Below are positions 1-64,000 of a stretch of 64,000 bases of DNA, one piece after another. The stretch spans positions 434,001 to 498,000 of the forward strand of contig JAHBVL010000001.1 in the NCBI GenBank assembly GCA_019637585.1, written 5' to 3'. A program made the translations under genes and the position numbers. Origin of the DNA: Thermomicrobiales bacterium (GTDB lineage Bacteria; Chloroflexota; Chloroflexia; Thermomicrobiales; UBA6265). The notes beneath the pieces were generated by a model. It searched no databases. It was not told where the DNA came from and saw only the letters and a list, made by a program, of their open reading frames with translations. Position 1 is the stretch's first letter, and each line of letters opens with the position of its first letter.

Positions 1-608
1 CAGCGCGGGTCAATGGTTGTCGCGTCGTTTTTGCGTCATCGGCCGCAATCTATGGCGACGCCCTGGAAACGCCCAAAACGGAAGCGATGCTGCCCAGACC
101 GCTCACACCCTACGCCGTCTCCAAACTGAGCGGCGAGCATCTGTGCGCCTCATACGGTCATGTCTATGGCGTCGAAACCGTGGCATTGCGCTACTTCAAT
201 GTCTACGGCCCGAGGCAGGATCCTTCGTCGCCCTACAGCGGGGTCATTTCCCGCTTCGTCGATGCTGTCGGCCAAGGGCGGCCCGTGACGATCTTCGGCG
301 ATGGGGAACAGACCCGCGATTTCGTCTCTGTCTCGGATGTGGTGAACGCGAACCTGCAGGCGGCATGCGCGCGTGAGGCATCCGGCCGGGCGTTCAACAT
401 TGGAAGCGGCGCCGCCACATCGCTAAACGAGCTGCTGGCCATCATTGGCCGGTTGGCGAACTCGATCCCGGTTGTGGACGCGCATCCCGCCCGGGCAGGC
501 GACATTCGAGACTCGCTGGCATCGATCGCATCCGCCAGGGCGGTTCTTGGCTACTCGCCCTCGACGCCGCTCGAACTGGGGCTTGCGGCGATGGTCGATG
601 GCGCATGA
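1..608 (+). CDS. NAD-dependent epimerase/dehydratase, 5' end cut by the window
   Basis: C-terminal part (about 200 residues) of an extended short-chain dehydrogenase that interconverts nucleotide sugars, related to UDP-glucose 4-epimerase. The frame is open from the window edge. It shows the catalytic serine region SSAAIYGD followed by YAVSK (the Y-x3-K pair), then RYFNVYGPRQDP, a substrate-binding stretch typical of the family, and TRDFVSVSDV. The N-terminal Rossmann motif lies outside the window. The stop codon overlaps the next gene by four bases (ATGA), so the two are translationally coupled, which fits a surface-polysaccharide or glycan locus. The exact sugar substrate cannot be told. 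Confidence 0.9.
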   Translation, partial: ARVNGCRVVFASSAAIYGDALETPKTEAMLPRPLTPYAVSKLSGEHLCASYGHVYGVETVALRYFNVYGPRQDPSSPYSGVISRFVDAVGQGRPVTIFGDGEQTRDFVSVSDVVNANLQAACAREASGRAFNIGSGAATSLNELLAIIGRLANSIPVVDAHPARAGDIRDSLASIASARAVLGYSPSTPLELGLAAMVDGA

Positions 609-1564
609 ACGTCGCCATGGCGACCACACCCGAACCTGATCAACCGCAGCCAGCGCGGCGCGCCGTCGTCTGCTTCGTCGACGACCGGCCAGCGCTCATT
701 CAGCAGACGCATGCGCTCTATCTTTCCCTCATCGATTCGGACGCCCAGGATACCGATCTCGTGGCGATGGGTCCGGAAGCGGCGCTGGACCGCTTGCCGG
801 CCGGTGTGGTCAAGGTGCCGCAGCAACCGGCTGCCGATCATCCGCTGTGGAAGAGCTATCGATACATCAATTCCATTGCTTGCATGAACGGCGAGGGCGC
901 CGGTCTGCTCAACGCGTACACGCACGTACTCCGGACGGACGTGGACACCTTCATCATGCCGGGTTGGAACGATTTCCACCCGGAGACGTTCGTCTGGGGC
1001 GAAGGAGCCTATTCCAACAGCAACGACATCAGATCCCGGCTCCTGGCCATCAGCAAGGCTTTCGGGTTGACTTATCGGGGATATGTCAATGTCGGCTCAA
1101 CATGGTACGGACCGACAGCCGAAGTCCGCCGCGTTGCCGCTGTCTCCGAAATGATCGCCCGGCACATTTTCACGGAGCACTTTCCGGATGGCGAAGGCGC
1201 CTGGCCTGATTGGTATCAGGGCGTGACGACGATGTACTCGGGCGATATCGCCGTGAACCACTGCATCGCCGAGGGATCGCGAAGTCCGGTGCTCGATTCC
1301 TGGAGCACATCGCAGGCGTCGGTCGATCAGGCTGTCCACGTCCATTGCTGGCATACCGATGCCATGTTTTCCAAGCATTGGTTCATGAGCGGCAGGTACG
1401 ATCAGATCGATCTGGAGAGTATCGACACGTCGATCGTCGCCAACTACTGTCTGGACACGTCATTCCGGTCTGTCGAGCGTCTTCGCCAGCGAGATGAGCA
1501 ACTCATGGTCGAGCGCGCGCCGTTTGGCATCACGCCCGCCGGTCTTCCTCATCGGAGCGGATGA
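605..1564 (+). CDS. Glycosyltransferase-like protein
   Basis: A 319-residue soluble protein starting in the ATGA overlap with the epimerase. It opens after a short disordered stretch with a beta strand (AVVCFVDDRP) and contains LRTDVDTFIMPGW, which resembles the DxD metal/nucleotide-sugar site of GT-A glycosyltransferases. A later segment (YINSIACMNG, YSGDIAVNHC, HVHCWHTDAMFSKHWF) is rich in His and Trp and could form the acceptor side. No signal peptide or membrane helix is visible. The coupling with a nucleotide-sugar epimerase supports a glycan role. The family assignment rests on one motif and context, so a precise activity is not claimed. Confidence 0.6.
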   Translation: MNVAMATTPEPDQPQPARRAVVCFVDDRPALIQQTHALYLSLIDSDAQDTDLVAMGPEAALDRLPAGVVKVPQQPAADHPLWKSYRYINSIACMNGEGAGLLNAYTHVLRTDVDTFIMPGWNDFHPETFVWGEGAYSNSNDIRSRLLAISKAFGLTYRGYVNVGSTWYGPTAEVRRVAAVSEMIARHIFTEHFPDGEGAWPDWYQGVTTMYSGDIAVNHCIAEGSRSPVLDSWSTSQASVDQAVHVHCWHTDAMFSKHWFMSGRYDQIDLESIDTSIVANYCLDTSFRSVERLRQRDEQLMVERAPFGITPAGLPHRSG

Positions 1565-1633
1565 GGAACTGCCCACCCGAGTATGAAGCGGTTGTGCGGG
1601 GAGAGTGGAGGCCTCTCCTTCGCGTCCGGCGAC

Positions 1634-1661
1634 TTGACATCATCCTCCGATTTGCTATCCT
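1634..1661 (+). promoter_or_regulatory. Sigma-70-type promoter for the Cys-rich gene
   Basis: A perfect -35 box TTGACA at 1634-1639, a 16-base spacer and a -10 box TATCCT at 1656-1661, in a 289-base gap without a gene. It faces the Cys-rich exported protein and implies a leader of about 185 bases. I saw no clear hairpin in that leader. Confidence 0.6.
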
Positions 1662-1853
1662 GTCTACATAATCCAATTCCGCAGAATGTCCATCCTTCGA
1701 ACGGGGGCATGTGTTGGACACGCGGCGCAGATCCTTCCTCTCAAACACACCATCGTTCATGCGCGTTGCGGTTGTGCGCCGTATCGCGCTCCCTCTCGTC
1801 TTCCTCCAGCGTTTCGACAGCGGATCGTTCCGCCAGCGTGAGGTGGTGCATCA

Positions 1854-3872
1854 ATGGATGGAAAGTCGTTTGATGATCTGACGAAGCTTGTTGGCCGGGG
1901 AGCATCTCGCCGCACAATTCTTCGAGGGTTGCTGGGGTTGGGTGGCGCCGCAGCGGTGGGCGCGAGTACGAGTACCCCCGATGCAGCCGCTCGCGACGCC
2001 CGCACCCGACCAACCATCCCGCCACCACCTCCCCCGCCAACCACGACCTCCACCACCACCACCACCGGACTCCCATGCCCGGGCGATCTCTGCCCGAACA
2101 GCACGCTTTGCTGTCCCAGCGGCACCTGCGCCCGATCGGGCAACCAGGCGATCTGCTGCGACGGTACGGGAGGAAGCGGCACCGCTGTCTGCGGTCTGGA
2201 GTGTTGCCTCAATCCGCTGCAATGCTGCGACGGCGAGTGTTGTGGCGACCTGGCCGTCTGTCTCAACCGGGTTTTCGAGGGGCTTCCTGAAGAACTCTGT
2301 TGCCCGGCCGAACTGACCTGCGATGGCGGTTGCTGCGACGGCGAGTGCTACTTCCCGATGGGCGACCTGATCATCAATGGGTTCCCGATTCGTCCCGAAA
2401 TCTTCACCGCCCGTGAGTGTTGTCCGCCAAGCGGCAGTGTTTGTCAGGGTGCGAACAACGCGGCCTGTTGCGACGACGCCACCCAGGAGTGCTGCGTCGA
2501 CGATCTCGGCGAAGCGCGCTGCGTGCCGATCGGTGGTTGTTGCGAGGACGCGCACTGTCTGCCACTGCCGCCTGACTCGAGTCCCTGCGCTTTTGCCGTC
2601 TGTGGAGAAGCAAACCTGTGTGAGTACCCCAGCTGTCCGGATGGAGAGGAATGCTGTGTCAACGCGCCGGAACCGGTCTGCCTCGATCTGACGCAGGAGG
2701 GCGTTTGCTGCACCACCCCGCATTGTGAGAATGGGTGCGAGGTCTGTGAAGCCACTGTCTGCGTTCCGGCCTGCGCCGGCGAGTCGTGTTGCATGGCGGC
2801 GACCGATCCCGCCGATTGGACCTGCCTGACCGGAGACCAGTGCTGTTTCGACGACGACTGCGAGGGGAGTGACGAGATCTGCTGCGACAACGCGTGCCTC
2901 TCCGGGCCGTGTTGCGTCGACGCCGATTGCGATGGGCTGGAGACCTGCTGCGTGCTTGGCGCGTTGTCGTTCTGTCTCGATCTGACGGTGGAAGGGTCAT
3001 GCTGCAACGCCGGCGACTGCCCGCCTCCAACCGGGGAATGCATGGTGGCGGCCTGCACAGGCTTCATCTGCGAAGAACGAGGCGATCCGAACTGCTGTGT
3101 CCCGGAATGTGGCCCCGGCGAACAATGCTGTCCAGGTGGCCGGCAGAACTATTGCACCAATCTCTCGACATGCCTCGTGGCCTGCCAGGACCCCTCGGAC
3201 TGTACGCCGGGCGCGTTCGACTGCTTCATGACCTGCGATGGTCCCGGCGTCTGCTTCGGCAACCCTTGCTTCAACGACACCGTCTGCTGCGTGGGAGCGG
3301 GGGGACCGTATTGCTTTGAAGGGGTCGAGTGTCCATCTGGCGAAGAGCCGACCACGACCACGACCACCACCACCACGACAACCAGCACGACGACAACGAC
3401 GTCGACGACGCCGGCTCCGGCCTGCAATCCGTCGACCTGCACCGCGCAGAACCGGTGCGACGGAAACACCTGGTTGACCCATCAGTGCGTCGGCGATATC
3501 TGCCAGCAAACACAAACCGTCTGTGAAGACAGCGACATCTGTACGGAGAACTTCTGCACCGCCGGCGTCGGCTGTCAGTCCCGGTTGAGGACCGACACCT
3601 GCTATCCGACTTTTCCGGCTGGGGGGCCTGTGTGTTGTCCAAGGGGGTGGGACTGTCCGTTCGAGACGCTACAGTGCAACTGCTCAAATGGAAACGTCTG
3701 CAGCGACGGCAGCTGCGGGACGCTATGCTGCACCGCGGCGGACTGCCAAAGCCAGGAAATGGGTGTGATACCGTGCGTTGAGTGTGTGGACAACGCGTGC
3801 GTTGCGGTCAACGACGGCGGAGTGTGCCAGGGGACCGGAACGTGCAGCAACAGACAGTGCACATTCAACTGA
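1854..3872 (+). CDS. Tat-exported cysteine-rich protein with Thr-rich linkers
   Basis: A 672-residue exported protein of unknown function. Residues 1-45 form a Tat signal: a charged start (FDDLTKLVGRG), the twin arginines in SRRTILRGLLGLGG, and an Ala-rich end. Then come a Pro/Thr linker, a body of CC-containing repeats (CCDGECC, QECC, EEICC), a second Thr run near residue 490, and a C-terminal Cys-rich part. By hand I count about 110 cysteines, roughly one residue in six. The segment around ECCLNPLQCCDGECCG through CDGGCCDGECY matches the paralog encoded at 52424-54106. Export by Tat implies folding, and probably disulfide or metal loading, before export. A surface or matrix protein is likely; no enzyme domain is visible. 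A strong promoter lies upstream and the ATP-grasp gene follows directly. Confidence 0.8.
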   Translation: MDGKSFDDLTKLVGRGASRRTILRGLLGLGGAAAVGASTSTPDAAARDARTRPTIPPPPPPPTTTSTTTTTGLPCPGDLCPNSTLCCPSGTCARSGNQAICCDGTGGSGTAVCGLECCLNPLQCCDGECCGDLAVCLNRVFEGLPEELCCPAELTCDGGCCDGECYFPMGDLIINGFPIRPEIFTARECCPPSGSVCQGANNAACCDDATQECCVDDLGEARCVPIGGCCEDAHCLPLPPDSSPCAFAVCGEANLCEYPSCPDGEECCVNAPEPVCLDLTQEGVCCTTPHCENGCEVCEATVCVPACAGESCCMAATDPADWTCLTGDQCCFDDDCEGSDEICCDNACLSGPCCVDADCDGLETCCVLGALSFCLDLTVEGSCCNAGDCPPPTGECMVAACTGFICEERGDPNCCVPECGPGEQCCPGGRQNYCTNLSTCLVACQDPSDCTPGAFDCFMTCDGPGVCFGNPCFNDTVCCVGAGGPYCFEGVECPSGEEPTTTTTTTTTTTSTTTTTSTTPAPACNPSTCTAQNRCDGNTWLTHQCVGDICQQTQTVCEDSDICTENFCTAGVGCQSRLRTDTCYPTFPAGGPVCCPRGWDCPFETLQCNCSNGNVCSDGSCGTLCCTAADCQSQEMGVIPCVECVDNACVAVNDGGVCQGTGTCSNRQCTFN

Positions 3873-3909
3873 GTGGAGTGCACTAGGAGCCCGTCGAGAA
3901 CGTGAACCG

Positions 3910-5346
3910 GTGACGAATCGGACCCCGAGGAGTGCAATTCGGGCTATCCGGGATGCGGCGTTGCAACGCGGCGTCCCTGTTTTGGCTGTCGAGGCGGAGG
4001 AGGACCGAATCGTCCTCGGAACCGGCGCCTGGCAGCGCACCATGTGGTTGACAACGACCACACTCACGAGCCACCACGGCGCCCGAATCGCCGCGGACAA
4101 GGCGATGACCAAGCAGGTGCTGGCCCGCATCGGTATTCCTGTGCCTATCGGTTATCCGGTGCAGTCTCTGGAGGATGCGATCACGATTGCCGGGATTCTG
4201 GGGTATCCGGTCGTGCTCAAACCTCGCAAGGGAAACAAGGGCATTCTCGTCTTCATCGAGCTGGCGGATGAACGAGAGCTTCGAAGCGCATGGGAGATGA
4301 TCGCCGGCGCGCAGCCCCGCGGCGGAGTGTTGATCGAAGAATTCCTGCCGGGTGAAGAGTACCGGGTGCTCGTGATCGATGGCAGGGTGGTTGCGGTCAA
4401 TCACCGGATACCCCCGTTTGTCATAGGCGACGGTGTCTCGACGATCCAGCAACTTGTCGACCGGGAAAATGCCCGGCCGGAGCGCGCCCCTCCCCGGACT
4501 GGAGGGGCGCTCATTCACATCAAGGTCGATGAACAGACGGTCGAGCTCCTGGCCCGATCGAGCCGGACGTTGGCAAGCGTGCTGCCGGAAGGTGAACGCC
4601 AGCTCATCCGTCGCACCTCCAACGCCAGTGGCGGCGGTTCGACGGAAGAAGTGACCGATCTGATGCATCCGGACAATGTTCTGATCTGCGAGCTGACGGC
4701 GAAAACCGTCGGACTCGATATCGCGGGCATCGATCTGGTGGTGCGGGACGTTTCGGAATCCGTTCTGGAGACGGGTGGAGGCATTCTCGAAATCAACTCG
4801 GGCCCCGGTCTGATCGACCATCTGAAACCGGGATCGGGGACCCCCCGCGATGTGGGTGGAGCCATTCTGGACATGCTCTATCCACGCGGCGCGCACGTTC
4901 GCGCGCCGATCGTCGTGGTGACGGGAGATCAGCGCTGTGTTGCGCTCTCCCGGGCTATCGCGACATGCCTGTCCGATGAGGGGCGCCGAATCGGCATGCT
5001 CGTCGAGGGGTGCTTCATGGTTGGGTCGCTCTCGATCGACGTTTCCATGATGGAGCCGTCGGGGCAGGTCCATGCCCTGCTGGCGAACCCATTGGTGGAA
5101 GCCGCGATCATCTGCCTACCGCCGGACCTCCTGGAGCCGCTCCCCTATATCGATGTTGCGGTGGTATCGAACCCAGACTCGGGAAGCGCTGCAGCCCCGC
5201 CTGCTGTGCCCGAACCAGACGTCGCATGGGTCGCCATCGGAACCCCGCTGATCCCGAGCGGCACGGCAAGGCGGGTAATCACCCTGTCACCCACAGCGAC
5301 TCCGGAAGAAGTCGCCAGGGAAGTCGCCGCGCTCCTTGGCGCCTAG
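3910..5346 (+). CDS. Cyanophycin-synthetase-like ATP-grasp ligase with degenerate Mur-ligase tail
   Basis: About 478 residues. It matches the middle of cyanophycin synthetase (CphA): RTMWLTTTTLTSHHGARIAADK, then the ATP-grasp core with YPVVLKPRKGNKG, IEEFLPGEEYRVLVIDGRVV, LIRRTSNASGGG, VGLDIAGIDLVV and the magnesium-site strand GGGILEINSGPG, followed by GTPRDVGGAILDMLYP. CphA is about 870 residues and continues into a Mur-ligase domain that starts VTGTNGKTTT. Here the equivalent point reads VVVTGDQRCVAL (near residue 338), so the P-loop Gly-Lys-Thr is gone, and only about 140 residues follow. The CphA N-terminal domain is also missing. It could form amide or isopeptide bonds with an amino acid but not the full cyanophycin cycle. 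The start is uncertain: GTG 3910 is chosen because homology begins just after it; the frame stays open upstream into the Cys-rich gene. Confidence 0.75.
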   Translation: MTNRTPRSAIRAIRDAALQRGVPVLAVEAEEDRIVLGTGAWQRTMWLTTTTLTSHHGARIAADKAMTKQVLARIGIPVPIGYPVQSLEDAITIAGILGYPVVLKPRKGNKGILVFIELADERELRSAWEMIAGAQPRGGVLIEEFLPGEEYRVLVIDGRVVAVNHRIPPFVIGDGVSTIQQLVDRENARPERAPPRTGGALIHIKVDEQTVELLARSSRTLASVLPEGERQLIRRTSNASGGGSTEEVTDLMHPDNVLICELTAKTVGLDIAGIDLVVRDVSESVLETGGGILEINSGPGLIDHLKPGSGTPRDVGGAILDMLYPRGAHVRAPIVVVTGDQRCVALSRAIATCLSDEGRRIGMLVEGCFMVGSLSIDVSMMEPSGQVHALLANPLVEAAIICLPPDLLEPLPYIDVAVVSNPDSGSAAAPPAVPEPDVAWVAIGTPLIPSGTARRVITLSPTATPEEVAREVAALLGA

Positions 5347-5371
5347 CGACACGCGAACTCCCGGCCAATTT

Positions 5372-5406
5372 ACTATGCACTATGAACTATGCACTACGAA
5401 CTACTG
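5372..5406 (+). repeat. Heptad tandem repeat
   Basis: Five imperfect 7-bp units (ACTATGC, ACTATGA, ACTATGC, ACTACGA, ACTACTG) between the convergent ligase and cation-efflux genes. It is one of many 7-8 bp tandem tracts confined to gaps in this window. Confidence 0.85.
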
Positions 5407-5417
5407 TGCACAACCCC

Positions 5418-6437
5418 TCAAGCGTGCACCTGCTCGGTTCGCGGATTCGCCCCTCTGCGGATCGTCAGACAGTCGTCCACTCCGGCGACTGTGTCGATCG
5501 AGCAACCGTTCCATTGCCCACGGGTTCGCGACGCGGTTTCCGGTTGCAGTGTCAGATGGCCGATGTCGAACCGGTCCCCCAGCATCCTATGGAGGTCGAC
5601 GAGGAGATCGTCCCATGGACGGGAGTTGTCGACTTCGACATGCGCGCTCAGGGCGATGAGTCCGGAGGTGACGGTCCAGATGTGCAAATCGTGCACTCCT
5701 TGCACCCCCTCGGTGGCCACAAACGCCTCGCGCACTTCAGCGACGTCGACCTGGGCAGGGGTCGCTTCCATCAGGACGTCGACCGATTCCTTCAGGAGCC
5801 GCCAGGCGCCGTAGAGGATGAGAAGACCGATACCGGCGGAGAGGAGAGGGTCGGCGTACCACCAGCCGGTGGCCATCATCACGAGTGCCGCCGCAATCGC
5901 GCCGACCGAGCCGAGCATGTCGCCGATCACATGAAGAAAAGCGCCGCGGGTGTTCAGATCGTGCGTATGCCCACCCCCGCGAGAGAGCACGAACGCCGAA
6001 ACCGCGTTGGCGATCAAGCCGGCAATGGCTACGCCGAGCATCAGTCCGCTCTCGATCTCGGGCGGATCGGTCATCCGCCGCCAGGCTTCCCAGAAGATGT
6101 ACAGACTGATGACGATCAGCATGGCGGCGTTCACGGCCGCCGCAAGAACCTCCGCCCGGGCAAAACCAAACGACCGGCGATTGGTTGCTGGCCGGGCCGC
6201 CAGCCATCCGGCACCCAGGGCTAAAGCGAGCGCAATGGCATCGGTCAGCATGTGGCCGGCATCGGCCAGGAGGGCCAGGGAATCGGTCAGCAGCGCGCCC
6301 ACCACCTCGATGACCATAAAGGTCACCGTGATTCCCAGCGCGATCGCCAGATTGCGGCGTTTCACGTCGCCGTGGTCATGATGATGGTGGTGGTGGGTGT
6401 CGGCATCTGCGGCTGCATGCCGGTGCAAGAGGTTCAT
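5418..6437 (-). CDS. Cation diffusion facilitator (CDF) family metal efflux transporter
   Basis: A 339-residue inner-membrane metal/proton antiporter of the CzcD/ZitB type. The N terminus carries a His-rich metal-binding tail (HHHHHHDHGD). Six membrane segments follow, the second with the LLADAGHMLTDAIAL motif (the H-x3-D zinc site) and the fifth with HVIGDMLGSVGAI, which gives the second H-x3-D pair. The cytosolic C-terminal domain has VHDLHIWTVTSG and LSAHVEV, usual in dimerising CDF domains. Zn, Co or Cd are likely substrates. It is a single-gene unit with no clear Shine-Dalgarno sequence; a 7-8 bp tandem repeat tract lies immediately before the start codon. Confidence 0.93.
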   Translation of the reverse strand: MNLLHRHAAADADTHHHHHHDHGDVKRRNLAIALGITVTFMVIEVVGALLTDSLALLADAGHMLTDAIALALALGAGWLAARPATNRRSFGFARAEVLAAAVNAAMLIVISLYIFWEAWRRMTDPPEIESGLMLGVAIAGLIANAVSAFVLSRGGGHTHDLNTRGAFLHVIGDMLGSVGAIAAALVMMATGWWYADPLLSAGIGLLILYGAWRLLKESVDVLMEATPAQVDVAEVREAFVATEGVQGVHDLHIWTVTSGLIALSAHVEVDNSRPWDDLLVDLHRMLGDRFDIGHLTLQPETASRTRGQWNGCSIDTVAGVDDCLTIRRGANPRTEQVHA

Positions 6438-6453
6438 TTGGGGGAATGGTAGT

Positions 6454-6542
6454 TGGGAAATGGGAAATGGACGGCGAAAAGGCGAAAAGGCGAAAAGGCG
6501 AAGAGGCGAAGAGACGGTAAGACGGGAAGACGGGAAGACGGG
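6454..6542 (+). repeat. Octad (GGCGAAAA/GACGGGAA) and heptad (GGGAAAT) tandem repeats
   Basis: Two GGGAAAT-type units are followed by eight or nine octads that drift from GGCGAAAA to GGCGAAGA to GACGGGAA. The tract lies directly upstream of the cation efflux start codon and fills the first part of a 464-base gap (6438-6901) that has no gene; the rest of that gap holds two dispersed palindromic repeats. Confidence 0.85.
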
Positions 6543-6557
6543 CTAGTCGGCAAGCAC

Positions 6558-6600
6558 GCTCCCCTCTCCCGCGGTCGGGAGAGGGGTCGGGGGTGAGGGA
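6558..6600. repeat. Dispersed palindromic repeat, family A (CTCCCGCGGTCGGGAGAG)
   Basis: One copy of a G+C-rich hairpin repeat in which a CCCCTCTCCCG arm pairs with a CGGGAGAGGGG arm around a short GCGGT-type centre, with a GGGGGTGAGGGA flank. Other copies lie at 8722-8932, 15782-15823 and 43907-43950. Confidence 0.85.
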
Positions 6601-6622
6601 TTTTCCGCCCCCCAATCACACC

Positions 6623-6729
6623 GTCATCCCGAGCCGGGTCGAGGGACCTCTCGTTGGGGTAGGCCGGGTGGCTGATTTGCAGCGTGGCCGGACCCGAACG
6701 GGAGATTCCTCCACTTCGGTCGGAATGAC
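6623..6729. repeat. Dispersed inverted-terminal repeat, family B (GTCATTCCGAGC-type ends)
   Basis: A roughly 107-bp element bounded by GTCATCCCGAGC at the left and GGTCGGAATGAC at the right, which are inverted copies of each other. Inside are a CCTCTCGTT arm and a GGAGATTCCTCCACTTC stretch. Further copies: 15656-15761, 20753-20859 and 20884-20990. It codes for nothing and resembles a REP or MITE-like element. Confidence 0.8.
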
Positions 6730-6901
6730 GAAAGGGCAGGGGTTGGAATGACGGGAAGGGGCTGCATGACGAAGGGGGTCGGAGAAGAGCTGGGGATGAG
6801 GGATTTTCCGCTTGGTCTCCTTTCCACCGCCGTTACGCTACGATAGACCTCTGCGCACAACACTCCTGACGGCAGGCTGCCGGCTCGAAAAGGAGACCCA
6901 C

Positions 6902-8809
6902 GTGGACGATTCGTTCGATTTCGACGCCATCGTGATCGGTTCCGGGTTCGGTGGGTCGGTGATGACCTACCGCCTGGCCAAAGCGGGATTGCGCGTCCGT
7001 CTTTTCGAACGAGGCAAGGCGTATCCTCCGGGCACATTTCCCCGCAGTCCCTGGCGGATGAAAACCAACTTCTGGGATCCGAGCAACCGGCTGCACGGCA
7101 TGTTCAACGTCTGGTCGTTCGACAAGATCGGCGGCGTTGTCTCCAGTGGTCTGGGGGGAGGTTCGCTGATCTACGCCAATGTACTGCTGCGCAAACCGGC
7201 GGACACCTTCGAATCCGAAGGCTGGGCGATCAGCAGAGAGGATCTCGAACCCCACTACGATCAGGCCGAGCGGATGTTGACCGGACAGCATTACCCATTC
7301 GAAGTGGGAAAGAGTGACGAGGAATGGGGGCGCGACACGAACCCGTTCAATCGCACCTCGAAAACGCGGGCCATGGAAGTCGCAGCCGGACAGATCGGCG
7401 CAGAACTGGGGATGCCTACGGAGTTTTCACTTCCCAAGCTGGCCGTGACATTTGCCAATCCCGACGAACCCCCACGGGTCGGCGTTCCGATCCGCATCGC
7501 CAATGCCGGGGAATTCGACGAATCTGGTGCAAACGGAGCGCCCCCCAGTCTGCACGAAGGCGCCCGAACCCGGCTCACCTGCCAGCTTTGCGGGGAATGC
7601 GATCTGGGCTGCAACTATGGCAGCAAGAACACTCTCGACCTCACCTATCTGTCAGCCGCCATGCTGTTCGACAAGAAGCCGTGCATCAGCCCAAATCATG
7701 AAGTGCGGCGCATGGAGCCGATCGATGGGGGCGGCTACCGCGTTTTCTATGTCGATCATTCGGCCTATGTCAACGGCGCTGCCGATGCCCCGGAATCGCA
7801 GAGTCTCCGCGAGCAAGCGTGCACGGCGAAATATCTGATTCTCTCGGCGGGCAGCTTCGGCTCGACTTACCTGCTGCTCAAGAGCGGGGAGCACTTCAGC
7901 AAGATCGATTCCCGGGCGCTCGGTTCCCGATTCTGCGGCAATGGCGATCTGCTGACGGTTGTGCGGGGAGCGAAGCTGGGCCGCGGCGACGAACGACCGC
8001 GCCGCCTGGACAACAGCTACGGTCCCGTGATCACCAGCGCGATTCGGGTCGAAGCGGGAAAGGACCGGCAGGGCCGCCGTCTCTATCACTATGTCGAAGA
8101 CTCCGGATACCCCGATTTCGCTCACTGGATGCTGGAAATCCTCAACCCGCTCTATCTGGCCAAGCGGTTCACCCAGTTCGCCGGGCCGTGGGTCCGGCTG
8201 CGATTTCGGCTGTCGAGAGATTCGGATATCAGCGAGGAGATTTCGCGAATCATCGGCGATGGAACCACGTCCAGCACGATGATGCCGCTCCTGGGCATGG
8301 GTACCGATACGCCGGACGGCAAGATGAAACTCGATGGTGATCGGCTGGCGCTCGACTGGAGCTGGAAATCGTCGCGAGACCATTTCAAGGCGATCGAGCG
8401 CACCGGTGCTGCTATCGCCAATGTGCTCAACGCCAGATTCACGAAGAATCCGCTGGGCAGACTGAGCAGGGTCGTCACGGTCCACCCGCTTGGCGGGTGT
8501 CCTATGGATCACTACGAAACAGTTGGGGGGCAGAAGAGGCTGGTCACGGGAGTTGTCGACACCAACGGCGAAGTGCATGGCTACAAAAACTTCTATATCG
8601 CGGATGGTTCCGTGCTGCCGGGACCAGTCGGCCCGAACCCCTCGCTGACTATTGCCGCGTGCGCTAACCGGTTCGCCGACCACCTGCTCGCGGGGCATTC
8701 CCGCGCCCCCGGTCCGGGAGAATCCCTCACCCCCGGCCACTCTCCCGACCGCGGGACGTCCCTCACCCCCGACCCCTCTCCCGACCGCGGGAGAGGGGAG
8801 AAGGGGTAG
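6902..8809 (+). CDS. GMC-family FAD oxidoreductase (cholesterol-oxidase-like)
   Basis: A 635-residue flavoenzyme. GTG at 6902 is chosen because AAGGAG lies just upstream and the FAD motif follows at once (FDAIVIGSGFGGSVMTYRLA). It has GGVVSSGLGGGSLIYANV, a Cys-containing insert (CQLCGECDLGCNYGSKNT), and the C-terminal GMC signature VHPLGGCPMD with ADGSVLPGPVGPNPSLTIAA. This matches the cholesterol-oxidase-like branch that oxidises alcohol groups of sterol-like or other bulky substrates. It has no signal peptide. The last 30 or so residues (GESLTPGHSPDRG and a second SPDRGRGE) are translated from the dispersed family A repeat, so the natural end was probably near LLAGHSRA and the stop codon is now supplied by repeat DNA. 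Confidence 0.9.
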   Translation: MDDSFDFDAIVIGSGFGGSVMTYRLAKAGLRVRLFERGKAYPPGTFPRSPWRMKTNFWDPSNRLHGMFNVWSFDKIGGVVSSGLGGGSLIYANVLLRKPADTFESEGWAISREDLEPHYDQAERMLTGQHYPFEVGKSDEEWGRDTNPFNRTSKTRAMEVAAGQIGAELGMPTEFSLPKLAVTFANPDEPPRVGVPIRIANAGEFDESGANGAPPSLHEGARTRLTCQLCGECDLGCNYGSKNTLDLTYLSAAMLFDKKPCISPNHEVRRMEPIDGGGYRVFYVDHSAYVNGAADAPESQSLREQACTAKYLILSAGSFGSTYLLLKSGEHFSKIDSRALGSRFCGNGDLLTVVRGAKLGRGDERPRRLDNSYGPVITSAIRVEAGKDRQGRRLYHYVEDSGYPDFAHWMLEILNPLYLAKRFTQFAGPWVRLRFRLSRDSDISEEISRIIGDGTTSSTMMPLLGMGTDTPDGKMKLDGDRLALDWSWKSSRDHFKAIERTGAAIANVLNARFTKNPLGRLSRVVTVHPLGGCPMDHYETVGGQKRLVTGVVDTNGEVHGYKNFYIADGSVLPGPVGPNPSLTIAACANRFADHLLAGHSRAPGPGESLTPGHSPDRGTSLTPDPSPDRGRGEKG

Positions 8810-8932
8810 GCGTAGAGCCCTCTCCCGACCGCGGGACGTCCCTCACCCCCGACCCCTCTCCCGACTGCGGGAGAGGGGAGGGTGGGTAGGTAGAACCCTC
8901 TCCCGCGGTCGGGAGAGGGCAGGGTGAGGGAT
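8722..8932. repeat. Cluster of family A palindromic repeats
   Basis: Five adjacent copies of the family A repeat (CCTCACCCCCGACCCC... with CTCCCGACCGCGGGAGAG cores), four in one orientation and the last (8895-8932) inverted. The first copies lie inside the reading frame of the GMC oxidoreductase; the rest fill the gap to the metallophosphoesterase. Confidence 0.85.
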
Positions 8933-8955
8933 AAATCGAGGTTACTTCGCCGACG

Positions 8956-10038
8956 TTATAGCCCCCGGCTGCGCACGGTGCGAGGTTGGCCGACGCCCGC
9001 CGGGCAATCGGTCCAGGTCGGGCGCTTTTCTGGGGCGTAGTCGCCGATCGGTTCCGGCCGGAAGGCCCCGATTGGCGCGCGTTCGCCGCCCTCACTGAAG
9101 GTTCTGGCCACCTGGCATTGCGCGGCATCGGCGGTATCGAATCCTCCCAGCCGGCAATACCGGACGACGCCGTTCGCATCGGGCATCGCCAGCCAGCCGA
9201 CGAGCGCAATCGTTCCTCTGACGATTTCGATACCGCTGATCTGCCGGGGAAAAACCGCGCTGCCGGTATTGAAGTAGGGCAGGCCGCCTTCCAATGGAAA
9301 AGCCGACCGGTGAGTGTGCCCGCAGATCACCGCCTGGCTGTTCTGGCAAATCCAGTCGGAGATGCTGTCCTCCACCTCATGGGCTTCCTTGATGTTCGAC
9401 GACGGGCGCGTCGGGTCGTTCAGTCCGAGAAACTGCAGATGTCGCCAGAAGTGTTTGACGGCGAACCGGCCGATCTGCCAGCGCTCGTCGTTCACACCGC
9501 CACCCTGATGCCCATGGACGACGAAGAATCGCTGCCCGGTCACACGGTGCTGAAGCACGATCCCCTCGTGCGCCTCGATCTTCTCCCCGAAGAGAGTCAC
9601 CTCTTTGCGCTTGAGCGGGTCGTAATACTTCACCAGCTGTCGTTTGAGCACCGAACGGTCCTGCCGCTCGATGTCATGGTTTCCCCACATCAGGTAGAAG
9701 CGGTCATCCTCCCAGAACTTGACCAGCATGTCGAAAATGCGGCTGTGCTGATCGCGGATCTGCTCGAACGAGTCGTTCTCCCACAGCTCATCCCCATCCC
9801 CCGCTTCGATGTAGGTGTAGCCGCTGTCGTAGTAATGGCGGAGCGCGTGGAGCATGATCATTTCGTTCTGGGCGAAATCGTCGGTCCACGAGTTGTCGCC
9901 GCGATGGCTGTCGCTCATGATGACAATTCTGGAGTCGTCGTCGAATGGAACGACTGTGCCCTTCGCGTAGACCTCGTCCAGCCGCTTCAGCGTGTTCTCG
10001 CGGGAGACCGGCGCCAGCAGGTTCATCAGTCGGTTCAT
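8956..10038 (-). CDS. Metallophosphoesterase
   Basis: A 360-residue calcineurin-like phosphoesterase. All dinuclear metal motifs are visible in order: IVIMSDSHRG (D-x-H), EAGDGDELW (G-D-x2-D-type), WGNHD, FVVHGHQGG and VICGHTHRS. The substrate cannot be deduced; proteins of this layout include UDP-2,3-diacylglucosamine-hydrolase-like and generic phosphodiesterases. The start is ATG 10038, in an ATGA overlap with the stop of the patatin gene, so the two are cotranslated. An earlier in-frame ATG at 10191 would lie inside the patatin gene and is less likely. A lipase plus phosphoesterase pair suggests lipid or membrane turnover. Confidence 0.88.
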   Translation of the reverse strand: MNRLMNLLAPVSRENTLKRLDEVYAKGTVVPFDDDSRIVIMSDSHRGDNSWTDDFAQNEMIMLHALRHYYDSGYTYIEAGDGDELWENDSFEQIRDQHSRIFDMLVKFWEDDRFYLMWGNHDIERQDRSVLKRQLVKYYDPLKRKEVTLFGEKIEAHEGIVLQHRVTGQRFFVVHGHQGGGVNDERWQIGRFAVKHFWRHLQFLGLNDPTRPSSNIKEAHEVEDSISDWICQNSQAVICGHTHRSAFPLEGGLPYFNTGSAVFPRQISGIEIVRGTIALVGWLAMPDANGVVRYCRLGGFDTADAAQCQVARTFSEGGERAPIGAFRPEPIGDYAPEKRPTWTDCPAGVGQPRTVRSRGL

Positions 10039-11309
10039 CGCCAGTCTCCTCGTCCGAGCAGCTTGTATCTGTGACTCGACTTCAGTTCTCGTTCGACAGT
10101 CGACCGCTCCATGAGCGCCGGGTGGGGCGGTTGCAGTGGCGCATCGATCGATGGCAACGACGGCAGGTGCTTGCGAATCGCCAGATCGCACATCAGGTAG
10201 CCATGATTTTCCAGAATGCCGATCTCGGCCGGGGTGAACGCGTCGAGCTCGATACGGACCTGGGATAGGTATCGCTCGATCAGGTCTCCGTCATATGCCT
10301 GAGAACCGGGAACCGTTCCGTAGTTCCTGGGCAGACTGGCGATACCCCAATAGGCGCCTTCCAGATCCCCCTTGAGGAAATTGCTGATGAGCCACCGCTT
10401 CCGGACAAGTGTCGCTTGCTCGAGCAATGACACAATCGGGCGAATGCTTGGCCAAATCGGTCCGAGATCGGGACTGGGACCGAACGACGGCGATGCGTCG
10501 GAAACGAGCACGATGCTGTGGTCGGTCCAGACTGGCTCGACACCCAGGTTGTCGAAAACACCCCCATCGGTGACGTCGATCGACCTGACCGGTTTGCTGC
10601 CGGGCAGCGTCTCCTTCGCCTTGCCGGCGCCGGTTGCCCTGGAGACATCGACCTCCATCGGCGGAAATACGCCGGGAAAACAGGAGGAGGCGGCAACCGC
10701 CCGGGCAATGGTCCAGTAGTCGTCGTTCGTGCTGATCCAGCCGGAGACGTCGTTGCCCGCCCGCTGGTTGCGGGAGTCAACCCACCAATGACAGCGGAAG
10801 GTCAAATCGGTCGCGCAAAAGACAAATCCCGGCTCGCTCGGCAACTGGTTGATCGCCGAGTTCGTTATTGTTTCTTCGTAACGACCTTCGAGCGTGTCCG
10901 CTGCCGCATTCTGGCGACGGATGTTGAGCGGGTTCAGTCTGGCCACCGCGGCCTGCGTGCGGACATTCGTTTCCGCCATCATGCGCAGCGGTTCCGCCAC
11001 ACCACGGTCGAATTCCGGAATCCGTTCGCCTGCGGCCGGCCACCGTCCGCCCAGCCGGTCGACCAGATGAGCCGCCAGAAAGGCGGCGGCGATCGACCCA
11101 CCGGAAACCGAGGTGAAGGTCCTCACCTGCGACAGAATGCCGAGCTCATCCAGTCGCCGCATGGCGCCCAGATCGAACAACGTGGCCCGGTAGCCGCCAC
11201 CTGACATACAGAACGCGATCCCCGACCGCTCCGATTCATCGGGCGGCAGGTATTTGTTTCGTATCTCCTCAGCTGCGCCGTTCACCGCTACTCCTGCCGA
11301 TTCCGCCAT
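10035..11309 (-). CDS. Patatin-like phospholipase
   Basis: A 424-residue cytosolic Ser/Asp-dyad acyl hydrolase. Near residue 33 it has the oxyanion-hole loop FCMSGGGYRATLFDLGAMRRL. The nucleophile elbow reads TSVSGGSIAAAFLA, in which the first Gly of the usual G-x-S-x-G is Ser. The catalytic Asp is in DVTDGGVFDNLGVEP. A C-terminal helical region follows. No signal peptide is seen. It overlaps the downstream metallophosphoesterase start by four bases. Lysophospholipase or triacylglycerol lipase activity is the family expectation. Confidence 0.88.
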   Translation of the reverse strand: MAESAGVAVNGAAEEIRNKYLPPDESERSGIAFCMSGGGYRATLFDLGAMRRLDELGILSQVRTFTSVSGGSIAAAFLAAHLVDRLGGRWPAAGERIPEFDRGVAEPLRMMAETNVRTQAAVARLNPLNIRRQNAAADTLEGRYEETITNSAINQLPSEPGFVFCATDLTFRCHWWVDSRNQRAGNDVSGWISTNDDYWTIARAVAASSCFPGVFPPMEVDVSRATGAGKAKETLPGSKPVRSIDVTDGGVFDNLGVEPVWTDHSIVLVSDASPSFGPSPDLGPIWPSIRPIVSLLEQATLVRKRWLISNFLKGDLEGAYWGIASLPRNYGTVPGSQAYDGDLIERYLSQVRIELDAFTPAEIGILENHGYLMCDLAIRKHLPSLPSIDAPLQPPHPALMERSTVERELKSSHRYKLLGRGDWR

Positions 11310-11448
11310 GGCGCCTTTCCTCGATTGAAATCAGACAAAACGTGCGTTTGCCGCTCGCTAACAAGTTCCTAACCTGATTCCGCGGCGTGCGCTCATACAA
11401 TCGCCAGCAACTGGACCGAATGGACATCTGTGAAAGGAACAGAGGTCG

Positions 11449-12417
11449 ATGCCACCCATCAGCGGACGGATTCCCCCCTTCAATGGAGACTCTGGTGTCT
11501 GGCTCCGGTGCGCACTTCACGCCCACACGACCGAGTCAGACGGCTGGCTCTCACCGTCGATGCTCCGACGATATCACGCACAGGCGGGTTATGACGTACT
11601 GGCGATCACCGATCACGACAGATTCACACCAGAGCCGGAGGGGAACGACCAGCTCATGCTGATCGGTGGGACCGAGATCAGCCTGATTGCGCCGAAGTCT
11701 GGCGGTCCGCTCCACCTGCTTGGTCTCGGCGTCGGGCAGATGCCGGCCGTCACGCCGAACAAGAGCACCCTGGCCGAAGCGGCGGATGCCGTTCGCGCCG
11801 CTGGTGGCGCCTCATTTGTGGCTCATCCGGTCTGGAGCGGGTTGCTGACCGACGAAGTCGCCGGTATCGAGCGGACGGATGGAGTTGAGGTGTTCAACTC
11901 CAGCTGCGACGTCGAGCAGGGTCGCGCGTACGGCGACATCCACTGGGATCTCTGGCTCAGTCAGGGACTTCGCCTGGGCGGCATCGCCGCGGACGACCTT
12001 CATCTGCCCGGGTATGAAGCATTTCGGTCCTGGACGATGGTCTTCGCCCGGGAGCGGAGCCGCCAGGCGGTGGTGGACGCATTGCGCGAGGGGAGCTTCT
12101 ACGCCACGATGGGGCCCCGTTTCGAAGCGATCGAGCTGCATGAGGACCGCCTGGAAGTCCGCAGCACCCCGGTCCGGTCGATCACGGTCTATGCCAACGC
12201 TCCCTATGGCGCCAGGGTCAATGCCGGTCACCACGAGCTCACCTTCCACGCCACCCGCCTGCGGACCGAGGACGGACATGTCCCCGAGGGGATTGTTGCC
12301 GGCGACCTTCTCTCCGGCGCCATCTTTCCACGCGGCAACTGGCCACTCAAATTCGTGCGCGTTGTGCTGGAAGATGACCGTGGCCGCAGGGCATGGAGCA
12401 ATCCTGTCTATCTTTAG
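11449..12417 (+). CDS. PHP-domain metal-dependent phosphoesterase
   Basis: A 322-residue PHP-fold protein. The first metal motif is LHAHTTESDGWLSPS and the second is ITDHDRFTP, as in histidinol-phosphatase-like and RNase AM-like PHP proteins; later FVAHPVWSG and GIAADDLHLPG give the remaining ligands. The C-terminal 100 residues look like a beta-rich extra domain. The start ATG has AGAGG five bases before it. It ends right at the octad tandem repeat, and the reduced ABC importer follows in the same direction. The substrate is unknown. Confidence 0.85.
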   Translation: MPPISGRIPPFNGDSGVWLRCALHAHTTESDGWLSPSMLRRYHAQAGYDVLAITDHDRFTPEPEGNDQLMLIGGTEISLIAPKSGGPLHLLGLGVGQMPAVTPNKSTLAEAADAVRAAGGASFVAHPVWSGLLTDEVAGIERTDGVEVFNSSCDVEQGRAYGDIHWDLWLSQGLRLGGIAADDLHLPGYEAFRSWTMVFARERSRQAVVDALREGSFYATMGPRFEAIELHEDRLEVRSTPVRSITVYANAPYGARVNAGHHELTFHATRLRTEDGHVPEGIVAGDLLSGAIFPRGNWPLKFVRVVLEDDRGRRAWSNPVYL

Positions 12418-12466
12418 GCGGAGGGGTGGAGAGGCGGAGAGGCGGAGAGGCGGAAAGGCGGAGAGC
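12418..12466 (+). repeat. Octad tandem repeat GGCGGAGA
   Basis: Six GGCGGAGA-type units directly after the PHP stop codon. The last GGAG unit lies about nine bases before the GTG of the short permease, so the repeat may also act as its ribosome binding site. Confidence 0.8.
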
Positions 12467-12472
12467 CGGACG

Positions 12473-13159
12473 GTGCTGCCGGAGGGATACACTCTCGACT
12501 GGTACCGGCAGAGCTTTGCCGACGAGCGGGTTCGCGCGGGCATCAGGCGGAGTCTCTTCGCCACCACCTGCGCGATCCTCGTTGGTCTGGGGATCGTCAT
12601 TCCCGCGCTGGTCTGGACCCATCTGAGAGCGCCCCGTTTCAAGAAATGGCTCGAATTCCTGTCGATTCTTCCCTGGGCGCTGCCGACCATCGTGCTGGCT
12701 CTCGCCCTGATTCGCGCCTATGTCGGACCCTATAACGTCAGCCGGACCTGGATTCTGATCGCCGCGTACACGCTTGGCGCTCTGCCGCTGATGTTTCGGG
12801 CCATCGATGCCTCCCTCTCCGCGGTCGATCTCCGAACGATGACCGAGGCTGCCCAGACGCTGGGAGCCGGGTGGCTCACCATGTTGCGGCGGATCATCCT
12901 GCCGAACATCTCCGCGGGAATCCTCAGTGCGGCGCTCCTCACCGCCTCGCTGGCCTCCGGCGAGTATGTGCTGTCCCGGTTGCTGGGAGGGATCGGCTGG
13001 CGAACATTCGCCCTCTACCAGGCCGAATGGCAATCGATCGACGGGCGTGTCGCCGCCGCGCTGGCGGTGCTCGGATTCACCTTCACCTGGCTCGTTTCCA
13101 TGGGTCTGATCCTTCTCTCGAGCCGTCGCGGCCAAACCGGCCTGATATCGAATAAGTGA
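12473..13159 (+). CDS. ABC transporter permease (PotC/ThiP-like), probably 5'-truncated
   Basis: A 228-residue membrane component of a polyamine/iron/thiamine-type importer. After YTLDWYRQSFADERVRAGIRRSLF, which in the family follows a first membrane helix and periplasmic loop, come five membrane segments with the EAA loop EAAQTLGAGWLTMLRRIILPNI that contacts the ATPase. Family members are about 260-280 residues; the first helix and roughly 40 residues are missing here. Upstream there is only the octad repeat and the PHP gene, and no binding protein or partner permease. The frame stays open upstream but shows no hydrophobic segment. GTG 12473 is the first plausible start. The gene may be a deletion remnant. 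Confidence 0.75.
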   Translation: MLPEGYTLDWYRQSFADERVRAGIRRSLFATTCAILVGLGIVIPALVWTHLRAPRFKKWLEFLSILPWALPTIVLALALIRAYVGPYNVSRTWILIAAYTLGALPLMFRAIDASLSAVDLRTMTEAAQTLGAGWLTMLRRIILPNISAGILSAALLTASLASGEYVLSRLLGGIGWRTFALYQAEWQSIDGRVAAALAVLGFTFTWLVSMGLILLSSRRGQTGLISNK

Positions 13160-13163
13160 TGCC

Positions 13164-14231
13164 ATGCCTGCACATCTCGAAGCCATAGGACTGATCAAGC
13201 AATTCGGGGGCACTCGTGCCGTCGATGGTGTCGACCTGCAAGCCACGGCAGGGGAGTTTCTGTCGCTCCTCGGGCCGTCGGGATGTGGCAAGACGACGAC
13301 GCTGCGCCTCGTCGCCGGGTTGGAGTCGCCCGATGCGGGGCGCATTCTCATCGACGGTCAGGATGTGACAGCCATTCCGGCCCAGCGACGCGGACTCGGC
13401 ATGGTGTTTCAGCAGTACGCACTCTTCCCCAATATGAGCGCCTGGGAGAATGTCGCGTTTTCGCTTCGCTTGCGGCGCATGCCCAAAGCCGAGATCGTCC
13501 GCCGGGTCGACGACCTCCTCGCGCTGGTCCACCTCGAGGAAGCCGCCCAGCGCTACCCCCACCAGCTGTCGGGTGGCATGCAGCAACGGGTGGCACTGGC
13601 CCGCGCCCTGGCTATGGAACCGCCACTCCTCCTCCTCGACGAACCCTTGTCCGCGTTGGATGCCGCTATCCGCGACGAATTGCGCGGCGAGCTGCGCAGG
13701 ATTCAGAAACGGCTCGGTCTGACTGTGATCTATGTGACCCACGACCAATCCGAAGCGATGGCGCTTTCCGATCGAATCGTGGTGATGGACAAGGGGATCG
13801 TCAGCCAGATCGGCACACCGCAGGAGATCTACAACAGGCCTTCCAACCGCTTCGCGGCGGGGTTTGTCGGATCCAGCAACCGCTGCGACACGGTCGTCGA
13901 AATGATCGAGGGTAAACCGGCTATTCGCTGGGGAAACGATCACCTGACCGTGAACGACGCTCAGACCCGGATTGGCGAACGAGTCAGCGCGGTCTGGCGA
14001 CCAGAATCGGCGATGCTGGCGACAAAGCCGGCTCGAGGGGCCTCGCTTCAGGGAGAAATCGAGCTGGCCACGTTCATGGGGCCGCTGACCCGTTTCGATA
14101 TCCGGTTGCCGGCCAGCGAAACTCCCGTCTTTGTCGATCTCGTGTCCGAAACCGCGCAGTTGTATGACATTGGCCAGCGTGTCGCGGTGGTGTTGCCCCG
14201 CGATGCGCTCCGCCTCTATCCCATTGCGTAG
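13164..14231 (+). CDS. ABC transporter ATP-binding protein (PotA/CysA-like)
   Basis: A 355-residue ATPase of the MOI importer class. Walker A is GPSGCGKTTTL, the Q-loop is GMVFQQYALFP, the signature is LSGGMQQRVALARAL, Walker B is LLLLDEPLSALD and the switch His is in VIYVTHDQSEAMALSD. A C-terminal OB-fold-type (TOBE) regulatory domain begins near residue 240 (VWRPESAMLATKP). It starts four bases after the permease stop. Together they would energise uptake of a small solute, but a substrate-binding protein is absent from the window. Confidence 0.92.
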   Translation: MPAHLEAIGLIKQFGGTRAVDGVDLQATAGEFLSLLGPSGCGKTTTLRLVAGLESPDAGRILIDGQDVTAIPAQRRGLGMVFQQYALFPNMSAWENVAFSLRLRRMPKAEIVRRVDDLLALVHLEEAAQRYPHQLSGGMQQRVALARALAMEPPLLLLDEPLSALDAAIRDELRGELRRIQKRLGLTVIYVTHDQSEAMALSDRIVVMDKGIVSQIGTPQEIYNRPSNRFAAGFVGSSNRCDTVVEMIEGKPAIRWGNDHLTVNDAQTRIGERVSAVWRPESAMLATKPARGASLQGEIELATFMGPLTRFDIRLPASETPVFVDLVSETAQLYDIGQRVAVVLPRDALRLYPIA

Positions 14232-14293
14232 CCACGGGCAAGGCGGGCTCTGCCGTTGTCACTGGGATGGGCAATGCCGGCCTTGCCGCTACA

Positions 14294-15646
14294 TCAGCGG
14301 GACCCGGGGTTCGGCCAGTTGTTTCCGGGCTCCGGACTACCGTAGACCGACATGATTTCGTCGATCATCGCCTGCCGGTTCGGGTAGCGGCTTTCGTCGT
14401 AGCAGCCGAGTGGATGCTGCAGAACGTTGTTGAGGCACCGGTTGCAGAAGGTGCAGGGGAGAGCGGGCCGGTCGCGGCCGGCCCGGAACTGCTCGACGAG
14501 ATCGTTGTTCGCCACCAGTGGGCGACCGATGGTCACGGCGTCGCATTTTCCGGTGGTGATGGCGTTCCGGATCATGCTTGCCGATTGAAAACCGCCGGTG
14601 CAGAGCACCGGGATCGAGACGACCGACTTGATCGCCGCCGCGTCGGGCAGCAGCGCGCCCTCGGTCTGCTTTCTGCCCGGCCGGTTCCAGCGCCACTTGA
14701 AGAACTGATTGACCGGGAAGGTCCGCATGCCAAGGTAGTTGCGCAGGGTGTGCTTGCCGCTGGTGAGCAGGTAGCTGTAGGAGTCGGCCGCTTCGCGCAG
14801 GTGGAATTGCCCGGCCGGATTGTAGGGGTGCGGGAAGGTGCTGCCGGTCGACACATGGATCGCATCGACCCCAGCCTTTTCCAGCCACTGACAGACCTGT
14901 TTGGAGTCCTCGATGGTATTCCCCTTCTTGTCCCAGGGGAGCGAGGCGTTGGCATGTTCCACTGCGCTGATCTTGACCTGCAGATGGAAGTCGTCGCCGA
15001 CCTCCGATCGAATCGCCCGGACAACCTCCAGCAGCAACCGGGCCCGGTTTTCCAGCGATCCGCCGTAGTCGTCCTTGCGGTCGTTGATCGCTGAGCTGAG
15101 GAACTGGGTGAAGAGATAGCCGTTGGCGCCGTGGATCTCGATGCCGTCCAGCCCGGCCTCACGCACTCGCCGGGCAGCGGCGGCAAAGGACCTCGTGACC
15201 TGTTTGATGTCATCGACGGTCATCTGCTCGCTGGGGAACCCGTGTAGCGGGTCCTGTTTCCGGGTTGAGGTCAGCGCTTTGGCGATCTCGAAACCAGGCA
15301 CGTCGCGCTGCCGTCCGGCATGCGCCAGCTGCAGGATGTATTTGCAGTCGTACTCGTGAACCTGCTTGCCCAGCTCCCGCCAGAAGGGAATCTGGTCGTC
15401 GCGGTAGATCGAGGCATATCCGGGCACGATCCGCCCCCGCAGATCGACCCCGACCCACGACGACACAATTGCCCCGACCCCATTGCGGGCGAACTTCAGC
15501 TCCCAGTTGATCCGCGTCTGGCTCCCCGACCCGTCATAGCCGTCGAACTTCCCCGCGATGTTCGATCGCAGAATCCGGTTGGGGATGGTCAGATTCCGGA
15601 AGCGAAGTGGCTGGAAGATGATGTCGTCAGTCATGTCAGCCCGCAT
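14294..15646 (-). CDS. NADH:flavin oxidoreductase (old yellow enzyme family), copy 1
   Basis: A 450-residue FMN-dependent TIM-barrel ene-reductase related to the N-terminal part of 2,4-dienoyl-CoA reductase. Visible are LQLAHAGRQRDVP (H-x-G-R flavin/substrate site), DGIEIHGANGYLFTQFLSSAINDRKDDYGGSLENR, and a C-terminal cysteine cluster (CTFCNRC then C ten residues on) that should hold a 4Fe-4S centre. Dienoyl-CoA reductases continue with FAD and NADPH domains; this protein ends after the cluster, so it must take electrons from another partner. It is a tandem paralog of the next gene on the same strand. ATG 15646 is used; ATG 15634 is equally possible. Confidence 0.88.
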   Translation of the reverse strand: MRADMTDDIIFQPLRFRNLTIPNRILRSNIAGKFDGYDGSGSQTRINWELKFARNGVGAIVSSWVGVDLRGRIVPGYASIYRDDQIPFWRELGKQVHEYDCKYILQLAHAGRQRDVPGFEIAKALTSTRKQDPLHGFPSEQMTVDDIKQVTRSFAAAARRVREAGLDGIEIHGANGYLFTQFLSSAINDRKDDYGGSLENRARLLLEVVRAIRSEVGDDFHLQVKISAVEHANASLPWDKKGNTIEDSKQVCQWLEKAGVDAIHVSTGSTFPHPYNPAGQFHLREAADSYSYLLTSGKHTLRNYLGMRTFPVNQFFKWRWNRPGRKQTEGALLPDAAAIKSVVSIPVLCTGGFQSASMIRNAITTGKCDAVTIGRPLVANNDLVEQFRAGRDRPALPCTFCNRCLNNVLQHPLGCYDESRYPNRQAMIDEIMSVYGSPEPGNNWPNPGSR

Positions 15647-15655
15647 TCAGAAATG

Positions 15656-15761
15656 GTCATTCCGAGCTTGTCGAGGAATCCCTCGTTCGCGAACAGCATG
15701 GTCGGCGATGGAAACGTTCTCTGCACCCAACGAGAGATTCGTCCACTTCGGTCGGAATGAC
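15656..15761. repeat. Family B inverted-terminal repeat
   Basis: GTCATTCCGAGCTTG at the left and TCGGTCGGAATGAC at the right, with CCTCGTTCG and CAACGAGAGATTC arms inside. It sits between the two old-yellow-enzyme genes. See also 6623-6729. Confidence 0.8.
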
Positions 15762-15781
15762 ATGACCCGATGCCCATATTT

Positions 15782-15823
15782 CCCCTCACCCCCGGCCCCT
15801 CTCCCGACCGCGGGTGAGGGGAG
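15782..15823. repeat. Family A palindromic repeat
   Basis: CCCCTCACCCCCGGCCCC followed by CTCTCCCGACCGCGGGTGAG. A single copy in the gap between the two old-yellow-enzyme genes. Confidence 0.8.
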
Positions 15824-15859
15824 ACGTCGGGCCACAGGTGCCCGAACTACGCGCCGCCC

Positions 15860-15902
15860 TGCCCATTGCCCTTTTGCCCTTTGCCCTTTGCCCTTTGCCT
15901 AT
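15860..15902 (+). repeat. Heptad tandem repeat GCCCTTT
   Basis: About five GCCCTTT-type units immediately beside the 3' end of the second old-yellow-enzyme gene. Confidence 0.8.
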
Positions 15903-17218
15903 CCAAACTCCGGCTCCAGTCGATAGACCGAGAAGATCTCTTCGATCATCGTCTCTCGTGAGGGGTAGCGGCTTTCTTCGTAACAACCGATCGGGTTTTC
16001 CAGGAAGTTGACCAGGCATTTGTTGCAATAGGTGCAGGGGCGCGGCGGGCGGTCGACGCCTTCCGCGAACATCTGTGGCAGGTCGGGGTTGGCCAGCAGC
16101 GTGCGGGCCATGCTCACGCCATCGACCCAGCCATTCGAGATGGCATTCCGGATCACGGAGGCGGTCTGGAACCCGCCGGTGACGATCACCGGCACTGAGA
16201 CTGCTTTCTTGACCGCGCGAGCATCCTCCAGGTTGATCCCCTCGACCTTCATCCGCTTGGCCAGACGTTCCCATTGCCACTTGAAGACGCGGTTGAAGGG
16301 GAAGGTCCGGAAAGCGAGATAGTTGCGGAAGGTGTGCTTGCCGCTGGAGATGATGCTGTCGTAGGTACCGACGATATCCTTCAGCGACATCGTTCCCGCT
16401 GGATTGCGCGGATGGGGAAACGACGCCCCGCTGGAGACGTGGAAACCATCCACTCCCGCTTCCTCCAGCCACTTGATGACCCGGATCGACTCCTCCAGCG
16501 TGTTCCCCTTGCCCAGCCAGGGAAGAACGGCGTCATAGTCCTCCACGGCGCTGATCTTGAATTGCAGATGAAAGTCGTCGCCCACTTCGCGGCGAATCGC
16601 CCGGACGATCTCCAGTGCAAACCGGGCCCGGTTTTCCAGCGATCCGCCGTAGTCATCGTCCCGGTCGTTGATCGCGGAGCTGAGGAACTGGGTGATCAGG
16701 TAGCCGTTGCAACCATGCACCTCGACGCCGTCCATACCGGCTTCGCGGGCCCGCCGGGCGGCGTCGGCGAACTTCTGGACGATCTCCTGAATCTGCGGAA
16801 CGGTCAGTTTTTCGCATTCGAGTCCATGGATCGGCTCCGGTTTGCTGGTCGAGCTGACCCCTTTTTTGAACTCGATCCCGCCGCTGTCGCGCTGGCGACC
16901 GGAATGCGCGATCTGCACGATGTAGGCGCAGTCGTGTTCGTGGACCCGTTTGGCCAGCTCCCGCCAGAAGGGAATGCGGTCGTCGCGGTCGATCGACGCG
17001 TAATTGGGGATGATGAGCCCGCGTGGATCGACCGGCGAGTTGGACGAGATGATCGTGCCGATCCCGTTCCTGGCGAACTTGACGTCCCAGGCGATGCGCA
17101 ATGGCGTGCCGCTGCCGTCGTAGTGATCGAACCGGCCGGAAAGACTGGACCGAAAGAGCCGGTTCTTGACGGTCAGATTGCGAAAGTGCAATGGCTGGAA
17201 GATGGGATCTGTGGGCAC
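15899..17218 (-). CDS. NADH:flavin oxidoreductase (old yellow enzyme family), copy 2
   Basis: A 439-residue paralog of the neighbouring gene with the same layout: RFDHYDGSGTPLRIAWD, VQIAHSGRQRDSG, DGVEVHGCNGYLITQFLSS, DDDYGGSLENRARF, HVSSGASFPHPRNPAG, and the C-terminal cluster PCTYCNKCLVNFLENPIGC. The start is taken as GTG 17218, preceded six bases away by GGAGG; an ATG about 65 codons upstream would add a tail with no relation to the paralog. The pair probably acts on related enones or dienoyl compounds, but substrates are unknown. Confidence 0.88.
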   Translation of the reverse strand: MPTDPIFQPLHFRNLTVKNRLFRSSLSGRFDHYDGSGTPLRIAWDVKFARNGIGTIISSNSPVDPRGLIIPNYASIDRDDRIPFWRELAKRVHEHDCAYIVQIAHSGRQRDSGGIEFKKGVSSTSKPEPIHGLECEKLTVPQIQEIVQKFADAARRAREAGMDGVEVHGCNGYLITQFLSSAINDRDDDYGGSLENRARFALEIVRAIRREVGDDFHLQFKISAVEDYDAVLPWLGKGNTLEESIRVIKWLEEAGVDGFHVSSGASFPHPRNPAGTMSLKDIVGTYDSIISSGKHTFRNYLAFRTFPFNRVFKWQWERLAKRMKVEGINLEDARAVKKAVSVPVIVTGGFQTASVIRNAISNGWVDGVSMARTLLANPDLPQMFAEGVDRPPRPCTYCNKCLVNFLENPIGCYEESRYPSRETMIEEIFSVYRLEPEFG

Positions 17219-17369
17219 GAACCGCCTCCACACCTGGAATGATCGCGACCGGTTGAATGCTGGCGGAGCCACTACGCGGGAACGCTGGACGGGTTCGGTT
17301 GATCGGGTGACCTTGTTGTGAGTATAGGCATCAACCGGGGGCGGCACAATCCGCAATTTGCGCATCTGA

Positions 17370-17404
17370 GGCGGAAAGGCGAATAGGCGAATAGGCGGAG
17401 AGGA
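17370..17404 (+). repeat. Octad tandem repeat GGCGAATA/GGCGGAGA
   Basis: Four imperfect octads in the 484-base gap 17219-17702, which otherwise holds a structured repeat (17451-17562) and another octad tract (17631-17656) but no gene. Confidence 0.75.
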
Positions 17405-17450
17405 GGTTTGCACGGAGACGATGCATGTCTGGGGCTTCTCCGGTTCCGTG

Positions 17451-17562
17451 CGACCCGCCCGGCCGTAAACGGGCCGGGCTCACAATGCCATGGTCCTTCG
17501 GACCTGTGGGTCCAGCCCCGCAGGGGCATCGCACAGTGAGCGGAGCCGTTTACGGCGTCACG
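17451..17562. repeat. Structured dispersed repeat, family C, copy 1
   Basis: Three consecutive hairpins can be drawn: CCCGGCCG-taaa-CGGGCCGGG (one bulged G), GCCCC-gca-GGGGC, and a GCCG-ttta-CGGC stem. The element recurs at 54267-54382 with the same order of stems, and the first stem shows a C-G to T-A compensatory change. Function unknown. Confidence 0.75.
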
Positions 17563-17630
17563 AGGACAGCGCTGCTGCTCAGGTTTTGCCATTTTCAGGT
17601 GAATGTGATCGATGTGTTCTCACGGGGCCC

Positions 17631-17656
17631 GACTTGCCGACTTGCCGACTTGCCAC
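17631..17656 (+). repeat. Octad tandem repeat GACTTGCC
   Basis: Three GACTTGCC units shortly before the S9 peptidase gene, within its likely leader. Confidence 0.8.
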
Positions 17657-17702
17657 TACGGTATGCGCGGCTTGCTTTCGTCTTGCAGGAGTGCACTGAT
17701 TC

Positions 17703-19637
17703 ATGGGACTGACGCCTGAACAGATCATCTACGACATCGCCTCCGCCGGCGATCCGCGTGTATCGCCGGACGGCTCCCAGGTGCTCTTCACTCGCTCCCA
17801 GGCGGTGCGGGGGAGGCGGGTGGCGCTGAGTCAGGTCTGGATTTGTGGCATCGATGGATCGAATCCCCGGCCAGTGGAGCTCGATGGGGAACGGAACAGC
17901 GCGCCGCGTTGGGCTCCGGATGCCAATGCGTTTTCGTACGTCTCCAACTCGGATGATGGCAGCGCGCTCGTGTGCCGGGCGTTCGATGGGGGACCGGCCA
18001 GGGAGCTGACCTTTCATCTCACGCCCATTGCATCTCCGGCATGGTCGCCAGACGGATCGGCGATCGCCTACACCACAGCCTACGATCCGGAAAATCCCCA
18101 GGCGAGCAAACCGGGCAAAGATGACGCCCCGCGGGTCCGCGTGGTGCGACGGCTCGACTACAAACAGGACAATCGCGGCTACCTCAATAACGACCGGCAG
18201 CAGGTCTGGATCGTGGAAGCCGATGGCAGTGGCCGGCGGCGGCTGACCGACCGGCCGGTCGACTATCTCGATCCCGTCTGGTCGCCCGATGGCTCGCAGA
18301 TCGCGGCGAAGGTGCCCAATCGCAATGGGATGCACGCGCAACTTGCCGTGATCGATGTGGCGACCGGCGCCGAACGGATGGTTGGTCCGTATGACGGCAA
18401 CATCGGGTGCTGGGCATGGTCGGTGGATGGTTCTCGCATGCTGATCGCCGCCGATGACGTTCAGACCTGGCAGTACGATCTCTTTCTCTACGACCTGCGG
18501 AGCGGCAACCTGACCCGCCTGACCGACGATCTGGCGGTTCAGCCCGATTCAGGATTTCCCACGGTCATACCACCGTCGCAACCGGTCTGGGTCGATCACG
18601 CCCGGGCGGTTTTCCACGGACAGCGGCGCGGCGCCAGCGAACTCTGGGAAATCGACGTCGAAACGAACTCGCTGACGCAGCTCGTTCGCTGGAATGCGCA
18701 AAACGCCGGTCTTTCGGCCGATCCGGCTGGCCGCTATCTGTTGCAGACCTCGACCAGTCTGGAGCACGCCGGTGTTTTGATCAGATACGACCGGACCACG
18801 AATGAAACGACGACGTTGTTCGATCCGAACGCCGGTGTCGACGTCCAGCTCTCGGGAGAGCAGCTGACCATCGCGCGGGGCGGCTATGAGATCGATATCT
18901 GGCTGGTCTATCCCGCCGGGTTCGATCCGGCCCAGCGATACCCGGTCGTGCTGGATATCCATGGCGGACCCAATTCCTGGTACGGGTTCGCTCCCTCCAA
19001 TATGGACCGGGCGCTGGCCGGCGCCGGCTATCTGGTGGCGTACAGCAACCCGCGGGGATCGGGAAGCTGCGGTCGCGAGTTCACGCAACAGGTCATCGGC
19101 GACTGGGGCGGGGAGGACTATCTCGACCTGATGGCGGTCATGGACCGGGTGCTGGAGCTGCCCTACGCGGATGCGTCTCGCACCGGGGTCTACGGCTATT
19201 CGTATGGCGGATTCATGGTCTCCTGGATCGTCGGGCACACCACCAGGTTCGATGCCGCGGTGGCTGGCGCTCCGGTGGTCGATCTCGTCTCCTTTTTCGG
19301 GCAAGCGGACATCGGCCACGATTTCGGTCCGCTGCAGATCGGCGGCACGCCCTGGTCGAACGAAGCCGAATATCGCTTCCGTTCGCCCCTGACCTACATG
19401 GAAGCGGTCGAAACCCCCGTGCTGATTCTGCACGGCGAATCGGACGATCGCGTTCCGATCGGCCAGGGAGAGCAGCTCTTCGCCACCCTCGCATCGATGG
19501 GCAAAGAAGTAGAGTTTGTCCGGTATCCGAACGGCAGTCACGCTTCGGTGACCCGAACCGGGTTTCCCGCGCACCGGACCGACTACCTCGAACGCCTGGT
19601 GGGCTGGTTCGACCGTTGGCTCGGGCAGGAAAGCTAG
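17703..19637 (+). CDS. S9-family (prolyl-oligopeptidase-type) serine peptidase
   Basis: A 644-residue protein in two parts. Residues about 10-380 form a TolB/DPP-like beta propeller with repeated SPDGS blades (RVSPDGSQVLF, AWSPDGSAIAY, VWSPDGSQIAA). The alpha/beta-hydrolase domain follows with DIHGGPNSWYG, the nucleophile Ser500 in YGYSYGGFM, the acid Asp581 in HGESDDRVP, and His613 in PNGSHAS. It has no signal peptide, so it should act in the cytosol as an oligo- or aminoacyl-peptidase on short peptides, which agrees with the many peptide importers nearby. The start ATG has a GGAG about twelve bases upstream. Confidence 0.93.
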   Translation: MGLTPEQIIYDIASAGDPRVSPDGSQVLFTRSQAVRGRRVALSQVWICGIDGSNPRPVELDGERNSAPRWAPDANAFSYVSNSDDGSALVCRAFDGGPARELTFHLTPIASPAWSPDGSAIAYTTAYDPENPQASKPGKDDAPRVRVVRRLDYKQDNRGYLNNDRQQVWIVEADGSGRRRLTDRPVDYLDPVWSPDGSQIAAKVPNRNGMHAQLAVIDVATGAERMVGPYDGNIGCWAWSVDGSRMLIAADDVQTWQYDLFLYDLRSGNLTRLTDDLAVQPDSGFPTVIPPSQPVWVDHARAVFHGQRRGASELWEIDVETNSLTQLVRWNAQNAGLSADPAGRYLLQTSTSLEHAGVLIRYDRTTNETTTLFDPNAGVDVQLSGEQLTIARGGYEIDIWLVYPAGFDPAQRYPVVLDIHGGPNSWYGFAPSNMDRALAGAGYLVAYSNPRGSGSCGREFTQQVIGDWGGEDYLDLMAVMDRVLELPYADASRTGVYGYSYGGFMVSWIVGHTTRFDAAVAGAPVVDLVSFFGQADIGHDFGPLQIGGTPWSNEAEYRFRSPLTYMEAVETPVLILHGESDDRVPIGQGEQLFATLASMGKEVEFVRYPNGSHASVTRTGFPAHRTDYLERLVGWFDRWLGQES

Positions 19638-19652
19638 GGGAGAGGCATCGCG

Positions 19653-19835
19653 ATGTGGGAGGTTGGGTTTGTCGTCATCGCACTGGCGTGCGCGGTGCTT
19701 TGTGCGTTTGTGCTCTACAACGCGGCCAGGCGTGATGGCGCGAATCCGTGGGTTTGGGGCGCCGTGGGTCTGCTGGGCAATGTGGTTGGCGTCCTGATCT
19801 ATCGCCTGTCAGTCGGCAAAATCATCAAGTATTGA
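19653..19835 (+). CDS. Small membrane protein (60 aa)
   Basis: A 60-residue protein with two predicted membrane segments: residues 4-24 (VGFVVIALACAVLCAFVLY) and residues 35-52 (VWGAVGLLGNVVGVLIY), joined by a short RRDG loop. It resembles PLDc_N-like two-helix membrane peptides common beside other genes in bacteria. GGGGAG precedes the ATG by nine bases, and it lies 15 bases after the S9 peptidase, so it is probably cotranscribed. Function unknown. Confidence 0.65.
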   Translation: MWEVGFVVIALACAVLCAFVLYNAARRDGANPWVWGAVGLLGNVVGVLIYRLSVGKIIKY

Positions 19836-20018
19836 CAGAACTCCGCGTATGTTCGTGGGTAAATGGGGCGCTTCGGCTACCCCCTTGACCGGTTATCCGT
19901 TATGATATGCAGCAATACCTGTGATCAGGTTCCACCCCGCCCGAGAATCCTGGACGCTGCGTTCCCCGCGTGATGCGTGGCTATGGCCATGCCAGCTTTG
20001 AGAAGGGGAAAGAAAGTG

Positions 20019-20738
20019 ATGATCAGGAACGCGATTGCGGGGCTTGTGCTCGCGGCCAGTGTGGTCGTGACCGGCGCTGCGGGAACCCTGGCCCAGAACG
20101 CGACACCGGAAGCCTCTCCGGTCGCTGTTGCCGACGAACTGCTGATTCCCATCGACCTTGTGCCATGGGTCGTCACCGATCAGATGAGCCCCACCGCTGA
20201 GCAATGCACCGTCGATCCGGTTTCGACCGACGATGTGGCCGATGCACTGATCGCGATCGAACCGCGCGGCGAACCGGCGCTGACCGACAATTTGCTGGTG
20301 GAGATCGCCGCGACCGGGCCGCCGGCGCAGGGTGTGATCGACGGTGTGCTGGAAACGCTCACCCAGTTCTGGGCATGCAACAACGCCGGCGACCGGCCTG
20401 CAATGGTGGCGGTGTTCACGGCGCAGGGTATCGCTGAGCTGTACGGAATCGATCTGGAGCTGTCCGATGCCGATCTGCGCGCGGTTGTCGCCGCTTCCCT
20501 CACCCGGGGAGAGCCACGACCGGCCGAGGAAGTGTCTGGCATCGATGGCATCATCTCGATTGTCATGTTGCAGGACGGCCGGGTGGCGGCGCTGGTGGTC
20601 AACACCGACCCGCGCATCGCCGGCGGTTCGCAGGTCCTCGACTTGATCATCCTGGCCAATCAGGGTGGTCGCTACTTGATCGATAGCTTCATCGGCGACC
20701 CGTTCAACCTGACGCCGGGATACGGGATCGACAACTAA
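20019..20738 (+). CDS. Secreted protein of unknown function
   Basis: About 239 residues. The N terminus is a Sec-type signal (IRNAIAGLVLAASVVVTGAAG then LAQNA), followed by ATPEASPVA, a spacer seen at the start of many exported proteins of this organism type. The rest is acidic, with CTVDPVS and WACNNAGDRPAMVAVFTAQGI, the latter resembling a SnoaL/NTF2-like fold (a helical start then strands such as GRVAALVVNTD and GRYLIDSFIGDPF). The start at 20019 is chosen from the AAGGGGAAAG sequence just upstream and the fit of the signal peptide. No partner gene is obvious. Confidence 0.7.
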   Translation: MIRNAIAGLVLAASVVVTGAAGTLAQNATPEASPVAVADELLIPIDLVPWVVTDQMSPTAEQCTVDPVSTDDVADALIAIEPRGEPALTDNLLVEIAATGPPAQGVIDGVLETLTQFWACNNAGDRPAMVAVFTAQGIAELYGIDLELSDADLRAVVAASLTRGEPRPAEEVSGIDGIISIVMLQDGRVAALVVNTDPRIAGGSQVLDLIILANQGGRYLIDSFIGDPFNLTPGYGIDN

Positions 20739-20752
20739 GGCGGGCAGCGAAC

Positions 20753-20859
20753 GTCACCCCGAGCCGGGTCGAGGGGCCTCTCGTCGATCACAGCGATGGT
20801 TATCTATGGACAACCATGCGAGCGATCAACGAGAGATTCCTCGGCAAGCTCGGAATGAC
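20753..20859. repeat. Family B inverted-terminal repeat, tandem copy 1
   Basis: About 107 bp, with GTCACCCCGAGC and GCTCGGAATGAC ends. Inside, CTCTCGTCGATC pairs loosely with GATCAACGAGAG, and ATGGTTATC pairs with GACAACCAT around a TATG loop (one mismatch). An almost identical copy follows 24 bases later. Confidence 0.85.
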
Positions 20860-20883
20860 GGTGTAGCTAGGGCCGTGTGAAAC

Positions 20884-20990
20884 GTCACCCCGAGCCGGGT
20901 CGAGGGGCCTCTCGTCGATCACAGCGATGGTTGTCTATGGACAACCATGCGAGCGATCAACGAGAGATTCCCCGGCAAGCTCGGAATGAC
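20884..20990. repeat. Family B inverted-terminal repeat, tandem copy 2
   Basis: Near-identical to the copy at 20753-20859. Here the inner hairpin is perfect: ATGGTTGTC-tatg-GACAACCAT. The pair fills the gap between two convergent secreted-protein genes. Confidence 0.85.
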
Positions 20991-21008
20991 GGAAAGGCTC
21001 TCGCGGCG

Positions 21009-21587
21009 CTAGGCTGCCGGGGAGGCCTCGGGGCTTGCGGTCGCATCGACACCGGCGGCCTTCAGGCGAACCGTCACATTGATCGTGCCGTCGCCGTTGT
21101 CGGTCAGCACGGCTTCGCCATCCCAACCTGATTCATTCAGCTGCGTGAGGGTCAGGGTCAGCTCACCGTTTTCCGGGGTGCCGGTGATGAGACCGCAGGT
21201 GATGTAGTTGCCGATGTTCTCGGCGCTTTCGTGCACGTTGACGACGTGATCGGCAGCGAGAAGATCGTCGAGACTGCCGGTGATCGTCGTGATGCTCTCA
21301 GCAACGAAGTCGGCGTCCGATTCCGCATCCGCTTCTGGAGAAGCGGCAACCATCTCCGCAACCGGCGATGCATCAGCACTCGCCGAGGCCACATTGTTGA
21401 GCGGGAAGATCACTTCGCCAACTGCATCGCATGTGCCGGTATGAATATGGGCCGGGTGGTTGTGCTCTCCTGCCACCGGCGAGGCAAGATCCTGCGCCGC
21501 CGTCAAACGAGGGGCCATGACCATCCCCGCCATCAGCGCAAATGCCGCAGCGACTACCACCCACCGTCCTGATCCTGGTCTGCTCAT
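21009..21587 (-). CDS. Secreted protein with PAHIHTGTC motif
   Basis: A 192-residue exported protein. Residues 1-31 form a Sec signal (VVVAAAFALMAGMVMAP), then ASPVAGEHNHPAHIHTGTCDAVGEVIFPL, which resembles the start of a CHRD-type or copper-binding beta domain. A low-complexity Ala/Ser/Asp stretch follows, then SLDDLLAADHVVNVHESAENIGNYITCGLITG and a C-terminal part that again resembles a strand-rich domain and ends in ASPEASPAA. Two cysteines, one in each half, could form a disulfide. His residues near the N terminus could bind a metal. Function is not known. Confidence 0.7.
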   Translation of the reverse strand: MSRPGSGRWVVVAAAFALMAGMVMAPRLTAAQDLASPVAGEHNHPAHIHTGTCDAVGEVIFPLNNVASASADASPVAEMVAASPEADAESDADFVAESITTITGSLDDLLAADHVVNVHESAENIGNYITCGLITGTPENGELTLTLTQLNESGWDGEAVLTDNGDGTINVTVRLKAAGVDATASPEASPAA

Positions 21588-21670
21588 CGTGTCCTCCTAT
21601 GCTGGCTACAACGTCTACCTCTGCGGACCATTGCCGCAGGGGTCGGAGGGCGCATATTGCGTGCCATTGG

Positions 21671-21737
21671 GAGACGGCCAGACGGGGAGACGGGGAGACG
21701 GCCAGACGGCCAGACGGCCAGACGGGGAGACGGCAAG
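21671..21737 (+). repeat. Octad tandem repeat GACGGCCA/GACGGGGA
   Basis: Eight octads alternating between GACGGCCA and GACGGGGA in the 267-base gap between the secreted protein and the OppC-like permease. Confidence 0.85.
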
Positions 21738-21811
21738 TGGTTGATATTGGCTGCCCAGGGGGTGCCAAAACAGTTCGTTGAGTCAGCACGCGCGTCGAGG
21801 CGCCGATCAGC

Positions 21812-21858
21812 AACTTGCCGACTTGCCGTCTCGCCGACTGGCCGACTCGCCGCCTCAC
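21812..21858 (+). repeat. Octad tandem repeat GACTTGCC/GACTCGCC
   Basis: Imperfect octads (GACTTGCC, GTCTCGCC, GACTGGCC, GACTCGCC) that run up to, and slightly into, the stop codon region of the downstream end of the OppC-like gene. Confidence 0.7.
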
Positions 21859-22784
21859 CGCGACCGGTGTCTCGGGTCCAGGGCGTCGCGGAGACCGTCG
21901 CCGACGAGGTTGAAGGCCAGAACGGTGACGAAGATGGCCAGGCCGGGGAAGAAGGTGAGCCACCATGCTCCGGACTGGAGCTCCCGCTGTCCGTCCTGCA
22001 GCATGTTCCCCCAGGAGGGGGTGGGAATCTGAACGCCGAGTCCGAGATAACTCAGACTCGCTTCCAGCAGGATGGCGAAGGAAAGCCAGATGGTGGCCTG
22101 CACGATGATCACGGCAAGCGTGTTGGGAAACAAATGCCGCATCATGATCCGGGGCGGAGACGCGCCGATCGAACGGGCCGCGGTGACATATTCCTGGCTC
22201 TTGAGCGTCAAAAACTGTCCACGCACCAGCCTCGCTGTCCCGGGCCAAGCCGTCAATCCAATCACCGCGATCGTCGTCGAGAGACTGGGTTGGAAAAGAG
22301 AAGCCGCGGTGATCAGCAGCAGGATCAAGGGCACGGCGAGCAAGATGTCTGTGGCTCGCATCACGATCTGGTCGACCACGCCGCCGAAGAACCCGGCCAG
22401 CGCGCCGAGGGTGGTGCCGATGGTCATAACGATCGCGACAGCGGCAAATCCCGCCGCCAGCGACACCCGTCCTCCGACGACCAGCCGGGCCCAGACGTCG
22501 CGCGTGTTGCGGTCGGTACCCAGCCAGTGTTCCGCCGATGGCGGTTTGGACCGCATCCCCGGTTCGAGCGCGGTTTCGTCGTATCGCTGGATCAATGGCG
22601 CGGCGATGGCAGCGGCATAGAGAATCACGATGATGATCAGTCCGACGACGGCCAGCTTGTTGCGCATGAAGCGCTTGATCGTCTGGTGTTTGCGCTGAAC
22701 CGGCATACCGCTCAATGCGGTTTGGAGGTCGGTCAGATCGGCTTCCGCCGCCATGTGCTGGTTCAATCCGATTCCGGCGCTCAT
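21855..22784 (-). CDS. Peptide-type ABC transporter permease (OppC/DppC)
   Basis: A 309-residue inner-membrane permease. A cytosolic N-terminal region ends in the first membrane helix (LAVVGLIIIVILYAAAIAAPL), then the OppC N-terminal motif HWLGTDRNTRDVWARLVVGGRVSLAAG and five more helices. The EAA loop reads AARSIGASPPRIMMRHLFPN. It lies 16 bases after the OppB-like gene and, with the binding protein, forms a three-gene unit. No ATPase genes are attached, so the importer must borrow ATPases from elsewhere in the genome. Di- or oligopeptides or nickel-like ligands are family substrates. Confidence 0.92.
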   Translation of the reverse strand: MSAGIGLNQHMAAEADLTDLQTALSGMPVQRKHQTIKRFMRNKLAVVGLIIIVILYAAAIAAPLIQRYDETALEPGMRSKPPSAEHWLGTDRNTRDVWARLVVGGRVSLAAGFAAVAIVMTIGTTLGALAGFFGGVVDQIVMRATDILLAVPLILLLITAASLFQPSLSTTIAVIGLTAWPGTARLVRGQFLTLKSQEYVTAARSIGASPPRIMMRHLFPNTLAVIIVQATIWLSFAILLEASLSYLGLGVQIPTPSWGNMLQDGQRELQSGAWWLTFFPGLAIFVTVLAFNLVGDGLRDALDPRHRSR

Positions 22785-22800
22785 CGCTTTGCCTCGCCAG

Positions 22801-23760
22801 CTAGTCGCGCGTCAGCTTGACGCGCGGATCGACGAGGACATAGACGAAGTCGGTGATCACGCTGGCCACCATCACGGCGAACCCGGCCAGAAGGGTGACG
22901 CCAAGGATGACCGGGTAGTCGCGGCGGGTAATGGCGTTGAAGGCGAGATCTCCCAGTCCCGGCCAGGCGAAAATCTGCTCGATGATGACCGTGCCGCTGA
23001 GAATCTGCGGCAATTGCAGACCGATGACCGTCACCATAGGGATCAGGGCATTACGCAAGGCGTGCCGGTAGAGCACTGGCCCCGAGGCCAGCCCTTTCGA
23101 CTTTGCCACGCGAATGTAGTCCTGCCCGATGACTTCGAGCATTGCCGACCGCATGAACCGCGCGAAATAGGCGATGGATGGCAGCGCGGCCACCATCACC
23201 GGCAGCACAAAGAATTTGAGCCGCTCCGGCCATGGATAGTCCGATTGTCCGGCGCTGAGCACCGGCAGCCATCCCAGTTTCACGGCGATCCACATCTGCA
23301 GGAGGAGAGCCAGCCAGAAACTTGGCAAGGCCAGACCGACAAAGGAGCTGACCGTCACGAAATTGTCGAGTTTCGAATACTGCCGGGTTGCCGAGATGAT
23401 CCCGACGGGCACGGCGATCATCAACGCCAGCATCAGCGCGATGCCCTGAAGCTGGATCGTGGCCCACATTCGGTCGAAAACCAGAGTCGATACCGGTGTG
23501 TTGTTGAAGGTATAGGAGCGGCCGAGATCGCCGCGCAGCAGATTGCGCAACCAGGTGATGTATTGCACCGGCAAGGGATCATTCAGCCCGTAGTTCTCCC
23601 GGGCCTGCTCCATGATCTTGGGATTCGCCGCCGCCTGGGGACCGACGAGCGCCGAAACCGGGTCGCCCGGCGCGGCGTGGATGAGGGTGAACATGAGCAT
23701 GCTCAGTCCCAGCATCAGTGGGATGAGCAGGAGCACCCGTCGTGCCATATATGCGGCCAT
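22801..23760 (-). CDS. Peptide-type ABC transporter permease (OppB/DppB)
   Basis: A 319-residue permease with the usual first helix (RRVLLLIPLMLGLSMLMFTLIH), the periplasmic PGDPVSALVG loop, LRGDLGRSYTFNNTPVSTLV, and five further helices. The EAA loop is RVAKSKGLASGPVLYRHALRNALIP. It is separated from its binding-protein gene by 136 bases that contain two strong hairpins. Confidence 0.92.
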   Translation of the reverse strand: MAAYMARRVLLLIPLMLGLSMLMFTLIHAAPGDPVSALVGPQAAANPKIMEQARENYGLNDPLPVQYITWLRNLLRGDLGRSYTFNNTPVSTLVFDRMWATIQLQGIALMLALMIAVPVGIISATRQYSKLDNFVTVSSFVGLALPSFWLALLLQMWIAVKLGWLPVLSAGQSDYPWPERLKFFVLPVMVAALPSIAYFARFMRSAMLEVIGQDYIRVAKSKGLASGPVLYRHALRNALIPMVTVIGLQLPQILSGTVIIEQIFAWPGLGDLAFNAITRRDYPVILGVTLLAGFAVMVASVITDFVYVLVDPRVKLTRD

Positions 23761-23795
23761 CGAACGCCTCTCGGTAGCGCCAGCAACGCCGAACG

Positions 23796-23877
23796 TGCCG
23801 CCGATTCAGCATCACCGGCAGATGGGAGGTGCTGAATCGGCGGCATCCCCGCCCCTGGCCGACCAGGAGCGGGGATG
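23796..23877 (-). promoter_or_regulatory. Two consecutive intra-operon hairpins
   Basis: Hairpin 1 (23796-23845) has a 16-bp perfect stem built on GCCGCCGATTCAGCA and TGCTGAATCGGCGGC. Hairpin 2 (23844-23877) pairs CATCCCCGC-CCTGG with CCAGG-GCGGGGATG around CCGA. They share two bases, so full pairing of both competes slightly. Neither is followed by a U tract. Placed between the binding protein and the permeases, they probably stabilise the binding-protein mRNA or limit read-through to the permeases. Confidence 0.65.
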
Positions 23878-23896
23878 AACGCGATGAAAGAACGAA

Positions 23897-25531
23897 TCAG
23901 GCCGCTGGACCTGTCATCTCGGCCAGCGACCGGAAAATGCCGCCGTCGAGGTTGCTGTTGGTGTAGCCGCTGAAGTCGGTGCTGATCACATACAGGAATG
24001 GCCGGTACCAGGCCCAGTGCATTGGCACTTCCTGCATCAACACCGCCTGAATCTCCGCAAAGATCGGCTTGGCATCCTCCGGATCGAGGGTTTGCTTGGC
24101 CGTGGTCAGCAGCTCGTCCAGTTCTGGCGTGCTGAACCCTGAGTGATTCTGCGAGGAGCTGGAGTGGAACTGCTCGAAGAGCTCGCTCGGTTCGGCCGTC
24201 ACCCCGGCGAAGTCGGCGCCGATGATCTGGAAGTCGCGCGTCACCGTAATCCGCTCGACCAATGACGCCCACTCGATGAACTCGACATTGAGCTTGACGC
24301 CGATCTCCTGCCAGTCGGCCTGGCAGCGAATCAACCAGTCCTCGCGGAGCACGTTGCCGGCATTGCAGAGCATGGTCAGCTCGAGATCCGTGGCGCCGGC
24401 TTCCTCGAGCAGCGCCTTCGCCCCTTCCGGATCGAACGGGATCTGCTCGAGCTCTGGATCGAACGCCCAGCTACCGGGGGCGATCGGTCCCTTGCCCGCT
24501 TCGCCCAGACCGAGCAACGAACTGGCCACATACTCGTCGACATTCACCGCCATCGCCAGAGCGCGGCGGACGCGCGCGTCATTGAGCGGCGCTTCCCGTG
24601 TGTTGAAGAAGGTGCCGTTCGGCTGGGTGAATGGCGGAACCAGGAGGGTGAGCCCCTCGTTCGCTTCGAGGTCACCAGCCAGTGTCGGGGCGGGATAGAG
24701 CGATCCGTCGATGTCGCCCGCCTGCAGGGCATTGACCAGCGCCGAGGAGTCGGCGATGACCCGGTGGACGAACCGCTGGATCTGCGGTTTGCCCGCTTCC
24801 CAGAAGTTGGGGTTGGCGGTGGCGACGAAGTCGGCTCCGACATCCCAGCTCTCGAAGATATAGGGTCCCGCGCCAACCGGCGAATTCTGGAAGAAGTCCT
24901 CAATCGAGGCTTTGCTGAGGTCCTTGCCTTCCAGGAGCGCTTTCGGCGCAACCTTGACATAGTGCATGTTGTAGAGGAAGGGCGCGCTTGGCACAGCCAG
25001 CGTGATCTTCAGCGTCTTGGGATCGATGACTTCGATGCCGGAGACTGCGTCGGCTGTACCGTCCATGTACTCTTCGGCGCCGGCGATCTGGGCGAACTTG
25101 GTCGCCACCGTCGATGCCGTCTGCGGATTGAGGATTCCCTCGATCGTGAACTTCACATCGTCGGCGGTCACCTCGGTCCCATCAGAGAACGTGATGCTCG
25201 GCTGCAGATGGAAAGTGAACGACATGTCCTCGATTTCCCACGAGGCTGCGATTCCCGGAATGGGCGCGAACGTCTCCGGATCGAGTCGCACGAACTCGTC
25301 GAAGAGCATCATCAGACGCCACTCTGTTTCTGAGTTGTCCGCCCCGTGGAAGGGGTTCATGGAATCGGCTTCTCCGAGGGTGCCGATCACGATCGAGGTT
25401 CCATCCTGCGCCAGGGCCACCCACTGAGTCGCAGGGCTGGCCATCGTCAGGGCCGCGGCTGCGGCGGATCCCTTCATCAGGCCACGCCGGGAAATACGCC
25501 AGTCTTGCGGGACCACGTTCCGCTGGGTCAT
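23897..25531 (-). CDS. ABC transporter substrate-binding protein, family 5 (peptide type)
   Basis: About 544 residues. ATG 25531 is chosen because AGAGGAG lies upstream and a Tat signal follows (ISRRGLMKGSAAAAALTMAS). The mature part opens with IVIGTLGEADSMNPFHGADNSE, the family 5 pattern, then LAESW-type and YGVTFSDGT-type regions (FHLQPSITFSDGTEVTADDVKFTIEG), and RRALAMAVNVDEYV. It would bind a peptide-like or other amphipathic ligand outside the membrane and hand it to the two permeases downstream. It resembles binding proteins often found next to CMD-domain genes, as here. Confidence 0.92.
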   Translation of the reverse strand: MTQRNVVPQDWRISRRGLMKGSAAAAALTMASPATQWVALAQDGTSIVIGTLGEADSMNPFHGADNSETEWRLMMLFDEFVRLDPETFAPIPGIAASWEIEDMSFTFHLQPSITFSDGTEVTADDVKFTIEGILNPQTASTVATKFAQIAGAEEYMDGTADAVSGIEVIDPKTLKITLAVPSAPFLYNMHYVKVAPKALLEGKDLSKASIEDFFQNSPVGAGPYIFESWDVGADFVATANPNFWEAGKPQIQRFVHRVIADSSALVNALQAGDIDGSLYPAPTLAGDLEANEGLTLLVPPFTQPNGTFFNTREAPLNDARVRRALAMAVNVDEYVASSLLGLGEAGKGPIAPGSWAFDPELEQIPFDPEGAKALLEEAGATDLELTMLCNAGNVLREDWLIRCQADWQEIGVKLNVEFIEWASLVERITVTRDFQIIGADFAGVTAEPSELFEQFHSSSSQNHSGFSTPELDELLTTAKQTLDPEDAKPIFAEIQAVLMQEVPMHWAWYRPFLYVISTDFSGYTNSNLDGGIFRSLAEMTGPAA

Positions 25532-25636
25532 CGTCGACTCCTCTCTTCTTGCCGGGTCCCGAACAGGGGAGACCGGGCATGGGTGCGCCGGAACCAAAAA
25601 AACCTTGCCGCCGGATCGGCTACTGGGATGTGCTGA

Positions 25637-25665
25637 GGCTAACAGAGGCTCGGAAGGGGTGTCAA
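25637..25665 (-). promoter_or_regulatory. Promoter of the OppA-type operon
   Basis: On the minus strand TTGACA (25665-25660), a 17-base spacer, then TTAGCC (25642-25637). The -35 is perfect but the -10 is weak. It follows directly after a terminator-like hairpin and precedes the binding-protein start by about 106 bases. Confidence 0.45.
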
Positions 25666-25672
25666 GGCAACG

Positions 25673-25716
25673 AAAAACCGCCGAAGCCGCGACTCTCGAC
25701 GCGAATTTGGCGGTTT
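25673..25716 (-). terminator. Rho-independent terminator after the CMD gene pair
   Basis: On the minus strand AAACCGCC pairs with GGCGGTTT around a 28-base loop and is followed by more T residues. It separates the carboxymuconolactone-decarboxylase-like pair from the peptide importer. Confidence 0.5.
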
Positions 25717-25749
25717 CCGTCTTTCGTCCGGGTTCCAGAGGCGCCCGGT

Positions 25750-26337
25750 CTATTCCTCTTTCACTGCCGGTTCGCCGAGGGTCAGCATCAACCGATTGGC
25801 ATTGGCAAAGAATGCGGTGTAGTTGATGACGTCGAGTATGGTCATCTCATCCAGACCGGCCTGTCGCAGTGGTTCGAGATCGGCTGGGGTGAGCGACTCG
25901 GGATCTGTGCTCAGTTTGGCGGCCAGATCGACGACGGCTCGTTCGACCTCCGGCAGATCGGCATCGACACCCTCGGCCAGGAACCGGAGCGCCACATCGC
26001 GCCGTCTGGTGTACTTGGTATAGAGCCGGGCGTGAACCGACGCGCAATAGACACACCCATTGATCCGCGATGCCGTGGTCGCCCCGAGTTCGCGCCAGGC
26101 GCTTGGTTCAGGATCCTCGGAGCTGTAGACATGCCGGTGAACCAGGGCCCGGGCCTGCAACGCCTCCAGATCGTTCGCCAGCACATTGATGTAGTTGCCG
26201 GCGTTGGAGGTGCCGACGATCGCCTCGACCGTCTCCCGTCGCTCCGGCGTGAGGGGAGTCTCGGTGGCTCGCTCCATCCAGGGGTTCCAATCGAGAAAAT
26301 CGAGAGTGAAGGTTGTCCGCACAGCGTCGCTGCTCAC
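25750..26337 (-). CDS. Alkylhydroperoxidase/CMD-domain protein with CxxC
   Basis: A 195-residue AhpD-fold protein. The core motif is ATTASRINGCVYCASVHARLY, with the C-x2-C and following His of peroxidase-related members, on helices predicted to form the AhpD bundle; the C-terminal helix pair (LDVINYTAFFANANRLMLTLG) also fits. It would act as a thiol-dependent peroxidase or in an unknown ring or lactone reaction. It overlaps the preceding CMD gene by ATGA. Such two-gene sets are known next to family 5 binding proteins, which is the case here. Confidence 0.85.
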   Translation of the reverse strand: MSSDAVRTTFTLDFLDWNPWMERATETPLTPERRETVEAIVGTSNAGNYINVLANDLEALQARALVHRHVYSSEDPEPSAWRELGATTASRINGCVYCASVHARLYTKYTRRRDVALRFLAEGVDADLPEVERAVVDLAAKLSTDPESLTPADLEPLRQAGLDEMTILDVINYTAFFANANRLMLTLGEPAVKEE

Positions 26338-26843
26338 GATGCACCTCCCAGGGCGCGCAATCCGGCGACCAACCGCAGCTGATAGGAGACGAACGCAATC
26401 GTCTGGGCCAATGACAGAACGCCTGCCGGAGAGATTCCTGCTTCTTTCAGAGCATCGAGATCGCCTGCCGATGTCTGATCGGGCGCTCGCGTCACCAGAT
26501 CGGCGTGGCGCATGGCGGCGCCGAGCGCGGTTTCATCGGTCCATGCGCGATCGACATTCGCGGCGCGCTCCAGCTGATCTTCCTCCACGCCCTCCGCTCT
26601 GGCCAATCCAGCGTACCAGTCGGCGACGGCAGCGCTCCGCGTGTGCGACGCCACCCGCACCGCCACGAGAAAGCGATTGGCCCGGGAAAAAGCGGCCGCG
26701 GATGCATTGGTCGGGTCGAAGAGCGCGTCGTAGTAGCGCTGCAGCTGGGTTGCATTGTCCGGTTTCTGGTTGCGCAGCGGCGCTACGGCCGCTGCGACCT
26801 CCAGTCCGAGCATGGCATCGATGACGTCGATATCGTGTTGCAT
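26334..26843 (-). CDS. CMD-domain protein without the CxxC cysteines
   Basis: About 169 residues with the same overall helical AhpD-like layout as its downstream partner: RFLVAVRVASHTRSAAVADWYAGLARA sits where the C-x2-C helix would be but has no cysteine, and AGISPAGVLSLAQTIAFVSYQLRLVAGLRAL is the C-terminal helix pair. It probably forms a heteromer with the CxxC protein, since the two genes overlap by four bases. ATG 26843 is preferred because GAAGG precedes it by five bases; ATG 26855 is also in frame. Confidence 0.75.
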   Translation of the reverse strand: MQHDIDVIDAMLGLEVAAAVAPLRNQKPDNATQLQRYYDALFDPTNASAAAFSRANRFLVAVRVASHTRSAAVADWYAGLARAEGVEEDQLERAANVDRAWTDETALGAAMRHADLVTRAPDQTSAGDLDALKEAGISPAGVLSLAQTIAFVSYQLRLVAGLRALGGAS

Positions 26844-26903
26844 AGGCGCCTTCATATTCTGGGTCTGCGCGCCGCGCCGGTTGACGGTGCGTGGCGCATC
26901 AGT

Positions 26904-27398
26904 CTAACGATGTTGCTCCATCATCGCCGCAATGGCCGATTCCAGCTCACCTGGCCGGCTCGATCCGATGTAGAGCGTGCGGCCGTCGTTCAAATCGATC
27001 TGGACGCCGGTGTTTCCGGACATCAGATAGGCGCGACTGCCGCCAAGGCCGCGAATTCCCCAGCCACCGAACTCGCGAATGGGTTTGCTTTCCCTCACCC
27101 TGAATCGCGCGATATCGGCAGGCTGGATGACCCGGCGAGTGAATGGCACGACGGCCACGATCAAGCGGTCGGGCTCAACCGTTGTCTCGACGTGCATCCA
27201 GAGGATGAGGGCCGGCAAGCCAAGACCGAGCAGCAGAGCCAGAACCCAGACGCCCCAGTCGCTCATCGGATTCTCGCCGACCGGTTTGCCTCGCAGAATC
27301 TGCTGGACGAATGTGGCCCAGTTCAACAAGGCAATGAGTCCCACAAGGAGCAGAATCCAGGGTTGCCGGGTGTATTGCCTTTCCTGAAAGTGCGGCAT
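26904..27398 (-). CDS. Membrane protein with PH-like C-terminal domain, unknown function
   Basis: A 164-residue protein with two membrane helices (WILLLVGLIALLNWATFV and WVLALLLGLGLPALILWM) and a cytosolic C-terminal part of about 90 residues. The latter (VEPDRLIVAVVPFTRRVIQPADIARFRV then LNDGRTLYIGSSRPGELESAI) has the strand pattern of bacterial PH-like domains. The start ATG 27398 is 12 bases after the lipoate ligase stop, so it is likely in that operon. The role is unknown. Confidence 0.65.
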   Translation of the reverse strand: MPHFQERQYTRQPWILLLVGLIALLNWATFVQQILRGKPVGENPMSDWGVWVLALLLGLGLPALILWMHVETTVEPDRLIVAVVPFTRRVIQPADIARFRVRESKPIREFGGWGIRGLGGSRAYLMSGNTGVQIDLNDGRTLYIGSSRPGELESAIAAMMEQHR

Positions 27399-27409
27399 CG
27401 GTCGGTCCT

Positions 27410-28210
27410 CTAGGGCAGGGTGTAAATCCACTCGTCGGTGCCGAACTTGGTTTCCGCCAGCGCCAGAGCGGCGTCCCGCTCGCTCTCCGTGATGCCGCCG
27501 CAGGTCAGTCCGTAGAGCCGCTGAAATGTGGCGATCAGATGGTCGATGATCGCAGATCGGGCGAGCTCGGTTTGCTGATCGAGCGGACCGACTCGCCGGT
27601 CGGCCGATCGGATTCCCTTGTCGCTGATCTTCTCCTGCCCGATGCGCAGCACTTCCAGCATCAAGGGCACATTCATCCGGTAGGCCATGGTGGTGTGGTG
27701 CAGCACTGCGCCTCCCCGTCTGGCCTGGGCGGCGCCGCCGATCTTGCCGCCGGTCGAGGTGATGTCGTTGAGCGGTTCGTACCAGGCATCGATACCCAGC
27801 TCACGGAGCGCTTCGATCACCCAGGCATCCATCAACGCATAGGACGCTTCGAAGCTCATCCCTTTGACCAGTGATTCCGGGGCGAAAATGGAATAGGTGA
27901 TCGCCCCCTCTGGTTCGATGAACATCGCGCCGCCGCCGGTGATGCGGCGGACCAGCGCGACATCGTTGGCTCGCGCCGCGGCTTCCTGCACTTCGTTGCG
28001 GACCGACTGAAATCTGCCGAGCACGATGCAACGGCGTGTCCATCCCCAGATCCTGAGGGTCGGTTTGCGGTCCCCACGCCCGACGGCGAGGGTCAGCACC
28101 TCGTCGAGCGCCATGTTGAGGACAGGTTCGGTTGCTTCCTCCGGAATCAGTTCCCAGTCGAGATCGCGCCACCGGTCGAGCGCGTGTTGCAGATCAGGTG
28201 TCGAGCTCAT
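27410..28210 (-). CDS. lplA: Lipoate-protein ligase A-type catalytic subunit
   Basis: A 266-residue BPL_LplA_LipB-fold enzyme that transfers lipoyl or octanoyl groups onto E2/GcvH lysines. Diagnostic motifs are NMALDEVL, LRIWGWTRRCIVLGRFQSV, RRITGGGAMFIEPEGAITYSI (the R-R-x-T/S-G-G-G-A lipoyl-AMP loop) and DITSTGGKIGGAAQARRGGAVLHHTTM with the catalytic lysine. It lacks the C-terminal accessory domain of E. coli LplA; that domain is encoded by the preceding gene, which overlaps it by four bases. The pair matches the bipartite Thermoplasma-type LplA-LplB enzyme. Confidence 0.88.
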   Translation of the reverse strand: MSSTPDLQHALDRWRDLDWELIPEEATEPVLNMALDEVLTLAVGRGDRKPTLRIWGWTRRCIVLGRFQSVRNEVQEAAARANDVALVRRITGGGAMFIEPEGAITYSIFAPESLVKGMSFEASYALMDAWVIEALRELGIDAWYEPLNDITSTGGKIGGAAQARRGGAVLHHTTMAYRMNVPLMLEVLRIGQEKISDKGIRSADRRVGPLDQQTELARSAIIDHLIATFQRLYGLTCGGITESERDAALALAETKFGTDEWIYTLP

Positions 28211-28539
28211 GAGAAACCCCGGTCACCTCCACCCGCGTCCGCTTCGCCCGGGTCCGTCTTGATTCCACGGTGGACTGCCAGGGCCAGGGCATCCGGCGAA
28301 GAACCGAGCCACTCGACGCCTTCCGGGATCGAAGCCGCGATTCTTTGGGAGAGCTGCTCGGCGGAAAGGTCGGCGGGGGCGCCGTCGAGCGATCGCCTGA
28401 TCGTTTCCAGTGCGTCATCAGGCTGCAGGAAGAAATCCCCATGGACCTGCACATTGCGGAGTTTGCCGTCCGTCAGGTCGAAATCGACCGCCACCAGCTT
28501 TCCGCCTGGAGTCTTGTATGCACCATGTCGTGTTGTCAT
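28207..28539 (-). CDS. lplB: Lipoate-protein ligase accessory subunit (LplB-like)
   Basis: A 110-residue protein that corresponds to the C-terminal domain of single-chain lipoate ligases: MTTRHGAYKTPGGKLVAVDFDLTDGKLRNVQVHGDFFLQPDDALETI is typical of this accessory domain (tight turn YKTPGGKL then the DGDFF-like strand). It is needed for lipoate adenylation in bipartite enzymes. The start is ATG 28539 with AGAGG six bases before it. Its stop overlaps the LplA start by ATGA, which fits 1:1 assembly. The order (accessory first, catalytic second) is the reverse of the domain order in fused enzymes. Confidence 0.8.
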   Translation of the reverse strand: MTTRHGAYKTPGGKLVAVDFDLTDGKLRNVQVHGDFFLQPDDALETIRRSLDGAPADLSAEQLSQRIAASIPEGVEWLGSSPDALALAVHRGIKTDPGEADAGGGDRGFS

Positions 28540-28615
28540 TGCCATCCTCTGAATCGTGCCGAGTCTGGGAAACCCAGCGTTCAGCGCAATGGTACCGCCA
28601 GCCGGATGGGGGCGA

Positions 28616-30820
28616 TCACTCGCCCGCCCAGGCGAGCTCGACAACTCGAGGACTCAGCGGTGGAATTTCTACCGTCAGCGTTGCGATACCATCGCCAGTT
28701 GTGAGCGTCGCGCCGTCCCGGGCCATGATTGGGGCTCGAACGCCAAGCTGGCTGGCAGGAACGCGCACCTCCCTGACCATCGGTTCGCTGGTCATGTTGA
28801 AGAGGACGGCCACTGCCGCCTGCTCTGCCTGGATCACGTGGAGATGGGCGTAGAGATCGATGCCAATGAATTCCCCCTGCGTGAAGAAGGGTTTCAGCCT
28901 GAGATAGGTGGCCACCGCTTGCTTGAGCGCCTGGTACACCGGGTTCTGTGGATCGCTAACGCCACCGATACCCAGGTGACGGCAGGTCGAGGCATACCAC
29001 CAGAAGGCAAGCATCGTGGGTGAATCACGGCCTTCGTGAATATGCAGGTAGAGCGGGATGTCGTAGGCCAGGTTGTATTCGTAGAGACTGAGCGCCTTGC
29101 CGGACAGCAGATCATAATAGGGATCCCACATGTACTCGAATCCCCAGTTCGAATCGAACGAATTGGGAAGACCATGCTGGAAATAGAGCGGATGGTAGTC
29201 CTGCAGACCACCATTGATTCGGTCGTGTGCTTCGATGAGCACCTGCGGGTGCGTTTCCTTGACGGCCTGGATCACCTCCAGGATGCCTTCGGCATGCCGC
29301 TGGCGCGTGAGCGGCACCGGGTGTCCATGAGACGGATCATGGCAAAGGGCCCGCTCGTCGTCGTCACGCTCGAACAATCCGTACTGCAGGAAATCGAACA
29401 TCATGAAGGTCGCGCCTGCGTCGGCGAGCGCGCGCAAGCGATCGATTTTCGTTTGTTTCCAGACATCGGATCCGCAACAGACGCACGCGTTCGGATAGAT
29501 CACATCACGATGGCCCATGAATTCGATCGTGTTGCCGTCGGCATCGCGATGGTAGAACGCAGGGTCTTCTTCCAGATCAGTGGTATGCATCATCAGATGC
29601 AGTGACAGCTTGAGTCCGAACCGGTCCGCGAGCATTTGCACAAAATCGGCCTGTGGCCCGAGGCGATTGCTGTCCCAGATCGTCGTGCCTTCGGAGGTGT
29701 CCCACGTGGGGTCAAGGTACAGCGCCTCGGCTCCGATCTCGGCAGCGAAGCTCGCTTCCCGCTCCAGCGCGGGCAAGGTCTGAAGTGGCGAATTGTCTCC
29801 GAGCCGCCACCCGATGTTGTACAGCTCATTCCAGTGGAGGGGGGGATCGAAGCCACTCGGCGTGGAGTGTCCCAACGCTCGCAAATGCGCCCGATAGGTG
29901 TCATACCCCTGCTCCCAACCGCCGGCAAATGCGAAGATTCGGGTGATCCCAAATGGAACTTCGACACACCCCTGCAGTCGCTGGCCACATTCAGGATCGC
30001 CCCGGTACAATCCGATCCCGCCGAATCTGGCGCAGTGATTCACTGGTACAGGAACGTGTGAAGCTACGGGGTTGGTTGGATGACTCTTGTGCGCTTCGGG
30101 AACGAGATACTCACCCTCGAAGAGCGAAAATTCGATTGCTTCCTGGTTGTACTTGGCAATGAGTACGCCGTGTTCGCCGTTTGTCCATGCCCAGGCCTCG
30201 CTGCCAAAATCGGGTAGTGAGGTGTGCGGTTCCCAGGCTTTCCGGAAGAGGTCGGCCGCGGTGTAGTCCTCTTTGCGGCGATCCAGACTGATGCCGAACC
30301 GTCTCCGGTGCGGCACAGGCACCAATCGGAAGGCGTCGGAACGATCGCGCCATTCGAACGCCGCCCGATCGAACAGAACCTTGCGAAATCCGAACCGGAG
30401 GTCGGTCAGCTCGTGCGCATCCGTTCCATAGATGTGCAAGAGCGTGATCTGTTCCTCAAGAAAGCCCCCTGATTCCGGAAGCGTGATGCGGTGCCGGAAA
30501 CCGATATCGGTTGGGCCGCGGCGACCGAAGATGAAACGCGCCTCGATCGTCACCGTCTGCCCGTGTTCGTCCTGGGATTCGCGAGCAATCACATCGTCGA
30601 TTCCCAGGGCAACGTGCGTGACGCCGTTGGTACGAACTGTGATGTCGTAACAATAGCGCTCATCCGCCACGACGAGATTGTTCGTGAGATCGACGATGCG
30701 ATGGGGTCCAGGGTCGGCCCCGACGCCAATCTCGACATCCCAGAACTGATTGGCGAGCCGAATTGAGGAAGGGGCGCTGGTGGATTGCTGAGTCACGGTT
30801 TCCGCCTGTCTAGCGAACAA
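28616..30820 (-). CDS. Glycoside hydrolase, clan-D-like TIM barrel (alpha-galactosidase type)
   Basis: A 734-residue soluble enzyme with three parts. Residues about 20-330 form a beta-sandwich, 340-650 a TIM barrel, and the C-terminal 80 residues a small beta domain. In the barrel, ALYLDPTWDTSEGT opens a strand and GATFMMFDFLQYGLF carries the Asp expected as nucleophile in GH27/31/36-type enzymes; VLIEAHDRINGG and NSFDSNWGFEYMWDPYY lie where the acid/base region would be. It is the last gene of the carbohydrate operon. No export signal is visible, so it should hydrolyse an imported oligosaccharide inside the cell. The family number and the linkage cut cannot be fixed from sequence alone. Confidence 0.7.
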   Translation of the reverse strand: MFARQAETVTQQSTSAPSSIRLANQFWDVEIGVGADPGPHRIVDLTNNLVVADERYCYDITVRTNGVTHVALGIDDVIARESQDEHGQTVTIEARFIFGRRGPTDIGFRHRITLPESGGFLEEQITLLHIYGTDAHELTDLRFGFRKVLFDRAAFEWRDRSDAFRLVPVPHRRRFGISLDRRKEDYTAADLFRKAWEPHTSLPDFGSEAWAWTNGEHGVLIAKYNQEAIEFSLFEGEYLVPEAHKSHPTNPVASHVPVPVNHCARFGGIGLYRGDPECGQRLQGCVEVPFGITRIFAFAGGWEQGYDTYRAHLRALGHSTPSGFDPPLHWNELYNIGWRLGDNSPLQTLPALEREASFAAEIGAEALYLDPTWDTSEGTTIWDSNRLGPQADFVQMLADRFGLKLSLHLMMHTTDLEEDPAFYHRDADGNTIEFMGHRDVIYPNACVCCGSDVWKQTKIDRLRALADAGATFMMFDFLQYGLFERDDDERALCHDPSHGHPVPLTRQRHAEGILEVIQAVKETHPQVLIEAHDRINGGLQDYHPLYFQHGLPNSFDSNWGFEYMWDPYYDLLSGKALSLYEYNLAYDIPLYLHIHEGRDSPTMLAFWWYASTCRHLGIGGVSDPQNPVYQALKQAVATYLRLKPFFTQGEFIGIDLYAHLHVIQAEQAAVAVLFNMTSEPMVREVRVPASQLGVRAPIMARDGATLTTGDGIATLTVEIPPLSPRVVELAWAGE

Positions 30821-30845
30821 CGTTCGGTGTCACAAAACGAATCGA

Positions 30846-31733
30846 TTAACCCTTGGTGCCGGAAAACGTGATCCCCTCCACGAAGTACCGTAGGGCAAAG
30901 GCAAAAAGCAGAATCGGTGGAAGCACGCCGAGTGTGGTGGCCGCCAGGAGCGCAGTGACGTCGGTCCCGTACTGCGAGGTAAACGATGAGAGGCCGAGGG
31001 CGAACGTCTTCTTTGCTTCGGACTGCAGGTAGACGAGCGGGTTGAAGAAGTCGTTCCAGGTCGCGATGAAGGTGAAGATCGCCACTGCGGCAAGAACCGG
31101 TTTGCAGAGCGGCAGGATGATGGACCAGAACACCCGCAACTCCCCAGCGCCGTCGAGACGCGCAGCATCAGAAAGCTCCGCAGGGATGCCCTTCATGAAC
31201 TGGCGAATGAGAAAGATGTAGAACGGATTGCCACCCAGAAACGCGGGAAGCATGAGCGGAATCCACGTATCGATCCACCCCAGGTGCCGAAAAATGACGT
31301 ACAGCGGAATCAGGGTGACCTGCGGGGGAAGCATGAGCGTGGCGAGCAGAACCAGGAAAAGTTTGTCACGGCCAGGCCACCGGAGACGCGCAAACGCGTA
31401 GGCAACCATCGATGCCGATATCAGCGTCGCCGGAACGACCACAAGCTCGATCTGCAGCGTGTTCCAGGCATACCGGTCGAGGGGGACGATCCTGAACGCA
31501 CGGCGAAAGTTCTCAAGCGTGAACGGATCCGGATACCACTGAACGTCGGGCTGGAAGAACTGGTCTCTGGTCATGAACGATGTCGACAGCAAATACCAGA
31601 CCGGCAACAGGCAGAGGAGAATGACGACGGTCAGAGCGAATGCCCGTCCCACCGACCGAAGCCGCCGTTGGGCTCGCGAGCGATTTCCGGTCACGACATC
31701 GCTGAGTGGAGACACGGTCGGTGACGACTGCAC
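30846..31733 (-). CDS. Sugar ABC transporter permease (MalG-type, CUT1)
   Basis: A 295-residue permease. The start is GTG 31733, two bases after the MalF-type stop, so the genes are coupled; the upstream ATG would overlap the previous gene heavily. After a charged N terminus come six helices, beginning LTVVILLCLLPVWYLLSTSFMT, with the CUT1 EAA loop DAARLDGAGELRVFWSIILPLCKPVLA and the end FVEGITFSGTKG that marks MalG-type proteins. Confidence 0.9.
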   Translation of the reverse strand: MQSSPTVSPLSDVVTGNRSRAQRRLRSVGRAFALTVVILLCLLPVWYLLSTSFMTRDQFFQPDVQWYPDPFTLENFRRAFRIVPLDRYAWNTLQIELVVVPATLISASMVAYAFARLRWPGRDKLFLVLLATLMLPPQVTLIPLYVIFRHLGWIDTWIPLMLPAFLGGNPFYIFLIRQFMKGIPAELSDAARLDGAGELRVFWSIILPLCKPVLAAVAIFTFIATWNDFFNPLVYLQSEAKKTFALGLSSFTSQYGTDVTALLAATTLGVLPPILLFAFALRYFVEGITFSGTKG

Positions 31734-31735
31734 GG

Positions 31736-32644
31736 CTAGTTCGCTCCGTCGAATTCGTAGTGAACGTAGCGCGATCCGATCAGCAGCACGAGCGCCGTTG
31801 TCGCAAACGTGAACAAGAGCAGCACCCACGACGCAGCCGACGCATAGCCCATGTCAAATTTCTGGAAGGACAGCTGATAGATGTAATAGACCGTAAAGAG
31901 GGTACTGTCGGCGGGACCGCCGCTGGTCAGAACGTAGGTCAGGGTGAAGACCTGGAACGATGCGATCAGAAGAAGAATCGTCTGAAACAGGATGGCCGGG
32001 GAGATCATCGGAAGCGTGACATTCCAGAATCGTTGCAGCGAGTTTGCCCCGTCCACAATGGCTGCTTCGATCAGGTGGACTGGAACGGACTGCAAAGCAG
32101 CGAGAAAGAGCACCATCCCCGCGCCAACGCCCCAGAGTCCGAGGATGACGAAGGTCGGTTTGGACCACTCGGGGGATGCCAGCCACTGCGGACCCTGAAT
32201 GTGAACATATGCCAGCAACCGGTTCGCCAGTCCATAGTTGCCGCTGAAAACCTGGCTGGCCAGAGCGGCGACAAAGACACCGCCAAACAACGAAGGGAGA
32301 TAAATGGTCGTTCTCACCAGGGTGCTGCCCCGGAATGGCTTGCTGACCAGCAGCGCGACGGCGAGGGAAGCGATCAGGCTCAACGGGATGCTCAAGGCCG
32401 TGAAATAGGCGGTGTTCTTCAGACTCTTGATGAACCGATCGTCCTCCAGAAGCTCCCGGTAGTTCGCCAGTCCGATCCACTGAGTGTCGCCCATGATCCG
32501 GTAATCGGTGAAGCTGTAGTAGAGAGCCATGAAAAACGGGCCGACGACGAGAACGGCCATTCCGACAAACCACGGCGACGCAAAAACAAGAGCCATCATC
32601 GTTTCGCGGCCACGGTTCGTTCGGGGCATCAGGGCGGTGAGCAT
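31736..32644 (-). CDS. Sugar ABC transporter permease (MalF-type, CUT1)
   Basis: A 302-residue permease with six helices (ALVFASPWFVGMAVLVVGPFFMALYYSF is the first) and the CUT1 EAA loop EAAIVDGANSLQRFWNVTLPMISP. ATG 32644 follows AAGGA by seven bases. It pairs with the MalG-type gene that begins two bases after its stop. No ATPase is in the operon, as is common for CUT1 systems that share one ATPase. Confidence 0.9.
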   Translation of the reverse strand: MLTALMPRTNRGRETMMALVFASPWFVGMAVLVVGPFFMALYYSFTDYRIMGDTQWIGLANYRELLEDDRFIKSLKNTAYFTALSIPLSLIASLAVALLVSKPFRGSTLVRTTIYLPSLFGGVFVAALASQVFSGNYGLANRLLAYVHIQGPQWLASPEWSKPTFVILGLWGVGAGMVLFLAALQSVPVHLIEAAIVDGANSLQRFWNVTLPMISPAILFQTILLLIASFQVFTLTYVLTSGGPADSTLFTVYYIYQLSFQKFDMGYASAASWVLLLFTFATTALVLLIGSRYVHYEFDGAN

Positions 32645-32711
32645 TCGAGAATCCTTGCAGAAAGCCATCACCCGCGGCGAACCGGCGGGTGATGGCTCTG
32701 ACGTTGATGGA

Positions 32712-34106
32712 CTACGAGTTCTTCAGATACTCATCCAGGCCGGCCTGGATGATCTCGTTGGCCCGATCGAGCGCTTCCTGAGGGCTGGCCTGATGATACA
32801 GGGCCGCGTCTGACGCCCGCAGAATCTCGTCCCATAGCTCCTGCGAGTTTGGCAGCGGTGGACGAATGTTGGTATTCGAGAATTCTTCGAGCCCAACGAT
32901 CAGCTCGGGATCGGTGGCGAACGCCGGGATCGCATCCCAGAGTGCGCGACGCGTTGGAATCCAGGAGAGAGTTTCCGCGAAGTAGGTCTGGATTTCTGGC
33001 GACGCCATGAACTTCGCGAGCTCCCAGGATTCTTCCGGGTGCGCCGACCCGACCGGCAGCGCCGCAGAGAGGACTCCGGACCATGTGGCCGGGGTCGTGT
33101 TGTACGGCGAGGCCGAAACTGCCCAGTTGACGGGCGACTCCGAGCCATTGACCGAACCAACACCGAAACCGGTCGGTTGCGTCATCATCGAAACGGAACC
33201 GGTGAGAAACGGATTCGTCCCCCGTGCAGCGTTCGCGATGAAGTTGGCCTGCTCTTCGGCTCCTCCGTACATGTCGCTTACCTCAACACACCAGGCAAGT
33301 GCTTCGACGATGGCCGGGTCATTCACCGTTACGGTCGTGAGATCGTCGCTGACGAAGCTGCCGCCGTTTTGCCAGCCATAGAGGAAGAGGTACGAGTTTC
33401 CGCCGGCGCCTGGTCCTCCCGATGGACTGAGTGGAATGTAGCCAATTCGGGAGTACGTGTCGCCATCCTTGACATCGAGTTCCTCGCCCATCGCGACCGC
33501 TTCTTCCCACGTCGTCGGTGGAGCGGTGATCCCCGCCTCCGCGAAGTGATCCGTATTGTGGTAGAAGATCCGGTCATCCCAGTAGTAGGGAAGTCCATAC
33601 GCCAGACCGGCAAAGGTGTTCGAAGAGAGTGCGATCGGATCGATCTCTCCGAGATCCATGCCGTCGGCCGCGGCCAGGTCGTCGACCGACCGGAGAAAGC
33701 CGTTTGCCGCGAGGGACGGGATGCGCTGGTCATCGATCCATGTGGCAACGTCGGGTGCGTTGCCGCCGCCAATCGCCACGGAAAGCGCCTGCGTATATTC
33801 CTCCCATGGACTGTACGCAAACTCGACGCCAATCTCAGGATAGGCGTCCATGAAGCGGTTGTAGACTTCCTGGAAAGCGATGCCATAGTCATCGCTGGTC
33901 GCAGTTGGTGAGACTGGCTGAATAGCCGTGATCGTCACCGGGCGATCCTGATAGGCTTTGGCTTTGGCGAGAATTTCAGCGCGGGCCTCAGGAGTGAACC
34001 GGCTGACCTGACTCGACAGTCCGGCAATTCCTGCCGCCGCCGCGATCTGGCCGCCGCGCTGAAGCACGGATCGACGAGAGAAGTTCTTTCCCCAGTATGA
34101 TTTCAT
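32712..34106 (-). CDS. Sugar ABC transporter substrate-binding protein (family 1)
   Basis: A 464-residue exported binding protein. The N terminus is a Tat signal (FSRRSVLQRGGQIAAAAGIAGL). The family 1 pattern follows: YNRFMDAYPEIGVEFAYSPWEEYTQALSVAIGGGNAPDVATWIDD, GLAYGLPYYWDDRIFYHNTDHFAEAGI, and PPTTWEEAVAMGEEL, all typical of oligosaccharide binders. It lies 67 bases upstream of the MalF-type gene, and a 116-base gap separates it from the MocA gene, which could hold a separate promoter that I could not define. Confidence 0.9.
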   Translation of the reverse strand: MKSYWGKNFSRRSVLQRGGQIAAAAGIAGLSSQVSRFTPEARAEILAKAKAYQDRPVTITAIQPVSPTATSDDYGIAFQEVYNRFMDAYPEIGVEFAYSPWEEYTQALSVAIGGGNAPDVATWIDDQRIPSLAANGFLRSVDDLAAADGMDLGEIDPIALSSNTFAGLAYGLPYYWDDRIFYHNTDHFAEAGITAPPTTWEEAVAMGEELDVKDGDTYSRIGYIPLSPSGGPGAGGNSYLFLYGWQNGGSFVSDDLTTVTVNDPAIVEALAWCVEVSDMYGGAEEQANFIANAARGTNPFLTGSVSMMTQPTGFGVGSVNGSESPVNWAVSASPYNTTPATWSGVLSAALPVGSAHPEESWELAKFMASPEIQTYFAETLSWIPTRRALWDAIPAFATDPELIVGLEEFSNTNIRPPLPNSQELWDEILRASDAALYHQASPQEALDRANEIIQAGLDEYLKNS

Positions 34107-34222
34107 GACGGTTGACTCTCCTTTGTCCGTCCATCGTCGGACAGGTCAGCTCTTCGGATGCACCTGACGAGAGGCGGGTCCGCAGTTACATTCAGACAAC
34201 CTCCTCTCTTCACCGTTCTCCA

Positions 34223-35332
34223 CTACGCAGTCGCGACTGTTGCTGGTTGGCCAGTGCGGAGACTCTCGTAAATCGCATCGATGCAGGCCATCGTGTTGAA
34301 GTTCTCGGTGACCGTGTTGGCGGGCTCTGTTCCAGCTCGGATCGCTTGCACGAACGACGCAAGTTGATTGGTGAACGGATCGGGGGACAACCCGGTCATC
34401 TCATCCTCAGGCAGCGTGGTGAATCCCTGATACATGTCAGCCCACGCCGTGGCAGGTTCGCCGCCATCCGAGCTGTAGAAAAGCGGACCGTGATACTGGC
34501 CGATGCGCTCGGCGTGCTGAACGATCGTTCCATGCTCGCCGAAGAGATGCATCGCTTCGTTGTACGGTGTGCGAACCGCCAGGTAGTTGGCGTGCAACGC
34601 GCCAGAAGACCCATCGTCCATGCGGAAGAGAACGACCGCGCTCGACTCAGCGCCGTTGTAAAACGGGGGATCGTATCGTCCAGTCGCCATCACTTCCGAA
34701 TAGTTGCGCCCGGTGATGAAGCGAACGAGATCGATCTGATGCACGGCAATGCTGATGACCGCGCCGCCGCCGGCGCGCTGTCCATCCAGCAGCCAATGGT
34801 CCGCGCCCGGTGGAAGTCCCAGAGTTCCCTGCAGGTATGCGGGCAGGTTTTGCCAGGAATGGATGTCAAAACTTCGCAGTGACCCGAATCCGGGAGGCTC
34901 CTGTTGAACCCAGTTGCGCAGCCAGAATCCTTCGCGATTGAAGCGTTGGGTCTGCCCTGCGACAACCGGGGTGTCATTCCGCGCGGAGAGTTCTCGCAGG
35001 GCACGGGTCTCATCCAGCGTGCAGGTCAATGGCTTTTCAACGAGAACCGGTATGCCTGCCTCGACAAAATCCTTCGCAACGTCGAAGTGGAGAATGTGCG
35101 GAACTGCAATGATTGCCGCGTCGAATCCTCCGGCGTCGATCATCACCCGGTGATCGCCGAAGGTGGATGCCGGGTCGGTGAGGGACGACGCAAGCGTCTG
35201 CGCGGCATCTGGCCTGGCGTCACACACGGAAACCAGCGTCGCGCTCTCAGGCTGCGCCAGGATAGCCGCGCGATGCCGGCGACTGATGCCGCCAGCGCCA
35301 ACGATGGCTATCCGGAGAGGATGGTCACTCAT
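34223..35332 (-). CDS. Gfo/Idh/MocA-family oxidoreductase
   Basis: About 369 residues. An N-terminal Rossmann fold (LRIAIVGAGGISRRHRAAI) is followed by the EKPLTCTLDE motif (Lys of the E-K-P nicotinamide site) and a C-terminal substrate domain with VISIAVHQIDLVRFITGR. It would oxidise or reduce a sugar or polyol with NAD(P). ATG 35332 is used because the Rossmann strand starts at once; an ATG at 35383, which overlaps the previous stop by ATGA, would add 17 residues. It is part of the carbohydrate operon. Confidence 0.88.
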   Translation of the reverse strand: MSDHPLRIAIVGAGGISRRHRAAILAQPESATLVSVCDARPDAAQTLASSLTDPASTFGDHRVMIDAGGFDAAIIAVPHILHFDVAKDFVEAGIPVLVEKPLTCTLDETRALRELSARNDTPVVAGQTQRFNREGFWLRNWVQQEPPGFGSLRSFDIHSWQNLPAYLQGTLGLPPGADHWLLDGQRAGGGAVISIAVHQIDLVRFITGRNYSEVMATGRYDPPFYNGAESSAVVLFRMDDGSSGALHANYLAVRTPYNEAMHLFGEHGTIVQHAERIGQYHGPLFYSSDGGEPATAWADMYQGFTTLPEDEMTGLSPDPFTNQLASFVQAIRAGTEPANTVTENFNTMACIDAIYESLRTGQPATVATA

Positions 35333-35379
35333 GGGTCGGTCGCTCCGCGGGTATGAACGCCGCTTTGTATCGATCACGT

Positions 35380-36210
35380 TCATTCACTGTCACTGACCAC
35401 ATCAAACACCAGAACCTCGTATCGCTCCGTAAGCGTTTCACCTGTCTTCAGGGAAACCGGGCCGAGGTTTGATGGACCAATACCCATGAATGCAAACGGT
35501 TTGTCCATCACGAAGAGTGCGTTGCCCATGCTCTGACTCAATCGCACGGCCGCCTTCTGTACGGGCCATGTCCCGTCGATACTGCCCTCGAACTCGGCGA
35601 TGCGGTATGTGGTGCCCGATCCTTCGGCTATCGGTGTTTCCTGTCCGTCGAGAAGGAGTCGATTGCCACCGGTGCAGCCAAACTCACGCCGAAATCGGAT
35701 GCCAAGTCCGTGGTAGTTGACCAGCCGCCCATCAGCCTGCAGGGCGCTCCATTTGCTCATCGTCAGTTCGGTGTCCTGGAGGGCAGAGAGTTCAGCGCTC
35801 CAGATCCAGGCAAAACCATTCGAGGCCGGTTCGTGACGGCAGGAAATCGACCGCGTTTCCTGGAAGATCGGATCACCACCATCGCTGGGAAGCCAGCGGA
35901 GCGTTTGTTCGAATCCGACCGTCTCAGCAGCGTCGGTCACGGACGTGAACTGCTCGTGAACCTGGCGTCCCGGCACTTCACCAGGTTTGGTCGGGCGTTC
36001 TTCCCAGAAGTTCACATTCGGCACACTGAGCGCATACATCAGCCCCTTGTGATGCTTGTGGTCGTGCGGAGATGCCAGCGAAACAACGTGACCGGCCGGC
36101 GTTGTGAGCGGATGGAGATATGGCTTGAACTCATCCGTGTAGTTGTAGCGACCAGCGACTCGATCACCGAGTCGAAACGTTGCCGCCGAGGTGTCCAATT
36201 CCAGGTTCAT
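35380..36210 (-). CDS. DUF6807 (PmoA-type) family protein
   Basis: A 276-residue beta-rich protein. Diagnostic stretches are LHPLTTPAGHVVSLASPHDHKHHKGLMYAL (a His cluster typical of the family) and NFWEERPTKPGEV. Members occur beside sugar isomerases and MocA enzymes; the biochemical function is not established. It is 13 bases after the TIM-barrel gene and its stop overlaps the MocA gene region, so it is cotranscribed. Confidence 0.82.
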   Translation of the reverse strand: MNLELDTSAATFRLGDRVAGRYNYTDEFKPYLHPLTTPAGHVVSLASPHDHKHHKGLMYALSVPNVNFWEERPTKPGEVPGRQVHEQFTSVTDAAETVGFEQTLRWLPSDGGDPIFQETRSISCRHEPASNGFAWIWSAELSALQDTELTMSKWSALQADGRLVNYHGLGIRFRREFGCTGGNRLLLDGQETPIAEGSGTTYRIAEFEGSIDGTWPVQKAAVRLSQSMGNALFVMDKPFAFMGIGPSNLGPVSLKTGETLTERYEVLVFDVVSDSE

Positions 36211-36223
36211 CGCAATCTCTGCC

Positions 36224-37072
36224 TCAATCGCTGATCAGACGGTCACCAACCGTCTTTTGGAGGAATGCCAGACTTCGATCTGCCTCATCGATCGTCCCGC
36301 ATTCGACACTGAGAAAGAGCTCGCGGTCAAGAGGCTCCAGAATGCGAATGACCCGCTCCCAGTCGACGACTCCCTCTCCGCAGGCACAGCCGACCGGTGT
36401 GCCGGTGACCTTGCCCCGCTCAGCCTCGCTGTGCGCATAGCTGATGTCTTTGGCATGAATATGGAGCACCTGGTCGCGAACGTGCTCGAGAGCCTCGTAC
36501 GGATCCTCGGCGGCCGCGAGATAGGCGTTGCCTGTATCCCAGTTCACCCCGATCCATGGCGATGGAACGAGATTCACAATTCTCAGCAGACCATCTGACG
36601 TCTTGGTATAGACACCGTGAGGCTCGACGCAGAGATAGACGCCATGCCGCCGGGCAACCATTTCTGCCTTCTTCAACGAATAACGCATCGCGTCATGCGC
36701 TTCGTTGTCGTCCATCCAATCCGGTTTGACCATTTCGTCGGTATTGACGAACTTCGCGTCGTTGGCATCGGCGAACACGATCGCCCTGGTCAACCGCTCG
36801 ACGGCGGCTTCAGGTTTCATGAGCGGGCTATGTCCGCTGATACTCGAGACCTCGACTCCCGCGTTGCGGCACATCTCCTTCATGAGCAGCGGGTCCTCTT
36901 CCATCGAAAACGAATGGAAGTAGTGAACTTCGCTGAGCAACTCCCAACCCGTGTGAACCATCGGTTCGACGTACTTGTAGCCGAGCTCACCGGCGATGCG
37001 AACACCCGATGCGAAGTCCTTGTCAGCGCTGCGCACGAACTCCATATTGATTGCGAGACGAAAGGTGGCCAT
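36224..37072 (-). CDS. Sugar phosphate isomerase/epimerase family protein
   Basis: A 282-residue xylose-isomerase-like TIM barrel. It shows YKYVEPMVHTGWELL, VSSISGHSPLM, FADANDAKFVNTDEM, GVYLCVEPHGVYT (the metal Glu/His site), PWIGVNWDTGNAYLAA and VLHIHAKDISY, all canonical. ATG 37072 has GGAGG right before it. It is the first gene of the carbohydrate operon that runs to the glycoside hydrolase, and it is divergent from the AraC regulator, which presumably controls it. A keto-sugar or inositol derivative is a likely substrate. Confidence 0.87.
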   Translation of the reverse strand: MATFRLAINMEFVRSADKDFASGVRIAGELGYKYVEPMVHTGWELLSEVHYFHSFSMEEDPLLMKEMCRNAGVEVSSISGHSPLMKPEAAVERLTRAIVFADANDAKFVNTDEMVKPDWMDDNEAHDAMRYSLKKAEMVARRHGVYLCVEPHGVYTKTSDGLLRIVNLVPSPWIGVNWDTGNAYLAAAEDPYEALEHVRDQVLHIHAKDISYAHSEAERGKVTGTPVGCACGEGVVDWERVIRILEPLDRELFLSVECGTIDEADRSLAFLQKTVGDRLISD

Positions 37073-37222
37073 GAATCCTCCAGAAGCTGATGACCTGCTC
37101 ATGCTATTGGGAGCCCACGGAGAACTCGTACAATTTCCTCCGATGGAAGATTTTGAACATGCCTCCGCGGGCGGCGTGGTCGAATTGCTCTCGAGGAAAA
37201 ACCCGGAGCGTGGACGAAATCC

Positions 37223-38242
37223 ATGATCTCAGACGCCGCTGTCTACCGACTTGGCAAACAGCTCTATCACGCAGATACATGCGAGCCGCTCCGAAGAGGC
37301 GTGGAGTGTGGTGAAGTCGAGCTCGTCGCCCGGGTTCGTGGCACGTATCCAGGAGAACCGTTGGGTCCAAACGATGTGCCCGAAGTCCGGACTGTGGGCT
37401 ATTGGGACGCTCCGCAGGATCAGGGATGGGGCCTGGACTGGCACCGAAACGAGGGCATCGAGCTCACGTTTGTCGCGCAGGGCAAGGTTGCTTTCGCGGT
37501 CGATGACCAGGAGTTCCTCCTGGGGCGTGGTGATCTCACCATTACCAGACCCTGGCAGTTGCACCGGGTTGGAAATCCGAATGTCGGAGCCTGCCGGCTC
37601 TACTTCCTGATCTTGGATGTCGGCGTTCGCCGGCCGAATCAGGAGTGGACCTGGCCCGAATGGCTGGTGCTTTCACCATCGGACGAGCAGAGCCTGACGA
37701 GGAATCTAAGCCACAATGAACAGCCGGTATGGCACGCCGGTGATGAAGTTGCGGAATATTTCGACCGATTGGGCGCGGCCACCGCGTCCTATGATGAGCG
37801 CAAGGGCGACAGCCGGCTGAAGTTGTATATCAACGGTCTCTTTCTCTCGCTGTCCGAGATGTTGCAGGGTGAGAAACCACCGCTGAACCCGTCGCTTTCT
37901 TCATCCTGTCGAACGGTCGAACTGTTTCTTTCGACGATCGGCGAGCATCTGGACGAGGATTGGTCCCTCGATTCCATGGCCAGTGCCTGCGGATTGGGCA
38001 AGAGTCGCTTTTCCGAACACTGCACCCAACTCACAAACATGTCGCCAAACGAATATCTCTCCAAACGGAGAATCGAATCGGCGACGGAGCTGCTGCGTAC
38101 GCAGCCATCGCTGAGCATTACCGACGTGGCGTTCCGGGTCGGTTTCAATTCCAGCCAGTACTTCGCGACGGTCTTTCGGACTCACATGGGATGTACGCCA
38201 CGAGCGTTTCGCGTTCAGTTCGAACAGACTCCCGTTCGATAG
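37223..38242 (+). CDS. AraC-family transcriptional regulator
   Basis: A 339-residue regulator. The N-terminal half is a cupin sensor (DQEFLLGRGDLTITRPWQLHRVGNP). The C-terminal half has two helix-turn-helix motifs: LDSMASACGLGKSRFSEHC and ITDVAFRVGFNSSQYFATVFRTHMGCTPRAFR. It is divergent from the carbohydrate operon across 150 bases and most likely activates it in response to the imported sugar. I could not find a convincing repeated operator in that gap. Confidence 0.9.
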   Translation: MISDAAVYRLGKQLYHADTCEPLRRGVECGEVELVARVRGTYPGEPLGPNDVPEVRTVGYWDAPQDQGWGLDWHRNEGIELTFVAQGKVAFAVDDQEFLLGRGDLTITRPWQLHRVGNPNVGACRLYFLILDVGVRRPNQEWTWPEWLVLSPSDEQSLTRNLSHNEQPVWHAGDEVAEYFDRLGAATASYDERKGDSRLKLYINGLFLSLSEMLQGEKPPLNPSLSSSCRTVELFLSTIGEHLDEDWSLDSMASACGLGKSRFSEHCTQLTNMSPNEYLSKRRIESATELLRTQPSLSITDVAFRVGFNSSQYFATVFRTHMGCTPRAFRVQFEQTPVR

Positions 38243-38330
38243 TTCCATGCCGGGAATCGACCCAGGTTGCCAGGCCTTCAGGACGGCCGTTCGGGCAGTT
38301 CCTTCGTGAGAACTTCTCCCGATGGCGTGA

Positions 38331-39467
38331 TCACTGTGTCTTCGAAAACCGGCTCGCCCGCAGAAATCCAATCGGATGATCGGTCTGGCCGTCGATGGTC
38401 AAATCAGAGAGCACTTCCCCGACGACTGGAGCGAATTTGAAGCCGTGACCGGAGAAGCCGCAGGCGATGACGACCTGTTCGTGCTCAGGATGCCGGTCGA
38501 GGATGAAGTGTTTATCGGGGGTCATGGTGTAGAGACAGGTGAGCGCGGCGGCGACCGGTCCCGACGAGCCAGGCAGGTAGTGGTCCATCACCCGGCGGAA
38601 CATGGTGATCTCGTCGTCGGTCACCGCGGGTTGCACGTCATCGGCAGAAACGGATGGGAGGCTGTCGTGACGGCCGATCTTGAACCCGATCTTCTCCGGT
38701 CCCGGGATCGCGTAGTAGTGGCCTTCCGGAACGAGCAACGAGAAGACCGTGCTCTTCTCCGAGTCGAAGTGGTCGTAGCGCTCCGAGAGAAAATGGGCGT
38801 TGGGGACGCGCTGCACTTCGAGTGGTAGTCCGAGATCGGCCAGGACGCTGCTGCTCCACGGTCCCGCCGCGATGACCAGGCGGTTCGCCTGGTAGCTTCC
38901 TTTGCCGGTCGTGACGGTCACGCCGTCGCCATTCGTCGACCAGCTGAGCACCGGCTCGTCGAAGTGCAATGCGGCGCCGTTTGCCCTGGCCAGCTCCTGA
39001 AACGTTCTCACAGTCTCCGCAGCGAGCACGAAGCCGGCCTGCGGTTCGAGCACCGCCACCAGATCCTCCGGCAGCCGTACACCGGGGTGCCGCTTGCCAA
39101 CCTCGGCGGGTGAGAGGAGCTCGTAGGGCAGGTTGTAGAGCTGCCCACTCTTGATGGTTCCGGCGACCGTGCGGCCATCCGGCGCGCCGATGATCAACCC
39201 GCCGTTTTGCCAAAGCAGCTTGCGATTCGATTCCGCTTCGAGCTCGCGCCAGAGGGCGTAGGAGCGCTGGATGAGCGGCACGTAGTCGGGCGCTTCGTGA
39301 TAGGCCTGCCGGATGATCCGGCTTTCTCCGTGGGAGGAGCCGCGGTCGTGTCCTGGTGCGAGCGCGTCGATGCCCAGGACACGCAACCCCCGTTTCGCCA
39401 GCGCATAGGCCGTCGAGCTTCCCATGACGCCCAGTCCAATGACGATGACATCAGGGGTTTCGGCCAT
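38331..39467 (-). CDS. Monomeric sarcosine oxidase/N-methyltryptophan oxidase-like flavoenzyme
   Basis: A 378-residue FAD amine oxidase. It opens with the dinucleotide motif VIVIGLGVMGSSTAYALAKRG and has SSHGESRIIRQAYHEAPDYVPL, the sarcosine-oxidase fingerprint. ALTCLYTMTPDKHFILDRHP contains the Cys that carries the covalent flavin in the family; GFSGHGFKFAPVVGEVL is the second flavin strand. It would demethylate N-methyl amino acids to give formaldehyde, H2O2 and the free amine. ATG 39467 follows GGAG by nine bases. It is the third gene after the CocE hydrolase and IclR regulator. Confidence 0.9.
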   Translation of the reverse strand: MAETPDVIVIGLGVMGSSTAYALAKRGLRVLGIDALAPGHDRGSSHGESRIIRQAYHEAPDYVPLIQRSYALWRELEAESNRKLLWQNGGLIIGAPDGRTVAGTIKSGQLYNLPYELLSPAEVGKRHPGVRLPEDLVAVLEPQAGFVLAAETVRTFQELARANGAALHFDEPVLSWSTNGDGVTVTTGKGSYQANRLVIAAGPWSSSVLADLGLPLEVQRVPNAHFLSERYDHFDSEKSTVFSLLVPEGHYYAIPGPEKIGFKIGRHDSLPSVSADDVQPAVTDDEITMFRRVMDHYLPGSSGPVAAALTCLYTMTPDKHFILDRHPEHEQVVIACGFSGHGFKFAPVVGEVLSDLTIDGQTDHPIGFLRASRFSKTQ

Positions 39468-39534
39468 GGTGCGCTTCTCCAGATCGGCGGCTCGCGCCGG
39501 CAAGAACAGGGTCCCAGTGTGGGGACGATCGACG

Positions 39535-39559
39535 CCGCCTATTGTCCTGCACTAGGCGG
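39535..39559. other. Inverted repeat CCGCCTA/TAGGCGG
   Basis: Seven-base perfect arms with an 11-base centre in the 114-base gap between the IclR and flavoenzyme genes. It could be an operator or a weak hairpin; there is no U tract. Confidence 0.35.
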
Positions 39560-39581
39560 AATCCGGCTCGGTGGCCGTTTG

Positions 39582-40433
39582 TCACTTCCGAATGCTGACT
39601 TCCCTCGTGGCGCCCAGCGCGCTGGAAATGGCGCCGGCTGTTTCGAGGAGCTGCGGGCCGAGCTCGAGCATCCGCTCTCTGGTCAGTCGATAGGCTGGTC
39701 CGGCGATCGAAACGCTTCCCGCCAGCTCGTTCGGGTAGGTCCAGACGGGCGCGGCCATGCCATTGGCCGAATCGACGTACTCGGCAGTGTTGATGGCAAA
39801 ACCCCGTTTCCGGATGGCTTCGATTTCCGCCCGGAGCTGATCGGGGTCGGTGATCGTCGACGCGGTCTGCCGCTCCAGTCCGGAGGCGATGACTGTGTCG
39901 AGAAGGGATGTGTCGGTGAAGGCGAGAAAGACCTTCCCCGGAGAAGAGCAATGCAGTGGTTCCCGCTCCCCGATCCAGCCGACATAGCGCACCGGATCGG
40001 GACTGGGGACCTGATCGATCAGCACGGCTCTGTCGACATCCAGAATGGCCAGATTGCCGGTTTCGCCCGTTGCCTCCGCGAGGCGGCGCAGGTGGAGGCT
40101 GGCAACCTGCCGGAGCTCCAGCTGGCTGAGCATCACGCCAGACAGCTCCAGAACGCCTGGTCCCAACCGGAACTTGCCGCTGCCGGGGTCCTGTTCCACC
40201 AGACGACGCTCGGCCAGCGTCGCCAGCAGTCGTGAGACCATGCTGTTGCTCAATCCCAGCGCTCTACCAAGCTCGTTGACGCCCCACGCTGGCTGATCCG
40301 CCGAAAAGGACCAGAGGATGTTCAGCGCGTGGGTGACGGACATCGTCAGCCGAGTCTGTGTCGTGGCGGCAGCATCTCTTGGGACAGCCGGCTGTCGCTT
40401 TCGCGTCGTTGTGATCTTCACGTCATCAGGCAT
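39582..40433 (-). CDS. IclR-family transcriptional regulator
   Basis: A 283-residue regulator with an N-terminal winged helix-turn-helix (HALNILWSFSADQPAWGVNELGRALGLSNSMVSRLLATLAERRLVEQD) and a C-terminal GAF-like effector domain (GNLAILDVDRAVLIDQVPSP, REPLHCSSPGKVFLAF, NGMAAPVWTYPNELAGSVSIAG). ATG 40433 is chosen because an earlier ATG lies inside the CocE gene. It starts 13 bases after CocE and so is autoregulated with it. The palindrome at 42485-42505 is a candidate site for this protein. Confidence 0.9.
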   Translation of the reverse strand: MPDDVKITTTRKRQPAVPRDAAATTQTRLTMSVTHALNILWSFSADQPAWGVNELGRALGLSNSMVSRLLATLAERRLVEQDPGSGKFRLGPGVLELSGVMLSQLELRQVASLHLRRLAEATGETGNLAILDVDRAVLIDQVPSPDPVRYVGWIGEREPLHCSSPGKVFLAFTDTSLLDTVIASGLERQTASTITDPDQLRAEIEAIRKRGFAINTAEYVDSANGMAAPVWTYPNELAGSVSIAGPAYRLTRERMLELGPQLLETAGAISSALGATREVSIRK

Positions 40434-40446
40434 TGGTGGTTCTCTG

Positions 40447-42420
40447 TCATGCGTCCGCTGCCGTGTCGTAGCCGGACCAGTCATCGACGACTTTGCTCCA
40501 CTCCCGCCGGAAAAATGGCTGCCCGGCGATGTCGATCTCCGCGGTCGCCCGCACGGCGAATGGCGTCAGGTAGCCCTGCACGCGGACCGCGATGTCGCCG
40601 GCGCCACGTTTGAGCACGTAGCGCGAATCGGATTGCAGATTCGTCTCCCAGGGACGGTCGGCGTTCGTGGTGACGGTCGAGTGATGATCGCTATGGAGCT
40701 CGCCACCGCCGTCGATGAGGTAGCGGGCCGTTTTTCGCGTCTCGAACGCGGTCACGCGCTGGCCAATATGCTGATGGACGACGTGGAGATCGATACCGGA
40801 CGAGGGATCGACGGGTTGGAGGGAGGCATCCGCTGCTTGCAGGGCTGGATCGGGCAACGGCGTGTCTCTCTGCGGAACGATCGGCAGATCGATCGACGTG
40901 CCGTTCTCGCCCAGATGAATCGTCAGGTCGTAGGGGTTCGGTGTGGGCCAGAGTGTCGGGAAATCGGCTCCGGCGATGCAGAGTCGCAGCCGGTCGCCCG
41001 CCTGAATGACCGCCGATGTCGGGTGCATCGGAATCGCGATCGACCGTATCTCTCCAGGCTTCAATGGATCAGGGGTCGCGTGAGCATCGAGGCGGGCCGG
41101 GTTGCGATTTCCTTCTGAAATGACTCGTGATTCTCCTCGGGCGTTGACCGCGCAGAGCTTGACGACCAGGGTCAGCTCGGGGGTGTTCGCTGAGAGGGAA
41201 ATGTGCGCGACGGGAGTGCCGGTGATCTCGATCGCGTCCGGCAGCGGGTCGCTCGTGTAGGTGAGCGACATCAGGTCGTCGGCACTCTGGTCGGTCGGGA
41301 TCGGCAGGAGTTTGCGGTGTCCGTTGTAGCCGATCGACCCGGTTCCGACTCGGGCATCGTAGGCGTAGGTATGCGAATGCGCTGTATCCGTTGCGCCGCT
41401 GCTCAGGGTGTTGCCGGGTTGGGCGTGCAGTCTGGTCGGGGTGGTTCTGGCGATCGGCCACTCCGCTTCGTGACGCCAGCGCTCCTCACCCATGACATAG
41501 ATGGTTACCGGCGGTTCGAGCTCGACGCCATTCTCGATGCCCTTGAGCCATCGGTCCCACCAGCGGTCCATCTCGTGTACGCCGCCGATCGGATGAACGG
41601 GTGAGATGTCGGCCAGCGAGTGTTTCCAGGGACCGATGAGCACTCGTTTGGGAGCCTGGACCGCCTCGAAGACCGTGAATGTTGGAGCGGTATAGGCGTC
41701 GTACCAACCACAAATCCCAAAGGTGGGCACCTCGATCTGCTCGTAGGGAATCTTGCGCCGCACCCAGAATTCGGGGTCGGGGGGCGAACCATGCCAATCG
41801 AAGAACCAGGGATGAGCGGCCTCGAGACGCTCGTGCCAGAGTCGCTCCCACCTTCCCTCTCGATCCTGCCGCACCGGCGGGAGGAGGTTGGAAACGACCA
41901 TGCCGGTACCCCAATCGACATCGCCGAGCAGCAGACCGCGGCAGCCATGATTGCGATGCAGCCATTCGTAGTTGTCCATCGTGGCGTGGATCGGCACGAT
42001 GGCCCGCAGGTGTGGCGGTCTGGTCGAGGCGATCGACAGTGAGGTTATGCCGCTGTACGAAATGCCCCAGATGCCGATGTCCCCCGTACACCAGGATTGC
42101 TCAGCCATCCATTCGACGATGCTGTGCCCATCCTCTCGCTCCTGCGGGTCGAATGGATGTGGATTGATCCCTTCCGAGTTGCCGGTCCCCCGGAAATCGA
42201 CATGCAGAACGGCGTAGCCACGACTGGCGAAATGCCGGTGATGTGGTTCGTGGGCCTGCCCGCCGTAGGCGTCTTTGATGTAGGGGTTGAACGACAGAAT
42301 ACCCGGCCATACGCCCGGCTCGGTGGGGATGAAGAGATTGCCAGCGAGGCGGACGCCATCGGGCATCGGAATCATCACATCACGAATCAGCTGGACCTCG
42401 TAGACGCGATCGTTGCTCAC
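40447..42420 (-). CDS. CocE/NonD-type alpha/beta hydrolase
   Basis: A 657-residue X-Pro-dipeptidyl-peptidase/CocE-type hydrolase. The start is GTG 42420 with GGGAG five bases upstream; longer versions would begin inside the promoter. VRLAGNLFIPTE and AVLHVDFRGTGNSEG lead to the nucleophile elbow GIWGISYSGITSLSIA. The catalytic Asp and His are probably in GWYDAYTAP and GPWKHSL. The C-terminal galactose-binding-like beta domain covers the last 200 residues (LRLCIAGADFPTLWPTPNP). Ester or amide cleavage is likely; the substrate is unknown. Confidence 0.88.
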   Translation of the reverse strand: MSNDRVYEVQLIRDVMIPMPDGVRLAGNLFIPTEPGVWPGILSFNPYIKDAYGGQAHEPHHRHFASRGYAVLHVDFRGTGNSEGINPHPFDPQEREDGHSIVEWMAEQSWCTGDIGIWGISYSGITSLSIASTRPPHLRAIVPIHATMDNYEWLHRNHGCRGLLLGDVDWGTGMVVSNLLPPVRQDREGRWERLWHERLEAAHPWFFDWHGSPPDPEFWVRRKIPYEQIEVPTFGICGWYDAYTAPTFTVFEAVQAPKRVLIGPWKHSLADISPVHPIGGVHEMDRWWDRWLKGIENGVELEPPVTIYVMGEERWRHEAEWPIARTTPTRLHAQPGNTLSSGATDTAHSHTYAYDARVGTGSIGYNGHRKLLPIPTDQSADDLMSLTYTSDPLPDAIEITGTPVAHISLSANTPELTLVVKLCAVNARGESRVISEGNRNPARLDAHATPDPLKPGEIRSIAIPMHPTSAVIQAGDRLRLCIAGADFPTLWPTPNPYDLTIHLGENGTSIDLPIVPQRDTPLPDPALQAADASLQPVDPSSGIDLHVVHQHIGQRVTAFETRKTARYLIDGGGELHSDHHSTVTTNADRPWETNLQSDSRYVLKRGAGDIAVRVQGYLTPFAVRATAEIDIAGQPFFRREWSKVVDDWSGYDTAADA

Positions 42421-42484
42421 CGCTGCTCCCGTCGAGCGGACGCGCTGGCCCGCCTGTTCGTATGCCGCCACCTGTGGAAACTCA

Positions 42485-42505
42485 TTCGGCAACACTGTTG
42501 CCGAA
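42485..42505. promoter_or_regulatory. Operator-like palindrome at the CocE transcription start
   Basis: Half-sites TTCGGCAACA and TGTTGCCGAA are exact inverse complements separated by one C. It lies just downstream of the -10 box (42515-42520), where a repressor would block initiation. The IclR protein of this operon is the natural candidate. Confidence 0.65.
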
Positions 42506-42514
42506 CATTGCAGC

Positions 42515-42543
42515 ATCCTATTCAGGAAGGGAGGAGCTGTCAA
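42515..42543 (-). promoter_or_regulatory. Sigma-70-type promoter of the CocE operon
   Basis: On the minus strand TTGACA (42543-42538), a 17-base spacer and TAGGAT (42520-42515). The transcription start should fall near 42508, at the edge of the palindrome 42485-42505. Confidence 0.65.
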
Positions 42544-42584
42544 TCCCCGCTCAGCAGACTTTTCAGACTATGGCGATAATCTTG

Positions 42585-42628
42585 TCTGACTGCTGACTGC
42601 TGACTGCTGACTGCTGACTGCTGACTAC
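42585..42628 (+). repeat. Heptad tandem repeat TGCTGAC
   Basis: Six exact or nearly exact TGCTGAC units in the leader of the glycine C-acetyltransferase gene, ending 16 bases before its start codon. Confidence 0.9.
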
Positions 42629-42643
42629 CCACCGAGGAACACC

Positions 42644-43831
42644 ATGGCTGCCGAATCACTTCTCACCCACCTGCGCACCGAACTCGCTTCCATAGAAGAA
42701 GCGGGTATGTTCAAGCGCGAAACCGAGATCACCTCACCCCAGGGATCGGACATCACGACCGAGCGGGGCGCGATGATCAACTTCTGCGCCAATAACTACC
42801 TGGGTCTGGCCAACGACCCGGCGATCGTCGAGGCGGCGATCGCGGGGATGCATTCGCATGGTTTCGGCATGGCCTCGGTTCGCTTCATCTGCGGCACGCA
42901 GGATCTGCACAAAGAGCTGGAGCGATGCATCTCGACCTTCCTCGGAACCGAGGACACGATTCTGTACAACTCCTGTTTTGACGCGAACGGCGGGCTCTTC
43001 GAGACGATCCTCGGTCCGGAAGACGTGATCATCAGCGACGCGCTCAATCACGCCTCGATCATCGACGGTGTCCGGCTGGCCAAAGCGCAGCGGAAGGTCT
43101 ACCAACATGTCGACATGGCCGACCTGAAAACCAAGCTCGAGGAGTCGAAGGAGAACCGGTTCCGCCTAATCGTCACCGATGGCGCGTTCAGCATGCATGG
43201 CGACCTCGCTCCGCTCGATCAGGTCTGCGATCTGGCCGACCAGTACGACGCCATCGTGGTCGTCGACGATTCGCACGCCACGGGGTTCATGGGCGAAAAC
43301 GGCAAGGGCACGCCCGAGCACTTCGGGGTCATGGACCGGGTCGACGTGATCACCAGCACGCTGGGCAAAGCGCTCGGTGGCGCGGCCGGCGGGTTCACCA
43401 GTGGCCGCCAGGAGATCGTCGAGATGCTTCGGCAGCGGTCGCGGCCCTACCTTTTCTCCAACGCCCTGCCTCCCGGTATCGCCACGGCGACCCTTGCCGC
43501 CCTGGATATCGTCGAGAACCGTCCCGAGCTGCGGCAACGACTGAAGGAAAACACCGCCCACTTCCGGGAACAGATCCAGGCAAAGGGCTTCACGATTTTG
43601 CAGAGCGTTCACCCGATCGTGCCGATCGTCCTCGGTGATGAAAAACGGACCGTCGAAATGGCTCGCCAGATGAACGAGCGGGGCTTTTTCGTCGTCGGCT
43701 TCAGCTATCCGGTCGTGCCAAAAGGTCAGGCGCGCGTTCGTGTCCAGCTTTCCGCCGCCCATACCCGCGAGCAGATCGACGCGGTGATCGAGGCGTTTGC
43801 CGAGGTGGGGAAGGGGTTGGGGGCGGTTTAG
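42644..43831 (+). CDS. kbl: Glycine C-acetyltransferase (2-amino-3-ketobutyrate CoA ligase)
   Basis: A 395-residue PLP-dependent alpha-oxoamine synthase that joins glycine and acetyl-CoA or runs in reverse in threonine breakdown. It has INFCANNYLGLANDPAIVEAA, GMASVRFICGTQDLHKELE, DALNHASIIDGVRL, VVVDDSHATGFMG and the PLP lysine in TSTLGKALGGAAGG. Length and motifs fit Kbl rather than the KAS/8-amino-7-oxononanoate synthase branch. It is followed after repeat DNA by an SDR dehydrogenase on the same strand, which could serve as the threonine-dehydrogenase partner, although that is only context. Confidence 0.92.
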   Translation: MAAESLLTHLRTELASIEEAGMFKRETEITSPQGSDITTERGAMINFCANNYLGLANDPAIVEAAIAGMHSHGFGMASVRFICGTQDLHKELERCISTFLGTEDTILYNSCFDANGGLFETILGPEDVIISDALNHASIIDGVRLAKAQRKVYQHVDMADLKTKLEESKENRFRLIVTDGAFSMHGDLAPLDQVCDLADQYDAIVVVDDSHATGFMGENGKGTPEHFGVMDRVDVITSTLGKALGGAAGGFTSGRQEIVEMLRQRSRPYLFSNALPPGIATATLAALDIVENRPELRQRLKENTAHFREQIQAKGFTILQSVHPIVPIVLGDEKRTVEMARQMNERGFFVVGFSYPVVPKGQARVRVQLSAAHTREQIDAVIEAFAEVGKGLGAV

Positions 43832-44003
43832 TTGGCAAAGGGCAAAGGGCAAAGGGCAAAAGGCGAAGGGAATGGGGAGATGGGAGATGGTAGCGATCGC
43901 GGGGAGATCCCTCACCCCCGGCCCCTCTCCCGACCGCGGGAGAGGGGAGTCTGTCTGCCATCTCCCGTCTCCCATTTCCTATTTCCCATCTCCCATTTCC
44001 GCT
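43832..44003. repeat. Gap with heptad tandem repeats and one family A palindrome
   Basis: GGGCAAA units (43835-43860), GGGAGAT units (43873-43889), a family A repeat with CTCTCCCGACCGCGGGAGAG (43907-43950), then complementary CTCCCAT/TTCCCAT heptads (43963-44000). The last tract is a reverse complement of the GGGAGAT type, so a long imperfect hairpin could form. No gene. Confidence 0.8.
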
Positions 44004-44022
44004 CACGCAATGAGGTGATTCA

Positions 44023-44787
44023 ATGCCCGATATCGAGAATTTCACCGGCAAGACCGCGCTCGTGACCGGCTCCGGTCAGGGGATGGGACGGGCGATTGCC
44101 GTCGCGCTGGCGCAGCGGGGCGCGAGTGTGGTCATCAACGATGTGAATGGCGAGCAGGCCGGGGCGACGGCGCGTGACCTGGCCGAGGTCTACGGGATAG
44201 AGACGATGGCGGTCGCCGCGAGCGTGATCGATCGGGCTGCTGTGCACGAGATGGTGGCGGCGATCGTCGAGCGGTTCGGCGGACTGCACATTCTGGTCAA
44301 CAACGCCGGGGTGCTGCGGCCGACGAAAGCGATCGACATTCCCGAAGAGGAATGGGACTGGGTTGTCGACGTCAACCTGAAGGGGACGTTTCTCGTTTCG
44401 CAGGCAGTTTTGCCGGTCATGCGTGAACAGGCGTGGGGACGGATCGTCAATATCTCGTCGTCAGCGGGGCGGAGTGTGAGCACGGTTGGCGGAGCTCACT
44501 ACACCGCCGCGAAGGCGGGAGTGCTCGGGTTCAGCCGCCATCTAGCCAAGGAAGAAGCGGGCCACGGCATTACGGTCAACGCGATCTGCCCCGGTCTCTT
44601 CGACACCGAGATGGTCCGGCACACGATCGACGACGCCCGCACCGAGGCGTATGCGAAGAGCTTTCCGATCCAGCGGCTTGGTCTGCCGGAGGAAGTCGCC
44701 GAACTGGTCGCGTTCCTGGCTTCCGACCGCGCCGCCTACATCACCGGAGCCTCGCTGGACATCAATGGTGGGGATCTCATGATTTGA
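44023..44787 (+). CDS. Short-chain dehydrogenase/reductase (SDR)
   Basis: A 254-residue classical SDR. It has the cofactor motif VTGSGQGMGRAIAVA, NDVNGE after the second strand (acidic residue that favours NAD), VNNAGVLRPT, the catalytic SSSAGRSV serine, HYTAAKAG (Y-x3-K), NAICPGLFDTEM and the C-terminal YITGASLDINGG. 3-oxoacyl or sugar alcohol dehydrogenase activity is the family expectation. A fragment of a similar gene end lies 1.4 kb downstream. Confidence 0.9.
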   Translation: MPDIENFTGKTALVTGSGQGMGRAIAVALAQRGASVVINDVNGEQAGATARDLAEVYGIETMAVAASVIDRAAVHEMVAAIVERFGGLHILVNNAGVLRPTKAIDIPEEEWDWVVDVNLKGTFLVSQAVLPVMREQAWGRIVNISSSAGRSVSTVGGAHYTAAKAGVLGFSRHLAKEEAGHGITVNAICPGLFDTEMVRHTIDDARTEAYAKSFPIQRLGLPEEVAELVAFLASDRAAYITGASLDINGGDLMI

Positions 44788-44889
44788 CCTCTCGCGTATA
44801 GCGGACGGAGAGCTCGCCAAAGGGCCCCGGCAGCTCGGGAGATCGCCACTGTCCACGTGCCGTCGACTCCAATCACCGGCGCGCGCTGC

Positions 44890-45870
44890 TCAGGCGCACC
44901 AGCGTTTGAGCAGCAGATCGGCTTCCTCCGCCATCTCGCGCACGATGTCGCCCGCCGGTTGGACGCGGTGCACGCCGCTGACCGATTCTCCTGCCCAGAG
45001 CGACATTGCCTCGACCGCTCCGGTCGTCCCCTGGTGGGTCCCAGTGCTCTGGAACCGCACGATTGGATAGGGATTCCCGGTATAGATATTGGTTCCTTCA
45101 CCAACCGCTTCTTCAGGAAATGCCTCGGCTGCCTCGAGCGACGAGCGAAGCACCCGGTGTGGGGCATCCTCCCATCCGATGTGGAATGCGTCCGTATACA
45201 CAGTATCTGCTGCGTTCGCGGTGATGAGCCCCTGGACATACGCCGGGTGTGCCCCGGACTCGGGTGACGCAACAAATCGGGTGCCTACTCTCGCTCCATC
45301 CGCGCCAGCAGCAAGCACTGCCGCGAGTGCCCGGCCATTGCCGATTCCCCCGGCGCCCAGGACCGGAACGTCGACGCTTTCCAACACCTCGGTCAGCAAT
45401 GCCAACAAGCTGATCCGGCCCCGTACATGCCCGCCCGCCTCGATTCCCTGGGCGACGATCAGATCGCAACCGGCGGTTTGGGCGGCGATCGCCTCATCCC
45501 GTGAACCCACCTGCCAGCAGGCGAGCGCGCCTCGTTCGTGAACCAGGCCGACCAGCTCCGGATCGGGATCGCTGTAGAAGAACTCGACGATGCGTGCTTG
45601 ACTCGCCGCGGCGGCGACGGTGGCGGGCATCATGTCCGGTTCGACGAAGTGCGGGATGATATTGGCTCCGAACGCGCCGGGGAGATTCCTGGGCAAATGC
45701 TCGAACATGTCTGAGATCATCTCGGGATCGACGCCATATACCGAGATCATGCCCAACCCGCCCGCTTCAGCTACCGCGGTCGCGAGGCGTGGATGCGACA
45801 GCGAGCCCATTCCCGCCTGCTGGATAGGGACTTCACAGCCAACCAGCTCGGTGAATCGTGTCGAGAGCAC
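44890..45870 (-). CDS. Nitronate monooxygenase
   Basis: A 326-residue FMN TIM-barrel enzyme of the NMO/2-nitropropane dioxygenase family. It shows CEVPIQQAGMGSLSHPRLATAVAEAGGLGMI, IVAQGIEAGGHVRG (flavin-binding Gly-rich turn, with His), VPVLGAGGIGNGRALAAVLAAGADGARVGTRFV. It would detoxify propionate 3-nitronate or related nitronates. GTG 45870 is preferred because AGGAG lies six bases before it; the open frame extends upstream another 91 codons without family similarity. Confidence 0.88.
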   Translation of the reverse strand: MLSTRFTELVGCEVPIQQAGMGSLSHPRLATAVAEAGGLGMISVYGVDPEMISDMFEHLPRNLPGAFGANIIPHFVEPDMMPATVAAAASQARIVEFFYSDPDPELVGLVHERGALACWQVGSRDEAIAAQTAGCDLIVAQGIEAGGHVRGRISLLALLTEVLESVDVPVLGAGGIGNGRALAAVLAAGADGARVGTRFVASPESGAHPAYVQGLITANAADTVYTDAFHIGWEDAPHRVLRSSLEAAEAFPEEAVGEGTNIYTGNPYPIVRFQSTGTHQGTTGAVEAMSLWAGESVSGVHRVQPAGDIVREMAEEADLLLKRWCA

Positions 45871-46198
45871 TTCAGTCTCCTGTTGCCTCGGCCGTCCCGC
45901 CGCAAGCGATAGTCGCTTGAGGCGGACTCGAAAGATCTCGCTGTCGCCGGCAGCGGTCTTGCCCGCCAACCACCAACACCGGGCCAGATCGTCAACTGCC
46001 GAGCGGTTCGTTGCGGAAGCACGCAGCTCCGAACTCTGCGGATGCGGCCCGTTTTCCAGTTTCGCGCCTACCGGCACACCAGGCCGTTCGACGGGATTGC
46101 GCAAGATTGCATTGTACCCGGACAGCCGCCAGATCCCGCCCAAGGCACATGGTTCGTGGCGATACGGACCGGCTCTGCGATTTCTGCGGTCCCTTCGG

Positions 46199-46292
46199 GG
46201 CCGAGATGGTCCTCGCGACCGTCGACAATGCGCGTGCTGCCTACATCACCGGAGCCTCGCTCGACATCAATGGTGGGAGATCCGATGGCTGA
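46199..46292 (+). pseudogene. Remnant of an SDR gene 3' end
   Basis: DNA encoding AAYITGASLDINGG with one silent difference over about 37 bases from the intact SDR end at 44731-44767, preceded by a weakly similar stretch. No SDR body is upstream; 45871-46198 holds no gene. The remnant runs straight into the repeat array that begins at 46287, and its stop codon is in the repeat. Confidence 0.65.
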
Positions 46293-46764
46293 AGCCAACG
46301 GCTAAGACGCCTCATAGTGGTGACGACGGTTGTCGACAAGATGGCGGCGTGCATGGGATGGGATTTCGCCCCATGCTGGTGACGAGGTTGGCGCTGGCCG
46401 CGATCGTATCCGCGGCCAATGAGGGGTCTTGGCCACCGGTTTCAACCGGTGGATCGCTGAAGCCAACAGCTAAGACGCCTCATAGTGGTGATGACGGTTG
46501 TCGACAAGATGACGCCGTGCGTGGGATGGGATTTCGCCCCATCCTGGTGACGAGGTTGGTGCTGGCTGCGATCGTATCCGCGGCCAATGAGGGGTCTTAG
46601 CCACCGGTTTTAACCGGTGGATCTCATAGTGGTGATGACGGTTGTCGACAAGATGGCGCTGTGCGTGGGATGGGATTTCGCCCCATCCTGGTGACGAGGT
46701 TGGCGCTGGCTGCGATCGTATCCGCGGCCAATGAGGGGTCTTCGCCACCGGTTCTAGCCGGTGG
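46287..46764. repeat. Array of structured repeat units, family D1 (about 2.9 copies)
   Basis: Units at 46287-46455, 46456-46620 and 46621-46764 (the last lacks its first 24 or so bases). Each full unit has a left hairpin GGCTGAAGCC, an outer left arm GCTAAGACGCCTCAT, a core with GGATGGG...CCCATCC and TGGCCGC...GCGGCCA stems, an outer right arm ATGAGGGGTCTT(A/G)GCC, and a terminal hairpin ACCGGTT...AACCGGT. The whole folds as a cloverleaf. The stop codon of the VTC gene lies inside the last terminal hairpin. Confidence 0.85.
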
Positions 46765-47542
46765 ATCGCTCGATGACCTGGTCCTCCAACCGGTTCAGCA
46801 GTCTGTGCCAGCGGTTTGCCGGGAGCTCGGGGTGCAGCAGACTGACCCCGAACGCGAATTTGCTTGCCTTCACCGGCCGGAATCCGTGCGCCCAGAGGTA
46901 GCGATCCATCGGTAATGGAGCACCCGCGCTTTTCGTTTCGATGGTCAGCCAGCCGGGCAAGGAGAGCTGGTGACCATCCAGCCCCGCGAAGCTGAGATCG
47001 CGGTCGATCGTCATCCGGCCGGCGCCCGCCGGAAAGACGATCGTCGTCCGCCGGTAGAAGGTCGAGAGACAGGGTTCGAGATGGTCGGCATGCTCGCCGA
47101 TCTGCGGGAATGCCCGCAACCAGGCGAGGTCGTCGATGCCAAGGGCGCCGAACGCGCTCTGGTCGTGATTGAGCCGCTCCTTCACGGTCATGCCCCGACC
47201 ATCCCGCACCTTCACTTCGAGCTGGCAGATACCGGTGTCGTTGTACAATCGGGTTCGCACCTTGAACCGGTTTGGCCTTCGTCGCAATGTCCGGAAGTAG
47301 GCGGCGTGGTCGTCGTCGAAATAACGGGTGGTGTAGTTGAATTCGCGTGTCCCATCGATCTGCAAGACGCGTGATCCCGGTTCGATGCCCGCGAAGAGCG
47401 ATGCCGCTGCTTCGACCGGCACGAGATATTTGCGGTCTCGCCGGGTGAGAAACGAGGCTTCCGTCTGCAAATCGATCAACGAGATGCCATCGAACGACGA
47501 GAGTGCGGCAACCGCGGCGTAGGGCAGATTGGCAACGCTCAC
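46754..47542 (-). CDS. VTC-domain protein (polyphosphate polymerase-like)
   Basis: A 262-residue VTC-type triphosphate-tunnel protein. Basic and acidic tunnel residues are visible in TRRDRKYLVP, YTTRYFDDDHAAYF, RRPNRFKVRTRLY, CQLEVKVRDGRGMTVKER and the C-terminal LTIETKSAG. In yeast Vtc4 this domain makes polyphosphate from ATP; in bacteria it is usually paired with DUF4956 and CotH as here. Its start overlaps the DUF4956 stop by four bases. The last residues (RSTG then stop) come from the terminal hairpin of repeat array D1. Confidence 0.85.
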   Translation of the reverse strand: MSVANLPYAAVAALSSFDGISLIDLQTEASFLTRRDRKYLVPVEAAASLFAGIEPGSRVLQIDGTREFNYTTRYFDDDHAAYFRTLRRRPNRFKVRTRLYNDTGICQLEVKVRDGRGMTVKERLNHDQSAFGALGIDDLAWLRAFPQIGEHADHLEPCLSTFYRRTTIVFPAGAGRMTIDRDLSFAGLDGHQLSLPGWLTIETKSAGAPLPMDRYLWAHGFRPVKASKFAFGVSLLHPELPANRWHRLLNRLEDQVIERSTG

Positions 47543-48141
47543 GGCCGCACCAGACTTCCCACGCTCGCCCGCTCCGTGAACTGCCCGGGAGACTGCGCCG
47601 GCAGCAGCTCGTACCGGACCTCGACCCGCGTGGTGTCGTTGACCATATCGATCTGGTGAATCGCCAGTTGCCGGACTTTGCCGCCCAACACGCCTTCCAG
47701 ATAGCTGGTCAGCTGTGCTTCATCGTTGATCGCCCGGTCGAGGGTCATCAACCGGGTCCGGTAGCGGCCGAGCAGGCGGGGATGATCGCCGATCCATAGC
47801 GCGCCAACCAGCAACGCCATCAACCCGATGTTGAGCTCGATCGAGCTGCTCAGCGTGCCCCCGAGCAAACCGAGCGCCAGTGAGGCGAAGTAATACGAAA
47901 CCTCGCGCTGCGTGAGCTCGTCCGACCGCAGCCGGATGATCGAGAGCACACCGAACAGCCCAAATCCCAGTCCGATCGATGCGTTGACCGACATCAGCGT
48001 CACTGAGAGCGCCAGCACGCCGGTATTGATCGCCAGATAGGCGACGATCATGTCCCGCCGCCGGTGGCGGGGAAAGTAGATGCCAAAAACGAGAATGCAA
48101 ATCGCCACGACATTTGCGGCGGCGAGAACGAACTGATCCAC
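47539..48141 (-). CDS. DUF4956 membrane protein
   Basis: A 200-residue protein with four membrane helices in the first 120 residues (FVLAAANVVAICILVFGIYF is the first) and a soluble C-terminal domain. GFGLFGVLSIIRLRSDELTQREVSYYFASLALGL is the DUF4956 hallmark. It is thought to work with VTC proteins in the membrane, in polyphosphate or a related product; no mechanism is known. The start is GTG with AGGAGG close before it. The VTC gene follows with an ATGA overlap. Confidence 0.85.
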   Translation of the reverse strand: MDQFVLAAANVVAICILVFGIYFPRHRRRDMIVAYLAINTGVLALSVTLMSVNASIGLGFGLFGVLSIIRLRSDELTQREVSYYFASLALGLLGGTLSSSIELNIGLMALLVGALWIGDHPRLLGRYRTRLMTLDRAINDEAQLTSYLEGVLGGKVRQLAIHQIDMVNDTTRVEVRYELLPAQSPGQFTERASVGSLVRP

Positions 48142-48302
48142 GAAAACCTCCTGCGCTCAAACCAAGCTGCGATCAGGTCTACGGCACGACTTTGTGAAGA
48201 ATCTGAGACGATCTCACAGAAAACTCCCAAAGCCGGATTCGACACTTGTCACCAGCCGCTCGATGGCGAGCGCGCCTGTGGATCTGTTCATTGGAGGTTT
48301 TT

Positions 48303-48929
48303 GTGACTCTTCCCACCATCGACGCCGGCTGGCGCGTTTCCCGCCGGACACTCCTTTCTTCGACTGCGCTGGCGGCCGGAATGGCCGCATCCGGACGGTT
48401 CTCGCTGAGCGGTGCTCCCGTTTCGGCCCAGACTGATGCTTCCGTGTTTTTCGATGGCGCCGTCGTGCACGACCTTCACGCCCTTTTCGACGACGAGGCA
48501 TATCAGACGGTCATCGCCGCGTACCAGGACACGGCAAAGAAGGAATGGCTCCTGGCCGCATTGACGATCGATGACGAGTCGTTCGACGATGTTGGGTTCC
48601 GCCTCAAAGGCAACTCATCCCTGATGGGTCTGCGCGGAGGAAATGGCGGCGGACCGGGAGCGTTCTTTCAGGAGGGGGATGGCACGCCGGTTGCCGGCGC
48701 CTTCCCATTTCCCGCCGGCGGCACCCCGGTTGCGGGTGAATTCCAGATCATCATCAATGGCACGCCGATCGCGGGCGAATTTCCGCCGATTTCGCCAGCC
48801 AGGATGGGGGTGAACGCACATTTGCCGCAGTTGGCGACATGTCCAGCGTCTCTGCCGATGAACCAGAGGGTCTGCCCTGGCTGGTGCGACTCGATCGCGA
48901 AGTCAAGGACCAGAATCTCAACGGGATGA
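48303..48929 (+). CDS. CotH-family protein, N-terminal fragment before a frameshift
   Basis: Begins at GTG 48303 with GGAGG five bases upstream. Residues 1-45 are a Tat signal (VSRRTLLSSTALAAGMAA). Then VFFDGAVVHDLHALFDDEAYQTVIAAYQDTAKKEWLLAALTIDDESFDDVGFRLKGNSSL matches the start of CotH (a protein-kinase-like family that phosphorylates spore-coat or secreted proteins), followed by a GTPVAG-type repeat insert. Around 48806-48810 (a run of five G) the coding moves to another frame; the rest of CotH continues in the overlapping fragment. One extra base would join them. Confidence 0.75.
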   Translation: MTLPTIDAGWRVSRRTLLSSTALAAGMAASGRFSLSGAPVSAQTDASVFFDGAVVHDLHALFDDEAYQTVIAAYQDTAKKEWLLAALTIDDESFDDVGFRLKGNSSLMGLRGGNGGGPGAFFQEGDGTPVAGAFPFPAGGTPVAGEFQIIINGTPIAGEFPPISPARMGVNAHLPQLATCPASLPMNQRVCPGWCDSIAKSRTRISTG

Positions 48930-49858
48930 CCGAGTTCGTCATTCGGAGCAACAACTCCCAGACCGCGCTGAATGAGGCGGTCGCGCTCGAGCTCCTTGCC
49001 GCCGCGGGACTGGCGTCGCAGCTCTCCGCCTACGCCCGCTTCTCGGTCAATGAAAGCGACCCCCGTCTGCGGCTGGTCATCGAAAACCCGAATGACGAAT
49101 GGATGGCCGCCAACTTTCCTGGAGACGGCATCCTCTTCAAAGCCGAGGCAACCGGCAACTGGAGTTATCGCGGCGACGATCCCCTGTCGTACGACGAGGT
49201 CTTCGATCTCGAAGCCGGCGGCACCAATGATGACGTCGCCGACTTTGCGCCATTGACCGCTTTTCTCGATTTCATCAACAACAGCGACGACGAAACCTTC
49301 GCCGCGGAGCTGCCCGTACGGCTCGATGTCGAGAAGTTCGCTGTCTATCTGGCGATGATGAACCTGATCGCCAACTTCGATGACATCGACGGGCCTGGCA
49401 ACAACGCGTACCTCTTCTACGATCTCGATGCATCGCAGTTCACCGTCGTGCCCTGGGACATGAATCTCGCCTTCCAGGGTGGGTTTGGCGGAGGAATGTT
49501 TGGTGGTCAGGGTGGTCCCGGCAACGCCGGAGCCGGTCAGCAGGGGGATGGTCAGCGGCGACCCGAGATGCCTGAAGGGGGCACGATACGCATCGAGGGC
49601 GGCCCAGAAGGAGAGCGGGGCGGTTTCGGAGGGATGTCCAATCCCCTCGTCACCCGTTTTTCCGCGGTCACGGAATGGGCGGATCTGATCGAGAGCACGG
49701 AGGCCCAGCTTCGCGCCGATCTCTACGACAGTGGTCGGGCCGCCGAGATTCTGGCGCGCTGGGGCGATCTGCTCCAGACTCAGGCCACCGATCTTGTCGA
49801 TGCCGGCACGATCGCCAGCGAATCGGCGGCTATCGCGGAGTTTTTCACCACGGCATGA
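48839..49858 (+). CDS. CotH-family protein, C-terminal fragment after a frameshift
   Basis: Continues the CotH domain: SADEPEGLPWLVRLDREVKDQNLNGMTEFVIRSNNSQTALNEAVALELLAAAGL, then a Gly/Gln/Glu-rich insert, and FAVYLAMMNLIANFDDIDGPGNNAYLFYDLDASQFTVVPWDMNLAF with the family's N, D and WD positions. The listed start is only the first ATG; the frame is open slightly earlier. Its stop overlaps the response-regulator start by ATGA, so CotH is in one operon with the two-component genes. Whether the shift is a real mutation, a sequencing error or programmed is open. Confidence 0.75.
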   Translation: MSSVSADEPEGLPWLVRLDREVKDQNLNGMTEFVIRSNNSQTALNEAVALELLAAAGLASQLSAYARFSVNESDPRLRLVIENPNDEWMAANFPGDGILFKAEATGNWSYRGDDPLSYDEVFDLEAGGTNDDVADFAPLTAFLDFINNSDDETFAAELPVRLDVEKFAVYLAMMNLIANFDDIDGPGNNAYLFYDLDASQFTVVPWDMNLAFQGGFGGGMFGGQGGPGNAGAGQQGDGQRRPEMPEGGTIRIEGGPEGERGGFGGMSNPLVTRFSAVTEWADLIESTEAQLRADLYDSGRAAEILARWGDLLQTQATDLVDAGTIASESAAIAEFFTTA

Positions 49859-50544
49859 GCGCGGTGCGGCCCTTGATCCTCGTTGTCGACGATGAGGAGA
49901 ACATCCGCTTTCTGGTGACGAGCGCCCTCGGACTGGCGGGGATGGAGACAGTTGTCGCTACCTCCGGTCAGGAGGCGCTCGCCCAGCATGCGCTGCGGCG
50001 GCCGGATGCGATCGTGCTCGACATCATGCTCCCCGATCTCGATGGTTTCGCGGTGTTGCGGCGGTTGCGCGCCGATGGCGATGACACACCGATCATCTTT
50101 CTCACCGCCCGCGAGGCGATTTCCGATCGAGTTCGCGGGCTGAGCGACGGCGGCGATGACTACCTCGTCAAGCCATTCGATGTCGCCGAGCTGGTGGCCA
50201 GGGTCAGGCTCCGTCTGCGGGGATCGGGACAGGAGGGTTCCCGTAATCGCCTGCGCGTTGCCGATCTGGAGCTCGATACGGAGCTGCACACGGTCGTGCG
50301 CAACAGTGGCCGTATCTTCCTCTCGCCCACCGAGTTCAAGCTGCTCAACCTGCTGATGGTCAATAGCGGCCGGGTGCTCTCCCGGTCGCAAATCCTCGAT
50401 CATGTCTGGTCGTATGATGCTGAGGTCGACCCGTCGGTTGTCGACACCTACATCAGCTATCTGCGTAAGAAGGTCGACATCATCGAACCGCGCCTGATCC
50501 ACACGATCCGTGGGGTTGGGTTCACGTTGCGCGTCGAATCGTGA
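49855..50544 (+). CDS. OmpR/PhoB-family response regulator
   Basis: A 229-residue regulator. The receiver domain has VDDEEN near the start, Asp56 in VLDIMLPDLDG as phosphoacceptor, and LVKPFDVAELVARV. The winged-helix DNA-binding domain follows (LSPTEFKLLNLLMVNSGRVLSRSQILDHVW and VVDTYISYLRKKVD). ATG 49855 overlaps the CotH stop; the end overlaps the kinase start by GTGA. It likely controls the CotH and VTC/DUF4956 divergent region. Confidence 0.92.
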   Translation: MSAVRPLILVVDDEENIRFLVTSALGLAGMETVVATSGQEALAQHALRRPDAIVLDIMLPDLDGFAVLRRLRADGDDTPIIFLTAREAISDRVRGLSDGGDDYLVKPFDVAELVARVRLRLRGSGQEGSRNRLRVADLELDTELHTVVRNSGRIFLSPTEFKLLNLLMVNSGRVLSRSQILDHVWSYDAEVDPSVVDTYISYLRKKVDIIEPRLIHTIRGVGFTLRVES

Positions 50545-51935
50545 CTCTGCGGTCCCGGCTGCTGATCGTCATCGCCATCCTGATGCTGGCCTACGGCGTC
50601 ACGGCGGCGTTGGTGGTCAATGCCCAGCGGGATTTGCTCATCGAACAAATCGATGAACGGCTCATCGGTATGCCTCTCCTCTTTGGTCAGGCCGGGCCCG
50701 GACAAGTGGGCGGCTCGATCTCGCGGCCGGAACCGTCGGTCGACACATTCTCCATGGTCTATGTCGCGGCGGTCGATGCCGATTTGCAGGCACATCCTCT
50801 TGTCGTCGGCTCGACGCTGACCAACCCCCCTGATGTCATCGACGCGGTGGTATCGCGCGATGGCGAAGCGGGTCTGGTGACGATCTCCGGCGTTGACTCG
50901 GGCGAAAGCTTCCGCGCGCTCGTCTCGTCTGCGCAGCCGAACGGCGATGTCATCGTGGCCACGATGCCCCTCAACGAAGTGGACGATGCCATCAACCGGC
51001 TGAAGCGCACGCTGCTGATCGGGGGCGTGGCGATTCTCGCGGTGCTCGGTGCGCTCTATATCTGGATTCAGCGGCTCGGCCTCAAACCGATCGAGCGCGT
51101 CACCGCCGCGGCGGAAGCGGTCGCCGCTGGCGATCGCAGTAGTCGCGTCACGGTGGAACACCGGGAGACCGAGGCCGGCAAGCTGGGAACGTCGTTCAAC
51201 GTGATGCTCGACGAGCTCGATCTGGCCGATGCCCGTCTGCGCCAGTTTGTCGCCGATGCCTCCCACGAGCTCCGCACGCCGCTCACATCGATTCGTGGCT
51301 ATCTCGATCTCTACCGGCAGGGTGCATTTCGCCAGCCGGATGAGCTCGACGATGTCGTCCGCCGGATGTCGGCCGAATCGGCTCGCATGAATGATCTCGT
51401 CCAGGACCTCTTCGTCCTGGCCAGTCTCGATGAGGGACGCCCGCTCCGGTACGGCACGGTCGATCTGGGCCGCCTGCTCCGCGACGCGGCCCAGGATGTC
51501 AATGCGATCCAGCCCGGCCGGCCAATCGAAATCGAAACGCCGGCGGACGGGCCAATGCTGTGTGGAGACGAGGCGCTGCTGACACAGCTGATCGGTATTC
51601 TGGTAGCCAACGCACGGACCTATACCCCAGCCGATGTGCTGATCGGTCTTTCGGTCTCATTGCATGGCGACCGGGTGGTCATGACGGTTTCCGACCGGGG
51701 GCCCGGTCTCGATGCCGATGCGGCAAGCCATGTGTTCGACCGCTTCTGGCGCGGCGAATTCTCCCGCCACCGAAAGGAGCCGTCGACTGGCGCCGGATCC
51801 GGGCTGGGACTCTCGATTGCTCGCTCGATCGTCGAGTCGCACGGGGGTTCGATCGTGCTGGACACCGCTCCGGGCGAGGGGTGCACGTTTACCATCGGAC
51901 TGCCCATTCGCACCGATCGCTGCCAGACTACCTGA
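50541..51935 (+). CDS. Sensor histidine kinase
   Basis: A 464-residue membrane kinase. An N-terminal helix, an extracytoplasmic sensor of about 120 residues, a second helix (LLIGGVAILAVLGALYIWI) and a HAMP linker precede the dimerisation domain with phospho-acceptor His242 in DASHELRTPLTSIRGYL. ATP-binding motifs are GILVANARTYTP (N box), DRGPGLD (G1) and FDRFWRGEF with GSGLGLSIARSIV (G2). It starts at GTG in a four-base overlap with its response regulator. The stimulus is unknown. Confidence 0.93.
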   Translation: MTLRSRLLIVIAILMLAYGVTAALVVNAQRDLLIEQIDERLIGMPLLFGQAGPGQVGGSISRPEPSVDTFSMVYVAAVDADLQAHPLVVGSTLTNPPDVIDAVVSRDGEAGLVTISGVDSGESFRALVSSAQPNGDVIVATMPLNEVDDAINRLKRTLLIGGVAILAVLGALYIWIQRLGLKPIERVTAAAEAVAAGDRSSRVTVEHRETEAGKLGTSFNVMLDELDLADARLRQFVADASHELRTPLTSIRGYLDLYRQGAFRQPDELDDVVRRMSAESARMNDLVQDLFVLASLDEGRPLRYGTVDLGRLLRDAAQDVNAIQPGRPIEIETPADGPMLCGDEALLTQLIGILVANARTYTPADVLIGLSVSLHGDRVVMTVSDRGPGLDADAASHVFDRFWRGEFSRHRKEPSTGAGSGLGLSIARSIVESHGGSIVLDTAPGEGCTFTIGLPIRTDRCQTT

Positions 51936-51948
51936 CCAGAAGTCCGAT

Positions 51949-52411
51949 GGCTGAAGCCAACGGCTAAGACGCCTCATTGACGGTGATGAAGGTCGTCGGC
52001 CAAGGAGATTCAGCGCGTGGGATGGAACAGTGATCCATCCTGATGACAAGGTCGGCATTGGCACCGATCTCACCAACGACAGATGAGGGTCGTTGGTCAA
52101 GGAGATTCAGCGCGTGGGATGGAACAGTGATCCATCCTGATGATAGGGTCGGTGTTGGCGACGATCTCACCAACAACAGATGAGGCGTCCTAGCCACCGG
52201 TTTTCAACCGGTGGTTCACTAAGACTCGACGGGCGAGCCAAGACGCCTCATTGATGGTGACGAGGGTTGTTGGTCAAGGGGATGCAGCGCGTGGGATGGA
52301 ACAGTGGTCCATCCTGATGATAAGGTCGGTATTGGCACCGATCTCACCAACGACAGATGAGGCGTCTTAGCCACCGGTTTTCAACCGGTGGTTCACTCGA
52401 CGGGCGAGCTG
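51949..52411. repeat. Array of structured repeat units, family D2 (about 3 copies)
   Basis: Same ends as array D1: left hairpin GGCTGAAGCC, outer arm GGCTAAGACGCCTCAT, right arm ATGAGGCGTC(C/T)TAGCC and terminal hairpin ACCGGTTTTCAACCGGT. The core differs: GGATGGA...TCCATCC hairpin nested in a GT(C/T)GTTGGT...ACCAAC(G/A)AC stem. Boundaries: 51949-52085, a partial unit to 52214, and 52237-52391; TCGACGGGCGAGC follows two of the terminal hairpins. It fills the 488-base gap between the kinase and the Cys-rich gene; no gene is seen. Confidence 0.85.
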
Positions 52412-52423
52412 CCGAGTGCCAGG

Positions 52424-54106
52424 TCATCCTTCCGGGGTGCGGCAGATGCCGTCGTCGTCGCAGATTTCTCCCACGGTTCTGCACGGACAGTTGATCGTGC
52501 CCAGACAGAAGTCATCGACCGCCGCGCCGCACTCCTGCCCGGAACCGCCATATCCGCCAGATTCGCAGGTTTCCGGTCTGCAGCATCCGCCAATTGCGGC
52601 GGCGCCCGCTTCAAAGGTCGATCCGTCGACGCAAACCGCTCCGATCGAGCAGCAGGTGCCAAAGCAGCAAATGCCTCCCGCAAAACAGTTCGTGCTGTTC
52701 TGCACCTCGACGCATGTGTCAGCAGAGCAGGTCCAGCAGGCCGCATCCCCTTCGTTCTCCGCTGCGCAGCCTTCGGGCGTGCAGAGCGGCGCCGGGTCGG
52801 TCGTCGAGGTGGACATCGGGGTGTTCCGGACCGTCTGGATAGTGGTGGTGATGACTTCGACATTGATCGGACCGCTGGCGGTGAAGTTTGGCGGCGCCTG
52901 ATATTCCTCCAGGCAGTAGTCGCCAGGCGGCAAACTGGGAAACAACGCGGTGCCGAGTTCGGTGCCGCCTGTCCCATCGCCAACACACTGATCGGCCAGG
53001 GGATTGCCGGTGGGACCGCAGACGCCGGGGTAGAGGCGGAAGCAGGCGCCAGCGAGGGGTGTCGGTTCGGCTTGGTCGTCCCACTTGACCACGCTCAGCA
53101 AGAAGGTCTCGGGGGAGGCCGTCGTCGTTGTCGGGCATGCACTACAGACACCATTGGCGCAGCACGAGCCGCTCTCGCTGCCGCCGCAGAACTGGCCATT
53201 CGCCTGCGTATTTGCGACGCAGCTTTGAGAGGAGTCGCAGATCTGGCACTCGTCGCATCCACCCTGCTCGCCTGCCAGCACGGCCGCGCACATGTTGTTG
53301 ACGCAGGTCCAGCAGGCGATTTCTCCATTTTCTTCAATGGCCGGGCAGTCGGCGGCAGAACAACACTGGGCGGCCGGATCGACACAGCTCCGGCTGCCAT
53401 CCGGGTTGTCGCACACGGCGAATCCAGCAGGGCAACAGCTGTGCGCGGGATTGAGCGAATCGATCTCGCCGGCGGGAGTGAGCGCTCCCTCCGGGTCGTA
53501 ACACTCCCCACTGCAGCATTGACTGGCACACGCCAGCTCACGCGGACAGCAGATCTCTTCCCTGACCTGTCCGGATCCACCACCGAAGACCCTCGCCAGA
53601 CAGACCGCATCGTTCCCGCAACATTCACGGTCGCAGCATTGCAGCGGATCGTCGCAGCATTCCTTCCCACACGGTGAGCCGCCATTCGCCGGATCGCAAC
53701 AGAAGTCGTGGTTGCCGTCCCGGGCGCACGACGCTGAGGCAGAACAACAGGTGCTGCCGCAGACCTGTTCGTCCTCATCACAGCAATCGCCCGATGATGT
53801 GCAGAGCCCGCTCTCACAACAGGCGCTGCCACACCACACATCCGTCGCTCCCGGGCAACAGTGGCCGCTTTTGCATTTGCCCGCTTCGCAGCACTCGCCG
53901 CCGCACATCTGTTTGGGCAGCTTGCAGGCCGGTGCGGCTGGTGGCGGGATCGTTGGGCGGGTCCCGACCGTGCGTGCGTCAGCCGCGGACCCGGCAGATC
54001 CTCCCGCCGCGCCCAGACCAATACCGAAGAAGCCTCTCAGCAGTGTGCGACGGGGAGCCCCGGCGGCGAACAGACGGGTAAGTCGGTCGAACTGGCGATC
54101 GTCCAA
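52424..54106 (-). CDS. Tat-exported cysteine-rich protein with SpaA-like domain
   Basis: A 560-residue exported protein. The start is the TTG at 54106, which has AAGGAG six bases upstream and begins DDRQFDRLTRLFAAGAPRRTLLRGFFG, the same signal layout as the paralog at 1854. After TRPTIPPPAAPA comes a Cys-rich body (CCDRECCGNDAVCLARVFGGG matches the paralog). Near residues 345-440 a prealbumin-like (SpaA-type) domain is visible (SVVKWDDQAEPTPLAGACFRLYPG to PGDYCLEEYQAPPNF), then further Cys-rich segments. SpaA-like domains often serve as stalks on surface proteins, sometimes with isopeptide bonds. The role is unknown but a surface or matrix protein is likely. Confidence 0.78.
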   Translation of the reverse strand: MDDRQFDRLTRLFAAGAPRRTLLRGFFGIGLGAAGGSAGSAADARTVGTRPTIPPPAAPACKLPKQMCGGECCEAGKCKSGHCCPGATDVWCGSACCESGLCTSSGDCCDEDEQVCGSTCCSASASCARDGNHDFCCDPANGGSPCGKECCDDPLQCCDRECCGNDAVCLARVFGGGSGQVREEICCPRELACASQCCSGECYDPEGALTPAGEIDSLNPAHSCCPAGFAVCDNPDGSRSCVDPAAQCCSAADCPAIEENGEIACWTCVNNMCAAVLAGEQGGCDECQICDSSQSCVANTQANGQFCGGSESGSCCANGVCSACPTTTTASPETFLLSVVKWDDQAEPTPLAGACFRLYPGVCGPTGNPLADQCVGDGTGGTELGTALFPSLPPGDYCLEEYQAPPNFTASGPINVEVITTTIQTVRNTPMSTSTTDPAPLCTPEGCAAENEGDAACWTCSADTCVEVQNSTNCFAGGICCFGTCCSIGAVCVDGSTFEAGAAAIGGCCRPETCESGGYGGSGQECGAAVDDFCLGTINCPCRTVGEICDDDGICRTPEG

Positions 54107-54266
54107 GGGACGCTCCTTCGCTGCGAAAGCCGGGGTGTCCGAGGGAGTCGATCCGAATCGCGGGAACGATTGATTCCCACACCCCAATGTGACTGTTGAA
54201 CATAAGGCGGTATCTAGGGGCGATGGTACCGGATGCTCACCTGACCCGCAAGGTGGCGGCCCCGCG

Positions 54267-54382
54267 AGACCCGCCCGGTCGTAAACGAGCCGGGCTTGCG
54301 GCACCAAGGCCCTGCGGACCTATCGAGCCCCGGCAGGGGCATGGCACCGTGAGCGATGCCGCTTACGGCATCGCGGTGTCAC
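54267..54382. repeat. Structured dispersed repeat, family C, copy 2
   Basis: Stems in order: CCCGGTCG-taaa-CGAGCCGGG, GCCCC-ggca-GGGGC, and GATGCCG-ctta-CGGCATC. The first stem has T-A where copy 1 (17451-17562) has C-G. It occupies most of the 303-base gap 54107-54409, which has no gene. Confidence 0.75.
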
Positions 54383-54409
54383 GGGCAGCCCCGCACTGAG
54401 TAGTCCGGG

Positions 54410-55261
54410 CTAAGGGGCCTCGTTCACATCGATTGCGGTCAGAGAGCCGTAGAGGTCGGGGCGGCGCTCCCGGAAAAGGAGCCATTGACGGCGCAACCGC
54501 AAGGCTTCCTCGATGTCGACGGTGCCCACGACGAAATCTTCCTCGTCGATCTTCGCCTCAGTCGTCACTTGGCCCATCGCGCTGACGATCTTGCTGCCAC
54601 CGAAGAAGGAGAAGTCCTTCTGTGTGCCGACCACATTGCAGTAGACCGACGGCATCAGGTTCTCCTTGGAACGGGCCTGGAGCAACGTTTTCCAACCTTC
54701 CGTGAATCCGCTTGGTCCTGCGGAGATGACGAGATTGATCAGCGAACCGGAAAGGGCATAGGTCCGCGTCAGTTCCGGGTACCAGACGTCATAGCAGATC
54801 TGAACGCTGACCGGTCCGAAGGGAGTGTGAAAGATGGGGGTCGCGCGGCCGGGAGCGAAGTAGACCCCTTCGATGTAGGGATGGAAGGTGCCGAGATGGA
54901 TTTTGTCGTAATAGCCGTCGCCGACGAGACCATCGGGACCGACGAAGCAGAGGGAGTTGTAGACGAGGAAGGGGAAGTGCTCTTCGAGGCGAGCCATCCC
55001 CATGATGATGTGGAGGTTGTGCTTTTTTGCCTGGTCGATGAGGAAGGAGGTGGCGGGACCGGGGATGGGTTCGGCGGTGAGCGCGAACTTCTCATCGGCG
55101 CGATACCCCTGGAGGTAGAGCTCGGGGAAGAGGATGAGGTCGGCGCCGGCGGCAGCGGCCCGCTCGATGTATTCGACGGAGCGGTCGAGATTGGCCTGGG
55201 AGTCGCCCAGCACCGAATTGAGCTGCGCCAGCGCAATCGTCACCTGTCCGGTATGTGCCAT
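54410..55261 (-). CDS. Nitrilase-superfamily amidohydrolase, copy 1
   Basis: A 283-residue carbon-nitrogen hydrolase. The Glu-Lys-Cys triad is Glu47 (LFPELYLQGY), Lys120 (YYDKIHLG) and Cys156 (VQICYDVWYPE). It cleaves an amide or carbamoyl bond of a small substrate, as in N-carbamoylputrescine amidase or beta-ureidopropionase. It is nearly identical to copy 2 except just after the catalytic Cys and in GFTEGWKTLLQARSKEN. ATG 55261 is used (AAGGA about nine bases before); ATG 55285 is also in frame. It is the last gene of the Dpp-type operon. Confidence 0.9.
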   Translation of the reverse strand: MAHTGQVTIALAQLNSVLGDSQANLDRSVEYIERAAAAGADLILFPELYLQGYRADEKFALTAEPIPGPATSFLIDQAKKHNLHIIMGMARLEEHFPFLVYNSLCFVGPDGLVGDGYYDKIHLGTFHPYIEGVYFAPGRATPIFHTPFGPVSVQICYDVWYPELTRTYALSGSLINLVISAGPSGFTEGWKTLLQARSKENLMPSVYCNVVGTQKDFSFFGGSKIVSAMGQVTTEAKIDEEDFVVGTVDIEEALRLRRQWLLFRERRPDLYGSLTAIDVNEAP

Positions 55262-55293
55262 CGGGGGTTTTCCTTCCACGGTCATCTGAAAAC

Positions 55294-55413
55294 GCCATAC
55301 ATGGCGAGGCGGTTATGGCCCTTCGGGATGGCCCGAAGGGCCATCCTTCGACTTCGCTCAGGACCGACCACAAGGGATCGCCGCTACGAGTCGACGGCGG
55401 CCATAAATGGCGA
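55294..55413. repeat. Hairpin element between dipeptidase and nitrilase copy 1
   Basis: A perfect 13-bp stem (ATGGCCCTTCGGG / CCCGAAGGGCCAT, loop ATGG, 55315-55344) followed by TTCGACTTCGCTCAGGA, a stretch found in many dispersed bacterial repeats. It is flanked by two small palindromes, CGCCATAC-ATGGCG and GCCATAA-ATGGC. Confidence 0.7.
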
Positions 55414-55423
55414 CGTTACGGGT

Positions 55424-56434
55424 TCAGCTGCCCCAGACCTCGCGGAAGACGCGGAGCCAGTTGCCGCCCATGATCTTCTTGGTGTCCTCTTCGGAGAAGC
55501 CTCGTTCGAGGAGCCGCCGGGTCAGGTTCGGGAAGCCTTGTGGTGTGTCGATTCCCTGCGGGTAGTGGTAGGGCGGGGGCGGGTAGGCCGCCGGACTCCA
55601 GATCCCCGTGTCGATGGCGTGCTGATACGCCTTCTCGGCTTGTCCTGGTTCGGCGACGGGCACCTGGCCTTCGAAATAGTCGATGGAAATCCCGACATGA
55701 TCGGTGCCAACCAGATGAGACATGTAGGCAATGTGATCGATGAACTGATCGAGGGTGGGGTGGGGATCGCTGCTGACAAAGGCTGGATAGCCGACGGTGC
55801 CGACCAGTCCACCCGTCGCTGCAACCGCCTTGATCTGGTCATCCTTGATGTTGCGCGGGCTCGGGTGCACCGCTTTCGCTCCCGCGTGGGAGAAAACGGT
55901 CGGAGCGTTCGAGGCTGCGATCGCTTCCATGGTGGTGGTGTAGCCGGTGTGCGAGCAATCGACGATGACTTTCTGCTGGTTCATTCGTTCGATGAGCTGC
56001 AACCCGAACCGGCTCAAGCCGGCATCGGTGCGCTCCTCGCATCCATCGCCCACCCGGTTCTTGACGTTGTAGGAGAGCTGGATCATGCCAACGCCGAGCT
56101 CCTTGTAGGCGTTGACCAGATTCAGATCGTCCTCGATCGGCGTCGTTCCCTGGAAGTGGAAGATGATGCCGAATTTGCCCTCAGCTTTGGCTCGCTCGAT
56201 ATCGGCAGCGCGCTTGACATGGATGTAGTTGGGGTTGGTGTCGATAAGCCGGAGCCACTGACCGATCTGCTTGAGTGATTCTCCTGCTCCCAGAAACCCC
56301 CCGATGGTGGGTGCGGCAGCAGTGGTGCCTCCCTCGATCCACCAGTGGATCAGATCCTGGCGCCGCATCAGCGGACAGGTCGAGTCGATAACGATTGCTT
56401 CCTTGTGAATGCGTTCTGCGTCGACGGCGGACAT
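55424..56434 (-). CDS. M19 membrane-dipeptidase-family protein with altered metal site
   Basis: A 336-residue TIM-barrel protein of the renal-dipeptidase family. The normal N-terminal D-G-H-x-D metal motif is replaced by DSTCPL, and the Glu of the second strand appears as Gln in FHFQGTTPIEDD. The two later His motifs are kept: VDCSHTGY and TVFSHAGAKAVHPSPRNI; VGISIDYF keeps an Asp. So three of the five canonical zinc ligands are changed, although the fold is intact. It probably hydrolyses or binds an imported dipeptide or dipeptide-like amide. It sits in the Dpp operon between the two nitrilase copies. Confidence 0.8.
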   Translation of the reverse strand: MSAVDAERIHKEAIVIDSTCPLMRRQDLIHWWIEGGTTAAAPTIGGFLGAGESLKQIGQWLRLIDTNPNYIHVKRAADIERAKAEGKFGIIFHFQGTTPIEDDLNLVNAYKELGVGMIQLSYNVKNRVGDGCEERTDAGLSRFGLQLIERMNQQKVIVDCSHTGYTTTMEAIAASNAPTVFSHAGAKAVHPSPRNIKDDQIKAVAATGGLVGTVGYPAFVSSDPHPTLDQFIDHIAYMSHLVGTDHVGISIDYFEGQVPVAEPGQAEKAYQHAIDTGIWSPAAYPPPPYHYPQGIDTPQGFPNLTRRLLERGFSEEDTKKIMGGNWLRVFREVWGS

Positions 56435-56503
56435 CTGTCTCTCCTTGCTCCGAATCGATCAACTGACAACGACGTTGATGGTTCCTGGGTTGTTTCGGTC
56501 AGC

Positions 56504-57376
56504 TCATTCCGGTGCGCCGGGCGCTTCTGCGATCAGCTGCTCGAGCGGCTGGGTCAGTTTTCCGTAGAGATCGGGTCTGCGCTCCCGGAAAAGGAGCCAC
56601 TGACGGCGCAGCAGCAATGCTTCCTCGATATCGACGGTGCCGACGACGAAGTCCTCTTCATCGATCTTCGCTTCGGTGGTCACTTTGCCCAGTGCGCTGA
56701 CGATCTTGCTGCCGCCAAAGAAGGAGAAGTCCTTCTGCTTACCGACCACATTGCAATAGACCGAGGGCATCAGGTTCTCCATGGACCTCGCTTGCAGAAG
56801 AATGCGCCAGCTGTCGACGGCGACGGATGGACCGGCCGAGATCACCAGATTGATCAGCGAACCAGAAACGGCATAGGTGCGGGTCAGCTCGGGAAAGCTG
56901 GAGTCGTAGCAGATCTGGACGCTGACCGGACCGAAGGGGGTGTCGAAGATGGGAGTTTTGCGGCCGGGAGCGAAATAGACCCCTTCGATGTAGGGATGGA
57001 AGGTGCCGAGATGGATTTTGTCGTAGTAGCCATCGCCGACGAGTCCGTCTGGACCGACGAAGCAGAGGGAGTTGTAGACGAGGAAGGGGAAGTGCTCTTC
57101 GAGGCGAGCCATGCCCATGATGATGTGGAGGTTGTGTTTTTTGGCCTGGTCGATGAGGAAGGAGGTGGCGGGACCGGGAATGGGTTCGGCGGTGAGCGCG
57201 AACTTGTCATCGGCGCGGTACCCCTGGAGGTAGAGCTCGGGGAAGAGGATGAGGTCGGCGCCGGCAGCAGCGGCCCGCTCGATGTAGTCGACGGAGCGGT
57301 CGAGATTGGCCTGGGAGTCGCCCAGCACCGAATTGAGCTGTGCCAGTGCGACGGTGATCTGACTTCGTTGACTCAT
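56504..57376 (-). CDS. Nitrilase-superfamily amidohydrolase, copy 2
   Basis: A 290-residue paralog of copy 1 with the same Glu47, Lys120, Cys156 triad. The stretch from residue 10 to 150 is almost identical, whereas after the Cys it reads CYDSSFPE, then VAVDSWRILLQARSMEN. ATG 57376 overlaps the DppF stop by four bases and has AGAAGGGAAGG before it. The pattern of identity suggests duplication with divergence of the substrate loop. Confidence 0.9.
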   Translation of the reverse strand: MSQRSQITVALAQLNSVLGDSQANLDRSVDYIERAAAAGADLILFPELYLQGYRADDKFALTAEPIPGPATSFLIDQAKKHNLHIIMGMARLEEHFPFLVYNSLCFVGPDGLVGDGYYDKIHLGTFHPYIEGVYFAPGRKTPIFDTPFGPVSVQICYDSSFPELTRTYAVSGSLINLVISAGPSVAVDSWRILLQARSMENLMPSVYCNVVGKQKDFSFFGGSKIVSALGKVTTEAKIDEEDFVVGTVDIEEALLLRRQWLLFRERRPDLYGKLTQPLEQLIAEAPGAPE

Positions 57377-58407
57377 ACCTTCCCTTCTCCTGTTTGAATC
57401 AGTGGCGATGACGCGGAATTGCTCGCACCCGTTCCTGGCGCGAGAAGATGACATGCCGCCCATCCTCCGGAGGCGGTTGGATAGGCAGGAGGAGCTACCT
57501 CGCTGCAGATCGGCCCGATTTTCACCGGGCACCTGGTGTGGAATGGGCAACCTGTCGGTGGCGAGAGAGGGCTCGGGATCTCGCCCCGTAGCACGATCCG
57601 GCTCCGGCGGGAACGTGGATCGGTGCGTGGCACGGCGGAAACCAGCGCTCGGGTGTAGGGATGACTGGGATTGCCCATCACTTCACGGCTCGGTCCCAGT
57701 TCGACAACCTGGCCGAGATACATCACCGCGACTCGCTGGCAGAAGTAGGTGACCACGCTGATGTCATGGGCGATGAGGAGAAAGGTGATTCCCATCTCCG
57801 ATTGCAGTACCTTGAGCAGATTCAGAATCTGGGCTTGAATCGACACGTCCAGCGCGGAAACCGGTTCATCAGCCACGATCAAGTCGGGACTGAGCGCCAG
57901 TGCCCGGGCGATGCCGACCCGTTGCCGTTGACCACCACTCAGCTGATGGGGGAAACGGTCGAGAAAGACCTCGGACAACCCCGCTTTGTCCATCAATTCG
58001 TTGACGTCGGCGGCGGAGTGAGGAAGTTTGTGGGTGACAAGCGGTTCCGCGACGATGTCTCTGATCCGCAACCGTGGGTTCAGCGACGATTTGGTGTCCT
58101 GAAAGACCATCTGCATGTGTCGCCGGAGTGGCCGCAGATCGCGCTCAGGCAGATGGGTGATATCTGTGCCCCGGAAAACGATCCTTCCGCTGGTCGGTTC
58201 GTGCAACCGGAGGATCGAGCGAGCGAGCGTCGATTTGCCGCTGCCGCTCTCGCCGACCAGACCAAATGATTCACCACGGCCGATCTCGAAGGTCACGTTG
58301 TCCACCGCCCGGAGCACCTGTGGTTCGCCACCCCAGAGTCGCTCCTTACGCAGCGAGAAGTGCTTGGAGAGGTCGGTTACCTGAAGCAGCGGATCCACCT
58401 GGCTCAT
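57373..58407 (-). CDS. Peptide ABC transporter ATP-binding protein (DppF/OppF)
   Basis: A 344-residue ATPase with Walker A GESGSGKSTLAR, Q-loop MVFQDTKSSLNPR, signature LSGGQRQRVGIARAL, Walker B LIVADEPVSALD and an H-loop LLIAHDISVVTYF. The C-terminal oligopeptide-importer domain has the cysteines of the 4Fe-4S or Zn site (GCPFHTRCPVKIGPICSE). ATG 58407 follows the DppD stop by one base. Confidence 0.93.
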   Translation of the reverse strand: MSQVDPLLQVTDLSKHFSLRKERLWGGEPQVLRAVDNVTFEIGRGESFGLVGESGSGKSTLARSILRLHEPTSGRIVFRGTDITHLPERDLRPLRRHMQMVFQDTKSSLNPRLRIRDIVAEPLVTHKLPHSAADVNELMDKAGLSEVFLDRFPHQLSGGQRQRVGIARALALSPDLIVADEPVSALDVSIQAQILNLLKVLQSEMGITFLLIAHDISVVTYFCQRVAVMYLGQVVELGPSREVMGNPSHPYTRALVSAVPRTDPRSRRSRIVLRGEIPSPLSPPTGCPFHTRCPVKIGPICSEVAPPAYPTASGGWAACHLLAPGTGASNSASSPLIQTGEGKV

Positions 58408-58408
58408 C

Positions 58409-59491
58409 TCAATACACCGGTGCTGAAGCATGATCCTGCTCCAGCTGTTCGGAAGCTGGACCAGGAAGGTCGAGTGAATCCGCAAAATGGCAGGCGGCGC
58501 GATGACCAGCGCCGACATCGACGAGCGGGGGAGTCTCGGTGCGACACCGATCCGCGACGTAGGGACAGCGATCGGCAAACCGGCATCCGGGCGGGATGTC
58601 GATCAGCATCGGCACGCTGCCTTCGATCGCGGCCAGCGGCCGGTCGCTTGGCTGAAAACCTGGAATGCATTGGAAGAGCGCGCTGGTGTAGGGGTGCCGG
58701 GGCCGGACATAGAGATCCTCCACCGGCGCCATCTCCACGACCGTCCCCGCGTACATCACGTAGACCCGGTCGCAGAGCTCCGCCACCAACGCCAAATCGT
58801 GCGTGATCAGGAGGATGGAAACGCCGTCCTCTTCCACAAGGGTTTGCAGCAGGACCATGATCTGGGCCTGGATCGTTGCGTCGAGTGCGGTCGTCGGTTC
58901 GTCGGCAATGAGCAGGGCCGGACGGCAGGCGATGGCCATGGCAATCAGCACTCGTTGCCGCATACCGCCGCTCAGCTCGAACGGGTACGAGCGGGCGACC
59001 CGCTCCGGCGCGGAGATACCGACGTGTCCCAGCAACTCGACAACCCGTTCCTTGATGGCCGTGCTGTCCAGATTGGTGTGAGTGCGCAGCACATCGCCGA
59101 TCTGGGTTTCGACGGTGAAGACAGGATTGAGCGCGCTCAGCGGTTCCTGGAAAATCATGCCGATGTCGTTGCCGCGTATCGCCCGGCGCTCCTCGGTCGA
59201 CTTCCGGCGCAGGTCCTCGCCCCGGAAATGGATTTCACCGGCGGCGACAACCCCCGGTTTGGGCAACAGATCGAGAATCGAGTAGGCGGTCAGCGTTTTG
59301 CCACAGCCACTCTCGCCGACGAGTCCGACGACTTCGCCTTCGTGCAGTACGAGATCGACTCCATCGACGGCACGGACAACGCCTCGCCTGGTCGGAATTT
59401 CGGTTCGAAGCCCGCGCACCTCGAGGAGCTGGCCCATCTCCCGGGTGGCGCCCGAATTGATTTGCTGTAACGGGGAGAGGTTGCTCATCAT
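58409..59491 (-). CDS. Peptide ABC transporter ATP-binding protein (DppD/OppD)
   Basis: A 360-residue ATPase with Walker A GESGCGKTLTAYSI, Q-loop MIFQEPLSALNP, signature LSGGMRQRVLIAMAI, Walker B LLIADEPTTALD, H-loop LLITHDLALVAEL and the C-terminal Cys cluster GCRFADRCPYVADRC. It pairs with DppF one base downstream. Its start follows the DppC stop by 12 bases. Confidence 0.93.
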   Translation of the reverse strand: MMSNLSPLQQINSGATREMGQLLEVRGLRTEIPTRRGVVRAVDGVDLVLHEGEVVGLVGESGCGKTLTAYSILDLLPKPGVVAAGEIHFRGEDLRRKSTEERRAIRGNDIGMIFQEPLSALNPVFTVETQIGDVLRTHTNLDSTAIKERVVELLGHVGISAPERVARSYPFELSGGMRQRVLIAMAIACRPALLIADEPTTALDATIQAQIMVLLQTLVEEDGVSILLITHDLALVAELCDRVYVMYAGTVVEMAPVEDLYVRPRHPYTSALFQCIPGFQPSDRPLAAIEGSVPMLIDIPPGCRFADRCPYVADRCRTETPPLVDVGAGHRAACHFADSLDLPGPASEQLEQDHASAPVY

Positions 59492-59503
59492 CGTGTCAGT
59501 GGC

Positions 59504-60340
59504 CTAGAAGCGATGCTGGTATGGGTCGAGCGCGTCGCGCAGACCATCGGCCAGGATCAGCAGCGAGAGCACGATCAGCACGGTCGCGATTCCCGAGCTG
59601 GTGCTGATCCAGGGTGCGGTCGAGATGTAGTCGCGACCCGAAGCGATGATGTTGCCGAAGGAGGCGGTAGGTGGAGCAACGCCCAGGCCGACAAAGCTCA
59701 ATCCAGCTTCCGACAGCACGGCGAAGGCGAAGGTCAGCGCTCCCTGGACGAGCACCGGTCCGGCGACGTTTGGCAGCACGTGCCGGACGGCAATTCGGGT
59801 GCTGTTGACCCCAATGGTCTGCGCCGACTCGATGTACGCCTCTTCCTTGATGGACAGAACGTTCCCCCGGACGATCCTCGCATAGACGGGGGTATAGGCA
59901 ATCGCCAGCGCGATGATCGTGCCGCGCAACCCGGGGCCGATGGCCGCAATGAGTCCGAGCGCCAGCACCAGGCTGGGAAAAGCCATCATGATGTCCGACG
60001 CTCGCATCAGAAGACTGTCGACGAATCCTCCCCGGTAGCCGGCGAAGATGCCGAGCGCAGTGCCGATCACCGCCGACGCGACGACCACCGACACGGCGAC
60101 GACGGTGGAGGACCGGGTGGCATAGACGAGGCGGCTCAGCAGATCGCGACCATATTCATCGGTGCCGAGGGGGTACTCCCGGGATGGCGCTTCCAGCGTT
60201 CTGCGCAGGTCCTGCCGGTTGGGATCGTTGGGCGCGATGACAGGAGCGAAAAGCGCAATGGCCATGTAGATGGTGATGATCGCCATGGCGATGATCATCG
60301 GCGGATTGCCCCGCATCTCGGTCGAAATGCTCTCGATCAT
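59504..60340 (-). CDS. Peptide ABC transporter permease (DppC/OppC)
   Basis: A 278-residue permease. Helix 1 is MIIAMAIITIYMAIALFAPVIAP, then the family segment YPLGTDEYGRDLLSRLVYATRSS and four more helices. The EAA loop is ESAQTIGVNSTRIAVRHVLPNV. It forms one importer with DppB, the two ATPases and the binding protein of the same operon. Confidence 0.92.
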   Translation of the reverse strand: MIESISTEMRGNPPMIIAMAIITIYMAIALFAPVIAPNDPNRQDLRRTLEAPSREYPLGTDEYGRDLLSRLVYATRSSTVVAVSVVVASAVIGTALGIFAGYRGGFVDSLLMRASDIMMAFPSLVLALGLIAAIGPGLRGTIIALAIAYTPVYARIVRGNVLSIKEEAYIESAQTIGVNSTRIAVRHVLPNVAGPVLVQGALTFAFAVLSEAGLSFVGLGVAPPTASFGNIIASGRDYISTAPWISTSSGIATVLIVLSLLILADGLRDALDPYQHRF

Positions 60341-60373
60341 CGTCTGGTTCCTGTTGTTGCCATCATCGGTTGG

Positions 60374-61324
60374 TTATCTCTTTCGGCCAATGCGCGGATC
60401 AATGACGGTGTAGAGCATGTCCACCGCCAGATTGGCGAAGACGAAGATGAGCACGGTGACCAGCATGGCGCCCTGCACCACCGGATAGTCGCGCGACAAG
60501 ACGCCGTTCACCAGCAGGCGGCCCATGCCGGGAATGGCAAAAACCGCTTCGACCAGCAGTGCCCCGCTCATCAGGTAGCCAATCTGGATGCCGATAACGG
60601 TGATGGTGGGGACGAGCGCATTGCGGAAGGCGTATTTGAAGAGGACAAGACGCGACGGGATGCCGCTGGCGTGGGCGGTCCGGATGTAATCCTGCTGCAG
60701 CACTTCGATCAGGCTGCTTCGATTCATTTCGTAGATCAGCGCCGAGTAGGCGGCGCCGAGCGTGATGGCCGGCAGGACCATATGGCGCAGGTGGTCGACG
60801 GGATCCTCTCTCAGCGAGACATACCCAAACACCGGCAACACGCCGAGTTTGACGGCAAAGAGCAGGATCAGCATCAGGCCCAGCCAGAAGCTGGGCATGG
60901 CGACGCCGATCAGTGCAGTGAGCCGAGCACCATAGTCGAGCAGGCTGTTCTTGCGCGTGGCGGAAATCACGCTGGCGGGCAGCGCGACGAAGAGGGCGAA
61001 GATGAGCGCATAGAAGCTGAGCGCCAGCGTGATCGGCAGTCGCTGAGCGAGCAGGCTGGAGACGCTCTGGTTCAACAGGATCGATTCCCCCAGATCGCCG
61101 CGCACCGCATGGGTGATCCAGGTCGTGTATTGCTTGAGAACCGAGTCGTTCAGACCCAGTTTTTCGCGCAATGCCGCCACCGCATCCGGCGTTCCCAGCG
61201 GACCCAGCATTGCTCGTGCCGGGTCGCCGGGAACCAGATGCATCAGCCCAAAGATCAGCAGGCTTGAGCCAAACAGGACAAAGACTGTCCACAAGAGCTT
61301 GGCGAGCAGAAACCTGGCTCGCAA
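60374..61324 (-). CDS. Peptide ABC transporter permease (DppB/OppB)
   Basis: A 316-residue permease. The start is TTG 61324, with AGGAGG, built from the end of the binding-protein stop region, six bases before it, so the genes are tightly coupled. It has helix 1 LLAKLLWTVFVLFGSSLLIFGLMHLVPGDPARAMLG, then LRGDLG-type DVRGDLGESILLNQSVSSLL (residues before the second helix), and the EAA loop RTAHASGIPSRLVLFKYAFRNALVP. A longer ATG version upstream would overlap the binding protein by about 130 bases. Confidence 0.9.
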   Translation of the reverse strand: MRARFLLAKLLWTVFVLFGSSLLIFGLMHLVPGDPARAMLGPLGTPDAVAALREKLGLNDSVLKQYTTWITHAVRGDLGESILLNQSVSSLLAQRLPITLALSFYALIFALFVALPASVISATRKNSLLDYGARLTALIGVAMPSFWLGLMLILLFAVKLGVLPVFGYVSLREDPVDHLRHMVLPAITLGAAYSALIYEMNRSSLIEVLQQDYIRTAHASGIPSRLVLFKYAFRNALVPTITVIGIQIGYLMSGALLVEAVFAIPGMGRLLVNGVLSRDYPVVQGAMLVTVLIFVFANLAVDMLYTVIDPRIGRKR

Positions 61325-61334
61325 CGCGGGCCTC

Positions 61335-62957
61335 CTACTGGACGAGCCAGCACCCGTCGAACGAACCCGCGTACTCGTCGCGGAAGACGTAGCCCTGCAC
61401 TTCGTTGCGCATGCCTTCGGTGAGATTCGGGTGAACCAGGAAGGCGACGTAGCACTCTTCCATGGCAATGCGATTGGCCTGGTTGTAGAGCTCGGCGCGT
61501 GTTTCCGTATCGAGCTCGATGCGGGCCTGATTCAGCAGATCGTCGAGCTCGGCGTTCGATGATTTGCTGACGTTGCTCGCTCCACCTGTGACGAACTGCT
61601 TGTACATGAGCGAGTCGGGATCGACGCCACCCCCCGTCCAGGAGGAGTTGCCGAGCCAGTAATCGCCCGTGTCATAGAAGTAGGCTGCAAAGGTGTTGAA
61701 GTCCGGTTTCTGCACCGTCAGCTTGACGCCGATCTCTGTCAGCTGGGCGACCAGAGCGTCTCCGACGAGACCCCAGGGTCGTTCGGTGAAGGTATCGAAG
61801 CGAATCTCCTGATCGAAATCGAAGCCTGCTTCCTCGAGAAGGGCAACGGCGCGCTCGGGATCGTATGTCTGGAAGGGGATATCCGAGTTGTCGCGGAAAA
61901 ACGAACCGAATGCCGGGGAAAGCGCTCCCTGAGCGGGGACGGCAAGTCCCTTGTAAATCCCCTGGGCGATACCTTCGCGATCGATGGCCATGGAAAACGC
62001 CTGGCGGACGCGCTTGTCGGTGAATGGCTCGCGCGTCACGTTGAACGCCAGAAAGTCCCAGATCGTCGATGGGGTGGTGAGCAGCTGAAGATCGGGATTC
62101 GATTCGATCTGCGGGCCGAATTCCTGATTGGTTTGCATCATGTAGTGCAACGAACCGGTCTGCATCCCGGCAAGTGCCGTCGACTGCTCCGGAATGATCA
62201 GCACTTCGATGCCGTCGAGATAGGCAGGGCCGTCGTAGTACTCCTCGTTGCGCTCGAGCACGACGCGGTCACCGCGGGTGTATGAGACGAACTTGAACGG
62301 TCCGGTGCCGATCGAGGCGTTCAGGAAATCATCGCCTTCGGGGAGGTTCTGAATCGCCGTTGGGGAGATGATGGCCAGGTTGGAGCGCCGGAAGGCGCTC
62401 AGCATCGGCGCGAATGGCGCCGACAGGTGGAGACGGATGGTGAGTGGATCGACGATCTCGATCTCGTCGATCAGCGCGAAGTCAGCGGCGCGGCTGGAGG
62501 CTGTCGCCGGGTCGAGCACGCGCTCGATGTTGAACTTCACGGCTTCCGCATCGAAGGGTGTGCCGTCGTGGAAGGTCACGCCTTCCCGCAGGTGGAAAAC
62601 GTAGGTCTGGGAATCGGGGTTCTCCCACGACTCGGCGAGATCGGGAATGACGTTGCGATCGGAATCGACATTGACCAGACCGTTGTAGGCCAGGTAGCCG
62701 ATTCGGCCGGTCAGCAGTGAGGTGGTGACGTGTGAGTCGAAGGCCGGAGCAAAGGGCTCTTCCGACGTCGAGACGAGCAGGACGCCACCCGACTGGGGTT
62801 CGTCCTGGGCGGCCGCAGACCGCAGACCGGCACCAGCGTTCGCGCCGACGATGCCGAGCGCCGTTGCGGCGGAGTAACCGATCAGGTTGCGACGGGTGAG
62901 GCGATGATCGCGAAGCTCGATTTCAAGTCGCTCGAGTACTGCCTGACTGGGATTCAT
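61335..62957 (-). CDS. Peptide ABC transporter substrate-binding protein (family 5)
   Basis: A 540-residue exported binding protein. ATG 62957 has GGAGGAG seven bases before it. The signal peptide is Tat-type (LTRRNLIGYSAATALGIVGANAG). The mature part shows VSTSEEPFAPAFDSHVT, YVFHLREGVTFHDGTPFDAEAVKFNIERVLDP and VRQAFSMAIDREGIAQGIYKGLAVPAQGALSP, which is family 5. It starts an eight-gene operon that ends with the second nitrilase. Given the dipeptidase and amidases behind it, the ligand is probably a dipeptide or amide-containing small peptide. Confidence 0.92.
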   Translation of the reverse strand: MNPSQAVLERLEIELRDHRLTRRNLIGYSAATALGIVGANAGAGLRSAAAQDEPQSGGVLLVSTSEEPFAPAFDSHVTTSLLTGRIGYLAYNGLVNVDSDRNVIPDLAESWENPDSQTYVFHLREGVTFHDGTPFDAEAVKFNIERVLDPATASSRAADFALIDEIEIVDPLTIRLHLSAPFAPMLSAFRRSNLAIISPTAIQNLPEGDDFLNASIGTGPFKFVSYTRGDRVVLERNEEYYDGPAYLDGIEVLIIPEQSTALAGMQTGSLHYMMQTNQEFGPQIESNPDLQLLTTPSTIWDFLAFNVTREPFTDKRVRQAFSMAIDREGIAQGIYKGLAVPAQGALSPAFGSFFRDNSDIPFQTYDPERAVALLEEAGFDFDQEIRFDTFTERPWGLVGDALVAQLTEIGVKLTVQKPDFNTFAAYFYDTGDYWLGNSSWTGGGVDPDSLMYKQFVTGGASNVSKSSNAELDDLLNQARIELDTETRAELYNQANRIAMEECYVAFLVHPNLTEGMRNEVQGYVFRDEYAGSFDGCWLVQ

Positions 62958-63030
62958 CGAGGGGCTCCTCCTGCCGGTAGCCAATAGGCACGCACGACAC
63001 ATGTGGTTGCTTAGCCTGAACCTGTCCGGA

Positions 63031-63059
63031 TTTGTACATGGTGATGCATTGCATGTCAA
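63031..63059 (-). promoter_or_regulatory. Promoter of the Dpp-type operon
   Basis: On the minus strand TTGACA (63059-63054), a 17-base spacer and TACAAA (63036-63031). It faces the binding-protein gene, whose start lies about 75 bases farther on. Confidence 0.6.
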
Positions 63060-63064
63060 GTTTC

Positions 63065-63077
63065 ACATGTAGCATGT
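63065..63077. promoter_or_regulatory. Inverted repeat ACATG-TAG-CATGT, possible GntR operator
   Basis: Five-base arms with a three-base centre directly upstream of the -35 box of the Dpp operon and between the two divergent promoters. ACATG and CATGT also occur in the adjacent spacer. FCD-type GntR proteins use short inverted sites of this size. Confidence 0.4.
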
Positions 63078-63084
63078 TACTCAC

Positions 63085-63113
63085 TTGGAGAGTTCGGCGA
63101 AAAGTGGTACTAA
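63085..63113 (+). promoter_or_regulatory. Promoter of the GntR regulator gene
   Basis: TTGGAG (63085-63090), a 17-base spacer and TACTAA (63108-63113), reading toward the regulator, divergent from the Dpp operon promoter. Confidence 0.5.
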
Positions 63114-63195
63114 TCTGTCTCTTGGGTGAATGTGCTGCAAAGCCAATAGCTGCCTGTGCATGGACAACCTCTGGAAGTCCCTGGAGTGAGAATGC

Positions 63196-63930
63196 GTGAA
63201 TGAGCTGATCGGGCATCCAAAGACGAATCTCACTCCATCACCGAGTGACGGCGTTGCGCCGCCAGCGGAGCGAAGCATGGGAAACGGAACGCAGCTGATC
63301 CGGCAGGAAAATCTGCACATTCAGGCCTACGAGTACATCAAGTCGGCCGTCATCGCCGGTGAGATCGAGCCGGACACGCTCTACTCCGTCCATCAGTTTG
63401 CGACGATCCTCGGGGTCTCCCGAACGCCGGTTCGGGAAGCGCTCCTGCTGCTCGTTCAGGAAGGGTTGCTCACGATGGACCGCAACCGTGGTTTCCGCAT
63501 CAGGCAGCTCACGGGTTCCGATTTGTCGGAGATCATCAGTCTGAGACGGATGCTGGAGATTCCGGCCGTCGAAACACTCGCCTCGATGACCCCAGCCCCC
63601 GTGACTGCTTTTGCCGAAGCCCGAATGCTGTACGACAAACTGCAGGAAGCCGCCGACAAGGGGGACTTTCTGCAATTCCTCTCGCTCGATCGCCGGTTCC
63701 ACCTGACACTGGTTGGTGCGCTGGGCAATAGCCGGCTGACTCGCCTGGTGGGTGAGCTTCGCGATCAAATGCAGCTTCCGGGCATTCGGCGATTGTCGAT
63801 CTCAGGAGAACTGCATACGCAGGGCCCGGAGCACCTGGCGTTGCTCACCGCAATTCAGGATGCCGATCCCGGCAGAGCCGCGGCGATCATGAAATCGCAT
63901 CTCGATCGAACTCAGGCCGACTGGGCGTAG
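63196..63930 (+). CDS. GntR-family (FadR/FCD) transcriptional regulator
   Basis: A 244-residue regulator. The N-terminal winged helix (YEYIKSAVIAGEIEPDTLYSVHQFATILGVSRTPVREALLLLVQEGLLTMDRNRGFRI) is classical GntR; the C-terminal helical FCD domain has DRRFHLTLVGALGNSRL and the metal-type His in the last helices. GTG 63196 follows GGAG by nine bases; ATG 63277 is an alternative. It is divergent from the Dpp operon and probably represses it. Bases 63931-64000 hold no gene start that I can see. Confidence 0.92.
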   Translation: MNELIGHPKTNLTPSPSDGVAPPAERSMGNGTQLIRQENLHIQAYEYIKSAVIAGEIEPDTLYSVHQFATILGVSRTPVREALLLLVQEGLLTMDRNRGFRIRQLTGSDLSEIISLRRMLEIPAVETLASMTPAPVTAFAEARMLYDKLQEAADKGDFLQFLSLDRRFHLTLVGALGNSRLTRLVGELRDQMQLPGIRRLSISGELHTQGPEHLALLTAIQDADPGRAAAIMKSHLDRTQADWA

Positions 63931-64000
63931 CGGTGGCATGGGGCCGGCGTTGTAGGCCGGCCTCGCTCACGTCCCCACGATCGCGGCGCGCGTTTCCGGC

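Follow-up and report, generated by a model that had tools for sequence, protein, structure and literature searches.

The locus analyzed here raises the question of what a cyanophycin synthetase (CphA) can still do once its second active site has been lost, and which partner such an enzyme might act on. The window, that is the whole stretch of 64,000 nucleotides under analysis, corresponds to C1:434001-498000 of a 3.94-Mb genome in 33 contigs, whose closest named relatives belong to the Thermomicrobiales, and encodes a shortened CphA-like protein, in the following termed window ligase, close to its 5' end.

3910..5346, + strand: CphA-derived single-site ATP-grasp ligase of 478 aa with GTG start (ORF, NCBIfam, fold match)
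3885..3889, + strand: AGGAG, a possible ribosome-binding site 20 nt 5' of GTG 3910, a spacing longer than usual (sequence reading)

The frame is open from the GTG at 3910 to the stop codon at 5344-5346, and its GC content by codon position resembles that of the neighboring genes. NCBIfam and PDB searches align residues 11-401 with CphA; the match opens where the G domain begins and extends into the M domain. The scores to the NCBIfam cyanophycin synthetase models (385.5 and 352.5 bits) remain far below the cut-offs of 877 and 850, and the G domain shares 35-43% identity with the homologous G domain of CphA1. The window ligase gene is thus real and derived from CphA. Six-frame tblastn with full CphA1 and its paralogs against positions 1501-8000 of the window returned only matches in the known frame, without any N-domain or further Mur sequence. 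Therefore, a simple frameshift does not account for the short form, and its origin from a frameshift or sequencing error was rejected. The same search agrees with the absence of the N-terminal domain reported in the initial annotation, as the match begins at the G domain.

The second half of the protein consists of what is left of the Mur (M) domain.

4894..5343, + strand: M domain remnant, residues 329-478, without catalytic residues (alignment, structure model)
4921..4947, + strand: lost Mur P-loop site, residues 338-346, with TGDQRCVAL in place of CphA1 TGTNGKTTT (alignment)

All Mur P-loop residues are gone, as had been read from the sequence earlier, and the Mur lid is absent as well. Owing to the loss of the Mur site, the two-site cyanophycin reaction is impossible, in line with the initial annotation. 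Its further statement that most of the Mur domain is missing is correct insofar as Pfam detects neither Mur_ligase_M nor Mur_ligase_C in the window ligase, both of which are present in the CphA1 of the same genome, but about 150 M-derived residues remain. The first ~75 of these are predicted as a fold, and clear Mur similarity stops after about 75-100 residues. From about residue 424 onwards, the end of the protein is poorly ordered in the AlphaFold model, which counts against an active ligase.

The first half, by contrast with the Mur half, retains the make-up of a single-site ligase that had been proposed for the protein, with the catalytic residues of the G domain kept and the second site lost.

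3943..4893, + strand: G (ATP-grasp) domain, residues 12-328, with all catalytic residues present (alignment to CphA1)
4225..4248, + strand: phosphate-binding loop within the G domain, reading RKGNKGIL instead of LDGNHGRG, with H267 changed to K110, R269 to I112, and G270 to L113 (alignment)

Residue roles were taken from TeCphA1 structures, with the SuCphA1 numbering transferred by alignment (PMC9427784). In CphA1, K220 and K261 serve ATP binding, R309 the acceptor carboxylate, R323, N394, and S396 the aspartate, and D431 and E450 the Mg ions (PMC9427784). These correspond to K64, K104, R152, R166, N238, S240, D275, and E294 of the window ligase, and N452 is kept as N296. Three positions with roles known from CphA1 (PMC9427784) are altered: E215, which binds the Arg side chain at the chain end, to R59; H267, which is placed for stabilization of the acylphosphate, to K110; and R458, which holds the α-carboxylate of the incoming Asp, to I302. 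Thus, three of the six residues of the recognition set (E215, H267, R323, N394, S396, R458) are kept and three are changed. The earlier description of the ATP-grasp half as well kept therefore applies to the catalytic residues, but not to these three substrate positions.

The distribution of the remaining changes also distinguishes the two halves. Compared with 38 CphA1 G domains, the window ligase retains 47 of 66 invariant sites (71%) versus 13 of 69 variable sites (19%; Fisher p 7e-10), whereas retention in the M part does not follow CphA1 conservation (p 0.13). An ATP-grasp enzyme under selection, with its Mur half released, shows this pattern. The reading frame has stayed intact along a branch of ~3.5 changes per site, the longest in the tree.

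The AlphaFold model has a mean pLDDT of 82.9 and a pTM of 0.81, with most of the G domain at pLDDT 85-98. The comparison with CphA and CphA2 structures that had been suggested earlier identifies CphA1 as the best solved fold match (VIA-align Z 35.9), with CphA2 at Z 27.9 and the ATP-grasp module of GshF at Z 28.8. RimK and LysX/ArgX match with Z 19-21 over ~240 residues, covering the ATP-grasp core alone.

Beyond the initial annotation, the window ligase turned out to be one of seven paralogs in a genome that also has a normal CphA1. The latter is complete, is encoded on C12 with a cyanophycinase-family gene upstream, and lies apart from the Mur-less set. Besides one paralog at C1:37 kb, this set of CphA-derived proteins without Mur P-loop comprises:

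L010:5892-14305 (C1:60.9-69.3 kb), one strand: array of four P-loop-less ligases (702, 698, 697, and 704 aa) with gaps of -40, +6, and +33 bp
L012:7268-10459 (C29): 1063-aa fusion protein lacking the Mur P-loop, with an additional N-terminal region of ~400 aa

The N-terminal region of the fusion protein has no sequence match among solved structures, and neither Mur_ligase_M nor Mur_ligase_C (Pfam) was found in any of the six other paralogs. An eighth member of 715 aa was found among 158 genomes of the class, in genome G024 from another genus of the same family. The Mur P-loop is missing in all eight proteins. In CphA1, the N domain carries the motif Cx19HxxEH in 83% of cases (PMC9262961); seven of the eight keep an N domain, diverged in the paralogs, and all seven are without the HxxEH peptidase motif. 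K220, K261, R309, D431, and N452 are conserved in all eight, as is E450 apart from one protein with Asp. Positions 215, 267, 394, 396, and 458 vary freely within the set, and the ligases of the array differ from each other at substrate residues. In a tree without CphA2 sequences, the eight proteins lie on one side of a branch opposite 31 CphA1s (support 100/99); branches within the set are long and their order is unsure. A profile of the set scores 387-415 bits to CphA1 versus 298 bits to CphA2.

The distribution of these proteins is narrow. The exact 478-aa form has no ortholog in the 31 other genomes of the family, which agrees with the absence from relatives considered earlier as far as this short form is concerned, but the P-loop-less type as such is present in G024. 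Its occurrence in two of the 158 class genomes counts against a one-site ligase with a Cys-rich partner. No P-loop-less relative beyond these two genomes was found in the class or in 400 genomes of the phylum, where relatives were judged by the length of their open frames and several matches at contig ends were left unjudged. A wider scan of genome contigs gave at least 80 loci, and all those listed encode CphA1 with P-loop. Viral contigs contained no match for the window ligase itself and weak ATP-grasp matches with A2 as query. IMG/VR viral contigs (L194-L198) encode ATP-grasp proteins of 565-584 aa that have no Mur P-loop and share 31-33% identity with the array ligases. Beside CphA1 lies the gene of a Mur-only CphA-like protein whose P-loop is intact (L011:9541-11124), and homologs of it occur at many CphA1 loci in Actinomycetota and Thermomicrobiales (45 ORFs).

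The candidate partner of the window ligase is encoded directly upstream.

1854..3872, + strand: exported Cys-rich protein of 672 aa (16.4% Cys) with predicted Tat signal, its gene ending 37 bp before that of the window ligase on the same strand
1634..1661, + strand: promoter-like site 5' of the Cys-rich gene, TTGACA-16-TATCCT with TG preceding the -10 (consensus match only)

Consensus matching found no promoter-like site between the two genes. The Cys-rich protein matches nothing in Pfam, NCBIfam, PHROG, or PADLOC, and PADLOC likewise gives no defense match for the window ligase. Upstream of the Cys-rich gene, positions 605-1564 encode a DUF7164 protein that, at E 1e-30, has no match in the other family genomes; 3' of the window ligase, a CDF-type cation transporter, named by sequence reading, is encoded on the opposite strand and has matches in 17 of 32 family genomes.

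About 25 long Cys-rich ORFs were found in the regions read from this genome. A Cys-rich gene adjoins a P-loop-less ligase at three of four loci here and at the G024 locus. Cys-rich gene and ligase follow each other on the same strand in the window (37 bp), at C1:37 kb (99 bp), and in G024 (44 bp, with a Tat signal in the Cys-rich protein); among related genomes, for which the initial annotation had proposed a search, G024 thus has the same gene order. That both gene types are neighbors at two further loci of this genome and in another genus makes the joint role suggested in the initial annotation likely. The Cys-rich gene in front of the G024 ligase consists of two overlapping ORFs (L076:8104-8113), perhaps because of a frameshift, be it genuine or introduced by assembly. 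Two loci count against a partnership: the four-gene array is convergent with its Cys-rich neighbor at a distance of 408 bp rather than downstream of it, and the fusion paralog on C29 has no Cys-rich neighbor within the stretch read. With random placement and ~3,750 genes assumed, the chance of three of four loci adjoining a Cys-rich gene is near 1e-5, a value that serves as a guide only because clustering of both families in islands would raise it. Such clustering could bring them together, as phage-like genes lie by part of the C1 cluster. In a neighbor survey of Cys-rich loci, P-loop-less ligases are among the two most recurrent families.

Other genes were noted at these loci. Phage portal and endolysin-like genes lie within the Cys-rich/ligase cluster of C1 (L009:11238-12566 and L010:14450-15487). 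NB-ARC/TPR proteins, two of which have TIR and one HTH, are encoded next to Cys-rich genes (L225:5256-8009, L226:4090-6888, L223:7521-10034, L223:13026-15272). One Tat Cys-rich protein contains a SpaA prealbumin-like domain (L219:8528-10981). Domains of this type are known from surface proteins and would suit an exported structural role.

On balance, the window ligase is somewhat more likely than not to be a functional amide ligase with one site that has given up cyanophycin synthesis and acts together with the Cys-rich protein. It would descend from a CphA1 that lost its Mur site, its Mur lid and, in this case, its N domain. CphA G domains and other ATP-grasp ligases convert a carboxylate into an acylphosphate, which is then coupled to an amine. 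Likewise, ATP would be held in the ATP-grasp site of the window ligase, a carboxylate held by R152/R166 would be phosphorylated, and the resulting acylphosphate would be joined to an amine. Cyanophycin is presumably not the product, because the Mur site is gone and E215, H267, and R458 are now Arg, Lys, and Ile. The window ligase may be part of a small group of Thermomicrobiales paralogs acting together with Cys-rich proteins that are exported via Tat. Its likeliest role would be the addition of an amino acid or short non-ribosomal peptide to the Cys-rich protein in the cytoplasm prior to export; alternatively, a peptide made alongside this protein could be the acceptor. As a guess, the differing recognition residues of the four-ligase array would fit a stepwise addition of different units.

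Other explanations share parts of this evidence. The ligase could be active and yield a small peptide or an amino acid conjugate as a free product, without any functional tie to the Cys-rich proteins, both being neighbors through lineage-specific islands. The phage portal and endolysin genes in the C1 cluster are in favor of this, as are the DUF7164 gene beside the window pair, which is likewise confined to this genome within the family, the recurrence of NB-ARC/TPR proteins beside Cys-rich genes, and the close fold match to GshF. Nevertheless, order, strand, and short gaps are alike at two loci of this genome and at the G024 locus, and no phage-like gene was recognized among the ORFs beside the window pair; this explanation is possible, if rather unlikely. 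A lower probability still is assigned to a functionless, decaying CphA duplicate. The losses of the N domain and of most of the M domain, the longest branch of the tree, and the lack of an ortholog in 31 other family genomes would be expected for such a remnant, but the frame is open despite very high divergence, the catalytic residues are kept, retention strongly follows CphA1 conservation in G and not in M, and the codon-position GC resembles that of neighboring genes.

It is equally improbable that the window ligase is a CphA2-like enzyme acting on β-Asp-Arg. As in CphA2, Mur P-loop and Mur lid are missing (PMC9427784), CphA2 structures are matched at the Z score given above, and CphA1 and cyanophycinase in the genome make the dipeptide likely to be available. 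However, the residue holding the Arg side chain has itself become Arg, H267 and R458 are altered, the set profile scores better against CphA1 than against CphA2, the N domain that CphA2 retains is absent, and seven diverged copies are hard to square with this activity. Finally, the window ligase might be one half of a split synthetase acting in trans with the Mur-only protein encoded beside CphA1. This protein, with its intact P-loop, is present in the genome, but its homologs often accompany complete CphA1 in genomes that lack the P-loop-less set and thus do not track with it, which leaves this option highly implausible.

The preferred reading of an active one-site ligase with a Cys-rich partner has consequences beyond this locus. 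Mur-less ligases beside Cys-rich exported genes suggest an undescribed peptide- or protein-modifying system. Tentatively, and with considerable doubt, this could be a new protein-tailoring system in which paralogs of diversified specificity, including the four-ligase array, attach non-ribosomal amino acids or short peptides to Cys-rich surface proteins ahead of their export by Tat. In the open-licence literature, no paper was found that describes a CphA without the Mur half from Chloroflexota or next to Tat proteins rich in Cys. The literature covered treats CphA as a synthetase of a storage polymer and describes CphA2 as the only reduced version of it. A second Mur-less set, multiplied in one genome, diversified at its substrate residues, and tied to exported Cys-rich proteins, would show that the CphA scaffold has been reused for other amide bonds. 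As the set is compact, varies naturally in its substrate loops, and has a named candidate partner, its substrate specificity is directly testable.

Among known systems, CphA1 shares with the window ligase the homologous G domain, the residues for ATP, Mg, and the acceptor carboxylate, and what remains of the M-domain fold. In contrast to CphA1, the window ligase has no N domain, Mur P-loop, or Mur lid, its residues for acceptor and amino acid recognition are altered, and it is not encoded beside a cyanophycinase. CphA2 has one active site and neither Mur P-loop nor Mur lid (PMC9427784; PMC10206079). With its single ATP-grasp site and truncated M domain it is the nearest analog in function, but it is cyanobacterial and has an N domain, whereas the P-loop-less set has several paralogs beside Cys-rich exported proteins, a profile nearer to CphA1, and a change at the residue that reads Arg in CphA1. 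The simplest reading of these sequence data, from a tree that contains no CphA2, is an independent reduction from CphA1 rather than membership in CphA2. The ATP-grasp module of the bifunctional glutathione synthetase GshF resembles the window ligase in its single-site reaction type and close fold; unlike GshF, the window ligase has no GshA domain, and sequence similarity is lower and the phosphate-binding loop different. RimK and LysX/ArgX are ATP-grasp enzymes that add amino acids to proteins. They share only the ATP-grasp core with the window ligase and have no M remnant, but provide the functional model for its proposed role.
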